Positions 1 to 64,000 of a stretch of 64,000 nucleotides of DNA are shown one piece after another. Position numbers and translations under genes: made by a program. The DNA is from Paracamarosporium sp. OC-R06-R3 (lineage: Eukaryota; Ascomycota; Dothideomycetes; Pleosporales; Didymosphaeriaceae). The notes beneath the pieces are model-generated. The model searched no databases and was not told where the DNA came from. It saw nothing but the letters and a program-made list of their open reading frames with translations. The stretch covers positions 186,198 through 250,197 of the forward strand of contig JACVRA010000061.1 of the NCBI GenBank assembly GCA_019828545.1, given 5' to 3'. Every line of letters starts with the position of its first letter. The stretch's first letter is position 1.

Positions 1-2682
1 TGCAGCGAACACGGCTGTGTATACGAAAGTCGACGTCGGGGTACCGAGAGCCCATGCCCCTTTGAGACCTTTGGCACCGGTGCGCCTAGTCACAGCGGTC
101 GAGTTCGCAAGGCAAGATACGCATCTACAGGTGCCCGGGTTGCGAAGTGCCCGGGACCAGAGTGCTATCATTGCTACCGGGACATGCTTCGTGCGTCGTG
201 CGCTTCCGAGAGAGATGCGTGCGGGTGTTGCGAGCGTAGAAGCTCTGCCCGGCGGGAAAGAGGTCAATTGGGAAATCGTGTATGTTGGACTGGCCACAAT
301 GCCTTCGAGCCGCCGATACAAGCTCGTTTGGAGATTCAGTGCTGTCGTCGCGTGGTCTGATCGAAAAAGTGGCTGACCTAACGCGCCTCTTGGCGACGGC
401 GGAGCGGAGCGGAAAGGGAGAAGTGGGACCCACGACACCTGGGTCGCATAGCTGTGCGCACTACCAGGTCAGGGGAACGGATCATGTGTTCAATGCATCA
501 GAAAATATACCGGCAGTATATGGTCTAATAAGCCCATCGTTCCCGATGACGCCCGACCAACACTCGGCGCCGAAGTGGGAGAGATTTGTTTCGCCGTAGC
601 AAGTACTCTCGTTTGGTCTTCAGCATTGGGTATCTGGTCAGCACACAAAGCATTGTTTGTCGGTCATGTGGCACACTGTTCGCTTCGGCTGGTGAACGGC
701 CGCCTGCTGGGACCTTGCTATGCCGTTCGAGTACTGATAGCACAGAGCAACGCAATTCACTTCACCCACATGATACAGTACTCTGTCCAACAATGACACG
801 ACACTAAGCTACTCCTTATCTCCATATCTTGACTCTTGGAACTAGAAGTGTGAAGTACTGACTATACGTCATAGCATCATTCAGCGTAACCACGCCACAG
901 TATCACGATAACGGTCGGCCACTGGCAACGGACATCACACAACACGCCATAGTATATGCATGAACCGTACCAAACTCTGTAAGCCACTTGGTTGCCCAGT
1001 GCCTTTGATCCCGTGGACAGTCGTGCACCACACCGGACGATGCCTGCTACACATGTAAGCAGTGAGTTCCGTGGCGGTAAGATGCTTCAGACACAGCAGA
1101 CCATACAACACTTTCAAAACTATGTCGTTTACTTGCGAATTCCAACTTATTATCACTACATGAGAGTGGTGCCAGTCGATGGTATAGATGCACACCTATC
1201 TTCGGGTGCTTCCATACCATCACTGCCTTTAATCCGAAGACAAGTGTCTCAGGCAGCTGCAAGAACCTCGATATTGCCTGACCTTTCCATTCTTGACGTT
1301 TTCTCTCTGCGAGCTAATGGCGGCGTTGCCAAGCTCGGTCACTGCAGTTTATTCAGATTAACCGTAATCTACACCGCTCGCTTCACGGTCGCAACCCTGC
1401 AGGCATCGTTTTTCGTATCAACGAACTCTAACACGGAAATGAGCGGGTCTTGATGATCTTGCCACATCACCTTCGATGCCTCTAAGCGGATATGCAGACC
1501 GGCAATTTGTCGCTAAAGTCACGTTTCCAGCGGGCATATATGGTGAGTTCACTTGTATTTTGAATGATTCCCCTTGAGCACCGCCTAGGTTCTTTATACG
1601 CTATTTATAGTCATCGTGCCCTCTTGCAATTATATGAGATCCTTGGAGAATATCTGTATCTGTTTTACACGTTCTCAAGAACACATTCACACGTCCCTGA
1701 TTAATTGCTCGCTTAGCTCCATGTCTTTGAACGAAGGGTACCTAAAATAGTACCAACACATATGAGCTCGTACCACAAGAAGACACGGCACCTGCAACGC
1801 CGTTGTGGGTGGTCTATCCATGCTGAACGCATTTGCATCGGGCATACCGGACGTTTTGATAGTAGAAGGCTAGTCGAAGGTCTGGACCCGCAACATGCAA
1901 TCAAGATCAACCCGAAAATACGGGTGTTTGTCTGCAAGAGAATGTTCCGTCGTGCGTCGACCTGCCCAGACCCTGGGAAAAAGCCCTGAGAGAGTAGTTG
2001 AAATGTCCTTTGGCTACTTTGAGCACCTGAAGGTTGCACCTTATCCCATCATGGTAGACGAAGCCCGTATCTGTCACCCCGAGCATTGCTAATTGTACTC
2101 CAACCGAAAGTCTCGGGCGCCGCATGCATAGTACTTGTTGCCTAGAGATTGGGCCTAGCCCATTGGCAAACAATATCCCAGAGTTTACATCCCTGCTTCC
2201 ATCAGCTTCGGCGCAGACCGCCATGGTCATCCACCCCACACGATCGTCGTGCCACTCATGTACTTCCGCATTGGTCACGCTTGAGTGTGATCGTGGAGTG
2301 TCTCCCGCAGGTTCGCTGCCCTATCAGTCGCCCTTCACGCCATGCAATCTTCCCCCTACGATAGCCGTCTAGTCTTTGGCGCAAAAGGACCACGTTATGA
2401 CGGATGATGCGGCTTGCTTTATCCAAATTAGCGATACGGAATTGAGTTTCCATAACACAGTGGCAGAGATCGAATGCGGATAGTACATCCTTCGAAGGAG
2501 GTAGCAACGGTGGCTCCTTAGCACGGAATATATGAATATATGCCTCATCACGTCCTGGTGTCGATCGGAACCAAACTCCACTTTACTCAACTCATAAACC
2601 TTCTTGATACTTTCCAGTTCTTCTAAGCGCTCTTAACAAAGACAAGTACCCACTTCGGATATTGGTATCCAGCAAAGACGTT
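1..2682. other. left flank without a recognisable gene
   Basis: Several open frames of 60-150 codons occur on both strands, but none shows a recognisable motif, a consistent splice structure or fungal-like protein composition. The last few hundred bases are presumably the promoter of the repeat precursor that starts at 2683. No RNA gene or mobile element was seen. Confidence 0.5.
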
Positions 2683-3617
2683 ATGCAGTACAGGCTGGTC
2701 TCGGTAATCGCCGCTGGCGCTTTGTTCGCCAATGTGAGCGGTCTGCCCATTGCGCAGCCGGAGGTATGTGACTCTCACCACTTGTAGTGCGTCACTTCAG
2801 TCGTCTCAGCGATACTCATCATCCACAGGTCCAGGACGCTGTCAGCACAACTCCACCAGATGATATCTCGCTCGGGCCGCCGAGTACCGTCATCACCTGG
2901 GGCAAAGAAAAGCGAGATTCCCAGACCCCGCCGGACGATATACAGCTAGGCCCTCCAACGACCATCATCGGCTGGGGTAAAGAGAAGCGAGGCGAGGCTC
3001 CGCCAGACAAGATCAACCTTGGCCCGCCCTCTACCGTGATCACTTGGGGCAAAGAAAAGCGTGATGCCAATGCTCCTACCCCGACCGACAGCTTTTGGTT
3101 AGGCAAGCCAACTAGCATTGTATCATGGGGAAAAGAGAAACGAGACACGACTCCCCCGGACTTTGGTCTTGGTCCGCCCAGCACAGAGATCGGATGGTCG
3201 AAGCGAATCAATACTCCTCCTAGCATCGTCGAGCTTGGTCCACCTTCCACTCACGTTGGATGGGGAAAGGAAAAGCGTGATACGACCCCTCCGACCTTTG
3301 AACTTGGGCCACCAGACTCGACGATTGGCTGGGGCAAGGAGAAGCGTGACACAACTCCTCCGACCTTTGAACTTGGGCCACCGGACTCGACGATTGGCTG
3401 GGGCAAAGAGAAGCGTCAGACGACCCCTCCGACCTTTGGACTTGGGCCCCCAGACTCGACGATTGGTTGGGGCAAAGAGAAGCGTGACACACCTCCTCCC
3501 ACGTTTGAACTTGGGCCGCCAGATTCGACTATTGGATGGGGAAAGAGAAGCCAGACTCCACCAGACAGCATTGAGTTGGACCCGCCGTCTACAGAGATAA
3601 CCTGGAGCAAGCAGTAA
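2683..3617 (+). CDS. secreted Kex2-processed repeat precursor (KEP/RiPP-like)
   Basis: Two exons, 2683-2763 and 2829-3617, with a phase-0 65-nt intron (GTATGT...CCACAG), give 289 aa. Exon 1 encodes a signal peptide (MQYRLVSVIAAGALFANVSG) and a short pro-stretch. The rest is eleven imperfect repeats of about 21-29 aa. Each repeat has the pattern TPP-x(3-5)-LGPP-x-S/T-x-I/V-x-W-G-K-E-K-R, and ten dibasic KR sites separate the units. Kex2 in the Golgi would release about eleven peptides, and carboxypeptidase trimming would leave termini near the invariant Trp. Repeats 5 and 10 end WSKR and WGKR, so they lack the extra E-K. There is no Tyr or Cys in the units. Known families with this layout are dikaritin (ustiloxin-type) precursors, repellents and alpha-pheromone precursors. 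The unit length and the lack of Ste13 sites argue against a pheromone. No UstY/DUF3328 or tyrosinase gene is nearby, so product and function are unknown. The architecture is clear; the role is inference. Confidence 0.88.
3279..3548 (+). repeat. tandem coding repeat, ~69-bp period, 4 near-identical copies
   Basis: Units at 3279-3347, 3348-3416, 3417-3485 and 3486-3548 encode repeats 7-10 of the precursor. The first two are identical at the protein level. The third differs at two residues. The fourth differs at one residue and lacks the E-K codons. The outer units of the gene are more diverged, which points to recent expansion or homogenisation in the centre. Confidence 0.9.
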
Positions 3618-5725
<2,108 letters not shown>

Positions 5726-6372
5726 GTTCGTGCCTCGACCGCTGTGACGATGCGGCATGCCACCGTGACAAGGTCTGCCCACGGCCCAGACAACCACCTC
5801 TCATCCCCCGCTTACCATCCCTTAACGACCTCGGAACCTCTACAAATGTGTCTGTGCTTGCGTGTTATTCAAATAGGATGGTGGAGCGGACAGTTTCCTT
5901 TTCACCACTGGAGTTTGTGAACTGCCATGATCGCTACATCATTAAATGTCACGGATTGTTTGGTGGTTCAGATCGGAAATAGTCTACCGGGTACTCTACA
6001 GAGCTACTATCCAATTTGAGCCTTTGTTTTGCTATATAGTTACTGCTCTCCATGTTTCCTATTGGCTGTGTGATAATTTTCTCCTATCAAATGATCTCGG
6101 AGCTCACGTCATCAAAAGTTGGTAGTCAAGCATTGTGTTGCAAGAGCATTTTCATTCGCAACGAGCATATCATAAGGCTTCTATATCATGCTGAATGCAA
6201 ATCATCCCAGAACCTGAACGCCCACTCCATCAATGCGACCAATTTCCTTTCCATCAACTTCATCTCAAACCAGACAGGCCGTAAAACTTTCGACAGCGAT
6301 AAACTTCATGCTGAACGCCAACCGTCCCAGACGGCAGCTATTCCAATGTGATGCACGCAAACGAGTAAGACC
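5726..6372. other. intergenic between ARF1 and MOB2 (convergent)
   Basis: About 650 bp serving as the 3' UTRs of two convergent genes. Short open frames (for example 6052-6351) are AT-rich and unsupported. Confidence 0.5.
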
Positions 6373-7753
6373 TTACGCAGCTACACCTTGCGGTGCACCA
6401 CTTGGGGGAGCGCTCTCCTTCGGAGCCTGAGCCTGGGCTGCCTGAGGCGGAGGAGGCAGCAGACCCTTGGACAGCCAAAGGTCGACGAGCGGCTGCATGG
6501 GCTCGATCTCCTTGTCAGTAATGAGATTGAACAGCTTGCCCACATTGATGAAGTGGACGAAGCACGTGTTGAGTTCCTTGTACGCGCCTGCGTGCCAGAA
6601 AGGGTCCAGCCAGTGGCCGTGGTAGATGTGTGCGTAGCAGCGCATCATCTGACGGTAGATGCTCTTAATGTCGGACTCGAAGGTTTCTGGGAAACCAGAG
6701 CTCTTGCCGAGCCAGTCGCGGCCGGAGAGCTGCGAGAGGGGAGCGTTGAGACTGGTGGGACCGAGCGGTTGGGGGTTAGATGATGGGGTTAGAGAGCCGG
6801 AGGCGTAGCTAGAGGCCGAGTCGGTGAAGCGGGCTGAGGTTGTGTCTGTGGGGAAGATGGAGGGGTCTGTGATTTTGCCTGAGATCCATTTCTGGACTAG
6901 GTTGATGTATTGGATGGCAGGAATCTTGATAGGCTTCTTGTTGTTGTCGAGCCATGTGTATGTGTGGCTAAAACACTGTTAGGGGAAGAGAGGTGACTTG
7001 TGGAGTGAAGATACTGACCCGCTTGCAGACATGGTCGGGCACACGTCTGGGTTGCAGCATGGCTTGCCAGTCCTCTCGTCCGGAACCTTGATGATGTTTA
7101 TCATCTGCTCTAGCAAGCGGTACTGTTCGACGACTGATCACACGAGTTAGTGCAAACCACGTGAGGAGAGACATAACAGCGTACCTTGGTGCGCCAACCA
7201 TTCTCCTTCCTCGACGAGGTTGGGCTTTGCAGCCAACGTCATAAAGTTACCTCTGACAATCAAAGACGAGTACTCTTCGCGGAAGAAGAACGGTGGCCTA
7301 CGCGAACCAGATGAGGCGGCGCCCTCTGAAGCAGGTTGGCTTTCAAAAGACATGGCGGAAGACAATGCGGGGGAATGAGGCATAGGCGGGAAGTTTGGTG
7401 TCTGGCCTGGGGCCGCAGAAGGCGAGTAAGGGCCGCTGGTAGTCGGTGAAGGCGTGCCGTTACCCTTGCCCTGCTGATTGTTGCTCTTGTTGGAGCGTCC
7501 GGCCAATCCTTGGCGTCTGATAGAAAGAGTTAGAAAGCGGTGCAGCTTTGGAGGGGGATACGAAGGGCTTGGGCAGGCGAGCAAGGCGACGGTTAGTGAG
7601 GCTTTGGGGAGACACAGAGGCTGAGACACAGGGCAGCCCAGACGGTGAAACAAACGGCGACTGAGCGGTCTGGGACACGCAGACGCATTGCTGCAAGCAA
7701 TTGGGGGGAAGAGCCACGCCAAGCACTCACACGCTGGAAAAAAAGGACGCCAT
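6373..7753 (-). CDS. MOB2: MOB kinase activator, MOB2-type
   Basis: Minus-strand exons 7731-7753, 7185-7516, 7019-7133 and 6373-6967 give 354 aa. The first exon is only 23 nt and encodes MASFFSSV up to a GTGAGT donor. Its 214-nt intron splices to RQGLAGRSNKS, an N-terminus I recognise as typical of fungal MOB2. A Ser/Pro/Gln-rich linker follows, then the Mob1/phocein domain (SLIVRGNFMTLAAKP, VEEGEWLAHQ, a CCNPDVCPTMSASGHTYTW zinc-site region, AHIYHGHW). MOB2 binds and activates an NDR kinase (Cbk1/COT-1) controlling polarity and septation. The C-terminus ends in a Pro/Ala-rich tail. An alternative reading would extend open frame across the long intron to 8031, but that N-terminus is low-complexity. 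Assignment to MOB2 rather than another MOB is likely, not certain. Confidence 0.88.
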
Positions 7754-8137
7754 AACCGGCTACAGATGCGGTGCGGCGGTCGAGGGGGGATGCAGAGGCT
7801 GTGTGCACTTGACCCGGCGGCGCGAACTGTGTCTGTTGGGAGGGGCAGAGGGAGTGGACGATGATACGCCTCGAATGGCCCTCGCTGCGTCGAGAAGGGG
7901 GCCGATGGAGCCTCGGAGGACTCCCAGGGCGGAACAGAGAGGCTAAGCTGCTTTGGGACAGCGCGAAGCTCACTGACAATTGTCGGCCGTTCGACTTCTT
8001 CCAAGCATCGCATCGCAGCTGCTTCACTCACCCGCTCACCTCAACGCTTTATCGTCGCGCTCGCACTCGCGTTCTAACCTTCCGCTCTACCTCGCGTTTT
8101 GCTCTTTCCTCAACGCTCAACTCAAATCAACACGACA

Positions 8138-9602
8138 ATGGCCGACAGCTCGCCCGACCCTTCGAATGCGCCGTCCGAGGATGACAATTTCACAGGCGGC
8201 GCGCCTGCTGCAGAGGAGGAAGCCGGCACGCCTGTAAACTTGGACGACGACGACGACTTGGACGGCGATCTCTTTGGCGATGACGACGACGCGGACCAGC
8301 AGCCTGAGTGAGTTGCTCCAGAAACCATTCCCACGCTGCGGCGCTGACAGTAGGCAAAGGCAGCGCAAGCTGGACGATGAAGAACTTGATTCGGGCGACG
8401 ACGAGGGCCGCAACGACCGCGCTGCGAGAGACACGCCCGACGTCGAGACGCAAAACCAGAACTTTACCTTTGAAGACGCCGAAATTGCGCGTCACGCCGT
8501 GCCTGAACCCAGCGATGGCGAGCTTTATCTCCTCAAGATCCCAGTCTTCATGTCCGTCGATCCGACGGCCTTCTCCCACAAGACGTTCCAGCCACCGACG
8601 ACGGACCATCACTCGAACAAGCCCGCGTCAGACCACTTCTCCGCTTTCAATACCGCCATGACCACAATTCGATGGCGTCGCTCGCCTTCAGATCACTCAA
8701 AGCTGCAGTCAAACGCACGTGTATTGCGGTGGTCGGACGGCTCTCTCACGCTGCAACACGCCAATGATCCAGTCAACCAATACGAAATGAACGCGCAGAT
8801 GCTTGCGCCGCCACAAACCAATCCTGTGGTGCCTACGCCTACTATGGTCAAGGGAAGGCGACGAGACGACCTCAATAAGGAGAGCTACACGTATCTCGTG
8901 GCACCTTGCGAAGGACCGAATGTCTTGCGCGTAACAAACAAACTAACAACTTATCTGTCCGTCGCGCCCACCTCGAACACAAAAGATCAAGCCTTAGAAA
9001 AGCTGCAGAATGACTTAGCAGCTGCCGCATCTCGTGGCCGCGACGACGCAAATCATGCCATCTCTTTCATTGACGTGAACGAAGATCCTGAACTCCGCCG
9101 CCAGCGAGAAGAGGTGCAATACAAAGAGAAATTGAAGCAACAACGGGCGCGAGAGAAGCATGTGCTTAGAGAGCAAGAGCGGAGCTCTCGCGTATTAGGC
9201 AAGCCCAGAGGCGGCTATGGTCTCGATGCCGATATGCTCGAAGGTGGTGAGGGCCGAAGGAAGGGTGGAGCCAAGAAGCCGCGGGCTCAGGCGCGTCGTG
9301 GGCACCAAGACTGGAGCGATGACGAAGACGATGCTTACGCTCGACGCGGGGCCAACAAAGAGGATGAGTATGACGAGTCGGACGATTTTATCGCTGACAG
9401 CGACGAGGAGCCAGAAGTGGTGGAGGACGATGAGGATGATGATGATGGTATCATCGAAGAGCCACGGAGCAGGAAGTCCAGAGACGCGCAGAGTCCGAAA
9501 CGGAGTAGGGGCAACGATGACGACGAAGACGACGATGTGGTCGCTCGGTCGAAGAAGAGAAGGGTGGTGGTGGACGACGACGACGACGACGATGATGAGT
9601 AA
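8138..9602 (+). CDS. LEO1: Leo1, Paf1-complex subunit
   Basis: Exons 8138-8307 and 8351-9602, joined over a short 43-nt intron, give 473 aa. Leo1 is part of the nuclear Paf1 complex that travels with RNA polymerase II and supports histone modification. The N-terminus is acidic (DDDDDLDGDLFGDDDD). The central Leo1 domain runs from about residue 100 to 300 and includes LYLLKIPVFMSVDPTAF, TTIRWRR, RVLRWSDGSLTL and ESYTYLVAP. A charged helical region (REEVQYKEKLKQQRAREKH) and an Asp/Glu/Lys/Arg-rich C-terminus follow. It is divergent from MOB2 with 384 bp between the start codons, so the promoter is probably shared. Confidence 0.95.
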
Positions 9603-10022
9603 CACAATATGGGTTGATTCTGGCGTAAGAAAATTGCTGCGCTTACTGTGCTTATCGCGGACATAGCTCTTGAAATCGCCGCTCGATCTGCACCCAAAAG
9701 CTAGACAGCAAGTTAGGCGTGGTGTAGCCCCCAGGCAATAAGTTCACGACGATAGCTGCTATTGTTCATGGTGTCTATTTTATGGACAGAGCCATTAGTA
9801 GCTGCATCCCATCCCATTTTTTAGAGATTTCGGCGCAGCATCAGAGTCCAAAAGAACAAAGCGCTTATGCAGTGCAGTACGAGTAGACGTTTCTCTGGCT
9901 GGTTACGTTTTAGTATCTAGGATCGTCTTGTAGGTTTGTTTACTTATTGGCATAGCTTGGAGTTGGGCTACTGGGCCACAGCAATAACCCAGATTATCAT
10001 ACCATTTGAATATCATATCATG
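9603..10022. other. intergenic, convergent 3' ends
   Basis: About 420 bp between LEO1 and a minus-strand gene. It is AT-rich with no open frame of note and probably holds two 3' UTRs. Confidence 0.5.
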
Positions 10023-10681
10023 TCAAGAATTCCGATTTTCATCCGAGGTGTTGTTTGAGCTTTGGTTGATTTGGCGTATGAAGTTGGTTGAGCTTTGTAT
10101 ACGCAGAACGCTCTTGCCGTCGTTGTTAGACTCCTGGATGTGAATCTCATTCAAAACCTTGGGCGCAAGGAACCCCAATGAGACAGTGGCAATGCCTGGA
10201 TATATTCCTAAAGATGAATGAACATAAGGAATGACATGGTTCCTTTCCTTGGTCATGTATAGGGCTAATCTTTGTTCAGTGAGTCTTGGGTAAACATATC
10301 GGAAGGACTCGGCGTTATCTTGATCATACTCTGGCGGCTTGGGATATCAATTCAAGGATACATTAGAACATCACTTGGATGTCGAGAGCATCGCTCATTG
10401 TAATTGAACGCAGGTTTGAGGGCACGAAAGCCAGGGATAGATAGGTAACACTTGGGTCGTCTGTGCTCAAACTCTTGTCTTATCTTGAGGTGACACTCGA
10501 CGCTGTCATTCCAATTCTTGTATGTTCCTTCCGAGAAGAGGGTTTGTTCTTTATGGTCCCATGCATGCTGGTTTCCCTAGAACCTCATGCGGAAATCACT
10601 ATGAACGGTAGCACCAATTGTAGAGCGTGTCTTACTTACCTGCGCAACTTTGGTACCACAACAACAAATTCCTCTCAACAT
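10023..10681 (-). CDS. unrecognised small protein, three exons
   Basis: I do not recognise this protein. Exons 10640-10681, 10375-10576 and 10023-10330 give 183 aa. The joins are consistent in phase. Intron 1 is 63 nt (GTAAGT...TTCTAG) and intron 2 is 44 nt (GTGATG...CGCCAG). Exon 2 is flanked by in-frame stops if unspliced. The protein starts MLRGICCCGTKVAQ, is rich in aromatic and basic residues in the middle (EFEHRRPKCYLSIPGF, FRYVYPRLTEQRL) and has a Ser/Asn-rich C-terminus (NQSSNNTSDENRNS). No signal peptide or membrane segment is evident. Its start codon lies only 24 bp from that of the opposite-strand gene at 10706. Confidence 0.6.
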
Positions 10682-10705
10682 CACCAACCTCGAGTGCAGG
10701 ACAAG

Positions 10706-11320
10706 ATGGACCACCTCGACGAGATCGAAAAGCTCTCTAATCGCATTGCTAGTACGTGCGACATCGTCTACACGACTATTACTCACGTTTGATCGCAGGG
10801 CATGCACACGTAATCTACGGGCCCTCATACCCAAGCGCTCATACCTTCGAAGTCGTTACCACCTGCTATCCACGCGAGGCACCCGGAGATGCTGGCGGTA
10901 AGTAAGCGGTCGGGTTCGAAGTTGATGCGTCTAGGCTGATTTTATACCCCATTTAGGTGTCGGCTTGCGAGAGGGACGTAAGGATGACTTCTACACCGCC
11001 AAACTCGTCGCCTTTCTCGGAGACAATTTCAGGAACTGCCTGATCCTGAAACAAAGTGGTGCAAGGCCATCGGACAAAATTGCGGTTGAGGCATTGTGGA
11101 TGGAAATTCAATCTCTCATGCTGGAGATACGACGTAAGTTTATGTGCATTTCAGTCGCAGGGCAAGGGGTTGAAAACGATAAGCACATTGTCCTAAGACA
11201 ATGCATAGTACTGAGACATCTCTGACGGGAAGAATAGCATTCACAACGGCAGATGGTAGAACCTGGCTCAGGCCTCGACCCGTCCAGATACCACGTATGG
11301 GTGAAAATTCACGTTCCTAG
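10706..11320 (+). CDS. unrecognised small protein, three or four exons
   Basis: No family recognised. Exons 10706-10751, 10799-10897 and 10957-11133 have consistent phase-1 joins, with introns of 47 and 59 nt. A further GTAAGT donor at 11134 joins to 11238-11320 (acceptor AATAG) and gives 134 aa. If that last intron is retained, the frame instead ends at 11225. Visible segments include MDHLDEIEKLSNRI, YGPSYPSAHTFEVVTTCYPR, GRKDDFYTAKLVAFLGDN and EALWMEIQSLMLEIR. The protein looks soluble and helical, with no signal peptide. It lies head-to-head with the preceding gene. Either a lineage-restricted pair or one mis-modelled start is possible. Confidence 0.58.
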
Positions 11321-11453
11321 ACTTGGAAATACTTCCTGGAGGTGTGTGTGTGTGGAGATGTCAATCAGCAATGGAACGCTAAGGGTCGGTGTGTTTTCGG
11401 TTTCTATAGTCACTATCTTAGAATAGTTTAAACCTGGCGCATCGCGCCACATC

Positions 11454-12542
11454 TCATTCAGCTCCCAGCTTTCCGTCTCCGCTGCTTAGTATCGCATCCG
11501 CACCAGGACCTTCCGGAGCGAGACCTTTACTTCTTCCACTTAGATCCTGTTCTTCTAGCATTTTCAGTGTGGCCATTTCCCTTTCGCCGGCAATTTCCAT
11601 ACCGGCTCCCGCTGCAGCCTTCAGACCCTCTGACATCGCAATAGCAGCTTGTTTCAAAGGAGCCATAGTATCACCGCCAGAGAACACACCTTTTACGCTT
11701 GTTGAGTTGAACATCGGATTCACAATCTTGATATGTCCACCCATGGCTGGGTCTACGCACTCTACTCCCAGCTGGTCGATCAGGTCCTGTGATCTATTCA
11801 CTGTAGCTGATTTATGTGCAATGAAGCCTAGCGTGAGAGGTTCGCCTTCTTCGAATTCAACTGTTATTCCTTCTTCATGCGTAGGACCGTTGTTGATGAG
11901 GCGCTTGATTTTCCTAGCATCGACCTTCGCGCCCCAGGTCTCAGAGACGCGCATCTGTTGCTTGATCGCTGCATCATCCGGGACTCGACCATTGGTCAGC
12001 ACCGTGACACGTGAGTCGAAATTCAATGCCATGTTCACGAAGTGCGCCGTCTTGGGACTGCAGTCTAATACGCCAATGGGTGTGCCACGCTGCTCGAATC
12101 CGTCGCACGCGAGACACTGATAGATGTGCTGTGGCCAGTTTTCCTTGAAACCTTCAATGTCCGGGAAAACATCTCGTGACCCCGTTGCGAGAATCAACTT
12201 CTTCCCTTGATAGCTCTTGCCCTCGCTGTCGATGACCTCGAAACCGTCATATTTATCTTTTCCCAGGAGCTTCTTCGCTGCTTGTGTGATAGTGACTTTC
12301 TCGAACCATACGGACGGATAGCGCGATTGGATCTGTTCGCGGGCTATACTTCGAAACTCGTACGGATTGACATGGTCACGAGAGGGTACAGTGTGCATGT
12401 GCGTTATGCCCTCGTTGCGGTAGGCTGACGAATCGAATACAATGGCTGTAGTACGTGTGCGGGCGTAGGCCAGCGAGGCTGCAAGTCCGGCAGGGCCGCC
12501 GCCGATTATAAGAGCGTCTACTATCTGAGGGCGAGGAGGCAT
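11454..12542 (-). CDS. thioredoxin-reductase-like FAD oxidoreductase
   Basis: Single exon, 362 aa. The N-terminal FAD-binding Rossmann motif is IIGGGPAGLAAS (residues 12-23). A second dinucleotide-binding region follows (LILATGSRDVFP). The redox motif C143-L-A-C146-D is the CxxCD site of thioredoxin reductases and of GliT-type dithiol oxidases. The C-terminal FAD motif is KGVFSGGDTMAPLKQAAIAMSEG. Canonical fungal Trr1 has CATCDG, and this copy differs around it, so it is probably a paralogue (GliT/HlmI-like or unassigned) rather than the housekeeping enzyme. No non-ribosomal peptide or other dithiol-toxin gene is nearby. The substrate is unknown. Confidence 0.85.
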   Translation of the reverse strand: MPPRPQIVDALIIGGGPAGLAASLAYARTRTTAIVFDSSAYRNEGITHMHTVPSRDHVNPYEFRSIAREQIQSRYPSVWFEKVTITQAAKKLLGKDKYDGFEVIDSEGKSYQGKKLILATGSRDVFPDIEGFKENWPQHIYQCLACDGFEQRGTPIGVLDCSPKTAHFVNMALNFDSRVTVLTNGRVPDDAAIKQQMRVSETWGAKVDARKIKRLINNGPTHEEGITVEFEEGEPLTLGFIAHKSATVNRSQDLIDQLGVECVDPAMGGHIKIVNPMFNSTSVKGVFSGGDTMAPLKQAAIAMSEGLKAAAGAGMEIAGEREMATLKMLEEQDLSGRSKGLAPEGPGADAILSSGDGKLGAE

Positions 12543-12650
12543 TTTGATGTGATGTATTGATCGAGTAAGGTGCTAATGGCTTTCGAAGAGGTATAGCAAT
12601 CGTATTGATGGTGCTGGAAGTTATAGTCATTGTTGTGAGCGCGAACGGCG

Positions 12651-12663
12651 CTTATTTATATAG
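12651..12663 (-). promoter_or_regulatory. TATA box of the flavoenzyme gene
   Basis: The minus strand reads CTATATAAATAAG about 110 nt upstream of the ATG at 12542, a plausible TATA element. Confidence 0.5.
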
Positions 12664-13542
12664 AGACGATGAGCAAACAATGGAGCTGACGATGTGTCTG
12701 TAAAAGTATCCGAGACAGCAAGTCAAGGCTGCGCAACGATCTAGGAAATATCTGTATTGCGGGCCCATTGGATTAATTGGCGTCGGGAATCTAGTATTGA
12801 AGTTATGCTTTCAAGCATATCAGTGGCACAGCTGTGTGCCTGGATTTGAATCTCTCCGGAATGTCTCCGGTGAAATAAGGCGGCAGGATGATGGAGAAGA
12901 AGTATGCGCCTTCGAAGGCTATATCCAGTGGAAAGAGTTTCAATGGAACTTACGGTAAGTGTCAAAGTTATCGATCATCTGCAAGAGAGGGTGGAAAAGG
13001 AAAGCGCGTGGTTGTGCTTGTCGAATCCGAATAACGGGCGCTAACGAAGTCACCGTAGCCAATTGGGTGGGGTCACTTTCGTATCATCACTCTTTGGATA
13101 TGCAATACAGCTCTACATTCACCGTCTAAATTCCTAATTTAGATCACCTTCTCTTCCGGGACAGTCGTGGACAGCTGACAGCGTCAAAATGTCTCTGTAT
13201 ACTTCGTATTCCGTTCGTACCTCGTCTGAAAACAGGCTGGCGAGGCATCGCGCTAATTAAAGTGGACTCGCACGAGCTCCACGGTAGAACGGCCAAAAGA
13301 GGTGCTCGCGCTATCTCAAGGGATTTTGTAGTCCTCTATAGGATCGCAATGTAGCAAAGCCAGCGTTTGATTACCAATACAGCTTCACTATACATTCACT
13401 CATATAGTAGCTCTCCATCCATCTCTGCAAAGATACACATTCAAACTACTGTAGCACGATCTGCTTAGCTATGGAAGTAAAAGACACGCAGTGACTCCAA
13501 AAAGCATAAAGGGTGTGCGAAACCTGAGTTACTCGACAATGT
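12664..13542. other. intergenic, possible unresolved small exons
   Basis: On the minus strand an exon-like piece follows a TTGCAG acceptor near 12977 (reading MIDNFDTY). A GTAAGT donor and coding-like stretches down to 12741 follow. The implied intron would be only 35 nt and the frames conflict, so no gene is called. Confidence 0.3.
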
Positions 13543-15804
13543 TCAGTCACGAACCCCGAACTCCAACTGCTCAACCTCCTTGCGAATACCCAGAACTACC
13601 TGGAAGTGACTCATCTTGAGAGGCTTGTCGCGTGCAGCCAGGACTAGTGCGGTCTTGATCAAGTTCTTGATCTCTCTTCCGTTCATATTGGTCTTGGCGA
13701 GCTCTTCGAAGTCGTTGTCGTTCATCTGCACGTCATTCGGAGGAAGTCTTCGGATGAAATTCTTCCAGACTTGCTTTCGTGCAGCCTCGTCAAGATCATG
13801 GTATGGGAGGATCAGATCAACACGCGACCTGAAGGCAGGATCGATGGTACTGATACGGTTTGTGGTTAGGAAAAGTAATCCTTGGTAGTACTCTAGTTGT
13901 CGGAGGAAGACTAAAACATGTCGTAAGCAACGCATTAAGTATTGAAGACGATTATGGAACTCACTGGAAACCAGCTCGTTGCGGATTAAGTTGTTCGATG
14001 AACGGGACTCCATGAATACGTCGGCTTCGTCAATCAAGAGCACAGCACCCCACAATTGACAACAAGTCAGAGCTCTTTTGAGGCCAGCCTCAAGGTCATC
14101 AGGGCGACTGCCAAGCTCTCCTGCACTTAGCATGTACAGAGGAACCCTAGACTTCTCCGCGACTAAATGTGGTCAGACACGCTCTTCCATGTTGCTGTAA
14201 GATTTTCTGTTGTGCTTACCTGCTTCAGATGTGAGGGTTTTTCCTACTCCGGGAGGCCCGGCAAGAAGAATGATGGTTCCTTCGCCTATAGTTCGCTAAT
14301 TAGCTGTGGAATACTCAATTTTCGTGGCAAGAAGTCTGACCTTTATGTTTCACGAAGTCATCAAAGCCTGTGTTGCGGACTTGATTGTCCGCAAATGCCA
14401 TCAAGAGTGTTTTCTGTTCCTCGCGTAGAACGAGGTTGTCGTAAGGGTGATCGTTCCATTCCGGATCCCGAATATCATCAACGTTGACATGGCCTGCCCA
14501 CCTCGTCAGTATGATCTACGTGAGATGCTATTGCCAAAATACTTACACCACTCCTTTCCTTGGAGGTCGAACCCTCTCACACGAGGAACAGCCAGCATAC
14601 ATTCATCATCCGTAAGAGGCTTCAAGTTCTCGTTCCTCTTGCTCTTGTCATTGCTTTCTTCGCTTTCAGCGGGTGTGTTCTTGCCATCATCATCTTCATT
14701 GTCTTCGGAGTCACTATCGTTCTCGTCTTCATCTTCATCGTCCTTCTTCTCTGGAGCCTCCAGAATGCTGTCAACTAATCTAGGAGCAACTTCATTCTGA
14801 CAGAAATAGTAGGCGTGAGCATCTACAACAAACCGGCCAGCGATCTATTCGTTATCAGCCTTGCATGCATTCCGCATTTTGGGGCTCGCACTCACAGGTT
14901 CAACGGTGAAGCCGCATCGCCCCGGAACAAATTTCTTACCGTGACAATTCGTCACATGGAACCCGCGCAAAGACTCAAATTTCCTTCCTCGCTGCAGGAG
15001 CTTTTCACGAAGGCCTGCGTGGTCCGTGGCGAACTTGAAGGGATAGTAGTTGAGTTTTTGGATCAGCTTCGAACCTTCGAAATAACGAAGCTTGGTGGAT
15101 GTGGTGACAAAACCGGACTGGCTTCCGTTCCAGTCGATTTGTCCTAGGGTCACGATCCAGTATGGGTTTTCATTGTCAAGACTGTCGCCATCGTAGCCAT
15201 CGTCACCGTAATCATAACGCTTCGCTGCTACGATTTTGAACAGACAAACGTTGCCTCCAATATTGGACACAGCGAATTCTGACGGTGCGAGCACCAGCCA
15301 TAGCTGATCAAACGTCAACAGTGAAGTGCGTTTCACTTCCGCCAGCGTTGAGACATGGTTGGAAAGAAGCGGCTCTATCTCTTCACGGAACATGTTCAGC
15401 TCCTCTCGAAGGTCCTTGTCTCCTTCCGCCTCGATAGCATCTTGAATCGCTTCCCAACGATGGAGTAGAGGAGTGTAAGTCGGGAAAAACGTGTAAGGAC
15501 TGTCATCTGCATACGGATTCGGGTAGTCATGGAAGATCCTGTCGAGGAAAGACTGCAGAGTGGGACTCTTGATCTCAATCGAGTGAATGGTCCATGTGTA
15601 ATCGTCGTCGTCAGTTTTCTGCTTTGAATAACGCCGGACAATGAAGTGAGACTGTCCAAGCTCCTTGATTCGGCGCTCCTCGAGGATGGGGTCTTTGATC
15701 TCGGACCATTTGGCGGAGCTTCGGGATCGGGACGAGGAGTGGTTGTATAAGTTTTTGACGGCACGAATTGATCCGACTGCAGCTTCCTCTACAGAGTTAG
15801 TCAT
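13543..15804 (-). CDS. AAA+ ATPase with fungal N-terminal extension
   Basis: Six exons (14896-15804, 14547-14844, 14341-14493, 14220-14285, 13965-14162, 13543-13910) give 663 aa. All introns are 51-57 nt. The N-terminal ~400 residues match the style of fungal AAA proteins with a long DUF7025-type region (WLVLAPSEFAVSNIG, GFHVTNCHGKKFVPGRCGF), followed by an acidic linker (DEDEDENDSDSEDNEDDD). The ATPase core has Walker A AGPPGVGKT (about 462-470), Walker B VLLIDEAD (about 511-518) and an LTTNR sensor. The last intron (13911-13964) is 54 nt with no stop; retention would insert 18 residues just after RNELVS. Such proteins are probable remodelling ATPases. The substrate is unknown. Confidence 0.92.
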
Positions 15805-17426
15805 CGTGGGAAGATGATGTGTTTTTGATTGACTTGGTAGGTGGGCCTATGTAAGGTTAGGGTTTCTAATATCTAGAATATCGTGTGCATTGTCCTTAGG
15901 TGCATACCTACTAATTGAAAGGACAGTTAATTGTGTTTTTTTTTGGGATTGAAAGAAGATTTTCGATGCTTTATATATCATCAAGATGACTCAAGCGGAC
16001 TTGCAGTTGGGCCGTATAATCCTTTGCATCCTTACACCGGAATATGCAACCAACGCCCCATTTGCATGGTACACGCTCGCACGAAATCAGGCTGTCACCA
16101 ATCAAGCTCTGCGTTGGCAGAGATTCATGTTAAAGCATAGATAACTGCCTAATGGTGAGCCCAGTAGGTGGCCATGTCGGTCTTGGCAGCACAGCCGCGT
16201 CTGCCTAAGTATCCACAATCCTACACTTGAGCTGCACTGTAGCCTTCAACACCCTATCAGGATTCCGATCTCTAACAAAGATATATAGGTCCTCGGTACT
16301 TCAATATATCTGCGGTTTATATGCTAGCGATGTGAACTTGCTTATGCGCTCGCTTAACTTAGCCCATATTTTAACGCTTCTGCTGGTCATACAAAGTTGG
16401 CGACACAAGCGTGGGTATAATGGTATGAACTTGAGTTGGTCGGAATGTACGTACCAAATGATCGCGGTCTAAAGTATGATGTATCTATATGCCCGTATAT
16501 CGCAAGGCTGATACCTTTCAAGAATGGTCATTACACCATCCCACACATTGTAATACCCGATATGAACATGATCCAGGGAAATAACGAGTTTAGAGAACCC
16601 GATTGTAGCGCGATATCGATGATATTGTAAAGCTCACCCGAGATCTGATCTTTGGGTGAAACACCGTGCCTCCGTTCCCATATTACCTACGTTGGCATGA
16701 TACGTCAATTGGCAGGCTAGTTATTAGTTTAGATTCGACAGAGTAATGAGATTATATCTAAAATTATGCTTGAGAGTATTACTGTACAGGTCGTTTTCAA
16801 GCCTTTTCTTTCGGCGCGAGTGGTGAAAGAGGCATGCGAGGCGGCAGTCAAGAATCGCTAAGAACTTGAATCCAAACCAAACAAATGGAGAGCTGTGTCA
16901 CTAAAGCCGGAGCAGCCCCATTTTAGAAATCAGCTTAACACATTGGAGGCTTAAGGAAACAGAACGTTGAGAAGAGCTGACGAAAAGATCCTGTGGACTC
17001 GCTTATGTAACCTCAATGTGGGGCATCACTAGCAAGCAACGCGGTATGCGATATCATTTTCACGTTCGCTTCTCACAGGTCCATCGCCAAAACAACCATT
17101 CGATGTTATTCGGAGCCTATGTGTGGGTATTGCGGCCCTGTGGTATGCCCTCTCCGCCTCTTGAACGCCCGACTCCAATCGTAAAACACGCGCTCGAAGC
17201 ATTTGATCTATGCCTAGATACAACAACACTACCGTTCTATGTCACAGCAGCACGTTCGCCTCAGCGGAACCCGCGATTCTCCTCGATTACATATGTTAAC
17301 CGATCGGTTGGCAGCGAGCAGTATGTAGCGCCCGCTGCACCTGTACTTAACAAACTGTTTCTCATTGGAGCAAACATCTCTCGGCAGAGTTTATTTATTT
17401 CTTAAAATTATGACCACCGGTTGGAA
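15805..17426. other. 1.6-kb AT-rich intergenic region
   Basis: No supported gene. Short open frames at 15931-16140, 16227-16630 and 17016-17405 lack motifs and consistent splicing. The proximal part presumably carries the promoter of the AAA gene. Confidence 0.5.
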
Positions 17427-18705
17427 CTATTGTTGTGGTGGCTTGCTTGCAAGGCGTTTTTCTTGCTCTTCTTTCGAAAGCGTGTCCCATTCCGCTACAT
17501 TCTTGTCCTATGAGGGTGATTAACAATTGATTCGGAAGTAACAACGTTCCGAGGGCTGCACTTACCCATTCAGCAACACAATCTGGTTTCCAATTACATT
17601 TCTCTACTTCGCCGTACATGGGGTGATTGCGGCGCGGGTGAAGCGTTGGCCAACCCGATGCATGATAGTGGTGTTTGACCAGCGCTCCCCTGGAGTCGTG
17701 ATTTCCTGAGTCAGAATGCCCTTGGCCTGCGGCAAAAGCTTCGACATTGAGGACAAGGATACCGTTAACAAGCCTTGACTCGGCCAAATTGTGGAAAGGA
17801 TCCCAGGTTACTTCTTTACCTCCATTCTGCGCGGTCATCTGTGCGAGAACTGCGTCTGTGAAAGCTGATGGGCCCGTTCCGCTGATGACCTCATTAAAAT
17901 CAAGCTCAAGCTGACCGACAGGAACACCTTTCTTCTTGGATAGGTTGTGGATCCATTCTTGGATGTTTTCGATCAGTCTCAACATGACAGGAAGGCGAGG
18001 TTTAGCTGCGAACGTCCATTGGCAGAATGATTTGCACTTAGATCCTAGGACAGGATGACCCGCAAAAGCAGGCTCATCGATCTCCACTCCAACGATCATG
18101 TCAACCTCCAGCTCGTTATACCGCTCAGGGATGAACCGTTGAACGGGCCGCAAACATTCTACGTCAATATCCGCATATACACCACCCTCAGCATACATGA
18201 TCAAGTAACGGAGGAGGTCAGCTCTTATAATCGTTATGTTGAGCTCCCGGTAGAGGTCGATAATGTCCGGACGATTGAAACCTTGCACGCCATAGTGTTC
18301 TTCGACATATTCAAGGGCGTTGTCATCTGTCAGCACTTCGTACCGATAGCTTGGGTTCTTTGCCGGCCATGTCTTCGCTGTATCCGAATCTCGTTGCTCG
18401 AAAGTAAGCGGCCCCTGTTTCCATGTCTGCCAGATCTTCTTCGGTATGGTGGTCGTTGATGTTTGCAAGGGCTGTTGGTACTTAAGCTCCCGTCTGTATT
18501 TGTGTGCCGCTCGGATAGGTGCAGTGAAGAAGTGGGTGTTGGCGAAGAACAGGAATAAGAACAGAAGAGCAAGGTATGCCGGTAGCACTCTCCGGACTTG
18601 AGTGGTCAATCTGCTCCTGAAGTGCGAGGTAATTGGAGAATGGACGGGCATCTTCGTGTTGAGATGGAGCTTCAGCGGTGGAGGTCTGAAGGACCGTGTT
18701 CGCAT
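17427..18705 (-). CDS. Och1-like DXD glycosyltransferase, type II membrane
   Basis: Exons 17566-18705 and 17427-17507 (58-nt intron GTAAGT...CATAG) give 406 aa. A single membrane anchor near residues 40-58 (AYLALLFLFLFFANTHFF) puts the catalytic domain in the Golgi lumen. IPKKIWQTWK opens the Gly_transf_sug (DXD) domain, and YAEGGVYADIDVECLRP holds the DxD motif that binds nucleotide-sugar and metal. HHYHASGWP near the C-terminus is also typical of the Och1 family. A second Met 18 codons downstream (18651) is an alternative start. Family members are alpha-1,6-mannosyltransferases or related enzymes. The exact sugar is not readable here. It neighbours an acyltransferase and a GT8-like gene. 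Confidence 0.9.
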
Positions 18706-19522
18706 GCTGGTATCAATGGGAAATTGCAGCTGCGCGCCTTTTTGCCAAAGTCAGGCACAAGGAGCTATGGGGACTCAAAAGCGAGCTCCCTGGTGCCCAA
18801 GCTTCCATCTCCCCGTCCTTAGCTACTATGATCTGCAGCTTGGACGAAGAGCCTCGGCCAGTTGGTGACATGACGTCGACAAAAGAGGCCAATAAAGAAG
18901 CGATATACGTTCGGAACGTGCGTGAAAGGCAGGTCGATATCTCACCCGCCCGGGGAGAACATTGAACGCTGCATGTGCATACCGACACCTTGCAGGCCTC
19001 CTCGGTAGACCGAGCATAGTTGGATAGTGCAGTAGCCAAGCTAAAGCTTACACGGGTAGTCTCCGCTGTTGCAGGACGCTACCGCACCGTTTTCGGGTCA
19101 CAGCGATGTGACGCCGCTGATTCTGCCAGGGACGGCCCTGATAAACCACTCACATGCTTGGATGAACTGCCAGTCCGTGTCCTGCATGTGAAGCTCGTCC
19201 CAAATTGTTCGCTGATCTTGACTCCATATTAGCGAACTTTATCCCCGCATATGCAGTTCACCCCTGCAAATACACCAACAGCCGACCAATGAGCACCGTT
19301 CGGGGGCAAATTCCCGCTACAGGCTCCCTCGGTATGGAGCTCAGGCTTCTTGCATCACGCAAGCCAACGCTTGCGTCCCAATGTCAAAGCTTCTGTGTTG
19401 TTTCTGGGTCATCCTGAGTCCTACCAATGTGTCTTGTATTCAAGAGCATTCTTCTCTAGTGAGCAATCTGGGACACGGTCCACAGTTCATTCATCAATTG
19501 TTCGTTTTCAGCAGCCTACGCA
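18706..19522. other. divergent promoter region
   Basis: About 820 bp between divergently transcribed glycosyltransferase and acyltransferase genes, suitable for shared regulation. Overlapping short open frames are unsupported. Confidence 0.5.
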
Positions 19523-21004
19523 ATGCCTGCGAAATACGAAGGTCTTCTAGAGCAAGATCGTATGCAGGAAATCAACCTGAATTCCGCGACATGGAAATCA
19601 GTACGGCCCGCAAGATGGAGTTTGGACATCGTTCGACCTCAATTCTTGACCATCCGTCCTGGCAGTCCGAAGAAAAGATTGAGGCCGACAGCTTGGCTTG
19701 ACGGCCTTCGGGGATTTGCAGCTTTACTTGTTTACATCCACCACAACCAGCTTTGGGCACATGGCCTACACGGAAATATTATTTATGAGAACGCATTTGG
19801 CTATGAGGATAGACACTACTTTGCTGCTTTACCGTTTGTTCGGCACCTCTTTTCTGGTGGTCACTTCGCTGTGGCTATATTCTTCGTCATTTCGGGATAT
19901 GTTCTATCTCTGAAGTCACTAGGCTTGATTCACAAAGGCCAACACCAAGTTGCAGCTGACAGCGTTGGATCAGCTCTCTTTCGGCGATGGCTTCGTCTTT
20001 ACATACCAGTGGTCGCAGTCAGTCTGGTGTGTTTAATTCTGCGTCATTATCCAGGACTCTATGTCGCGTATGGAGAACAGAAAGGGAGTTTCCGCGAGGA
20101 CCTCTGGACCTACTACATTACCTTCAAAAACTACAGCTTCGTTTTCCTCACCGGCAACATGTACGAGTTCCCTCTACTTTACCACCCGCACTCTTGGTCG
20201 ATTCCAATCGAATTCAAAGGATCAATTGTCATCTACACCGCACTCTCAGCACTTTCTAGATGTACTAGAAACGCCCGACTATGGATTCAGACCGGTCTTA
20301 TAATCTACTTTTTGTATATCGTTGATGGTTGGTACGGCGCATTGTTCACGGCTGGCATGCTACTATGTGACCTGGAGTTGCTCGCCCTCAACGACAAATT
20401 GCCGCGCATTTTCTCTATGCTTGAGAACTTCAAGGAACTTATCTTCTTTCATCTCTTCATCGTTGCCATGTACCTTGGCGGAGTTCCATCCTGCGACGGA
20501 GATGACTATATGGGCATCCTAAAGAAATCACCAGGTTGGATATGGCTCTCGTACTTAAAGCCTCAAGCTGTCTACGACGGGAAATGGTTCTATCTGTTCT
20601 GGGCTGCCATCTTCATGGTTTCATCGGTACCTCGTCTTCCGTGGTTAAAACAATTCTTCGAAACGCGCTTCTGCCAATACCTCGCCCGCGTTTCATTCGC
20701 TCTGTACCTGGTACATGGACCAGTCATATGGCTTTTGGGCGACCGCCTCTACGCTGCAGTTGGCTTTCAAAGGGATGAGTACAAAGACAATCTTTCAGAG
20801 TGGATTAACAAGTTCCCCCTCTCTATGAAAGGGCCGATGGGGCTGGAAGTGGCTTTCTGGGTGCCACAGATGATCATTTTGCCAGTCACACTATGGGCAG
20901 CAGAGGTGGTGACTAAACTGTTTGACGAGCCCAGCGTTAAGTTTGCGAATTGGCTCTACAAAAAATCACTGGCACCTCTGTCTTCTTCAAAGCCGGTAGC
21001 TTAG
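19523..21004 (+). CDS. acyltransferase-3 family membrane protein
   Basis: Intronless, 493 aa. The sequence RLRPTAWLDGLRGFAALLVYIHH starts the acyltransferase-3 domain; the His pair corresponds to the conserved membrane His of this family. About ten hydrophobic segments follow (for example FAVAIFFVISGYVLSL, LYIPVVAVSLVCLIL, RVSFALYLVHGPVIWLLG). Enzymes of this family move acyl groups onto sugars, lipids or secondary metabolites. Its place between two glycosyltransferases suggests acylation of a glycan or glycolipid, which is inference. The start at 19523 gives a ~50-residue cytosolic N-terminus. Confidence 0.9.
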   Translation: MPAKYEGLLEQDRMQEINLNSATWKSVRPARWSLDIVRPQFLTIRPGSPKKRLRPTAWLDGLRGFAALLVYIHHNQLWAHGLHGNIIYENAFGYEDRHYFAALPFVRHLFSGGHFAVAIFFVISGYVLSLKSLGLIHKGQHQVAADSVGSALFRRWLRLYIPVVAVSLVCLILRHYPGLYVAYGEQKGSFREDLWTYYITFKNYSFVFLTGNMYEFPLLYHPHSWSIPIEFKGSIVIYTALSALSRCTRNARLWIQTGLIIYFLYIVDGWYGALFTAGMLLCDLELLALNDKLPRIFSMLENFKELIFFHLFIVAMYLGGVPSCDGDDYMGILKKSPGWIWLSYLKPQAVYDGKWFYLFWAAIFMVSSVPRLPWLKQFFETRFCQYLARVSFALYLVHGPVIWLLGDRLYAAVGFQRDEYKDNLSEWINKFPLSMKGPMGLEVAFWVPQMIILPVTLWAAEVVTKLFDEPSVKFANWLYKKSLAPLSSSKPVA

Positions 21005-21677
21005 TCCTAATCGCACGAATGATACTATAGAAATGACATCGGTTTGAATCACAACGCCCTACTTTCCGCCATCGGTACTTCCGATTCATACGTGCTCGTG
21101 TGCCGCCATTTCACATGTACCTCGGAGAGCAGAACCGGGAGCTGGACGCCGTATTCCTGCAGCCTCAGAATTGCTCAAATCCCTGCCACCAACATGGGAA
21201 GGGATTATTGGCTATCTACAAATGGTCTTGCGCCCGACGCTAGTACCCCATGGGGGCGGCCCATTAGCGGGGTAAGTTCGACCCCTGTACTACGCCGCCG
21301 GATCAGCGTGGTCGTTCATAGCGGCAAAGACGCCTACCCCTCGATGCAACGGAAACAAGATTGCGATGACCAGGTTCGTTGATGCACAAGATTCCGTATC
21401 CAAACGAAGCATGTCGAGTACCGCGGCATGGCGTGGGATCGTCATCACGTATGGCATTTCATGTGCAGTTCATCGGATGTCGCAATGGTGCTGGTCATGT
21501 ACTGATACCCCTAGGCTTGTCGCTGTCGTTCACTATAACCCAGATACTATTGATCTGTCGTCCATAGATAACTAGAACGAAATAGGATAAGACCAATTTC
21601 GAGGTTGAGCTTCGCATCTAATGAATCAAAGGAGCTAAAGCTTCTTACCTCGTTTCCCCCCTCAATCTCCAACTATC
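21005..21677. other. intergenic between acyltransferase and GT8-like genes
   Basis: About 670 bp, no supported gene. It contains the promoter of the next same-strand gene. Confidence 0.5.
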
Positions 21678-23009
21678 ATGCGGCGATGGCGCAATGTCGC
21701 GACAGCGACACTCATACTCGCAACAATTGTATACTTCGTCGCACTGCATCAAGAAAAGATACCAGAGGCCTACCAGTTTAGCACACCATTCACAGAACCG
21801 GAACAACATGAATTCGATAGCAGCATCACGCAAGGAGCGCCTGAAAGGTTGAGCAATCCGGAAGGCGCAAAGATACCTTCGGATTTGGAGTTACACCCAC
21901 CACCAATCTTCCCGACTGAAGACGTACCACAAAAAGACAAATCTCCACCACCCGACGAGAGCGGCCTGTCAAACCTTCATATAAATCACGAGCCAGATCT
22001 ACCATCACCGAACGAGTTGCAGCTATCTCCACCAATTGAACCAACTCAAGTAGGCTTTCAAGCCGAGTTTGGCTTCCAACAAGATCTAGACCTAGACTTA
22101 CCAGTTGACGCTCTGAAATCCTTCAGCAACATCAAACCACACAATTACGATCCCAATGGAGTCAAGACAAATGTCTATGCTACTTTCATGGCAACCAGAA
22201 ACCCCTCATTGAAAGATCCCTACTACATGGCCATTCACTCGCTCATATATCGTGTGCTCTGGTCGCCTAGATCACGAACGGAGAAATTCGCTTTCGTCGT
22301 CTTCGTTGGTGATTTTGTTACGTCTGAACAACGAGAGTTGCTCACTGGTGCCGGCGCTCTAGTCCGTGAGCTCGCACCGCTCGAATGGAACCCCAATGTC
22401 GAGGGCATCCAGCACCGTTGGAAAGACCTTTTTGCCAAGCTCAACATGTGGAAGGAGACGGAGTTCTCGCGAATTCTCTTTCTAGATGCCGATGCATTTC
22501 CCGTCATAAATATCGATGCCATGTTCGATATTTCCCTCGAACAGAACTGCATAGAGTCCAAACTCTCTTCAGAGGATCACTTACTGGACGGCACCTCTAC
22601 TTGCGAGCCTTACGTCTTCGCTGGCGTCCCGCAGGACCCTCTCAACCAAGCTTCTATTAATGTCAACGTCGGTAGTTTCGTGTTCTCGCCTTCAACGCTC
22701 ATGCATCAGCGCTTGTTACAGAATTACGTGAATTTCGACAAGTACGACGTCAAGATGGCTGAGCAAGCTTTCTTGAACTGGCAATTTAACATCAACGGGG
22801 CTTTTCCGGCCCAAGCATTGGAAAGGGAGTGGGGTGCTGCGTTTCCCCAAGAAGACGATGAAGGGAAATTCAAAGTAGTGCATGAGAAGTTGTGGAGCGA
22901 AGAGAGGGAGTGGATGAAGAAGGAATGGGTTGATCAATGGGTGGAGATGACGCAATTCTACATGGGCGAGGAATTCAAAAAACTGAGAGGCTTGGATGGC
23001 ATGGCGTAG
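21678..23009 (+). CDS. GT8/glycogenin-like glycosyltransferase, type II membrane
   Basis: Intronless, 443 aa. The N-terminal anchor (VATATLILATIVYFVAL, residues 7-23) is followed by a ~110-residue Pro/Glu-rich stem. The catalytic part begins around VYATFMATRNPS. RILFLDADAFPV holds the DxD metal/nucleotide-sugar site typical of GT8 and glycogenin-type enzymes, and WKDLFAKLNMWK precedes it as in that family. NINGAFPAQALEREW resembles the distal substrate loop. It is probably Golgi-resident. It is the third member of the glycosyl/acyl-transfer group with 17427-21004. Confidence 0.85.
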   Translation: MRRWRNVATATLILATIVYFVALHQEKIPEAYQFSTPFTEPEQHEFDSSITQGAPERLSNPEGAKIPSDLELHPPPIFPTEDVPQKDKSPPPDESGLSNLHINHEPDLPSPNELQLSPPIEPTQVGFQAEFGFQQDLDLDLPVDALKSFSNIKPHNYDPNGVKTNVYATFMATRNPSLKDPYYMAIHSLIYRVLWSPRSRTEKFAFVVFVGDFVTSEQRELLTGAGALVRELAPLEWNPNVEGIQHRWKDLFAKLNMWKETEFSRILFLDADAFPVINIDAMFDISLEQNCIESKLSSEDHLLDGTSTCEPYVFAGVPQDPLNQASINVNVGSFVFSPSTLMHQRLLQNYVNFDKYDVKMAEQAFLNWQFNINGAFPAQALEREWGAAFPQEDDEGKFKVVHEKLWSEEREWMKKEWVDQWVEMTQFYMGEEFKKLRGLDGMA

Positions 23010-23477
23010 GATTAGCAGATACGTAGTGTTGTTTTGTCATGCATGACTGACGATATCCTCAAGTAACCACATTCGCACGAATTGCAAAATTAGTACAATC
23101 CCATGTCTAAGCGTTAGTAGACCATAGTGAGTCATCAATTTGGGAATTCTATGCACCGATCAAAGTGAACAGGCGATTCATTGAGTTTATGGGCCGTAAT
23201 GATAGAAAGCGAGCGTGTGGTGAACTAAAACTATTCACTAATACAAAAAAGAAGCTGAAAACACCAGTCACACACCACGTTTACCAGATGTTAGCCGTTA
23301 TCTGTACCTACGGTTGGAGATAGTTTCCAATATAAGTGACTCGTCCGGTAGAACACCCGTAAATAGAACTGACTGCGGCTCTTCATACGGATAGTCATGC
23401 AGTTCCACGACACTTGCACGATCTGCAACCCCAACAACGTAGTTCACACTCACATCTGATCGTGCATCTGAGAGTAC
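23010..23477. other. intergenic, convergent 3' ends
   Basis: About 470 bp, AT-rich, nothing recognised. Confidence 0.5.
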
Positions 23478-24731
23478 CTAGTTGAAAGGCGGACCAGCTA
23501 CTGGCACACCCGGTACCTGTATAGCTCCAATGCCACCAAGTCCAATCGGCAGCGAGATGTCACTACGTGTGGCACTACTTGTCGATATAGCCTTGGTTGT
23601 AATGCTTGCCGGTGTAGTCTTAGTTGTAGTGCTTGTCGATATAGTCTCAGTTGCAGTGCTTGTGGGTATAGTCTCAGTCATCGTGATTGTCGGTATAACT
23701 TTGATTGCAGTGCTTGTCGGTATCACATTGATCGTAGTGCTTGTCGGTATGACCTTGATTGTAGTGCTTGTCGGTATAGCAATGATTGTAGTGCTTGTCG
23801 GTATAGCCTTAATCAAAGTGATTTGAGGCAGCACAAGGTTTATCTGAGACTTAGAGGTACTCGTTGGCACACTGCTTGTAGTGGAGTTACTGGGGTCCTG
23901 GAATGATGATGTTGAAGTGGTAATGGTATCTTGCAATGTCAGGAGCGATGTTCCGTTGGCCAGCCCTTGAGACACTGAAGACACAGATGTCAAGCTTCCC
24001 GGCGCGGTAACAAGAAGTGGTATTGTGTTGTTCGCAAGGCTGAGTTCCAATTGCTGTGATACTCCGCATCCAAGTACCCTCGGTACCTCGCCGCAGAATG
24101 GAAGCACGCAAGGCGTCAAGCACAGCACTCCCGGATTGACAAAGACATTGAAAGCTTCCGGCCAAGCCCATCCCTTGAAACCCGTTGATCCTATTACAAA
24201 TGTCTGTTGACCTTTCACTCCTGGTAAGCATGCGCAGTAGCCGTTCCAGCATGTCGCCCCTAGACCGCAAGGCTTCGCACCAAGCACATTGCATTTCTGA
24301 AGAGGGCATAGCGAAGATGGCGTCCCTAGAGGAGTAGGAATGGCAGGAGCTTTTTGGCTCACTAGTGTGGTGTATACACCAACACCTGTGACTTGTGGGG
24401 TTGGTTGGATAGGCAATAAAGGCGTTGACTTTGATGAGGGGAAAAATCGAGAACAGCGGTAGTCGAATGGACAGCGTCTGCAATTGAGAGCTCGGAATGG
24501 GCAACTTAGCCATGGTCCCGGGAAGAAATTGTCCATCCTTTGCGATCTGCTGTTGCCGTTCCATGACGATACTTGGTCTAAATCGGCATCTGATAAGGCT
24601 GCCCGGAGGGGCAAGGGTTGATGTTGGGATTCTCCATCGCTGTCGTGGGAACGCTGATATATAGGTAAGTTCTTCGCAAGCGAAATAGCCGCGAATGGCA
24701 ATGAATATAGGATGAGCAGGTGATGTTTCAT
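23478..24731 (-). CDS. secreted Cys-rich, EGF-like protein with Thr-rich repeats
   Basis: Intronless, 417 aa if started at 24731, where MKHHLLILYSLPFAAISLA is a clear signal peptide. The open frame extends to 24896, but that N-terminus lacks one. The mature protein has a Cys cluster (CPFRALNCRRCPFDYRC). A larger Cys-rich module resembling fungal EGF-like domains follows (CNVLGAKPCGLGATCWNGYCACLPG and the region around GWAWPEAFNVFVNPGVLC, about residues 135-215). The C-terminal half is Ser/Thr-rich with nine tandem nonapeptides of the type IKVIPTSTT, probably O-glycosylated. No GPI tail is obvious. A cell-wall or extracellular role is likely; the function is unknown. Confidence 0.8.
   Translation of the reverse strand: MKHHLLILYSLPFAAISLAKNLPIYQRSHDSDGESQHQPLPLRAALSDADLDQVSSWNGNSRSQRMDNFFPGPWLSCPFRALNCRRCPFDYRCSRFFPSSKSTPLLPIQPTPQVTGVGVYTTLVSQKAPAIPTPLGTPSSLCPLQKCNVLGAKPCGLGATCWNGYCACLPGVKGQQTFVIGSTGFKGWAWPEAFNVFVNPGVLCLTPCVLPFCGEVPRVLGCGVSQQLELSLANNTIPLLVTAPGSLTSVSSVSQGLANGTSLLTLQDTITTSTSSFQDPSNSTTSSVPTSTSKSQINLVLPQITLIKAIPTSTTIIAIPTSTTIKVIPTSTTINVIPTSTAIKVIPTITMTETIPTSTATETISTSTTTKTTPASITTKAISTSSATRSDISLPIGLGGIGAIQVPGVPVAGPPFN
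23571..23813 (-). repeat. 27-bp coding minisatellite, about 9 units
   Basis: Tandem 27-nt units encode the nonapeptides IKAIPTSTT, IIAIPTSTT, IKVIPTSTT and so on. The units degrade towards the C-terminus (TKTTPASIT). It is a likely site of length variation between strains. Confidence 0.85.
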
Positions 24732-25046
24732 TGTGCAGGGTACAGAAAAATCTGCGTCTGAAGTCGCGGTGGGGTAGAAGAGATACTTTATGATTTGACG
24801 TGCCTGAATGAGGTGTACAACACGCAAGGGGGAGCTTTGACGACTTGGAAATTGAAGGCAGTGAAGAATGCAGGATAAGAACAGCGGAATGCACACATGG
24901 TGCCAACGTGAACACCTAAAGACCTTGACATAGACTTTACTCTAGAAGTCGGAACTATATTCGAGCACGAGTGATCCTAGGCTCGTAGATTTGAGGTTGA
25001 ACATCCCTCGGGCCTTTAGCGACTGCTTCTTCTAGCAGCAAGTATC

Positions 25047-25886
25047 TTACCATTTCTCCACCGCGGGCCTTAGGTCAATCTCCCACGTGAAATTGGTCCG
25101 TGGCTGTGTATGTAGGTACCAGTAGTCGTTCGCAATCTATACACGTTAGCTTAATATAGCTTGCGGAATGCAGATACGCACCCCGTCCGCGCTCAGCTTG
25201 GCCTCTGGCCCAAGCTCCTTTAACCATTCTTTCGTTCGAGGTATGTCGATAACCCCATCGATGATTGCATGACTCACGTGCACGCCCTGCGGTCCAAACT
25301 CCTTCGCCAGACTCTGAGAGAGTGCTCGAAGCGCCCACTTACCAGTCGAGAAGGACGATAATTGCGCGCTGCTCTTGACGGATGCGGTCGCACCGGTGAA
25401 GATGAGCGAAGGCGGGTGTTGAGATCTCTGCTCTGCACCTTTGAGCAGAAAGGGGAGTGTGGCTTGGGAAAAAAGAAAGCCACCCTTTGCACTAACAGCT
25501 AGCGACTGAGTGAAAGCATCTTCGGGTAGCTCCAGGAACGGCTTTCGCACGAAGCCTCCGCTGGCGTTAAAGATTGCTGCCTTTTTTCCAGATTAGTCAC
25601 TGATCACAGCTAAGGTTTTGATACGACGCACCGCAGCCCCCACGTCAGAGCCAAACTCTTTCTTGATGGCATCTACAGCATTCTGGACGCTCTTAGAGTC
25701 TGAGACGTCTGTACTAATACCGATGGCTTTTCCGCCGCTTGAGTTGATCTCCTCAGCGAGGCTCTTGAAATTATCGGGGTTTCGTGCAAGCAAAACGACT
25801 GGATATGTTGCTGCAAACTTTCGTGCAACAGCGGCACCGGTACCAGCACCAACGCCTGCGACAATGGCAATCAACTTCGACGACAT
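25047..25886 (-). CDS. atypical short-chain dehydrogenase/reductase
   Basis: Exons 25632-25886, 25182-25580 and 25047-25136 give 247 aa. Introns are 51 nt (GTGCGT...AAAAAG) and 45 nt (GTGCGT...GTATAG). The N-terminal cofactor motif is VAGVGAGTGAAVARKF. NASGGFVRKPFLELPE and SLIFTGATASVK are typical SDR landmarks. Where classical SDRs have YxxxK, this protein reads FSTGK, so the catalytic Tyr is replaced by Phe while the Lys is kept. The C-terminus (WYLHTQPRTNFTWEIDLRP) matches that of the second SDR in this window at 47019-47888, so both belong to one subfamily. The substrate is unknown. Confidence 0.88.
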
Positions 25887-26245
25887 TATGAATGATTGAT
25901 ATGGTTGGAAGCAAAGGGAGCAATGTAGTAGATGGAGAACAGGAGGGCACTGCTGTGAGCGGGGTAGTGGGCTGCAGGTCACACCTTTATCATGAGCTTT
26001 GATTAGATATTTGGAGGTGCTTAGTAAGATGTAGCGTGGTGCAATGTTGGGGTCCTATTGCGCAGTAGCGAGTAGCGGAGCTGGTCGGACGCCGAACAAC
26101 GTCACGATTGTTAAGCGAAGCAAGCACTAGTAAACCTCCCCCGCTAGACCATAACCATAACCACAGCCATAACCACAGCCACAACTCCAGGGCCGATTGT
26201 ACCAGAAAACCTATCCTTCCCCGTAATACATAGCGTTGGATAATT
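25887..26245. other. intergenic with hexanucleotide repeat
   Basis: About 360 bp between two same-strand genes. It contains the SDR promoter and the CCATAA/CCACAG repeat at 26149-26184. Confidence 0.5.
26149..26184. repeat. short hexanucleotide repeat (CCATAA/CCACAG)6
   Basis: Six imperfect hexamers in the order CCATAA, CCATAA, CCACAG, CCATAA, CCACAG, CCACAA. It is a simple-sequence repeat, not the fungal telomere unit. Confidence 0.8.
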
Positions 26246-27225
26246 TCACTTGGTGAGGGTTCCTAAAATATGAGGAACAGTTGCGTGCCACTCCTCGTCT
26301 GGGGGTTGCACAATATCAATCCTGTCCCAAGAGCCAGCCTGTCTGAGGCTCTTCTCGGTATCTAAGCATCGAGACGTGATCAGTATATGTTCCAGAAAAG
26401 CGCGCAGTGGATGTTGGAACGAATCTACTTACCTCTGCACAACTGGCAACCTCCAATGATATGTGGCCAGAATAGGTTGACGAGTGCTAAACAAGACGTG
26501 AGCTGGAGTGTTGCGAAGAAGAATAGAGCCCACATACCTTGATAAAATCTCATGAACCAATTCCCTTTCACCCGCACATGTTCAAAGACGTACCATCTTC
26601 CGCCTTTCTTGAGGTATTGGTAGAGTTCAGTAATGTTTTTTTCAGGTTCAGGGATGCCACACAGGCAGAGAAGGGTGACAATACAGTCAACACTTCCCTT
26701 TTCAATCTTTCTGCAGCTGCCATCATCTTCAACAATTTCAACCGATGAGATGTCCTGTATCCCAACCGGAATGATGTTGTAAACGTCGTCAAGACCCGCC
26801 CGGTGAACTCGTATTCGCAGCCTTGAATGTGCCGCTGCGTTTGGCTCGACACCATACACTGTGAGATTGCCAATATTGCTTTTGGCATACAGATCGACCC
26901 AAAATCCAGGTCCGGGACCGATGTCCAATACAACGCCACTGACCGGGGGTACCACAGGATCTTCGACCACGTGAGCCTGACTCACCCGACCTTCCAGAAG
27001 CGCTGTAATGCGAGGCCCATTCCCAAATCGAATGTTAGCTCCAGCCCGGGCCCAAAATGCGTTGAACCAGGCATCTCGAATTCGAGAGACAGAAATGGTT
27101 TGGAGTTGTTCAGTTTGTAGCAAGCGTTTCACGGTTCCAGGCAGAAAAGATATGGCAATACCCAGGAACACCCAGGGGTAAAGCAGCGACCAAAAGGCTT
27201 CAACGGAGGATTCCACGACAGTCAT
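26246..27225 (-). CDS. membrane-anchored SAM methyltransferase (METTL7-like)
   Basis: Exons 26538-27225, 26433-26486 and 26246-26361 (introns 51 and 71 nt) give 285 aa. An N-terminal hydrophobic anchor (LLYPWVFLGIAISFLPG) precedes a class I methyltransferase fold. The SAM-binding motif I is VVLDIGPGPGFWVDLYA, and YGVEPNAAAHSRLR is motif II. FEHVRVKGNWFMRFYQ and LFWPHIIGGCQLCRDTEKSL resemble METTL7/Methyltransf_11 proteins of fungi, some of which methylate thiols. Unspliced reading would stop early after an extra ~17 residues at intron 1. It lies next to an SDR on the same strand. Joint function is only a possibility. Confidence 0.88.
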
Positions 27226-28496
27226 TTTTAGTGCTGTTCGGGTTGGGATAGAGGGTTGGCTGAAATGGACGTTCTTGTGGTCGACGTAGTGGACTTGCGG
27301 GGATATTTGAAAGAGGCGGGGTATATGGTTAACATCGCTTCTAGGCGGGCGTCGGTCAGCTTTATATACAACCCCGCAGATAGAGCCGCCTTTCAGCGGT
27401 ACTGTTTGTGATTACCGCCGAGCCTGTATTGGGTAAGGCGCATATTTGTATCACAGAGGGTGGGTAGAGAATCCCAGAAATTTATATGGTCCGGCGCTGT
27501 TATTCGTATAAAGTTAGCGGCTTATTCTGGACGGATTGATACGCGCAAAGATTGTGTGAGCACTGAGGCCAACTGCCACCTGGTGGGATATCTGAGAACT
27601 CTCGCTTGCTTATGCATCGCGTCCCCACATGGCTAGCTATTGTGTAGAAGTTTGTATGGAAGTACTTTGCGAACAATGTATAATGTATTTCTATGGTGTT
27701 AACTAAAAGTTATTGCCATGTAGTAAACTGGCTAGTTTCAAGCTTGATCTCTGGGCGATATGCCACTCTTGATGTAGAATGTCTTCTGATGAAACCTGGA
27801 ATGAGATTCCAATGAGGTTAAACGTGTACGGAGCTATGTTTATACATCATATCAGCCATGAGGCTGTTACTGTGAAATATGAGTTGCGAACGATCGATAC
27901 TGGAAGTGATGCTTGTGTTCTTGTACTTGGTGGAGGACTACCTAATATTTCGTGGATCGTGTGAATGAAACCTACCTTGTAAGATTGATTCACGCTAATT
28001 ACAATACGCTCTAGCTGACACCACTAATATATGCAAGATCATGTCTCTCACCATCAAACCGCAACCTTCATTGTCAACTCGGATACGGTCTGCAGGCGAG
28101 AATAGCTTTTGTGAAGCTACATATAGTCAATCTCCGCTAGTCGTATAACTTAATGCAACCATCGAGAAGGGTTGAAAAGTAGATATCCTAGCGTGTGGGA
28201 GAATAGGTCGCGACCGGTAAGGGTGGTGGGCAACGAAGGGGTATACACAATACACTCAAGATGGTATCGCTCGTGATCGTAACCTATGTCGTTGTTACAT
28301 GCCATCGTAGGCGTGTTCATTGCCCAAGCTGAACTGATATAATGCCCCTAGTTTTCCATGCATTGTGGCATATTCGGAAGTGGTGGAGACATGTTATGCA
28401 TTCCGTCCGCTCGATGTAAAGAGGTACAGCCCGCGCCTATTCCCCGGGCATCCCAGCCATGAAATTGTCGTCAACCAGAGAAAAGCACGCCGCCGT
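27226..28496. other. 1.3-kb intergenic, gene-free
   Basis: AT-rich. Short open frames such as 27779-27964 have no support. The left end carries the methyltransferase promoter. Confidence 0.5.
27361..27368 (-). promoter_or_regulatory. TATA box of the methyltransferase gene
   Basis: The minus strand reads TATATAAA about 140 nt upstream of the start codon at 27225. Confidence 0.5.
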
Positions 28497-29166
28497 CTAT
28501 GCCTCCGACTTCTTCTTCTGAGCCTCACGGCCCTGGCCTATCCTCTCCAGGATGTTCTCACGGTCCTGTCCCGCGTCAGTTCGCAATTTTCCAATGTGCC
28601 TGCCTTTGCGTACCTTGTCGAGCTTGAGCTTTGTAATGACAACCTTCGAGGCGGCGATGGGGATCGGGACGGACTGGCCGTTGCTCTTCTCGCGAACGAC
28701 TGTGGAGCTGTAAGCATATATCAAAAACAAGCGCGGACAAAGGTGTACGAACCACCGTTGATGTGGAGGGCATATTTGAGGCGGTAGACTGAGGAGACCT
28801 TGCCCTCACGGCCCTTGTTGGTTCCACGCACAATCATGATCTCGTCCTGGCAGTGTTCAGTATACGTTCGAGGGCTACGTGTTCTTCGAGGCTGCATACG
28901 TCTTTTCGGACCGGGATGCTGCTCGAATTAGCAAAACGGCTATCAATTGAGCACCAAAAGACTTACCTTCGCACGTTGTGCTTCTCACGGAGCTCCTTGC
29001 TGAGCGGCGCCTGCCAACGTCAGTACCATCCTCCCGAGACTGTAGTCCTCTTGCTTCGGGGCCTACGAACCGACATGATCACACGACGGACGCTGCTGGG
29101 AGCGCTGAAGTGCGCCTTCCGCGACTTGCGGCGCGAGCTCGCGACGGAGTTCTGAACCTTGGTCAT
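28497..29166 (-). CDS. RPL26: 60S ribosomal protein L26 (uL24)
   Basis: Six exons (29071-29166, 28967-29010, 28900-28918, 28753-28846, 28614-28699, 28497-28565) give 135 aa. The third exon is only 19 nt. The joins restore the family sequence: [29 protein letters not shown] and [20 protein letters not shown]. uL24 binds 25S rRNA near the peptide exit tunnel and contains a KOW motif (about residues 55-80, [17 protein letters not shown]). Many introns near the 5' end are typical of ribosomal-protein genes. It is divergent from the gene at 29593, with 426 bp between starts. Confidence 0.97.
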
Positions 29167-29592
29167 TGTGCTGGTTGTGATTGTCGACGGTGGTGTTGTG
29201 ACGATGACTTCCGCAGGCTAGTTGAATTGTGCGTGGTCGAAAATTGAAGTTCGCCTTCGCTTATGGAAAGTGCGCTAGCTGCGACTGCTCAAGTGGCTTG
29301 GCGCGACGACCGTCCAGCGCGACATCCTCGGCGGAACCAACGCGTTGACGGACTCGAACCTGATCTTGAATCACACGCGCCGTGCGCGCCCCTAATATTT
29401 GGTTTATTGAACCTGCTTCGCTCGCTCTGTTAGTATCCAAGCTCGTGTCCGAAGAATAATCTGCATCGACAATCTGCCGCGACCGGCTGCACTTCACCAA
29501 TACGACTTCTAGCTACAATTAGCCATCTTGATGCGTCTGCGAGGAGACTCACAAAAAGAGGCATCGGGTGGGGTTGAATCCCCGTAGACCTT

Positions 29593-32500
29593 ATGGTCAT
29601 GACCTCAAACAATTACAACCCGTACAACTACTCATATCAACAGAGTTCCGCGCCGCAATACTCTGGATACCAGACGGCGTCTACTTCGAACAACATCTCC
29701 CAGTCGTCGCGCCAGTACCAGTCGACACCCGCCACTTCGCAGCCGACGGAGTATATGTCGTACCGGGCGCAATCCTACAATAACCAAGGAAATGCATACG
29801 GCGGGACTCAGGACAATACGTGGGGCGGCAATAGCTATGGTGGCAATCGCGAGACAACCAGTCGAGCTGCTGAGGTTTTGCGGAACATGAGCAACACGGC
29901 TTATACGGCAAGCAACGCGACAGCGGTGAGCCAACCGGGATTTACCGCTACAAACGCAGCTACGGGTCACCGTTACTCAAGCAACACTGCTCAAGGACAC
30001 ACGCACCAGGCACCCGCAACCCATACCACTTCGTCTACTTATGGGCAACCGCAAGCGCAGAATCATGGTGCAAATGCGAATCGCGGGCAGGCTGCTACTT
30101 CACGTGGACTCCCTTCGCCGGCAATGGCTGCTCGATATCCGTCCCAGCGGGCATCCACTGCATTCGACCAGCAGCCACAACGCTCTGCGAGCCCAGCGCA
30201 AACTCAGTACAGCCAGCACTCGCATACTCCGGTGACATCAGCGAGAAGCGCATCTATAAGTACGGCTGTGCAATACAACGACTACAGCAGCAGGCAGCTG
30301 CCCAACCTTGACGCCACACGCAGCGCTTCTGCGACTGCTTCTTCATATGACTATGGCAACGCTCAATCATCTACCCCAGTCCCTCAGGCAACTGCGAACA
30401 CTGCTGCGGAAACATACAATCAGGGTGCGATTACCGTGGATCCAATGGCTGTCTATGATCCGTGGCCCGAATACCAACGAAAACAAGAAGCACTTAGGAC
30501 TCAAAAGGCTGCAGAAGATGCCGCACGGGCAGAGGAAGAACGGATCGCGGAAGAAGCGCGCAAGGAGGAAGAAAGAAAAAAGGAAGAAGAACGGAGACGA
30601 CAAGAAGAAAATGAGAAAACATGGCAAGCAAGTCTGAGCAAGTCGAAACAAAAAAGCTATAAGCCACAACAGTCAGCAGACGCTGAGGCTACTTTGACCA
30701 CATCTGCTGGCGACACCGAAGAGGCCTCCGCAAGCGAAGGTATGGAAGCTGAGATTCGTGCTTTGATGGCAAAAATGAGGGAGTTCAATAGCAAGGATCC
30801 CGCTATGCTGGCGCGAATCTGGGAAGAGGAAAGGCGAGCGAAGGCGCCCAAATCACCGACCGTTGCTCTCAGACCTGTACACCAAGCAGCGCCTGTAGCT
30901 TCTCCGAGTCTAGCAAGTGCTCCCCAAACCGCCAACCAAAGAAAGAAGGTTTCCGCTGCGAAAGATGTGTCTGCAGCTGCGGTCGCGAAACCAGCAATTC
31001 CTGTTGCAGCTCAACACGCAACAAGACCTCCTGTCTCCGCCACCACAACCGCCTCCACTCGACCTGCTGGTAATACGATCTGGCCTCCAGAGAAGAAAGC
31101 AACTCTAGCAAGCGCGGCGGCTGCATATCTGAATGACCATAATTCTCATGCGCCCGTGCAGCCTGACCAAATTCTCGGCATGCTTAACGGGAATCCATCC
31201 TATATTGAATTGTGTGAACAGCTGGAGAACATGGGTATGCGATTGGACCGAGCAGCGTTCGCAAAGAACTTACTCACTGCTGTACCGGGCGTGAACTCTT
31301 CATCTCGAGCCAAAACCACGCAACTTCCTAGTCAAGGCAGAGTAGCCCCAAGCGCGCCAGTCGCGCCTCCAGCTGTCATGAAACGGGATTTTGGCACGCC
31401 CGCAACCCCAGCTGCAAATTACGCTTCTGTAGCACCATCTCCAACGTATACGAATTCGCCAGACTCACGTACACCTATGGCGCCGATATCTGCTCCCGTC
31501 GCGGAAATGGTGCCCATCAAACCGGAGTTAAAACGCCCCGCTAACAAAGAAGAAGCCGCAAGGAAGCGTAATTTCAGTGATCTTATTGATCTGACACAGG
31601 CGGATGAGGATGATTTTGAACCCCCTCCAAAGAAAACGAATGTTGTAGCAATATCATCGTTCGCTTCTACGGGATATAATCGTTCCGACCACACAGATCT
31701 GGATGAAGGTTCCGGCACTAAATTTACTACGCCAGCTCATGCCACTCCGCAACCTGCCGTTCAACAACCTGCCCCTCCGGCGCAGTACGTTCGTAATCTA
31801 CGACACGCTGATATCGTAGACCCTCTTGATACCAAGAAAGCTTTGCGTCGTAACACTTATAACATCAAAACAATTGCGCGAGATGTGTTACTTGCGTGTG
31901 GAAGACATCCTGAAACGCGACAGCTGAACCAGCACTTAGAGGTGCTGAGGACTACTCTGCCACAGATACAGCAAGATGCTGATTTAAGCACGATCCGGTG
32001 GAACCTCATCGACCCGGGAGTACCACCACGTGGTTACTTCAAGGACAGCGTACAAGGTCTAGCTGAAGACGCTGACGATGAGGACGACTCTGATGATGAA
32101 GGAGAGAGCAATCGGCTACAAGGGTCAGTGTCCCTTCAGTCAAGTGAGAGCACGAGTCAGCAAAAGGCCCAAGCGCCACCCCTGCTCACTGAGGCGTACA
32201 ACCCGTTCAAACCAAAGCCCCGACGTGGGCGTCCCCCACGAAGTTCGTTTGGACCTGATCAAACCTCAACGCCAACCACTCCAGCGCACCCAGCTCCGAA
32301 GCCGATGAGTGCGAGCGCACCGCGCGCAGCTTCAGCTGGAGTTGGCTACGCCGCCTTCCGACCCGCGACACAGTATGATGCTGATGGCAATCCGTTGCCG
32401 AAGAAGAGAGGTCGGCCGATCGGCTGGCGCAAGAACATTCACGGATCTGCTCAAGCACAAGCCAATCCGAGCGCGAATGGTCATACCGGTCCTCGTCAAT

Positions 32501-33267
32501 TTCAGTTTCAAACATCCCAACCGAGCATGTTGCGCAACATGAATCCAGACAATGAACCATTTCGCATCGACTCCCGCTCGCCCAGCGCTTCAGACAAAGC
32601 ACGCCGACATCAATCCTACCCGTGCAAGTGGCCAGGATGTAAGGCAGAGCTCCATAATCTTGATACTTTGAAGAGGCACGTTTCGAAAATGCATCGGACC
32701 TCTGTCAACGACCGTGGCTTCGTCGAATGTCTCTGGGCAGATTGCGCAACACAGACGGCGGATCACAAGCCTAAATCGTTTACCACTGTAGCAAACTGGT
32801 TGCAACACTTGGAGCAACAGCATTTTGGTCCGCTATCTTGGGAGCTTGGCGATGGACCGGCCAGCGGGGTTTCAGGTTTGCACAGTCATCCTTCTTTATG
32901 CACGCATGCTGATGTTAACAGACTAATAGATGCGACTGATTCCGAAGCATATCTTAGTGATGCTTGTGGACGTCGTGTAACCCCGAAGCTCACAGCTCGT
33001 CCAGAATACCTCGCCAACAGCTGCGTCGATACCCCCAATCGCATCAGCGATTTGGAGCCTTCAGTGCCCCGCGGTCGAGGCCGCCCACCAAAAAACAGTG
33101 TAGAACAGAAAGCTAGAGATGTACAGAAGCTGTTAGTTTCCCAGAAGAAACGCGTCGGAGGACCAGGGATGGATCGTGGAGGCGCAACACTCGTCAACGC
33201 CAAACGACGCAGAGGCTTCCTCGACAACGATGACATCGAAGAGGAGCTCGTTGATGCGGAGGATTAG
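29593..33267 (+). CDS. large AT-hook / C2H2 zinc-finger nuclear protein
   Basis: One open frame of 1,224 aa; a second Met two codons on (29599) is an equally possible start. The N-terminal ~290 residues are Gln/Ser/Tyr/Asn-rich and probably disordered. A charged coiled coil follows (about 290-355, EEERIAEEARKEEERKK). Three AT-hook-like motifs appear: RRGRPPRSS (about 875), KKRGRPIGWRK (about 937) and RGRGRPPKN (about 1160). A C2H2 finger sits at about 1010-1035 (CKWPGCKAELHNLDTLKRH) and a second, irregular one at about 1045-1080. Such a mix suggests a chromatin-associated regulator. I cannot name an orthologue with confidence. Confidence 0.85.
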   Translation: MVMTSNNYNPYNYSYQQSSAPQYSGYQTASTSNNISQSSRQYQSTPATSQPTEYMSYRAQSYNNQGNAYGGTQDNTWGGNSYGGNRETTSRAAEVLRNMSNTAYTASNATAVSQPGFTATNAATGHRYSSNTAQGHTHQAPATHTTSSTYGQPQAQNHGANANRGQAATSRGLPSPAMAARYPSQRASTAFDQQPQRSASPAQTQYSQHSHTPVTSARSASISTAVQYNDYSSRQLPNLDATRSASATASSYDYGNAQSSTPVPQATANTAAETYNQGAITVDPMAVYDPWPEYQRKQEALRTQKAAEDAARAEEERIAEEARKEEERKKEEERRRQEENEKTWQASLSKSKQKSYKPQQSADAEATLTTSAGDTEEASASEGMEAEIRALMAKMREFNSKDPAMLARIWEEERRAKAPKSPTVALRPVHQAAPVASPSLASAPQTANQRKKVSAAKDVSAAAVAKPAIPVAAQHATRPPVSATTTASTRPAGNTIWPPEKKATLASAAAAYLNDHNSHAPVQPDQILGMLNGNPSYIELCEQLENMGMRLDRAAFAKNLLTAVPGVNSSSRAKTTQLPSQGRVAPSAPVAPPAVMKRDFGTPATPAANYASVAPSPTYTNSPDSRTPMAPISAPVAEMVPIKPELKRPANKEEAARKRNFSDLIDLTQADEDDFEPPPKKTNVVAISSFASTGYNRSDHTDLDEGSGTKFTTPAHATPQPAVQQPAPPAQYVRNLRHADIVDPLDTKKALRRNTYNIKTIARDVLLACGRHPETRQLNQHLEVLRTTLPQIQQDADLSTIRWNLIDPGVPPRGYFKDSVQGLAEDADDEDDSDDEGESNRLQGSVSLQSSESTSQQKAQAPPLLTEAYNPFKPKPRRGRPPRSSFGPDQTSTPTTPAHPAPKPMSASAPRAASAGVGYAAFRPATQYDADGNPLPKKRGRPIGWRKNIHGSAQAQANPSANGHTGPRQFQFQTSQPSMLRNMNPDNEPFRIDSRSPSASDKARRHQSYPCKWPGCKAELHNLDTLKRHVSKMHRTSVNDRGFVECLWADCATQTADHKPKSFTTVANWLQHLEQQHFGPLSWELGDGPASGVSGLHSHPSLCTHADVNRLIDATDSEAYLSDACGRRVTPKLTARPEYLANSCVDTPNRISDLEPSVPRGRGRPPKNSVEQKARDVQKLLVSQKKRVGGPGMDRGGATLVNAKRRRGFLDNDDIEEELVDAED

Positions 33268-33685
33268 GTGCCGAGAACATCCGGTATTCACAAGACGGTA
33301 AGAAGGATGAAGAGGGTAACGGTAGTCTTGGTGAGCTTCTAGTTCGCTATGAGGGCATTGCGACTACTTTGCCTAAGCACTGGTCACTCTTGGACAACTC
33401 GCACAGAGTGCCTCAAGGTAACAGCACCATTTTAAAGGCCCATTGTCTGGACGGTTGACAAGGCAATGAAATAAGTTATTAGAAGCGTATCATAGCTTCT
33501 ACAATCTTAACTCCAAACTCCATGAGCACCTGCTCTCTCATGCCTGCATGGTCTGCCCACAAACTATCTCATGCCTGCGCGTTGATGGGCGATCTACAGA
33601 CGGTCTATGTGGTCGCGCCATCTGGTTACCGTACACGTAAATTTGTTGGTTCCGTCGCGTAAGATATGCGCTGCCAGACTGATCC
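33268..33685. other. intergenic, convergent 3' ends
   Basis: About 420 bp between the zinc-finger gene and OST4; no gene seen. Confidence 0.5.
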
Positions 33686-33838
33686 TCATGCCTTCACTTT
33701 GCCCGCTCCAGCCCTGGGCTTCTCCTCTGGCACATGGTCTTCTGAGTTGACTTCGAGAAAGTGGTAGAGGACGATGAGGAGCATAGAGGCGCTCCCTAGG
33801 AAGATAGCAAGCGTGTAGAGTTGGTTGTCGGTTATCAT
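33686..33838 (-). CDS. OST4: oligosaccharyltransferase subunit Ost4
   Basis: A 50-aa intronless mini-protein. MITDNQLYTLAIFLG followed by a single membrane helix (SASMLLIVLYHFLEV) matches the layout of Ost4, the smallest OST subunit (36 aa in yeast), with the same start MI(S/T)D-QL. A hydrophilic Lys-rich tail extends it beyond the yeast length. Ost4 stabilises the Stt3-Ost3/6 subcomplex in the ER membrane for N-glycosylation. It is divergent from TMA46, with 421 bp between starts. Confidence 0.88.
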   Translation of the reverse strand: MITDNQLYTLAIFLGSASMLLIVLYHFLEVNSEDHVPEEKPRAGAGKVKA

Positions 33839-34259
33839 CTTGGCCGCGCGTCGGGGATTTGAGGTGAATGTGTCTGTCGGCGGAGCAATCTGATATCGTC
33901 AGGCGCGCAATTGGCTCGTACGTCGCTGGTCTTACAATTTGCGGTGACTATGAAGGCTAGCGAGCGACGTTTTCGCGAAATTCTGGCGGTTGTGGTCGCG
34001 CACTTGGTGGAGCTGGTGAAGACACCTTGAGCTTCCACAGTTGCAGCTTGGCGCTTGTTCCTGGCCCGTGCCTTCGGCCGCCACTCACTCCCGCTCCCCA
34101 CCAAAACCAGCGGCGTCATTCTCACTTTGCGCAGCCTCGACATATTCAAGACAACACGCCAGTAGGCCCCCGCCACCAACTTCATCCACTGTCCCTACAC
34201 GTGCCCACGTACTATCTGCATTCCTAGAATTTTTACAAGAGAAAGATCGGCTTTTCAAT

Positions 34260-35370
34260 ATGGCGCCAAAGGGCAAGGACCAGCCAAAGGAGAAGAAGGT
34301 GGCTGTCGACAAGGTGCGTGGTTCAGGCCGATTGACGCTGTCTGCATATATACTGATCCTGGTTAGACCTTTGGTATGAAAAATAAGAAAGGTGGAGCCG
34401 CACAGAAACAGATCAAGTACCTCCAACAGGCCGCCGCTGGTGCCAAATCCCCCGCCGAGAAGAAGAAGGAAGCGGAAAAGCTACAACGCGAGAAGGAAAA
34501 GAAGGCTGCTGAAGATGCCAAAAAGGAAGCTGCCGAGCTCTTCAAGCCCGTGCAAGTACAGAAAGTCCCCTTTGGGGTAGACCCCAAGACCGTGCTCTGC
34601 CAATTTTACAAAAAAGGCCATTGTGACAAAGGTCGCAAATGCAAGTTCTCGCATGACTTGGCCGTGGAGCGGAAGACGGAGAAGAGGAGTCTTTATACGG
34701 ATAGCAGAGAAATAGAGAAGGAGGAGAAGGAAAAGGACAAGATGGACGACTGGGACGAGGAGAAGCTGCGAAAGGTGGTGATGAGCAAACATGGAAACCC
34801 AAAGACGACGACGGATAAAGTGTGCAAATACTTTATTGAGGCTGTGGAAAACCAGAAGTACGGGTGGTTCTGGATATGCCCCAATGGAGGTGACAAGTGC
34901 ATGTACAAGCACTCGTTGCCACCTGGGTAAGTACCTGCTTCACACGCATCCGGCAACCACATGCTAATTTTCCAAGGTTCGTGCTCAAGACCAAAGAGCA
35001 GCGTGCCGCCGAGAAAGCCCTCATGGAGAATTCTCCGCTGGCCACGCTTACGCTCGAAGACTTCTTAGAATCAGAACGCCACAAGCTCACTGGAACACTT
35101 ACACCTGTCACAGTCGAATCATTTGCCAAATGGAAGAAAGAACGCATGGACAAGAAGGCTGCAGAAGAGCAGGCTAAACAAATGAGGGAAGCCACAGGTA
35201 GGGCCATGTTCGAGAAGGGCGACTGGCAAGTCAGTGGCGATGAAGATGACTCTGAAGAGGAAGATGATGGCACGTGGAATCTCGAAGCGCTTCGACGAGA
35301 GACGGAAGCCGCACGAGCGAAGAAGGAGGAGGAGCGCATGGCGGCTGAAATGGGCTACGTCGCCTCTTGA
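34260..35370 (+). CDS. TMA46: CCCH zinc-finger protein Tma46/DFRP1 (ZC3H15)
   Basis: Exons 34260-34313, 34367-34926 and 34977-35370 give 335 aa. The second intron uses an AAG acceptor (TCCAAG). After [13 protein letters not shown] the protein reads [10 protein letters not shown], the conserved DFRP start. A Lys/Glu/Ala coiled coil, a first CCCH finger ([19 protein letters not shown]) and a second with wider spacing (VCKYF...[16 protein letters not shown]) follow. A DFRP-type region ([24 protein letters not shown]) ends the domain core. The family binds the ribosome-associated GTPase Rbg1/DRG1 and protects it from degradation. The C-terminus is acidic, then helical. Confidence 0.95.
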
Positions 35371-37107
35371 ACCTCGCATATCTTATTGAAGGACGAGCCA
35401 ACCGCACGCCAGGAGGAGCGATGAACTGGAGCAGAACCACACAATGCTGCAAAAGCTTGTGATGCTGCACCAAGCGCTGGTGGAGATAAAGGGGTGGTGG
35501 CATATATGTCAACCATGCCAGATGCGCAATATGCTTTGATGTCTTTGCGGTTACACAGCATGCATCTCACCGCTTCGCGCTACTCTCACTGGGAAGCGGA
35601 GGTCTGGTGTTTTGGCGTTAGCTTTTGAGATATTGCTATATAAGAAGGCTAGCTATCTTCAGCTTTCACTGCATATTACTTGTCAAATAACGAAATAGTG
35701 GACAGTGCTTTTCTTTTTTCTTACTCTTGCCAGTGGTTGTTCGTGCTTCACCCTTCTTCTTGTCATCATGCAGCTTTGTGCTGAAGATTCCTATGAGCGT
35801 GAAGGAACATCAACCCTAAGCAGCCTGTATCTCGTAGTCTGTTCTAAATCTGCATCATTAAGCTTAGAAACAGCTCATTGTATGGGACTTTGATATGTGC
35901 CATTTGAGCCGCAGAAGCATCCAGTGAGCTCATGCTTCCGTGGCCATACTGGATGTTGAATTTTAACACGATGTTCCAAGCATTAGATCGTCAGATTCTT
36001 TTTCACATTCAAACCACTGCTATCCTCAGAATTCGAATCTACTAAACTGCGTCTGATCAAGCTCACTCGAATAAAGAGCATGTGGAGCATTGTAACTACC
36101 CGTGCGCAACATTCACTGAACATAATCACCTATGTTTTACTCTGCTATAATATCGATCTCGAAGATTACAGTTAAACTACTATTCATATATGTCCCCATG
36201 ACTGATCGTTTCTTCTTGCGACTTCTTTGACTAGAGTCTCTAGCGGTGTGTAAATGCGGCATAATAGCATCTCAATTGCGTTGTGAGCCTGGCTTATCTG
36301 ACTTCATTTGGCTGATGTGTAACAACAGTCGCTTGAGCTAATCGGAGACGGCCGTTGGAGGACCATAGTTCATTGCTACGCTGCAGGAAATAAAAGATAA
36401 GTAGAGTACCCTATGCAGTTTCTATCCCCACCAGCGACATCCTATACCCTGATCTTATCAGTCTAGTCTGTTAGAACCAAACTTTAATCACTGTAATTAG
36501 TGCGGGGCCACTGAGGCGACCCTTTGGGCCACCAGGCATCTACCCCACTGCAGCCTTATCGCAAGGCATCCTAGCATTATGCAGCGCTGCCGCAAATACA
36601 AATGCAAACACACAGGCTAATCATGCAGGTGTCCGCGCATGTGATCCAAGACAGGCAGCAACTAGAGCCTCAACGCTTATACGCACTACATGCCTCGCTC
36701 ATAGAGAGCACAGTGCCAACTTATGAGGTTATATACATCAAAGTAATGTAAATAAGAATCTTTTGCAATATTACACAGGGGATACTCAAGATCTATGGTG
36801 TGTAAAGATTATTGGCCTTATACAATTCATAGTATTCAAGCAAACAATATCCATTGACGCCATGAAGCCATTACGACGGCGTACTTACACAAGGTGTATG
36901 TAGATGCACGTCAATTACAAGCCGTTGATTATAGAAATCCTGTTCCCTCGAACTACAAATCCAAGAGCTCCAAGAATAGAAGGCGTTAAAGAGAGATAGA
37001 AACTAGGTAGCAAGAAAGATAACAAGTGTGTACGTAGGAGAATTTAGAACCAGTTCGATCCCCCCAAAAACAACAGATATCAAAGACGATGGTCACAGCA
37101 CAGCATG
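35371..37107. other. AT-rich gene-free stretch
   Basis: Apart from the 3' UTR of TMA46 nothing is recognised. The base composition drops in G+C compared with the flanking genes. No transposon motif or terminal repeat was found by eye. Confidence 0.5.
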
Positions 37108-37962
37108 TCACCACGTCTTTGTAGACTTAGCTGCCGGTCCACCATGCTTTATCCGCTCGTGTTTCTTTCTTGCGTCCGATCTCTTGAAATCTTGCTGGCA
37201 ACGACTGCACCTTAGAATAGTCCGATTCTGCCCTATGAGTTCGGGATGGCAAGATTTTATATGACGTCTCAAGTTCCCCTTCTGGTAATTTCCAGTAAAT
37301 TCAACCCCACAACTCTCACACCGAGATATATTGGCCACCTGAATTTGTGGTGATCTAGATTCCCGTACTCTGGGCTTTATGTGGACATATCTGGAACGTT
37401 TGCCCAAGATTGTTGGACTATATTGGGGTAAATCTGTGGAGAAGGGTGTTATTGTCGGTGTTGGTGATATCAAGCCAGAGTCGAAACTTGTAGATGAGCC
37501 AGGGTGCCCGATTACGAAAGGGGGAGAATTGTCCGCAAAGTTGAGGTCAATCTGGTCATGCTCAATTCTTTGGGGTATGTGGAATGTTGGAAAGAATGGA
37601 GGCTGGGTAGCTTGGCAAGGAAGGTAGTGATCGTTGGATACTGTGTAGTCGACATGATTCGGAGCTATATGGTTGGGGAATATCCTGGGTGAGCTGTCTT
37701 GTAGCTTTGATGCAGGGTTGTATAATTCATTGGGTTGCTGCCTTGCCTGGATGAGTAACCATGGATCATCTAGGATTGCATATTGTTGCTCGGCTATATT
37801 TGTGTGTGTGATGTCGGGTATGTAGTTTGGATCGGCCATATTTCCTTCAGGGAACTCGGACTCGTCTGTCCGAAAGATGTGGGAGGGGTGATTTGCGATA
37901 TTCGTAAGGTGGGCACTGTTCAGAAGGCAGCTCGCAAATGGATCGTCCAGACAGCTCCCCAA
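37108..37962 (-). CDS. fungal two-finger C2H2 protein
   Basis: Single open frame of 284 aa. An internal Met at 37839 (MADPNYIPDI) is a credible alternative start, giving 243 aa. The N-terminal two-thirds is Pro/Asn/Gln/Ser-rich and probably disordered. The C-terminus has two C2H2 fingers: residues 215-239 (CESCGVEFTGNYQKGNLRRH...) and 252-273 (CSRCQQDFKRSDARKKHE). The same paired arrangement and the FKRSDAR-KHE motif recur in the protein at 41888-43345, so the two are paralogues or a related family. It is probably a DNA-binding regulator, lying in an AT-rich gene-poor tract. Confidence 0.75.
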   Translation of the reverse strand: MGSCLDDPFASCLLNSAHLTNIANHPSHIFRTDESEFPEGNMADPNYIPDITHTNIAEQQYAILDDPWLLIQARQQPNELYNPASKLQDSSPRIFPNHIAPNHVDYTVSNDHYLPCQATQPPFFPTFHIPQRIEHDQIDLNFADNSPPFVIGHPGSSTSFDSGLISPTPTITPFSTDLPQYSPTILGKRSRYVHIKPRVRESRSPQIQVANISRCESCGVEFTGNYQKGNLRRHIKSCHPELIGQNRTILRCSRCQQDFKRSDARKKHERIKHGGPAAKSTKTW

Positions 37963-40900
37963 CCCGAGTGTCCGGCAGCTCGGTTTTTGAAAGTTGTTTG
38001 CTTGTTGCGGATGGTCCCTTGCTTATTGCCTGACGGTACGAGGTGTATTGCTCAGATGATGACCGACATGTATTGTATCTTGTTGACTCCTGATCAATTA
38101 CGTTGCCAGACTTCAAAGAGCCTTCATGAGAATCTAGTGTTGTGATGATCAACAATCGCTCTCTGCCACCCTTCCCACGGATGGGGCTCTTGTAGCTAGA
38201 CGAGGTCAGTACGAGAGCATCACCTGAGTATACCAAAGGAAGTGGTGGACAAACATAATGGTGAACCTCCGGCACCTCAATTTGAAGTACATATTATAAG
38301 ATTGAAGCGGCTGGTTCTGCTTTTCAGAGAAGAAATGATATTGGAGGACCTTATGGAACCTAAATTTAAGGTGCCAGGGAGTGTTGTCCGCAAGTGGCTG
38401 ATGCGAGACGTCCACCAGAACGTCCACCAAGGAGTCATGAAGCCGCTACCCGATCAATCAGAGTTTACCCAGAGTAACGCCACAATATTTCTTTTGGACG
38501 TATACGAAAGGACGAAAGTGAGGGATGATACTGGTGAGTAAATCGCAGTCCGCCGAAGTAACGTCGCCTGAGCGTTGGGTCTGTTCAGGGAGGGTGAGGA
38601 CCACATTCTGTTCGCTCACCGACATGCATATTCACCGCCTTCCTATGTCTCGAAGGACAGCAGGGTCCTTCATCTTGGACTAGATATGCAGTAGGCGAAG
38701 GATTTCTTGATGGTGGCGGAGGCATGCTGCGCCAGTAGACGAACCCATGGAGTCCACCCGTGGGGCGTACTCGATAGAGGGTGCAGTGTGGGATTATTGG
38801 TACACCATACCTGCAGCTGGAAGGCCATATGGTGGGGCGTCGATGACAGAGCATCGATGCCACTGGCGAACATTCACAATCCACACCGGAAAAGGCAGGT
38901 GAGAAGCCGTCAAATTGCGAGCAAACCTGCGAGGTGGTTGTCGTGTCACAAAACCCCGGAGTGTGCAGATGCTCTCACCGGTCCCTCCATGGCATCATCT
39001 TCAAGGAGAGCAGTCCTCCAACGCTAATGCGGTGGCTTGGCTTGGATCGTGGCAATATTGATAGAGTGGTTTTCCAAGGAACATCAGCAAGGCCAAAGAA
39101 ATCGAAATATTTCTTATGGATGTAATGTAATTTGCGGTAACTCATCCCACAAAGTGTCTCTAGGTCGTTTTCTCAGTATTGAACAACATGAGACCTGGGG
39201 ATAAATCTGACTTCACTGAGTTAAGGGTTTTATGAACATGTTCTGAACCCGCGTATATCCAAAGGCGTTGGAGATTGGTCTGAGCTCTGCCCCCTCAGAA
39301 ACTTCGAGTTGGGTTCTCGTGACGAAACCTGTACCCCTAACGAATTTTGAGTGATTTCGTGTCCCCTTGTTGCGCAGCATTGCATGTTATGAGGTTGATT
39401 TACAATCATAGATCTGGGGGAATTAGAATTTGTGCGTTGCGAATTCAAAAGTAAAGAAGAGAAAGCTTCTGAAAAATTGAGTACAGGCGCCTTTCCAGCC
39501 TCAAATGTTGGCGCGCTGCTCACTCCTTATAGAAGCGACAAATGAGGTTCACAGATTAGTCATTAATCCTCGATTCGATGGTGCTCAGTTTGGATGCACA
39601 ATGATCATCAGTAATCGCATAGCCTTGATGTATGATGCGCTTGGTTTTAGACACGGAGTCCGAAGGCTCTAATGAGAGCTAAACAACTCTTACAAAATGA
39701 CAGGGCAGATAATAAAGCATCAGAAATATACTATGTATAAATCGGGCTCGGAGTGGAAAGCAGGGTTAGCTATATGGACTGCTTCAGGCGCTGGAAGCAA
39801 ACGGAGCAAAATGTGGACTAGCACATGGCTTATCTGGCGTTGTTAGCATGACTTGGTACTGAAATTCAAAAGCTGTGTTGATATCTTGTGTAACCTAATG
39901 AGATGACAAACATGCAAAGCAGTCCCTCAAATATAACAAGCGTTATCCAAATTTACGGAAGATACGTAACGAAGAGGCGGAACAGATTGTAGCTTTGTTG
40001 TCTAGCGCCTGTTTCCAATTCAATATTGAAACCGAATGATAGGTTATTCCTATTTCGCCATTGATTGGTCTGACATTCCACGTCCCGAGCCCCTGGTCCT
40101 CCAGATCCAATCAGATATAGTGAGCCTTAGTGCGTGTTGGCGTCCGATATCCTTTGCAGAACCGTCTCATCATTTCAGTGCTAGTGACAAGGCTCCGCAC
40201 CTCACATAAAACACACAGCTGAATTGAGGCCGAACGGAAATGCCGAAGTGATGTCGCGTACAATGGGCAGTATGGGCTTGGCGATGGTGCGTTAAACAAG
40301 CCACGATAGTATGAAGTGCGATGCCGCGCATCTTCTCTTACACTGTCTCTAATCAACATTCGTGACACTAACAACTTCGTCACTATAGGTAAATCAAGCT
40401 TTGAACCCTCCATATGTGCTTGTGTGATGTAATGCTAGGCATCTTGCCCCATCAGCCCGCAGCCTTGCTGGTACCGTACACGCGCGGAAGATCCGTGCGT
40501 ACATTGTAGGCCGGGAGATAGGTTAAAGCTGAAGCTGAAGCCAGGCGGACAGATGATCGACATGGACTTGCAAACTTCAAATTGTCTTGGACAGTCATGC
40601 AGATTCTACTTTATGCCACAATATATTCTTAATCCCGGGTCTAGATCTTCGTCAATTGCAATAAACCTTATCTTATCTTAAAAGAGACATAGCCGTATGT
40701 GCAGGGTCTGTTTGCCCCTCTACGCCTTGTGGCATCATCTTGAGGACCAGCAGGACGCCCGGTGTTGTAACGTATCTATTAAAAATGGTCAAACCTAGGT
40801 CAGGCCGGCCGCGTCTGTCTTACGCCAGCGGACTCGAGAAAATAAATTTAACCAGCCTCGATAAATCCTGTTTTGGAAAAGTTGAAGGTTGTTATTCAGA

Positions 40901-41887
40901 TCGAGAAGATGAATGGTTCTTACGACCCATGTCGAGAAAGATGGACACAGCTGACTAAACGTTCATTCGGCACTATCGATCCTCTAACCCACGGTGCATA
41001 CGTACGACCTTCACCGGAAAACGACATGGACTAGCATTCGAGAAAAGTTGATCCATCGTCCTTTCTCCTCATGGGAAACCATACAGGCGCTAATCCTATT
41101 TTTGTGACCTGATTGCATCCCTGATCCTATCGAGCCGCAAGTTTCGGGGTCAACGGCGTCTCCGCTCCTGCGAGCGCTTGCACTTTGTTTGCCAGATGTG
41201 CTTAAGTTATGGAGCGTGACTTGACTCAATTCTGGTGCGTACCGTGAGCATTTCTATCTACCCTCCGTCATTGTCACTCTCTTTCGCTGGTTCACATGTT
41301 TAAAAGATTTATGTGCAAGGCTGATAGATTCACGTGACGCACGTGACGACAACCTCGCCTTGGCGCTCATTGCTACTAATAGTACCCTGTGCGTACACCA
41401 ATGTCTTATATTCGGATCTCTGCCTTATAGTACCTGCATGCTTACCGTGCTGGTGGAATATGCACCATGTAGGCTGACAACTGCTCGTCTGATATTATGC
41501 AAAGAAATTCCATTTTTTCAAGTGTAATTGTGCTTTACATCGACTTCTAATTACTGATTAAACTAGTCTGAGTTATTTCTGGGTCGTTCCCGCTTTAGTG
41601 ATTATGGAAACAAGTACCGTTTCACAGCTACATTTCGCTCTACCTTCTCATTGGCACATTTCAATTAGGTTATACATGGGAATTAAGATTACGATCAGCT
41701 ACACTGCCAGGAAAATTTGCATTCCATGATACTAAATACTCCGCACCAGCTTGAATCAATAGACTAAGTTGTGGCCGTGGTCAGCCTCCACCAAAACCCT
41801 GCGGACCCTAGAACATAATCATGAAACCTTCGCAATGTGGACTTATAAATTAGGGAGTAAACCCTCCGTACTAGGTCAGAATATTCG
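37963..41887. other. 3.9-kb gene-poor stretch with two weak ORFs
   Basis: The open frame 38242-38541 (+) has coding-like composition (VRKWLMRDVHQNVHQGVM) and ends at a GTGAGT-like donor. The frame 39230-39523 (-) reads MSSAPTFEAGKAPVLNF. Neither has a recognisable domain, so they may be relics or lineage-specific exons. Two CACGTG boxes lie at 41331 and 41340. Confidence 0.4.
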
Positions 41888-43345
41888 TCACGGCATGTAT
41901 ATCCTCCTTTCCCCTTCTTGTATTCGGATCCGCCGTTTGTGGGGTCTGCAATCCTCGGTCCTATGCGCTTTCCACTCATGTTTTCTCCGAGCATCGCTCC
42001 GTTTAAAACGTTTAGAACAGGTTCGACAGTCTCTACCATCATCGATGTCCATAGGTTCAGGGTCCAGGTCTGCATGGAACACGGTAACATGACGTTTTCG
42101 GTTTGCTTTCTGATATTTCCCATTGAATTGAATACCACAGTGAACACATGGAAGTGGCGGTAGAAGTCTCATGATTGCCCGGGCAGCCGTAGCTGCGGTG
42201 CGTCTAACCTGTCTTTCTTGATGGGGGGTTCGAGGGGCTGCTTGGACTTCCTGAGCTACCTGAGCTACCTGACCTCCGAATAGTATTGGCACGTTTTGGC
42301 TCTCCACATAAGTTGGTAATGTTTCTTCGAAGTTATATGTTGAGCTATTTGATGGTTGTAGCGACATAGATTCGGTGCGTTGATATTCGGATGAAACATA
42401 TAGCGACGGCTCGTTGATATACCGTCCCCAAACATAGTGCCGCGCTTGGCCATATTGGAACCCGTTGTCGATGGCATCGACCTGCGCGGGTTCATATTGA
42501 TGGACAGTTGGCAAGCTGTCATGTATCTTAATGGGTTGTGTTGGATATTTGGATACTCTTGAACACTGAAGAGTACAAGATGAGGAGTGAACATCCATCG
42601 CGGCAAGTAAAGCATGAGATATTTGGTGAACATCGGCGGGGTGTTCATCGTAGTGACACATAGGTGATACAGGAGATGCGGTAGGACTGTAAAGGGTTCG
42701 GCCATGTGAATAAGAGGTGGGATGATTTCGGAAAGACATGATATTGTTCTCTGGAGACTTGTTCATGGTAACGACAGCATCTGTATGATTTGCAGTGTTG
42801 AAATCTCTGGTGCAAGAGACAGCGAAACCAGTAGGCGATATGGAAGTTGAAGGCGATCCCTGGAAAGAAGAAGGACTAATAGTAGTAGGTGGAGGGCTAA
42901 GTAACATTATATTGGCATGATTGAATGCACGGTAATTGTGCCCGGTGTCGTTGTTCGGGGAAACACGATGACCATGCGCATTCGAAGGCGACGCTCGCAA
43001 CATTTCTGCTGAAGTGTCGATGGGTGTTAGAGCCCGTGCCGACGGATGTGAGGCGTAAAATGTATGGACAGCGTCTGTAGGGCTGGTCCGAACCCAGGGA
43101 AGAGGATCATGGCTCTGCCAAGCCACAGGTCCTATCGACATTGGATGGCTTTCCACGTTTTCAAATGGGTGCACCTGTCCGTAAAATTCGGATGTAGGGC
43201 GACCTGGTAACTCGCAAGGATCTCGTTCCACCGGTAATTCCACTATGTGCCTATCTCCGTATTCTTGTGATGCACACACTGGCGAAGGCATGCCAGACGC
43301 ATCTCCCGGGGACCTGCGTGAACGATTGAATGACATATGAAACAT
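41888..43345 (-). CDS. fungal two-finger C2H2 protein, long N-terminus
   Basis: Single open frame of 485 aa; MSFNRSRRS at 43336 is an alternative start. The first ~395 residues are rich in Ser, Pro, His, Thr and Gln with no clear domain. Two C2H2 fingers end the protein: residues 400-424 (CVHCGIQFNGKYQKANRKRH...) and 440-461 (CRTCSKRFKRSDARRKHE). A basic tail (HKRRIRIQEGERR) follows. The finger pair matches that of the 37108-37962 protein in spacing and in the FKRSDAR motif. A regulatory DNA-binding role is likely; targets are unknown. Confidence 0.78.
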   Translation of the reverse strand: MFHMSFNRSRRSPGDASGMPSPVCASQEYGDRHIVELPVERDPCELPGRPTSEFYGQVHPFENVESHPMSIGPVAWQSHDPLPWVRTSPTDAVHTFYASHPSARALTPIDTSAEMLRASPSNAHGHRVSPNNDTGHNYRAFNHANIMLLSPPPTTISPSSFQGSPSTSISPTGFAVSCTRDFNTANHTDAVVTMNKSPENNIMSFRNHPTSYSHGRTLYSPTASPVSPMCHYDEHPADVHQISHALLAAMDVHSSSCTLQCSRVSKYPTQPIKIHDSLPTVHQYEPAQVDAIDNGFQYGQARHYVWGRYINEPSLYVSSEYQRTESMSLQPSNSSTYNFEETLPTYVESQNVPILFGGQVAQVAQEVQAAPRTPHQERQVRRTAATAARAIMRLLPPLPCVHCGIQFNGKYQKANRKRHVTVFHADLDPEPMDIDDGRDCRTCSKRFKRSDARRKHEWKAHRTEDCRPHKRRIRIQEGERRIYMP

Positions 43346-46300
43346 GATTCTTCCTCTGCCGAAGGATTTTCGAATACTTTTTGTATGCGAAGAAGTACAG
43401 CGCTGCCTCGAATAGTGGTCTCGGCTCTGGCCAAGTCCTGGGATGGCCGGTGGAAAGTTTTCTGTCGACTGATTGAGATGTGTGAAATGATTTGGCTTGA
43501 TATAAAATGACGAAGCCGAGATAATTGGTTGGGAGATGTCGTTGGTACTCCTATGATTAGAAAGCGTAAACCTGTACGTAGTCAGTAAGAGTCATCTTCG
43601 ACGAACAGACGAGAAAGGGTCCGTACGAACAGCAACTCGCAAGTCCAATTGTGTCGCTCAATCAAGAAGCGCATTTTGTAACAATCAGGATACCCAGATC
43701 AAGTTATTCACATTCAGTAGAGCGTACGTAGAGGGCTTTATTATATCCGCAACTCACGCAAAAATACGTGTGACGTTGCGGGGGATGTGGTGCCCTCATT
43801 CCTGGTGGACATCATCTACATGCAGCAGGAATATGCTCCATACCCACGATTGACACGCAATCGTACACCCATGAGAAAGTATTCCTCCAAGTAACAGCGT
43901 CTACGAGCGGTACACGGGCGCGACATGGGATTGGTGTGCGCTGGGAAGGGGCAAAGCCATCGGCTCGCCTTGAAGAAGGCAAGAAAGCTGTCACACCGCA
44001 GTACATCCCTCGAGATATGCACGGCTCGCCCGGCACGATGGACTAGGTTCGTTGATCGGAGTGGTGGCCCCGCTTCATGTGGCCAGGGATGAGCTGCCGA
44101 GGAAATCGTAGCATGGGTATCGTAGTGTTACTAGACGCCAACGTCTTCGGAAATAGAACGAAAACGATATGATAGTCCTTATTCTCGAGTGCTTGTTGAA
44201 AGCACTCGATCAGCACTATTTTCTGTAGTCTAAGTGGTGAACAATTAAGCGTACATTGCTGCAACCTGGGGCATTAGCAATGACAGGTCGCGAGCATAAA
44301 CCGGTATCTTTTCCATACCTATTAAAAACAAATTTGGTTCTCTGCAATTGATCATCGGATAATCACATGCTGGAACAGGGGCGTCGCAAGCATGCGTACA
44401 GAGAAGTGTGATTCGAACGGCAGAGATGCTCGATTGGGCTATCTAAATTTGGGGACTCCACAGGTATCCAAATCGGGTATGAAGAGAGGGCAAGCCAGAT
44501 GAAGGAAAGAATGAGGCGGTATCGGTATCTTTCGCTTGACGCCGCCGGCGACGACGTTTGTCATGGCGTGGTGTCTTGAGTTGCTGACAAAGCCATATGG
44601 TTGGAGGAACACCTTGTGGTCCGTTGACCGGTTTTGGGCGATCACAGAACGTAAATTTATGGCGATAGGACTGGGGGGCGCGATACCGTCGCGGTTTTCG
44701 AATTTGCGCGAACCCTTCACAGGACCGTTGGGGGCATATTCACTTATACTTGATCGTGTAGGAGGCGAAGTCGTTGTCCTAGGCCTCGTTCTAGAGATCG
44801 CTCAGCCCCCAAACTGACCCAAGTATCACCACTTTCTATAGGAAGGCTTTCTCAAGGCAGAATCCAATGTTTTGGCTATGCCCAAGTGAGGCTATGCTGT
44901 CGGTAGTAATGATCATTTGCAGCTCCCGACAATTTTCGCGTGCGATCGACCGATGACCAAACACGTACTCGGCTGATGAGCCTTCACCGGTATTCTTGGA
45001 AGCCTTTGACCGGTTTTCTTGGAACACCAATAGCTTCCAAGAGGTCAGCAGTTCAGATACAATGAACTGGTCCGCTCGTTTCACAGTGGAGGTCAAGGTC
45101 AACGTATGTCTGCACTGTCGTGAGCCACGGAGCTTGGACGGATCTATGCACTACAACTCAAATGCTCTCCGAAATTAGGAAGCTAATTCGAAGTCGGGAA
45201 CGTCGCTTCAGGCTCATCTTCACTGTTGTCCTTCTCTTATCGCCTTAGGGGCGGCCTCCAGCTAGACTCTGCGTCCCTTGCAGCCCTATCATTCCAATGG
45301 CATCACTGGCCTCATTGCTGATCTCCAGAAATAGCGGGACAACGCATGGTCTCGCAAAAGATGCCGTTCTGATGCAGGAGATGTGAGTGCCTGATGTCGT
45401 TCGAACAAGCTAGTAGCTAGCACGTAGCGGTAGGTGCACGGGCCGATAGTTGCCCCGCCGTCGCCTCCGCGGCCACCCCCGCGACTTCCAACCAGGCACT
45501 TGGGACCATCTCATCCCGCATTGCCTCGTCTATTGTAACCCGCAAATTTGTACGGCCATAGTTGCCTCGTCTCGGCATGACCAAGTGGCCACTCGGCAGA
45601 GATCCCTAGTCCTTCCGCCGGATGCCTTCTCAAAGGCAGCGGCGCCTATGCAGGTGAACATGCAAGTGCGCTATCCTCCTGCGCGGTGCAAAGGATCGGT
45701 TGGTGCGTATGTATCGTCCGCCTCACCATATGAGTCCACACTGGTGGAACATCAATACAATGACAGAGCCGCATCATGTGAGTGGCGTCATGCCCTTTGT
45801 CCAAAAACGCAAAGGACCTGGCAATGGCTCGCCTGCAGTGTTCTAGATTTCTGTAGGACAGATATCGTATATTGTGGGGTCACGATTGGACTCCTGCCCA
45901 GGTGGCGGTGGTTTCCTGCGGGAATATGCAGGTGGGTTGCTGCCCGACTTCGTACTGGTGCCCATGCTCAGCTGAATTGCCTCCATTGTATACGGGACCA
46001 GGCGACGGTGTTTTTGGGCGTGATTGTCCTTTACGATCGTCAGGGCGCAGCCACATGGTGGACCCAGTTGCCTGATAAGTACACCTTACTTCATTCGGAC
46101 GCAGGTCCTCCAGGAACGCCTACTACCCATCCGATCGGCCCACGCACTGCCACGTAGCAGAACAACCGATCGGCCCGTTAGATTTGACGAACATCGTGGG
46201 TGCTTGCGTGTTCGCGTGGCTCTAGCAGTGCATGCTGTCCAAATGATTTGGGTCACATAATTCTTCGCAGGGAATCCATCCACCTACGGTAGCCGGTCAC

Positions 46301-47018
46301 AGCTCGAAAGTCCGACCAGCCAGCTCATCTCGAAATTCTGTGTGTGATGTCCCTACGCAAATCAAATATAGACATTCAGGCCTACTATAGTATGTGACAT
46401 CCTCAACACTGCCATATCGATAATGACGCATTCATTTTATGCGTAGACCGCCACCTTTCTCGGATTTTGCCCACGTAAAAAACCCAACTCTGCACTTGAA
46501 GAGCCACCATCTCCCCAGAACTTTTGCGGTGAAATAGTAGTAGATCCTGGTTAAAACGCCTTCGCATTTCGCTCCTTCAGTGGCCCGAGTGCGACGATAT
46601 CATAAGTTAGCCTTCACTGTCGTAGCATGATGAGACTTCTAGTTGAAGGAAAACGATCGCCTAATGAGAAGATCTCAGTAAATGTGCGTGGTTTATAAAT
46701 AGATGTGCTCACCATGAGTGAGATCTCTCATAGGCCGGGTTTCTGATCATCTCCCCTTTGTTCGTAAGTACCGAATAATCACGGTTATGAAAGGAAACTG
46801 CAGCATTCTTACAAAAACTTCGAAATTCCGTGCTCGCATCAAAACCTCAAGGATGATTGAGCCCCGCACCAAGCTCGTAGTCACGTGACGGTGTATCATC
46901 AATGATGATGTAATATTGTAATCCCAACTACCACTGGAAACATATCGTGACCTTCACTCAGACTCAGTACTACCAACTAGGGACATCGAGCCTCGATAAA
47001 CAGACACCAAATAGCATA
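43346..47018. other. 3.7-kb gene-poor stretch
   Basis: Several open frames (44439-44817 on both strands, 45450-46157 plus) lack motifs or credible splice sites and are not called. Around 45.2-46.3 kb the G+C content rises locally. The proximal part before 47019 has a CACGTG box at 46882. Confidence 0.45.
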
Positions 47019-47888
47019 ATGCCTCCAACTGGTCTCGCCATTATAATCGGAGCAGGCCCGAACACAGTACGTCACATGCAGAATGTTTCAACATGCCTAT
47101 GAGACTGACCTATCCTTGGGGGACCGGAATTGCCCGGATCCTCTCTCATCCATCTCACGGCAACCTAGCCGTCGCTCTACTTGCTCGTCGCTCAGAGTCT
47201 CTCAATGAGGTCGTCAGCACCGTGCGCAAAACAAGCCCGGATGCCGTCCTGGAAACGTTCCCCACCGACACGTCAAAGGCGTCTTTAGAAAAAACCTTCC
47301 AAGAAATTCAGAGGAACCAGAGCTTTAAGGACCTCAAACTGAAGCTAGCCATCTACAGCATTAAGCATTCATCAAAAAAGCCTTTCCTAGAAGAAACCCG
47401 TGAGGAATTTGAAGATTCGCTGGAGACCTACGTCGGCGGTGCATTCACGTTTGCACAAGAGTCTCTGAAGCGTTTCTTTGCGGACCATGGGGAGAAGGGA
47501 CTGGCGGATGGTGGCGAGAAGAAAGGCGTAAGTAGAGCTGGCGTGTTCATTCGCTGGATCGACATTGACCCGCACCCTACAGACACTTATATTTACCGGC
47601 ACGCTCGGGGCGCTTCGCTGCAGCGCGCAGTTCGCTGCATACGGAGCGGGCCGTGCGTCAGTGCGCCAGCTCGCCCAAACGCTCGCGCGAGAGATGAGCG
47701 AGAAGGGCGTCCACGTTGTGCACACTATCGCCAATGGCGCCATTGTCGACACAGACGGAGAGGATCAGAAGACGGGAAAGAAAATGAGCGCCGATGCAGT
47801 TGGTGAGACTTATCTTTGGCTGCACAACCAAAAGCCGTGTCTTTGGACGCATGAACTTGATATGAGGCCTGCGTGCGAAAAGTTCTGA
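47019..47888 (+). CDS. atypical SDR, first intron acceptor missing (possible pseudogene)
   Basis: Exons 47019-47066, 47120-47527 and 47583-47888 would give 253 aa. Exon 1 reads to GAGPNT and exon 2 starts GTGIARIL, which together restore the cofactor-binding glycine motif. The intron between them starts GTACGT and has a CTGAC branch site, but ends TTGG, not AG. No other acceptor keeps the frame. The second intron is normal (GTAAGT...CTACAG). Downstream features include NLAVALLARR, TLIFTGTLGAL and a C-terminus like that of the 25-kb SDR (LWTHELDMRP). The catalytic YxxxK is YGAGR, so Lys is replaced by Arg. It lies upstream of a P450 on the same strand. It may be non-functional, non-canonically spliced or a sequence error. 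Confidence 0.7.
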
Positions 47889-48487
47889 ATGGACTATATA
47901 GATTCAAAATCGATTGTGGTCGACAGCCTTTACGCCATTTGTTCCACAGTTTCCCCTTTGTAGGTCACAATATGTTTGCAGCATCATTCTCCTTACAGCT
48001 ACAGCGCACACTTGTGCTCTTCAGCGCAGCTGCTTTCCTGATAATGCATTCCGGCATGCGAGTGTTTTTATCCTACGTCCACAATTGGCCAGGCCTAAGG
48101 TATCACTGACCAAACTAGTTCATTCCTTTTGGGAAAAAAATCGCCGACGCTCCACTCCAGCTGTGTATCCACGCATTCGGGTAGAGCCTCGGATGGAGCA
48201 TCGGATGGTCGGTCGGTCGGTGTCCCACCAACGTTCCTCTTCTGGCAACATAGTCGCACATTATATGCGTTGCGGCAGCATTTGACATTACCCCGCATCT
48301 CGTGTAAGGTATATTGACAAGGGAATGCATTCGTTGGGAGAATTCATTCGTCGAAGCAAGGATGTAGCTACACGACGGTTTATCTGCGCTCTTAATGTAT
48401 GAGGAAAGTCCATGGCAAGTCCATGGCAAGACCGAAAGCTGCAAAGGTCGAGGGTAGTGTCGCGTTGTTTCGTGCACTGATGTGCGA

Positions 48488-48496
48488 TATATATAA
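48488..48496 (+). promoter_or_regulatory. TATA box of the P450 gene
   Basis: TATATATAA lies about 57 nt upstream of the ATG at 48554. Confidence 0.55.
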
Positions 48497-48553
48497 GTGA
48501 GTGACGAGAACACTCTTGTTGTTGCTGGCACATGAGCCTCCCTGAACTTCAAA

Positions 48554-50221
48554 ATGTCGTCCTTGGGTTTTGCGTCACCATTAGTCGTCATATTATCTAG
48601 CTTCCTTGTGGTCAGTATTTCTTGTATTGTGCTTTTCAATCTTCCTTAGTGGCTTATATGGATCAGGTTGTCGTCCTGTTCACATACCGTGTCGTTTACA
48701 ACGTCTATTTCCATCCATTGCGCTCCTACCCTGGTCCATTCTGGGCAAAAGCCACCATCTTCTGGTACATCTACCATACCTGCCGTGCTGATCTTCACTT
48801 GGTCGTTCACCAGCTGCACCTCAAATATGGGCCGGTTCTCCGTGTCGCACCCAATGAGATAATCTACACCAGTCCCAATATATGGAAGCCTATCTTCGGG
48901 CACAAGGTCAACGCACCAGAAAACGTCAAAGATCCAGCGCAGAGCATTACAGTCATACAGGGCTCACAGCGTCCGAATATATTGATGGCCCCACGTGAGG
49001 AACATGGGAAGATGAGGAGAATCCTTGCCAACTCGTTCTCAGACAAGGCGCTCAAAGAGCAGGAGCCCGTGTTCACGCAGTACGTTGATCTCTTGATGGA
49101 AAAATTGCATGGCGCTTGTGTCGAGCCTGTTGATATAGCAAAGTGGTTCAATGTAAGTATCTATATAGAGCACAAAGTCATAAATTTCGGACTGAAAGCG
49201 ACGCAGTTCACCACCTTCGATATCATCGGTCACCTTATCTTTGCTGAACCCTTCAACTGTCTATCCAGTGGAGAATACCATTTCGGGGTCAGCTTCTTCT
49301 TCGAGTCTATCAAAGCCGTGACATGGTCTCGCGCCATGAATCGGCTCAACCCAAGCATCATGCCCATAATGATGCGCTTGCTCCCCAAGCGGGTCTTGCA
49401 CAAAAGCTTGCTGCACTTCGAAATGTCGAAAGAGATGCTGGCAAGACGACGGCAGCGACAGCTCGACTACACAGATTTCCTGAGTGGCTGGATCGCAGCG
49501 GAAGAGAAGGGTGTTATGAACCCGGAAGATCTCGAGGTTAACGTCCCTCTTCTTATCGGTGCTGGTAGCGAGACTACGGCAACGCTGCTGTCCGGCGCAA
49601 CGTACTTCATTACTAAAGATCCACGGGTATACAACATTCTAGTGAAGGATATCAGGTCGGCTTTTAAAAGCAAAGAAGATATCAAAATGAACAAGCTAGC
49701 AGAGCTCAAGTACCTATCCGCTATTCTTGACGAAGCGCTACGACTCTACCCGCCTACGCCGACAGACCGGATCCGTCTCCTTCCGCCACAAGGCGCTATC
49801 ATAGAAGGCCAGCATGTCCCGGGCAATACTCTGGTAGGCATAGGCTTCTATGCCGCCTTCCGCTCTGAAGACAACTTCCATAGAGCCGAGGAGTTCGTGC
49901 CGGAACGATTTCTCCGCGAGGAAGGTGCAGACGATGAATGGAAGTATGATCGCAAAGATGTGATTCAGCCTTTCTCGTATGGTCCACGGAATTGCATTGG
50001 ACGACAGTAAGCTCTAACACATGGATATAACATATGATATTAGGTGCTAACTCTGGAACAGCCTTGCGTTGATGGAGATGCGTTTGATCATGGCGCGGCT
50101 TCTTTTCGAATTCGATATCGAAATCTTACCCGAGTGTGAGGGATGGATTAACCAAAGATCTTTTGCGGTATGGGAAAAGCCGCCCCTCATGGTTCGGTTG
50201 CGGCCTGTCGAGAAGGTGTAG
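48554..50221 (+). CDS. cytochrome P450 monooxygenase
   Basis: Exons 48554-48610, 48667-49152, 49207-50006 and 50062-50221 give 500 aa. The N-terminus is a membrane anchor (SPLVVILSSFLVVVVLFTY) followed by YNVYFHPLRSYPGP. Conserved sites are the I-helix GAGSETTATL, the ExxR helix EALRLYPP, the PERF region (FVPERFL) and the heme loop FSYGPRNCIGRH with Cys as thiolate ligand. Length and sequence style suggest the CYP65 or isotrichodermin-hydroxylase-like group, which is tentative. The second intron (49153-49206) is 54 nt without a stop, so retention would insert 18 residues after KWFN. A neighbouring SDR suggests a small oxidative pathway of unknown substrate. Confidence 0.95.
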
Positions 50222-51382
50222 ACCTGGGAGGTTCCGTCCGCGAAGACGATGGGAAACTGCTAGGAAATCACGAGCTATGACATTCTTTGAATGGTTTGAG
50301 TATTGGCAGGTAGATTATTGAACGGTCAAAACAATCTTCCTCTGCACGATGTTGCAGTGTCTCCCTCTGACCAGTCCAACGACCACTCATCCACCTCTCA
50401 CCGTCTTACCAGGCAGCCACTCATCACATGACCCTCTCGCCTTCTTCTCACTTCTATGCCCTTCCACAACCGCCTTCACGTGCTCTCGTCCACAGGCAAC
50501 ACCCCTCACGTGACGCCTCTAGCGCAGGTCCGTGCCCGTCCCCCTCTGTCTATATAAACCCGCCGCCCCTCGCCCTCCCTCCTGCTCCCCAGCTCTCTTT
50601 GCCTTTTGGCTTAGATCAAGTGTAGTATCTGTTCTTTTCAGTTTAATCTCTGAAACGAGACTACGGTCTCATTCAAGATTATTCCTATCTTTGACCACAG
50701 GTCTCCTCTCACTGGGCTTGCTCATAGTTGAGACCACAGTGTCGCCAGTGTAAGTTCTTAAACCCTTGACTGTTGTTTGTTCCTTTGCTAACTTGGATAT
50801 AGATTGCACTACCTCTGGCTGACGCGAACCCTTTTTCATTGAGTTGTTTCAACGCTGTTGATCACTTGAGGAAGATGGTGTCTTCTATTGTTGTTGTTCG
50901 CTTCTGATGAGGGACGTCATGTGGGCATTCATGTGTTGGTGTCAACTGGAGAGGGTGCTTTACCTGCTTAACAGATACGAGCACTTGAGGAAGAAGTCCT
51001 TTTGCCTTTCTGGTCTCGTCTCGCGGTTGTATCATGTGCGGTCGACTGCGTTGCTGCCAACGAGACGCGTCGTGGTAAACAACCTGGTGATTACCCGTTC
51101 CCAATCGAGAACATACCTGCAGAACATATCTGCCTCTTGACCTGCCTGTTGCTCTTCACTTCTACCTCTCACGCCCGTCGCCGTGTGGCTAATGCTGTCA
51201 AGGATTTCACGCTTTCAAGTCTACACTTTCGAAATCGCACGCCGTCGCCGCCGAAGTGGTTCTCCAAAGCCGCAGCAGAGCTTGAAAACTCTTCTCGCGG
51301 GGTTGAAGGTGTCCTAAGACAACACGGCTGACTGTGGATATACCTTTACTATTCTCCATGTTCGATATTCCCAACCACCAAG
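50222..51382. other. promoter-like region and probable spliced transcript, no clear ORF
   Basis: Downstream of a TATA box at 50551 lies a pyrimidine-rich start region and a textbook intron at 50750-50812 (GTAAGTTC...GCTAACTTGGATATAG). The flanking exons carry only short frames; 51002-51331 could encode a ~100-residue product after splicing near 50972. The words CACTTGAGGAAGA occur twice, about 120 nt apart. It may be the long leader of the Cys-rich gene at 51383 or a separate unresolved gene. Confidence 0.4.
50477..50558 (+). promoter_or_regulatory. two CACGTG boxes and a TATA box
   Basis: CACGTG occurs at 50477-50482 and 50507-50512, exactly 30 bp apart. TATATAAA follows at 50551-50558. The layout resembles a bHLH-responsive core promoter. 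Confidence 0.5.
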
Positions 51383-51753
51383 ATGCAGCTCACATATCTC
51401 TACGCCCTCGCTAGCCCCGTCGCTCCCTTCGACACCGAAGAATCCGCCGCCCTCTTCCCCAAGCGCAGCATCGATCTCTGTCCCTCTTACACGAAGAAGA
51501 CGGTTAGCCAGGCCTGCCACTTCCAGGGCGGCGACGGCACCCTACACACCTGCGGCAGTAACAACCCCACTACCATCATAAGTACAGTTCTAAGTCGTAA
51601 TGGGGCGAGAGGGTCATGAGGTGGTGCTAATGCGAATGCTAGCTTCACTGTATCAATGACGAATGGGCTGTTGAGAGGCGCTGCACGGGCAGCAACAGGT
51701 GCAGGTGCATTGTGGGGCCTGGAGCGACTGGTGACATCACTTACCGCCCTTAA
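51383..51753 (+). CDS. small Cys-rich candidate secreted protein with AT-AG intron (possibly broken)
   Basis: Exon 1 (51383-51577) and exon 2 (51643-51753) together give 101 aa with seven Cys. The intron is 65 nt, has a GCTAAT branch site and ends CTAG, but starts ATAAGT where GTAAGT is expected. Joined in phase 0, the Cys-rich frame continues (LHCINDEW, RRCTGSNRCRCIVG). Unspliced, the frame ends at 51619 after 78 aa. The N-terminus MQLTYLYALASPVA is a short signal-peptide-like stretch. A KR pair follows at about residue 28. It looks like a small secreted effector-like protein of no recognised family. A G-to-A donor mutation would explain the odd intron. Confidence 0.5.
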
Positions 51754-52118
51754 AGCATGAGCAGGGCTTTAGAATTCACTGTATTTTGGTATAATGTAAC
51801 AGGGAGGGAAACGGAGCAGAGGTGTCGAAGAGTAGAGGAGAGGTGTTAGAAGGCGGTAGGTTGATCTGTACAGAATTTCTCGTGCAGCTAGGAAGCCGCT
51901 ATAGACTGGCACTGGCTTCTTGAGCTTTGACAACAATATTAACCATTCTAGATTTTAATTACATGTTCTCAGATCCTGCTTGCGTGTGATACTGAGGAAC
52001 CACATAAGTGAACTTTTCGCGGTTCAAATCATGGACAACCATATAAAGAGAAAGGTTATGAAGTAGATTAAAAAGCACGCTGGTTACCTTATGCTTAAAT
52101 AGACTAATTACAGTGAGA
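51754..52118. other. intergenic, convergent 3' ends
   Basis: About 365 bp, AT-rich; nothing recognised. Confidence 0.5.
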
Positions 52119-53931
52119 TCAAACTTTGTCTTCCTTTCCGTGAGCCGAGTAGCACTGCGTACTACCCGATTCCACTTCTTCCCCCTCAACCACCCCCGTA
52201 ATCGTCGCAACGCTCTCGTGATCAAAGAAGCCCTCATTAGCAGCCATCTCCTCAAAACGAAGCTCCCTCTCCTCTCCTTCGGGAAGAATCGGTGGCGGCC
52301 AGATCAGGCACAGCACATAATACACCAATCCGCCCATCAGGAACGACAGGACAAAGCCTAACTTGTACATGTTCTTGCTGGCAGTCGAGACTGAGTCTGG
52401 ATCCAACGAGCCAGCGACTCCGTGCACAGTGAAAGCAACACCAGCAACCCACGCCGCTAGCATACGCAGATTCCATCCTTTGTAGTAGGTGTACGGGGAT
52501 TTTGGTGAATCTATGTATAAAGAAGGTACGTGGAAGTTGCCTCGCCTCACGGACCAGTAATCCACGATCATGCAGGCGCAAATCGGCATAAGGAAGACGG
52601 TGTAAGAGCCCAAGAAGGTTAGGAAAGAGGCCGCGTTCGCAATGATCTTCCACGGAACGAGCAGCGGCGCGAGCACTGCGCAGAGAATCTGACCTCGGAC
52701 GATAGTGAGCCATCGAGGAAATAGTCCTGTCAGGTCAGCTCCGACAGGGAGTGAATTGCTTCCGGCGTTCGTAATCAAGATAGCCAGCATCATGCCGAAT
52801 GATGCGAACACCATTCCGGCTCGAGCTCCATGATTCCAGTACTTGTCAAGGATGGCGTCGTACAAATCCCACACATTCCAGTAGCTTTTTCCGAGCACAT
52901 TCGTGGCCGCAGATGTGGTTGCTGTTCCGAGAAACATGACCAGAACTTTGCTGATCAGGATTCCCATGCCCTGGCTCCAGGTGACATCTTTGTAAGAGTG
53001 TCCGTACCGAGCAATGTCAGGCTGATTGATAAGTATTGGCGCGAGTGCGCCCATGACGGAATTGATGGCCTGGATCATCGGCCAAACAAGAGCAGAACCG
53101 GAAAGACGGGCTTGTTTGGTCGTGTAATCGAAATTCCCCAGTGTCCCTCCGTTCGTGCTGATCGCCCATCCAAGCACACCAAAGAGTGCGATAGTCGTGT
53201 AAACGGCTTTGACCACGAACAGGTGGCGAAGCACTTTCGGATGGATAAACATGACAGGCATTTGCACCTGCAGAAGTCAGCAGGGTATTTACGCCATATA
53301 CGATACGTTCTTACCATCCAGAAGAGAAAGAAACTGAGCAAGTCTCGAGAAGTTATACCGGCGCTGGCTGGAAGGTGATTCGGAATGTTTTTGTAGCTAT
53401 TCCCGAATATGCCGCGCATGAAGACTGAAGTAATACGTCCGCCATAATAGGTTTGCGTGGCAAAGTATATGATGGCGACTATAGCACGGACCAGAATGTA
53501 AAGACTGGCACCACGAACACCCGCCGCCGCACGAACGTATACAGGAAATCCGATGAAGTACTTGATAGCACCACGACTGTTCAATACCACCAAGGCGGTC
53601 AAGATGGCACTCCCAATGACTGCGGCAATCATACCATGCCACCATGCCAGTCCAATGGAGATCAACGTAGCACCAAGGTTGTAACTACTTGGGCTGAAAG
53701 TCATGGTAAGGTAGTATGCAAAATAATGCTGCCATCTCCATCTTCTGTCCTCTGATCCGAATTAGTTGGTACGGAAAGGCTTCACGCAATCGCGATGCAC
53801 TCACCTGGAGGACTTGGGAGTAAGTCCTTATTGTATCGCATAGCTCCATCTGCTCTCACGATATTTGGCTCATTGCGAAGCACTTCAGGGGAGCCTATAG
53901 CGTTCCGAGCCTTTCGTAGGATTCCAGACAT
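52119..53931 (-). CDS. NCS1-family nucleobase/allantoin permease
   Basis: Exons 53805-53931, 53315-53751 and 52119-53267 (introns 53 and 47 nt) give 570 aa. NKDLLPSPPEDRRW leads into the first membrane helix with SPSSYNLGATLISIGLAWWHG. The NCS1 signatures FPVYVRAAAGVRGA and NQPDIARYGHSYKD are present, and about twelve hydrophobic segments follow. VDYWSVRRGN is also typical. The Fur-type branch takes up uracil, allantoin, uridine or related compounds with H+ at the plasma membrane. The exact substrate is not readable. It sits at one end of a group with an amidase and an allantoinase-like deacetylase. Confidence 0.93.
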
Positions 53932-54466
53932 CGTTTCGATGCGGCGTTTCGCTCAGATCGCGTTGGAAATGTCCAATTAAGGTCGTCTCACGACCAGAGG
54001 GACATATATGCGCAACGACAAGCATCTTGATAACATCTCTTGGTATGGCGTTTTCCATAGTCTCTTGTGTAGATGAGATAGACATGAGTATCGTAGAGCT
54101 TATCAGGTGTTAGCGTCGGAGCTCCGAAAGACCCACTTCCTTCGTACAAGGATACAGTGATAGCGCTTGTCGTCCCCAGACATCTCTCCAATACTTGCGC
54201 TCTATAGGACCTCCGATTGTCACCATACTGCTAGCGATGTCGCATCGTAGACTGCGGCAGTCTTCGGGTTTTCTCCGATGCCCGGAGCGCGGCCGCGAGG
54301 GATGTACAAAAAGTCCGAAGTGCTGGGGACCAGTGGGGCGAACTAGTCGATCACGGCAAAAGTTGCGGCGACGACATGCGTTTCCTCAGCATAATACAGG
54401 GCATTCTTTCTGGTTGCTGTAGACAAGACATAACGTTTCCTTTGGCCTGGTGCCCTTCCTCCGGTT
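53932..54466. other. divergent promoter, NCS1 and MFS genes
   Basis: About 535 bp between divergent start codons; no gene. A shared promoter is possible. Confidence 0.5.
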
Positions 54467-56243
54467 ATGAAAGATCGGCAGAAAGCAGCCGAAGCCGCTG
54501 TCTTCGACCAAACCGACCTACTCCCGAAGAAAGAGCTTTTGGTCGTTTTTAGCGCCTTAGCAGTATCGCTTTTTATTTGTTTCGTTGACCAGAATGGAAT
54601 TGGTGTGGCCCTCCCTACGATAGGCCGAGAGCTGAATGCTGAAGCCACGGTCAGTTGGGCCGGAACAAGCGCGTTGATTGCGAACACTGTCTTTCAAGTG
54701 TTGTACGGTCGCATGTCGGACCTATTTGGTGAGTTTGGCTGATCACGAGGGGACTCGCAATCTCTAACGTGACACTTCCAGGGAGGAAAGCCGTGTTTAT
54801 GTCGGCTTTAGGCCTCTTGACCATCAGTGACTTGCTTTGCGGACTATCACAAAATGCCACTATGCTTTATGTGTTCCGGGGGCTAGCTGGTGTTGCAAAT
54901 GGCGGCATCACGTCACTCGCAATGATGATCGTCTCTGACATCGTAACGTTGAAAGATCGAGGAAAATACCAGGGTATTCTGGGATCTTGCGTTGGGCTCG
55001 GAAACATAGTCGGACCATTCGCCGCTGCTGCATTCGTACAGCATTCTACATGGAGAGGCCTGTTCTGGGTTATAAGTCCTCTTGCAGCGGTTTGTTGCGC
55101 TGTCTCCTACTTCACATTACCTGTACCGAAAGTCACCTCAAAGCTAGATTATCGGGAACTCTGCAAGAAGATCGACTACTGGGGTATCTTCGCTGGGTCT
55201 GCGGCGATTATCTTAATACTTATCCCTGTATCTGGAGGTGGGAGCTACTTTCCCTGGGATTCGGCAATGGTTATTTCGATGCTGGCTGTCGGAGGCTGTT
55301 GCATGCTGGCCTTTCTCTTTATAGAGTATCGGGTCGCGTTGCTACCTATGATGCCCTGTGAGTTGAAGTATCGCTGCTATGTCAACTTGAGCTAACACGA
55401 TCAGTGTCGCTTTTCAAATCTGCACCGATTTGTGTAATGCTTTTGCAAAACTTTCTCTTCGGTGTAGTGTATTATTCACAGCTCTACTACCTCCCATTGT
55501 TCTTCCAAAATGCACGCGGCATGCCACCTATTCTTTCCGCCGCTCTGGTATTGCCAATCCCTTGCGCGCAGATGACGGCCTCTATCCTCTCAGGCCAATA
55601 CATATCGCGCCGGGAACGTTACGGGGAAGTCATCTGGTCCGGCTTCTTTCTATGGACCCTCGGTATTGGCCTGACTTGCATGTTCGATCTTAATACGTCT
55701 ATTGCAGCTATTGTTGTCATCCTGGTGCTGCAAGGTGTAGGCGTTGGGTTTGTCTTCCAACCTACGCTCGTCGCTTTGCAGGCACATTGCACGAAGGCTC
55801 AGCGTGCAGTCGTCATCTCAAACCGCAACTTTCTACGCAGCCTCGGAGGTGCGGTAGGTCTCGCCATCTCTGCTGCAGTACTGCAAAACTCGCTCAAAAA
55901 AGCCTTACCATCAGATTTTGCATCACTTGCGCTCTCCACGTACTCCACACCAGATTTTAAAGCACTCGGGGCGTCGGCTGATCAGAAACACGAGATCTTA
56001 CAGGCCTATGCGCACGCAAGTAGGACGGTTTTTATTATGAACGTGCCTTTCATCGGGCTCTGTCTACTTGGATGTTTGCTGATCAAAGACCAAGGGCTGC
56101 AGCGCCCAGATGAAATAAAGCAGCCCGTGGATTCGGATAATTGTTCGGAAGACCGAAAAGCGAACGAGATTCAAGGAGAGAAGGGCGTAGTCACAGGTGA
56201 GGCTCTAGAAGAATTATCAAATCCTAGCACTACGATTAGATAG
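54467..56243 (+). CDS. MFS transporter, DHA2 (14-helix) type
   Basis: Exons 54467-54728, 54782-55357 and 55405-56243 (introns 53 and 47 nt) give 558 aa. The first join restores motif A, GRMSDLFGRKAVFM. FVDQNGIGVALPTIGREL in helix 1 is the DHA2 motif D1 region, and GSCVGLGNIVGPFAAAAF corresponds to the antiporter motif C. Length and about 14 hydrophobic stretches fit the drug:H+ antiporter-2 family. These proteins export drugs, dyes or metabolites across the plasma membrane. The C-terminal tail is charged. It is divergent from the NCS1 permease. Confidence 0.93.
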
Positions 56244-56419
56244 AGCACCAATGTCAGGTTGTCATTACGCATTCGGGGGGCTTCTGCTTTCTGTGATCAC
56301 TGAATGTCAGAGATGTCTCGTATGACAGACACTGAGGGTCCACGTTTAGGTACCAACAAGCCTTAGTCAGCACATCCCAGATACAGCCTTGGAATGAACG
56401 AAACCATTGACGAAGCAAC

Positions 56420-57144
56420 ACTCTTAATTGATCTGGCCCAGTCTTTACAAGATTGAATGTCCTTTTCATTGAGTGTGTCAGACCGGGTTCTCAGTGCGTC
56501 CGAGCTCGAAGGAACGGAAGAAGAGTCGCGAGCCTCGCGGAAAGAGCATACCAGCTTCGAAGGGCTAAGGAAGACTGATGCGACTATCTCTGCGACTCGA
56601 GTCACTGCATCTCTATTGGTACGAGACTTTCGAAAAATTAGCATGTGGAGAGGATATCCGAGCATTGTCTACATCCAAGGGTCAAAATTTGAGGATGCTT
56701 GCAAACACTGCCTACCTGCCATGCTTCAAGACGCTTACTCTTCAAGGTTGGTACGTCACTGAGCAGACGCCGCGTACCATCCTGCGCGGCGCACTGAACC
56801 AGGGCTTGTCCATGGAAAAAGTATGTATGAAAGATGGTTCTTTTGGTTCAACCTTCGACTACTGCACAAGCAGCGAAGCGAGCATGCAGCGATTATTCTT
56901 CGACGATCTTTTCGAGCACATGCTTATCATATTTGAGAATGAGAGCATATTGAGGTAACCCCGTCGGCGGGTGAATGGTGGTCAAACGCTGGTGCACACG
57001 GGCGGGCAAGTCAGGAAACCAATCCGGTATAAGTTCCCTGGTGGGCCTGCATCAGATATTCCACAGGCGCGCATGTGGCAACAAAAAGGCGACGTGACTA
57101 TGGCCCGCCTTGGTAGACGTTCAGATGTCTTTGGCTGGGCCTAG
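56420..57144 (+). pseudogene. degraded F-box/LRR-like fungal gene relic
   Basis: From 56578 a frame reads LSLRLESLHLYWYETFEKL, FKTLTLQGWYVTEQTPRTIL and VCMKDGSFGSTFDYCT, in the style of fungal F-box-type hypothetical proteins. A single TAA at 56956-56958 interrupts it. The same frame then continues coding-like (VRKPIRYKFPGGPASDIPQA) to a TAG at 57142-57144. Upstream pieces (about 56420-56577) are in another frame. One stop and one frameshift suggest a decayed gene. Assignment to the F-box group rests on style only. Confidence 0.45.
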
Positions 57145-57285
57145 TTTTCCTGAGCATGGCACCGATCGACAAAGTGCATAAAAGGCGTTTCAATATGGTA
57201 CGAGTGCAGCTTGGTATGCCTTGGAGGCGCTTGAGAACTCAATTCTAGTTCGTGACGATTCACACAGACCTTCCATCACTCAAAG

Positions 57286-59372
57286 CTACGTAATCCATCC
57301 AGGAAGCTCTCTAGCCATGTCCAGAGCACCAGAGTCCGCAAGATCCAAATGGTCGAACAACGAGAAGTCTGCTTGGAATTGAGCCGCAGGATATCCGCCT
57401 CCTAGTTGGCTCTCAGGGTGCTCAGAAGCTCCCTGTAGAGCAGCCATAGTAGCTTCCACCAACACGTCAAAGGCGTCCCTGAATCGTCGGATCCACGGTG
57501 CGCGTTCACCCATGATTGATAATACACAGCTAGCAGCACGGATGTCGTTGCTTATGTCGATCGACCACAGCCTATCTTTTCCACGCCAAAGCACATACAA
57601 CAGAGTGATACCAGAGACGAACGCTGTGTGAACAGCAACGAAACTGTGCCCGTACTCGGGTGTTTGATGGAAGCGCTTATGAATCTGGCATATCTGACCA
57701 GCAGCGATTGCAGCTTTGCGGAAAGGTTCACTGTTGGGATCGAGTATTGATAGAAAAGGCTGCAGAAGAAGGCGAACGTTCCGATAGTAGTGCAGTAAGA
57801 CGCGATCATGCTCGCAGGCCTGTAATGTGGGAAGCACATTGTTCCGCCAGGACTCCAAATCATTCATGAGACGGTGCATCTTTGGCAAAAGCGCGATTAT
57901 TGGTTTGTCAACACGGTATACTTTGCGCTGAATCCGTGCTTCGAAGATGTGTAACTGTGCGAGGAGGATGAACTGGCTCAAGTTGGTTGGTGGGAGAGCT
58001 TGTTGCTCTGGAATATCGTTTGCCAGAAGTGTCTCAGGAGGAACATTGACCAAGCGGTCGTCATCTCCAATGCTGGCAGGAAATGGCTGATCGATATCAG
58101 AATCTGACAAGCTCACCGGTCGGCCTAAAGTTCCAGCTAGAATACTTTCAAGGGAGTAGATAGACCAGAACAGCCGACGTCTCATCTGTGCTTCGAACGT
58201 AGGTAGCCCATGGGTTGACGCTGCACGGTGCAGACCAATGTCCGTCACTATTCGCATTGCAAGACCGGTCAAATGCCAAAGGCCGTTGCGGGACTCAGAC
58301 CTCAAATGGTACAAGATCAAGAGGACCGTCGCTTCCAAGTTGTGAATTGATGATGCGTCACGCACGCTTGCTACGTGTTGCATGGCAAAGACGTAAAATT
58401 GCTCTGGAGAAGTGTCCCTGTAATCCTCAGTGAGGCGAAGGTTCAAAGCGCCGATCGCGTAAACCATATACAGCACGAATAGTGCAAATCCATCTGCTTC
58501 ATACGCCGCTGAAGAGTATTTCGGTGCAGTTTTTGTTGCTGGTCTTCCAAGCGTATAGCGGCATCGGTGCGCTTCCCATACGTCAGAGCGGAAAAGGAAG
58601 GGGAATCGTGGGTGTATGCGGCCCAGGTACGCCTTGATTAGCTTCGCACCCAGGACCTCTGAAGGCGGTTCTGGTCGGTTTGATTGGAGTTCTTGCAAGG
58701 TAATCCTTCTTGTAGAGCTACCACCAGTAAACCGCGCTTCCTCGTCAGTGCTAGTGATAGTAGGTACCCAGAGTGCTTTGTTCCAGGCTGTGGCCTGTAC
58801 CATACGTCCCAGGTCTGTCGCTAGAGCATAGCCCGAAGAGCAGCCAACATAAGAAGACGTCTCTGTGTTACCGCTGCCTAGTGAGAGTATGCCGACTATG
58901 TCGGCTACGTTGTGCTGGACTCTAGGTGTTCGTGGGCCCGGGGTCTCAATTTCTGGGGTTTGTTGAACACGACCAGATGTCAAGCGATGATCAGATGGAG
59001 ATGAGTAACTTGCTCCCGATCCTTGGTCATAGTCCCTACTTCCGGGATGTTGCTGACGTTCTACCGTCATGAGGCGTGCCTCCAGATATGCAACCTGATC
59101 TTCGAGTGCACGTGTATACGTGTTCCGTTGCATCTTCTGTTGTGGTGGTCTACTACATGTTGCACCCGATTTGGCACAATTTGAGCATTGTGGATATTCG
59201 TTATCGCACTAGTTCGGATTGTCAGACGATGAGCTCAATAACGGGAGTTTTGTGGATCTCTCACCCGTTGCTTTCTCGACTTGCAACGGTCGCAAGCCGT
59301 TCGTTGACGTTTTCGTGGATTGCCTTCGTCCAGATCTGGTGACTGGGAAGCGCATGTATTAGTGTTGTTCAT
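57286..59372 (-). CDS. Zn2Cys6 fungal-specific transcription factor
   Basis: Exons 59265-59372 and 57286-59208 (56-nt intron within the zinc cluster) give 676 aa. The six Cys at 27, 30, 37, 44, 47 and 54 fit CX2CX6CX6CX2CX6C exactly. A basic stretch (PRKRQR) lies before them and a coiled coil after (LEDQVAYLEARLM). The Fungal_trans middle homology region spans roughly 215-420 (LGRIHPRFPFLFRSDVW, GLAMRIVTDIGLHR, RRRLFWSIYSLESILAGTLGRP). As the only Zn2Cys6 gene here, it may control the adjacent deacetylase, amidase and permease genes, which is inference from position. Confidence 0.95.
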
Positions 59373-59925
59373 CGTTGGTCGTACCTTCTAGAGGCCGGTG
59401 TTTCGAATGATGGCAGGGATGCGGGGTGAGTGTAACGAACAATTTACTACCTCTCGCAAATGCGTTGTAGATTTCATTAGATTACAAAGGACAACAGTTT
59501 GAGTAGGCACAAAATCCCCATGTTCGTCGGCGATAAGAAGGTGCAGGGATCTACACCGTAACGATGAGGGGCGGCGCTACGCTAGCTTGTCGCACTACAA
59601 AACGCCACCCGTACAATCTTTAGATATGTGCGTGGGCAACATGTCGGGATATTAGCCGGTATCAACTACTCATAACAGGTAATGTGTATTGCTGCAAGCT
59701 GATATAATGACAAACATGACTAATGTTTATAAGGTCAAATTATCCTAGGAGCATACCTGACGCTGACCATTCACCGAGGCCTCTTGTAACGGAGATGTGT
59801 CAAGCTTGGGAGAGAAATATGAAGACGCTGGCAAAAATTACTTGAATATTACGCAAGATGATCGATAGAAAGTAGCAGGAATATATGAGCGTTGCTGCAT
59901 AGGTATTCAAGACGTTACCCATCGT
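59373..59925. other. intergenic between TF and deacetylase
   Basis: About 550 bp. It contains the promoter of the transcription factor and the 3' end of the deacetylase; nothing else recognised. Confidence 0.5.
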
Positions 59926-61201
59926 CTACTGCCCTCCGGTCTTTGATCCTGGGCGGTAAGGAAAAGTCGAGCGATAGTGCTTCGCAATGTCTCTCCGTGT
60001 CGCCACCCAAACGCCTTCCTTTTCTGAGATATATTGCATAAATTTCCTGAGACTTTCTGATCGTCCAGGCTTGCCAGCAATTCGAGAATGAAGAGGTATT
60101 GTCATCATCTTGCCACCTTCCCGGTAAAGACAATCAAATGTGTCCTTCAAATACTCATAGTAAGTATTTCCAGCACTGCTAACGAACCCCGGAAGCATGT
60201 GAAACTTTCCATCGTTGCCTTCACACTATTAGCGGCCTCGACAGCATGCTTTGCTCGGTTCTGTTGCTTACAGTCGTAGTTATATGGGACCATGAGCAGG
60301 CCTTCTTTCTCTTCGTTAGGCAGCTCCTTCTCCCATGGAAGGTCTATCCAGTACGGCGAATCTTCGTTATATACCTCCGATGTGTAGAGCATCTTGTGGC
60401 CCATCTCCTTCCACATAATGGGCAGCAAGTTGGCCGTGTTCGGTGTGCCTCTGCCAAAATATGCGCCCACTTAGCTGTCAGTTAACATCTGCTTGTTTTC
60501 AAGGGGAAAGCAAAATTACCCGGAAATTCGCCTGAAATCACCCAAGTTAGCATATCATATTTTCGATGGGAGAAGCGGCCTTACCCGTTGCTGCCTCCAA
60601 TGCTTTGCAAGTTTTCTTGATGTATGCCTTGTCATCTTCCAAGGAATAATTCCAGATATCGAGCCATCTGTACCCGTGTGCGCCTATCTCATGCCCGTCT
60701 CTTACACATGCTTTGGCAAAGGTGGGGTTCCTTTCCATCGCTACGGCAATCGCCCAGAGAGTCATGTTCCATCCAAACTCCTTCATCAGACGGTGTATGC
60801 GCCATGCACCGCATCGGCTACCATATTCGAAATCTTGCTCGCCATTCAAGTGTCGGTATTCCCTACCTCCACCCGATGGTCCCTTCTCCCAGAGATATTC
60901 CTCGCTAGTATTGTCCCCGTCAAGAGGATTTCGCTCTCCGCCCTCTTCGTAGTTGAGGACAAAGGACACGGCAATGCGCGCACCATTTGGCCACTGCGCA
61001 TCGTGTCCATGCTCCCCAAACCCTGAATCAAGGTTAGCCAAGTCGGCCGTGCCATAGTACTACGACAAAATTATGGTATTTTATAGCTCTCCGCGAGGTA
61101 ACATGGGTGTACGACAGATTCGTTTAGGCATCGTAGGATTCAGCGTAGAGCCTACCTTCGAAGTCACGCGGCAACTGCAGAGGCTCTTCAACGTGGACCA
61201 T
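59926..61201 (-). CDS. polysaccharide deacetylase, PuuE/allantoinase-like
   Basis: Five exons (61156-61201, 60585-61022, 60520-60531, 60272-60469, 59926-60218) give 328 aa. Exon 3 is only 12 nt (the GEFPV region). Two introns use AAG acceptors. The joins restore the family sequence: PRDFEG|FGEHGHDAQWPNG, ATGEFPVGAYFGRGTPNT and YNYDCNDGKFHMLPGF. Landmarks are SFVLNYEEGGERN, RDGHEIGAHGYRW and the C-terminal MTIPLHSRIAGKPGR. This CE4 subgroup includes cofactor-independent allantoinases (PuuE) and related amide hydrolases that open cyclic amides in purine breakdown. The start codon is 554 bp from that of the divergent amidase. The exact substrate is unproven. Confidence 0.9.
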
Positions 61202-61755
61202 GGTGATAGCTATTATCTCTTGGAGGATGAAGTAACGTAGGTTGGCTTGAGGCACGATTTTGGATAAACGTGGGAAGCGCGGTGGAAAATCGTTTAGGTG
61301 CGTCTTATACGTACCCGCAACTTGATCTCCATCTTCATCGCGCACTCCACAGAAACCTTGCCTATCGTCTTCTGTAATAGAGTACAATGACCAAGCACGA
61401 TTGGAAAATAGATGCGTTATCGGGTTGTCGGGCAATGGAAGTCTATATCCGACAGCCCCACCTCCACCCTAACACAACTCCTTATCGCCTATCATTCCGT
61501 CGGACCTCCGAAAGCACCTCCCGAAAAAGTCATCGATAATGATTATCCCAGGCCCTTCGAAAACCACAAGAGAACGAAATGATAGTAAAGTAAGATATTA
61601 TTACTAATTTCGGAGAAGAGCGGCTCTTGAGATGCGCGCAAAAGCGGCAGTTCGGCGCGCCAAATGATGCATTCATACAATAGTGCATCGTGGGACAGCC
61701 ACATTTTGGTGCAACGTGAAACGTGAAATTGCAGCCTTCCGTACTACTAACAAAC
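61202..61755. promoter_or_regulatory. divergent promoter of deacetylase and amidase
   Basis: 554 bp between opposing start codons, with no supported gene. Shared regulation of the two hydrolases is plausible. I did not identify a palindromic CGG site by eye. Confidence 0.45.
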
Positions 61756-63412
61756 ATGTCGGTCTTCTCTCTCGATGCTGCCCAAGGGAATCCGGTCACA
61801 TCCGAGACCGTGGACAAATTATGTTCGCAGCTCGGAGTTAGTATAGAGGCTTCAGAGAAGGAGGCCTACACTCGGCTGTTAGCCGTCTTCCACGATGCTA
61901 GCGAGCAATTGATGGCGATGGACGGTCAGATTACTCTTATCCCAAGGGTTCGCTGAACTCTGCTAACAGTGGCACTCAGATTATGTTCCGCCAGTCAATC
62001 AAGAACGCTTTCCTAGGGCGAAAGTGCATTTCCCGGAAGATTCTGAGAACTCACACGGTGCCTGGGCCTGGAGATGTCAAATTGTAGACAGGCAAGCCAA
62101 GGGAGGGAAGCTCCAGGGCAAGACTTTTGCCATCAAAGACAATGTTGCCGTTAAAGACGTGCCAATGCTCCTGGGTACCAACTTCATCAAGGGATACGTG
62201 CCAGATTGCGATGCAACAGTCGTTACGCGAATTCTTGAAGCTGGAGGTGAGATCTCAGGCAAGGCCGTTTGCGAGAACATGTGCCACTCAGCCACAAGTC
62301 ACTCAGCCGGCACCGGCGTGGTAGAGAGTCCTTTTGCGAAGGGGTACAGCTCAGGTGGTAGCTCAAGTGGTTCCGGTGTACTTGTCGCACTTGGTGAGGT
62401 TTGGGGAGCAATCGGTGCAGATCAAGGCGGAAGTATTCGCGTTCCGGCAGCTAATTGTGGCATCGTGGGTTTGAAACCTACTTTCGGGCTTGTGCCATAT
62501 ACCGGTAGCGGAAGTAATGAGCCGACGAACGATCACCTGGGACCTATGACCCGGACCGTATTAGACAATGCCATTTTCCTTGAAGCCATCGCCGGCAGCG
62601 ACAACATCGATGACCGGTGTTTCGCCGCGCCTTATCCTTCCAAGGTCCCAACTTATAGTACAATACAAACCCTGTCAGGTGATAAACCACTTTCTGGAAA
62701 GAGATTTGCAATCATCACCGAATCGCTCTCAACGCCAGCAACAGATCCTCGCGTAATCGAAAGTTTCAGAGCTGCAGTGTCAAAGTTTGAAGAGCTTGGC
62801 GCTACCGTCGAGGAAGTGTCAATCCCGATACATGCCAAGGGAGCAGCGATATGGACCGGTATAAGCAAAGTTGGAGGCTTCCTTGCAAAGACCTCAGGCT
62901 CGTTTGGCCGAAGAGGTCACCAGATGCTCGGCCTTAACGCTCTTCTCCATCCAATGGCGCAGGAGAACTGGGATCAAGCCTACGTCTCGACGAAAAACAT
63001 CTACCTGAATGGCCTGTACGCAGTACAGAACTTTCCACTACTCCTTGCCAAAGCCACGAACCTTTCTCGTCAGCTACGAGATGCATATGATGAAGCGCTC
63101 GCTTCGTACGATCTTCTTCTAACACCAACGCTGCCCTATGTTGCTTCAAGCCATGCAGCGCCTGATGCTACACCGCTCGAGCAAATCAAGAAGCAAGTCG
63201 GATTGACGTCCAATACAGCACCGTTCAACCAGAGCGGCCATCCAGTGTTGGCCATGCCCATTGGAATGCTGCCAGTGTTGGAAGGACCAGGTGTAAAGGA
63301 CAATGTCAAGTTACCGGTCAGTATGCAGATCATAGGCAAGTGGTGGGAGGAGATGGCGGTTTATGAGGCGGCCTTTGCATGGGAAAGGTCGAATGATTGG
63401 AAGACAATGTGA
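61756..63412 (+). CDS. amidase (amidase signature family)
   Basis: Exons 61756-61924 and 61980-63412 (55-nt intron) give 533 aa. The join gives LMAMD|YVPPVNQERFPRA. The Ser-Ser-Lys triad is visible: Lys in FAIKDNVAVKD, cis-Ser in YSSGGSSSGSGVLVALG and nucleophile Ser in DQGGSIRVPAANCGIVGLKP. Length is usual for the family. Amidases hydrolyse linear amides to acid and ammonia. Next to an allantoinase-like enzyme and an NCS1 permease, a role in nitrogen recovery is likely, though the substrate is not readable. Confidence 0.95.
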
Positions 63413-63778
63413 AATGTGAAAAAGTAGAACGTATGACCGAAATATGATTATCGACGACTATATCAACGTGTTCTCGAGACCCATGCTTCTTAATCCGAAC
63501 TATTTCGAATCCTCGCAGCCCGATCTCTCCACGTTTGCGGAGTGGTCCGAAGATCTCAATCAGAGTATATTTTAGATACAGGTCCTACCATCAGAGCACT
63601 CCTTCCAGTCGTCGACAAAGAACAGCGCACTTCTCTCTTAAGCATGATGGTCCAGCTTCTTTGCCCGACGCCCGTGTTTCGTTTGCAAAGTTGCGCGGTG
63701 TCAATGACTACCGTCACAAACATACTTGAACCCACACTCTAACCCCACTACTTCACTATGCCAACATCACATCTGTCT
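63413..63778. other. intergenic, convergent 3' ends
   Basis: About 365 bp; no gene seen. Confidence 0.5.
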
Positions 63779-64000
63779 CTATCTCACAGCTTGCCCGCCC
63801 TCATCCGGCCACTGATCCACCAACTCCTTGCCCTTCCACCCGTGCACAATCCTCTCCAGATTCATCCTCACACTATACCTCAAATACTTGGTCTCAAACT
63901 TCGTTGCATACCCGCCGCCCAACCCGCCGATATCGCTCTCGCCGTCCATCGGGTGATGGTGCGCAAAGATCGGCGGCTGGCTCACCAAACAGATCCTCTC
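63779..64000 (-). CDS. C-terminal part of an unidentified gene, cut by window edge
   Basis: An open frame enters from the right edge and ends at 63779. It reads through QPPIFAHHHPMDGESDIGGL, KYLRYSVRMNLERIVHGWKG and KELVDQWPDEGG. Composition and the well-formed C-terminus look like a conserved enzyme, but I cannot assign a family from this fragment. About 73 residues are visible. Confidence 0.6.
   Translation of the reverse strand, partial: ERICLVSQPPIFAHHHPMDGESDIGGLGGGYATKFETKYLRYSVRMNLERIVHGWKGKELVDQWPDEGGQAVR

Follow-up and report, generated by a model that had tools for sequence, protein, structure and literature searches.

A predicted Kex2-processed repeat peptide precursor with uncharacterised relatives in other Dothideomycetes

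The gene at positions 2683-3617 (+) of the window, by which we mean the whole 64-kb stretch of DNA analysed, is a real gene for a repeat precursor, and it belongs to a family of a known kind that is unnamed, as far as we found, and has uncharacterised relatives in other Dothideomycetes. We put at roughly 0.75 the probability of the whole reading, namely that the product is a KEP prepro-protein whose cleavage yields linear peptides, probably unmodified and 19-25 residues long, the first one 34. The texts of two surveys (PMC6339444, PMC7329392) define KEPs by a secretion signal and at least 3 repeats divided by Kex2 sites, and the protein described here is alike in having a secretion signal, as judged by hydropathy, and 11 similar units with 10 KR sites.

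We recognised no paper as describing the family in the open-access literature, a search that took in text of the surveys (PMC6339444, PMC7329392). An earlier, sequence-only reading had called the precursor undescribed-looking, and this stands for the literature searched, the kind of system being known. KEPs occur widely among fungi, yet their functions are largely unknown according to the text of PMC9769878. The present gene, found once in its genome, could be deleted, which would make the role of a non-pheromone KEP directly testable, and the conserved core, sharply defined from Pleosporaceae to Patellariaceae, offers a concrete peptide to synthesise.

Gene structure and repeat units

The window corresponds to C276:186198-250197, C276 being the label of the source contig, in a genome of 43.1 Mb and 337 contigs. 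Two exons encode 289 aa plus the stop. Exon 1 (2683..2763, +) encodes the predicted signal peptide MQYRLVSVIAAGALFANVSG and the start of the pro-stretch, LPIAQPE, and exon 2 (2829..3617, +) holds the whole set of repeat units and the stop codon. The start of the precursor is hydrophobic, with a mean Kyte-Doolittle value of 2.14 across 14 residues, a measure of hydropathy only, and the N-terminus resembles that of relatives in Alternaria and Bipolaris (M[QE]YR...S). We placed the cleavage site by eye; the putative secretion signal rests on hydropathy and the relatives' starts.

The 65-nt intron (2764..2828, +) has GT-AG borders (GTATGT...CACAG) and lies in phase 0. We infer that it is spliced, and the gene models of relatives back this. 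Those of P0005 and P0007 have a V...Q insert directly past the signal peptide that is absent from the near-alike P0003 and P0009, and P0012, P0018, P0024 and P0027 resemble P0005 and P0007 at the insert site (all by eye). Such an insert would be expected of a GTN...CAG intron read through at the site of the window intron, and so supports the intron. The coordinates first proposed were correct. DNA and protein searches, in which the best candidates were scored, found the gene once in its own genome, where the remaining protein matches were its own antisense strand, twice (E 2.2e-5 and 1.25), and a repeat protein on contig C54 (E 0.28).

All of the units lie on the forward strand. Unit 1, together with the pro-stretch, occupies 2829..2915 and ends in ...DDISLGPPSTVITWGKEKR. 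It is followed by unit 2 at 2916..2990 (DSQTPPDDIQLGPPTTIIGWGKEKR), unit 3 at 2991..3062 (GEAPPDKINLGPPSTVITWGKEKR), unit 4 at 3063..3143 (DANAPTPTDSFWLGKPTSIVSWGKEKR), unit 5 at 3144..3206 (DTTPPDFGLGPPSTEIGWSKR) and unit 6 at 3207..3278 (INTPPSIVELGPPSTHVGWGKEKR). Units 7-10 (3279..3548) are near-identical tandem copies with a period of ~69 bp, and unit 11 with the stop codon (3549..3617) reads SQTPPDSIELDPPSTEITWSKQ. TRF reported an array at 3249-3551 with a period of 69, 4.4 copies and 87% matches.

The sequence-only reading had described eleven repeats with a strictly kept W-[GS]-K-(EK)-R ending. The W-[GS]-K part held in 11 of 11 units, and the KR of the Kex2 site in 10 only: eight units end in GKEKR, unit 5 in WSKR and unit 10 in WGKR, and unit 11 runs as WSKQ into the stop, without a Kex2 site. 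In the exon-2 protein, W[GS]K was observed 11 times against a maximum of 4 in 20,000 shuffles, and LG[PK]P-x5-W 10 times against a maximum of 1 in as many. The proposal of a Kex2-type repeat precursor is upheld. LGPP was found in 9 of the 11 units. The precursor is free of Cys and its sole Tyr sits in the signal peptide; the units have neither residue, as had been noted.

We compared all pairs of the 11 units codon by codon. In the core (W-9 to W+2), pS was 0.748, which is near saturation, and pN was 0.252, and the first parts of the units were looser (pS 0.788, pN 0.409 over all pairs). The pN/pS ratio was 0.34 in the coding frame versus 0.57-1.88 in the five other frames. Judged from this comparison of sequences, the units have diverged under purifying selection, and it is strongest in the coding frame.

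Relatives and the conserved core

A search with the single sequence found 5 relatives, a profile made of those and the window protein found 21, and a wider profile found 48 at E up to 0.1, together giving at least 50 distinct relatives (P0001-P0050). Since ~8,000 candidates were scored in each protein search, these counts are lower bounds. A profile search of fungal proteins, as had been suggested, was thus part of this work, and the gene is no lone oddity but belongs to a Dothideomycete family. The weakest relatives, at E 1e-7 to 5e-3, share short repeats, and some of them may not be true kin.

Fourteen of the 50 relatives carried a source name, and these came from nine genera: Alternaria (Alternaria dauci and Alternaria sp.), Bipolaris (Bipolaris oryzae, maydis, zeicola and sorokiniana), Ascochyta (Ascochyta clinopodiicola and rabiei), and Stemphylium lycopersici, Boeremia exigua, Lindgomyces ingoldianus, Amniculicola lignicola, Didymosphaeria variabile and Patellaria atrata. 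With one species looked up per genus, all nine genera were Dothideomycetes, eight in Pleosporales and one in Patellariales. The 14 named relatives are all annotated as "uncharacterized" or "hypothetical". A precomputed Pfam domain was absent from the whole set of 50, and a Pfam scan of the window protein and seven relatives gave no family above the cut-off.

Cys was absent from 32 of the 50 relatives. The distant relatives P0019, P0032, P0033, P0037 and P0043, and partly P0038, bear a Cys-containing C-terminal segment past the repeats, in which CPTY[TS]CVP occurs in five of the six and in none of the remaining set of 50. Pfam returned nothing above the cut-off for P0019, P0032 and P0043.

The conserved unit can be written D-T-I-x-L-G-[KP]-P-[ST]-T-x-[VI]-[TS]-W-[GS]-K(EK)R. 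We derived a consensus from 191 distinct W-anchored stretches, in which the W is fixed by the anchoring and any W without a following basic site or protein end was excluded, and obtained D-T-I-E-L-G-K-P-S-T-x-[VI]-T-W-G-K-R. Position W-2 was [VI] in 95% of the stretches, W-6 was P in 80% and W+2 was K in 88%; at W-7, K (38%) exceeded P (28%), whereas the window gene has mostly LGPP. Hydrophobic residues stood at W-11 in 79%, at W-9 in 79% and at W-2 in 97% of 182 distinct stretches, besides the W itself, and elsewhere in 1-34%. No solved structure matched the family profile at E up to 1.

We also examined whether the order of units is kept between relatives, using 18 chosen pairs among 16 proteins, and rejected the idea. 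It was unsupported in all 5 pairs with the window gene, for which 1,024 to 4,703 of 5,000 permutations were as good. Two pairs fell below 1%, Alternaria dauci with Bipolaris sorokiniana (43 of 5,000) and P0022 with P0013 (9 of 5,000), and the next was Stemphylium with Bipolaris sorokiniana (217 of 5,000). Given 18 such tests, we do not argue that any individual peptide is conserved.

Predicted peptides and their place among known precursors

In the proposed mechanism, the signal peptide would bring the precursor into the secretory pathway, a kexin would cut after each KR, and a Kex1-type carboxypeptidase would trim the basic end, so that ~11 linear unmodified peptides would be secreted. Each would contain the core Phi-x-Phi-G-[KP]-P-x-[ST]-x-[VI]-x-W, from which single units depart slightly, and then G, S or GKE. 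On this view the conserved core would be the active part and the variable Pro/Thr-rich start of the unit a spacer. For precursors of this sort, the text of PMC9769878 describes cleavage by Kex2 past the dibasic site and removal of the basic residues by Kex1, and the genome has one match to a kexin-type P-domain. The predicted products are 19-25 residues long, apart from a first one of 34 that retains the N-terminal pro-stretch, and the 17-20 residues expected earlier were too short. They are acidic and hydrophilic (pI 4.1-5.6, GRAVY -0.22 to -1.12), and one predicted peptide, DTTPPTFELGPPDSTIGWGKE, has a monoisotopic mass of 2244.06.

Two features sit less well with this processing. At P4 of its Kex2 sites the window gene has K or W, whereas the text of PMC8528282 gives an aliphatic residue as the preferred one, and the window units are without a Ste13 signature. 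The Ste13-type spacer of pheromone precursors, a doubled [DE][AP] that follows KR or RR, occurred in none of the 10 window fragments and in 17 of the 201 fragments from all 51 proteins, spread over 9 of the 50 relatives; a Ste13 XA/XP spacer occurred in 1 of the 10 window fragments and in 48 of the 201 across the window protein and its 50 relatives. Some relatives have a Ste13-type spacer right before the core, as in KR-EAEA-QVDTIGL of P0032, a placement that hints at the core as the mature peptide portion.

The AlphaFold2 model of exon 2 had a mean pLDDT of 39.8, with 222 of 262 residues below 50 and few strands. Such low confidence is as would be seen with an unstructured precursor, and repeats with a 20-row alignment may score low anyway. 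The only strands were ISL/STVITW in unit 1 and INL/STVITW in unit 3, arranged like a hairpin around GPP at pLDDT ~40-50, and the model of P0011 (mean pLDDT 49.7) was without them. We considered a beta-hairpin core, hinted at by the hydrophobic spacing and these strands, and with very low confidence and its absence in P0011 we keep it as a lead only. C-terminal amidation, which would call for a Gly after the last core residue and a PHM/PAM enzyme, gained no support: G stood at W+1 in 71% of the 191 stretches (otherwise chiefly S, D and N), and PF01082 gave no match, but neither did its control.

Peptides of 9-24 aa form the commonest length class of KEPs in most Dikarya (text of Le Marquer 2019, PMC6339444). 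The motifs spelled out in that text are EDYXI, DADAATXYV[A/V]D, YVW[G/A][G/S], SPPHKT, QKLKVD and XSDW, and the window core matches none of them; motif 1 of its Fig. 8 or the supplementary tables of either survey may hold an unnamed entry. Linear KEP peptides ending in a conserved Trp (-AADW) have been detected in Agaricomycete fruiting bodies, and the text of PMC9769878 reports no specific function for the peptides examined. The window peptides are likewise predicted to be linear and have a conserved Trp near the end, but those of the Agaricomycetes, which are basidiomycetes, have a short ending and Ste13 motifs, whereas the window gene has a core of ~12 residues, 1-3 residues past the Trp and no Ste13 motif. 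Trp-ended KEP peptides are known in Agaricomycetes, so a Trp at the end has a precedent.

Possible functions and genomic surroundings

We prefer, tentatively and at somewhat less than even odds, the reading that the peptides act outside the cell as fungal signalling peptides other than a mating pheromone, and we place it ahead of a surface coat. The fixed core, the variable spacers, the pheromone-like spacers in some relatives and the conservation across nine genera argue for signalling. Against it, the copies in one precursor differ much (pN 0.25), far more than would be expected of pheromone copies, divergent copies would suit a loose surface or cocktail role equally, and unit identity is not retained between the window species and its relatives. 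A bolder proposal, that the family is a class-wide Dothideomycete peptide hormone, Trp-ended, linear and other than a mating pheromone, of the form DTIxLG[KP]P[ST]Tx[VI]TW-G and read by an as yet undescribed receptor, we consider speculative and unlikely.

Surface-active structural peptides like Rep1, which would assemble on the hyphal wall through beta-branched alternating [ST]-x-[VI]-x-W ends, are the strongest rival, though an unlikely one. In its favour, the repeats are numerous and inexact, the pairs W-2/W and W-11/W-9 show an alternation of hydrophobic residues, and units 1 and 3, and only these, form the hairpin-like strands of the exon-2 model; those strands are, however, of the low pLDDT given above and missing in P0011. 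The Rep1 repellent of Ustilago maydis is likewise released by Kex2 as imperfect repeats, and ten Rep1 peptides measure 35-53 aa (text of PMC4617103). The Rep1 peptides are amphipathic, whereas the window peptides, at a predicted 19-25 aa, are shorter, acidic and hydrophilic. A Rep1-like repellent would also be expected to form amyloid-like fibrils. The suggestion of a hydrophobin-like surface peptide found no support, as hydrophobins have eight conserved Cys and the window protein has none, and the same acidic, hydrophilic character counts against it.

That the peptide is secreted to act outward, on a plant host or on competing microbes, seems to us quite unlikely. Several of the named carriers live in association with plants, which counts in its favour; against it, conservation across nine genera is unlike that of a fast-evolving effector. 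In the text of PMC6339444, plant pathogens have more KEPs than do saprotrophs or pathogens of animals, but their share of the secretome is unaffected by lifestyle. Synthetic peptides from Coprinopsis KEPs, which are other peptides than these, were without antibacterial activity (text of PMC9769878, a study in which Coprinopsis KEPs were expressed in Pichia pastoris).

Returning to the chemistry of the peptides preferred here as signals, we weighed whether the gene could encode the precursor of a modified RiPP, dikaritin-like or new, with enzymes encoded away from the gene. Dikaritin and ustiloxin-type precursors share this KEP architecture of Kex2 repeats, but dikaritins have Tyr in the core and UstYa close by, and the window gene has neither, nor Cys in its units. 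Six-frame genome searches with UstYa (PF11807) and tyrosinase (PF00264) gave no match within the window, in agreement with what the sequence-only reading had said of UstY/DUF3328 and tyrosinase over the 64 kb, and the 29 of 45 window frames that were scanned (stop-to-stop, at least 150 aa), plus one shorter frame and two for Arf, gave none either. The nearest UstYa match on the contig is at C276:123474-123767, ~65 kb left of the gene. In the text of Umemura 2020 (PMC7329392), DUF3328 (UstYa) genes lie near 22% of KEPs, at a mean of 3.09 genes, and the window gene belongs with the majority that have no UstYa nearby. The genome as a whole holds 75 UstYa and 39 tyrosinase exon matches, and tailoring-type frames (dehydrogenase, methyltransferase, acyltransferase and two glycosyltransferase-like) lie 14-24 kb right of the gene, with a P450 45 kb right. 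All of this weighs for the RiPP alternative, and the UstYa matches and tailoring-type frames weigh against unmodified peptides. Arf, Mob1 and Leo1 stand between the gene and those enzymes, however, and nothing that we observed points to the novel modification once envisaged; we regard a modified product as improbable.

To the right, the nearest Pfam-matched genes are Arf (5008 on), Mob1 (6373-6978, -) and Leo1 (8238-9602, +), and past Leo1 an oxidoreductase and an AAA protein come ahead of the tailoring-type run. This run comprises a glycosyltransferase (17395-18750), an acyltransferase (19463-21004), a weak glycosyltransferase-8 match (21639-23009), a short-chain dehydrogenase (25593-26054) and a methyltransferase (26425-27411). 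Spanning 17395-27411, beyond the housekeeping genes, it is possibly a small metabolic cluster. A 27-bp tandem repeat of 8.6 copies (23578-23810) lies within a 487-aa frame (23478-24941, -) that has no Pfam match. The P450, transporters, a transcription factor and an amidase are 45-60 kb away. At the left edge, the window's first 468 bases belong to a 767-aa frame whose weak PPR match stays below the cut-off; further left, among the 10 of 38 listed left frames that were scanned, come an AhpC/TSA frame and then a P450 ~19-21 kb left of the gene.

That the gene encodes the alpha-type mating pheromone precursor of its species is the weakest alternative, and we give it a very slight chance, since the window units, in divergent copies, have neither PYGxPxG nor two Cys, the types of Dothideomycete alpha pheromone in the text of PMC6339444, and lack the Ste13 signature, and the family is found in Alternaria and Bipolaris, a co-occurrence at genus level only. 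The design is the same as in ascomycete alpha-pheromone precursors, with Ste13-type spacers in some distant relatives, and the genome has one match to an STE2-type receptor (C282:73906-74787) and none to the exact DNA pattern PYG[LM]P[IV]G. A looser PYG pattern gave 20 scattered matches, no pair of them within 40 kb, against 34 for the control. As the fungus's own alpha pheromone was not found by these PYG-type patterns, that small chance is left.

The 75 UstYa and 39 tyrosinase exon matches suggest a fungus well stocked with enzymes of the dikaritin type. We observed a second repeat precursor in the genome, at L039:3449-4201 (-), equivalent to C54:20448-21200, with units of the form AAATYAPLVYVGGLK(K)R and EA/DA spacers; with UstYa exons (C54:22732-23350) only ~1.5 kb away, it looks to be of the dikaritin type.
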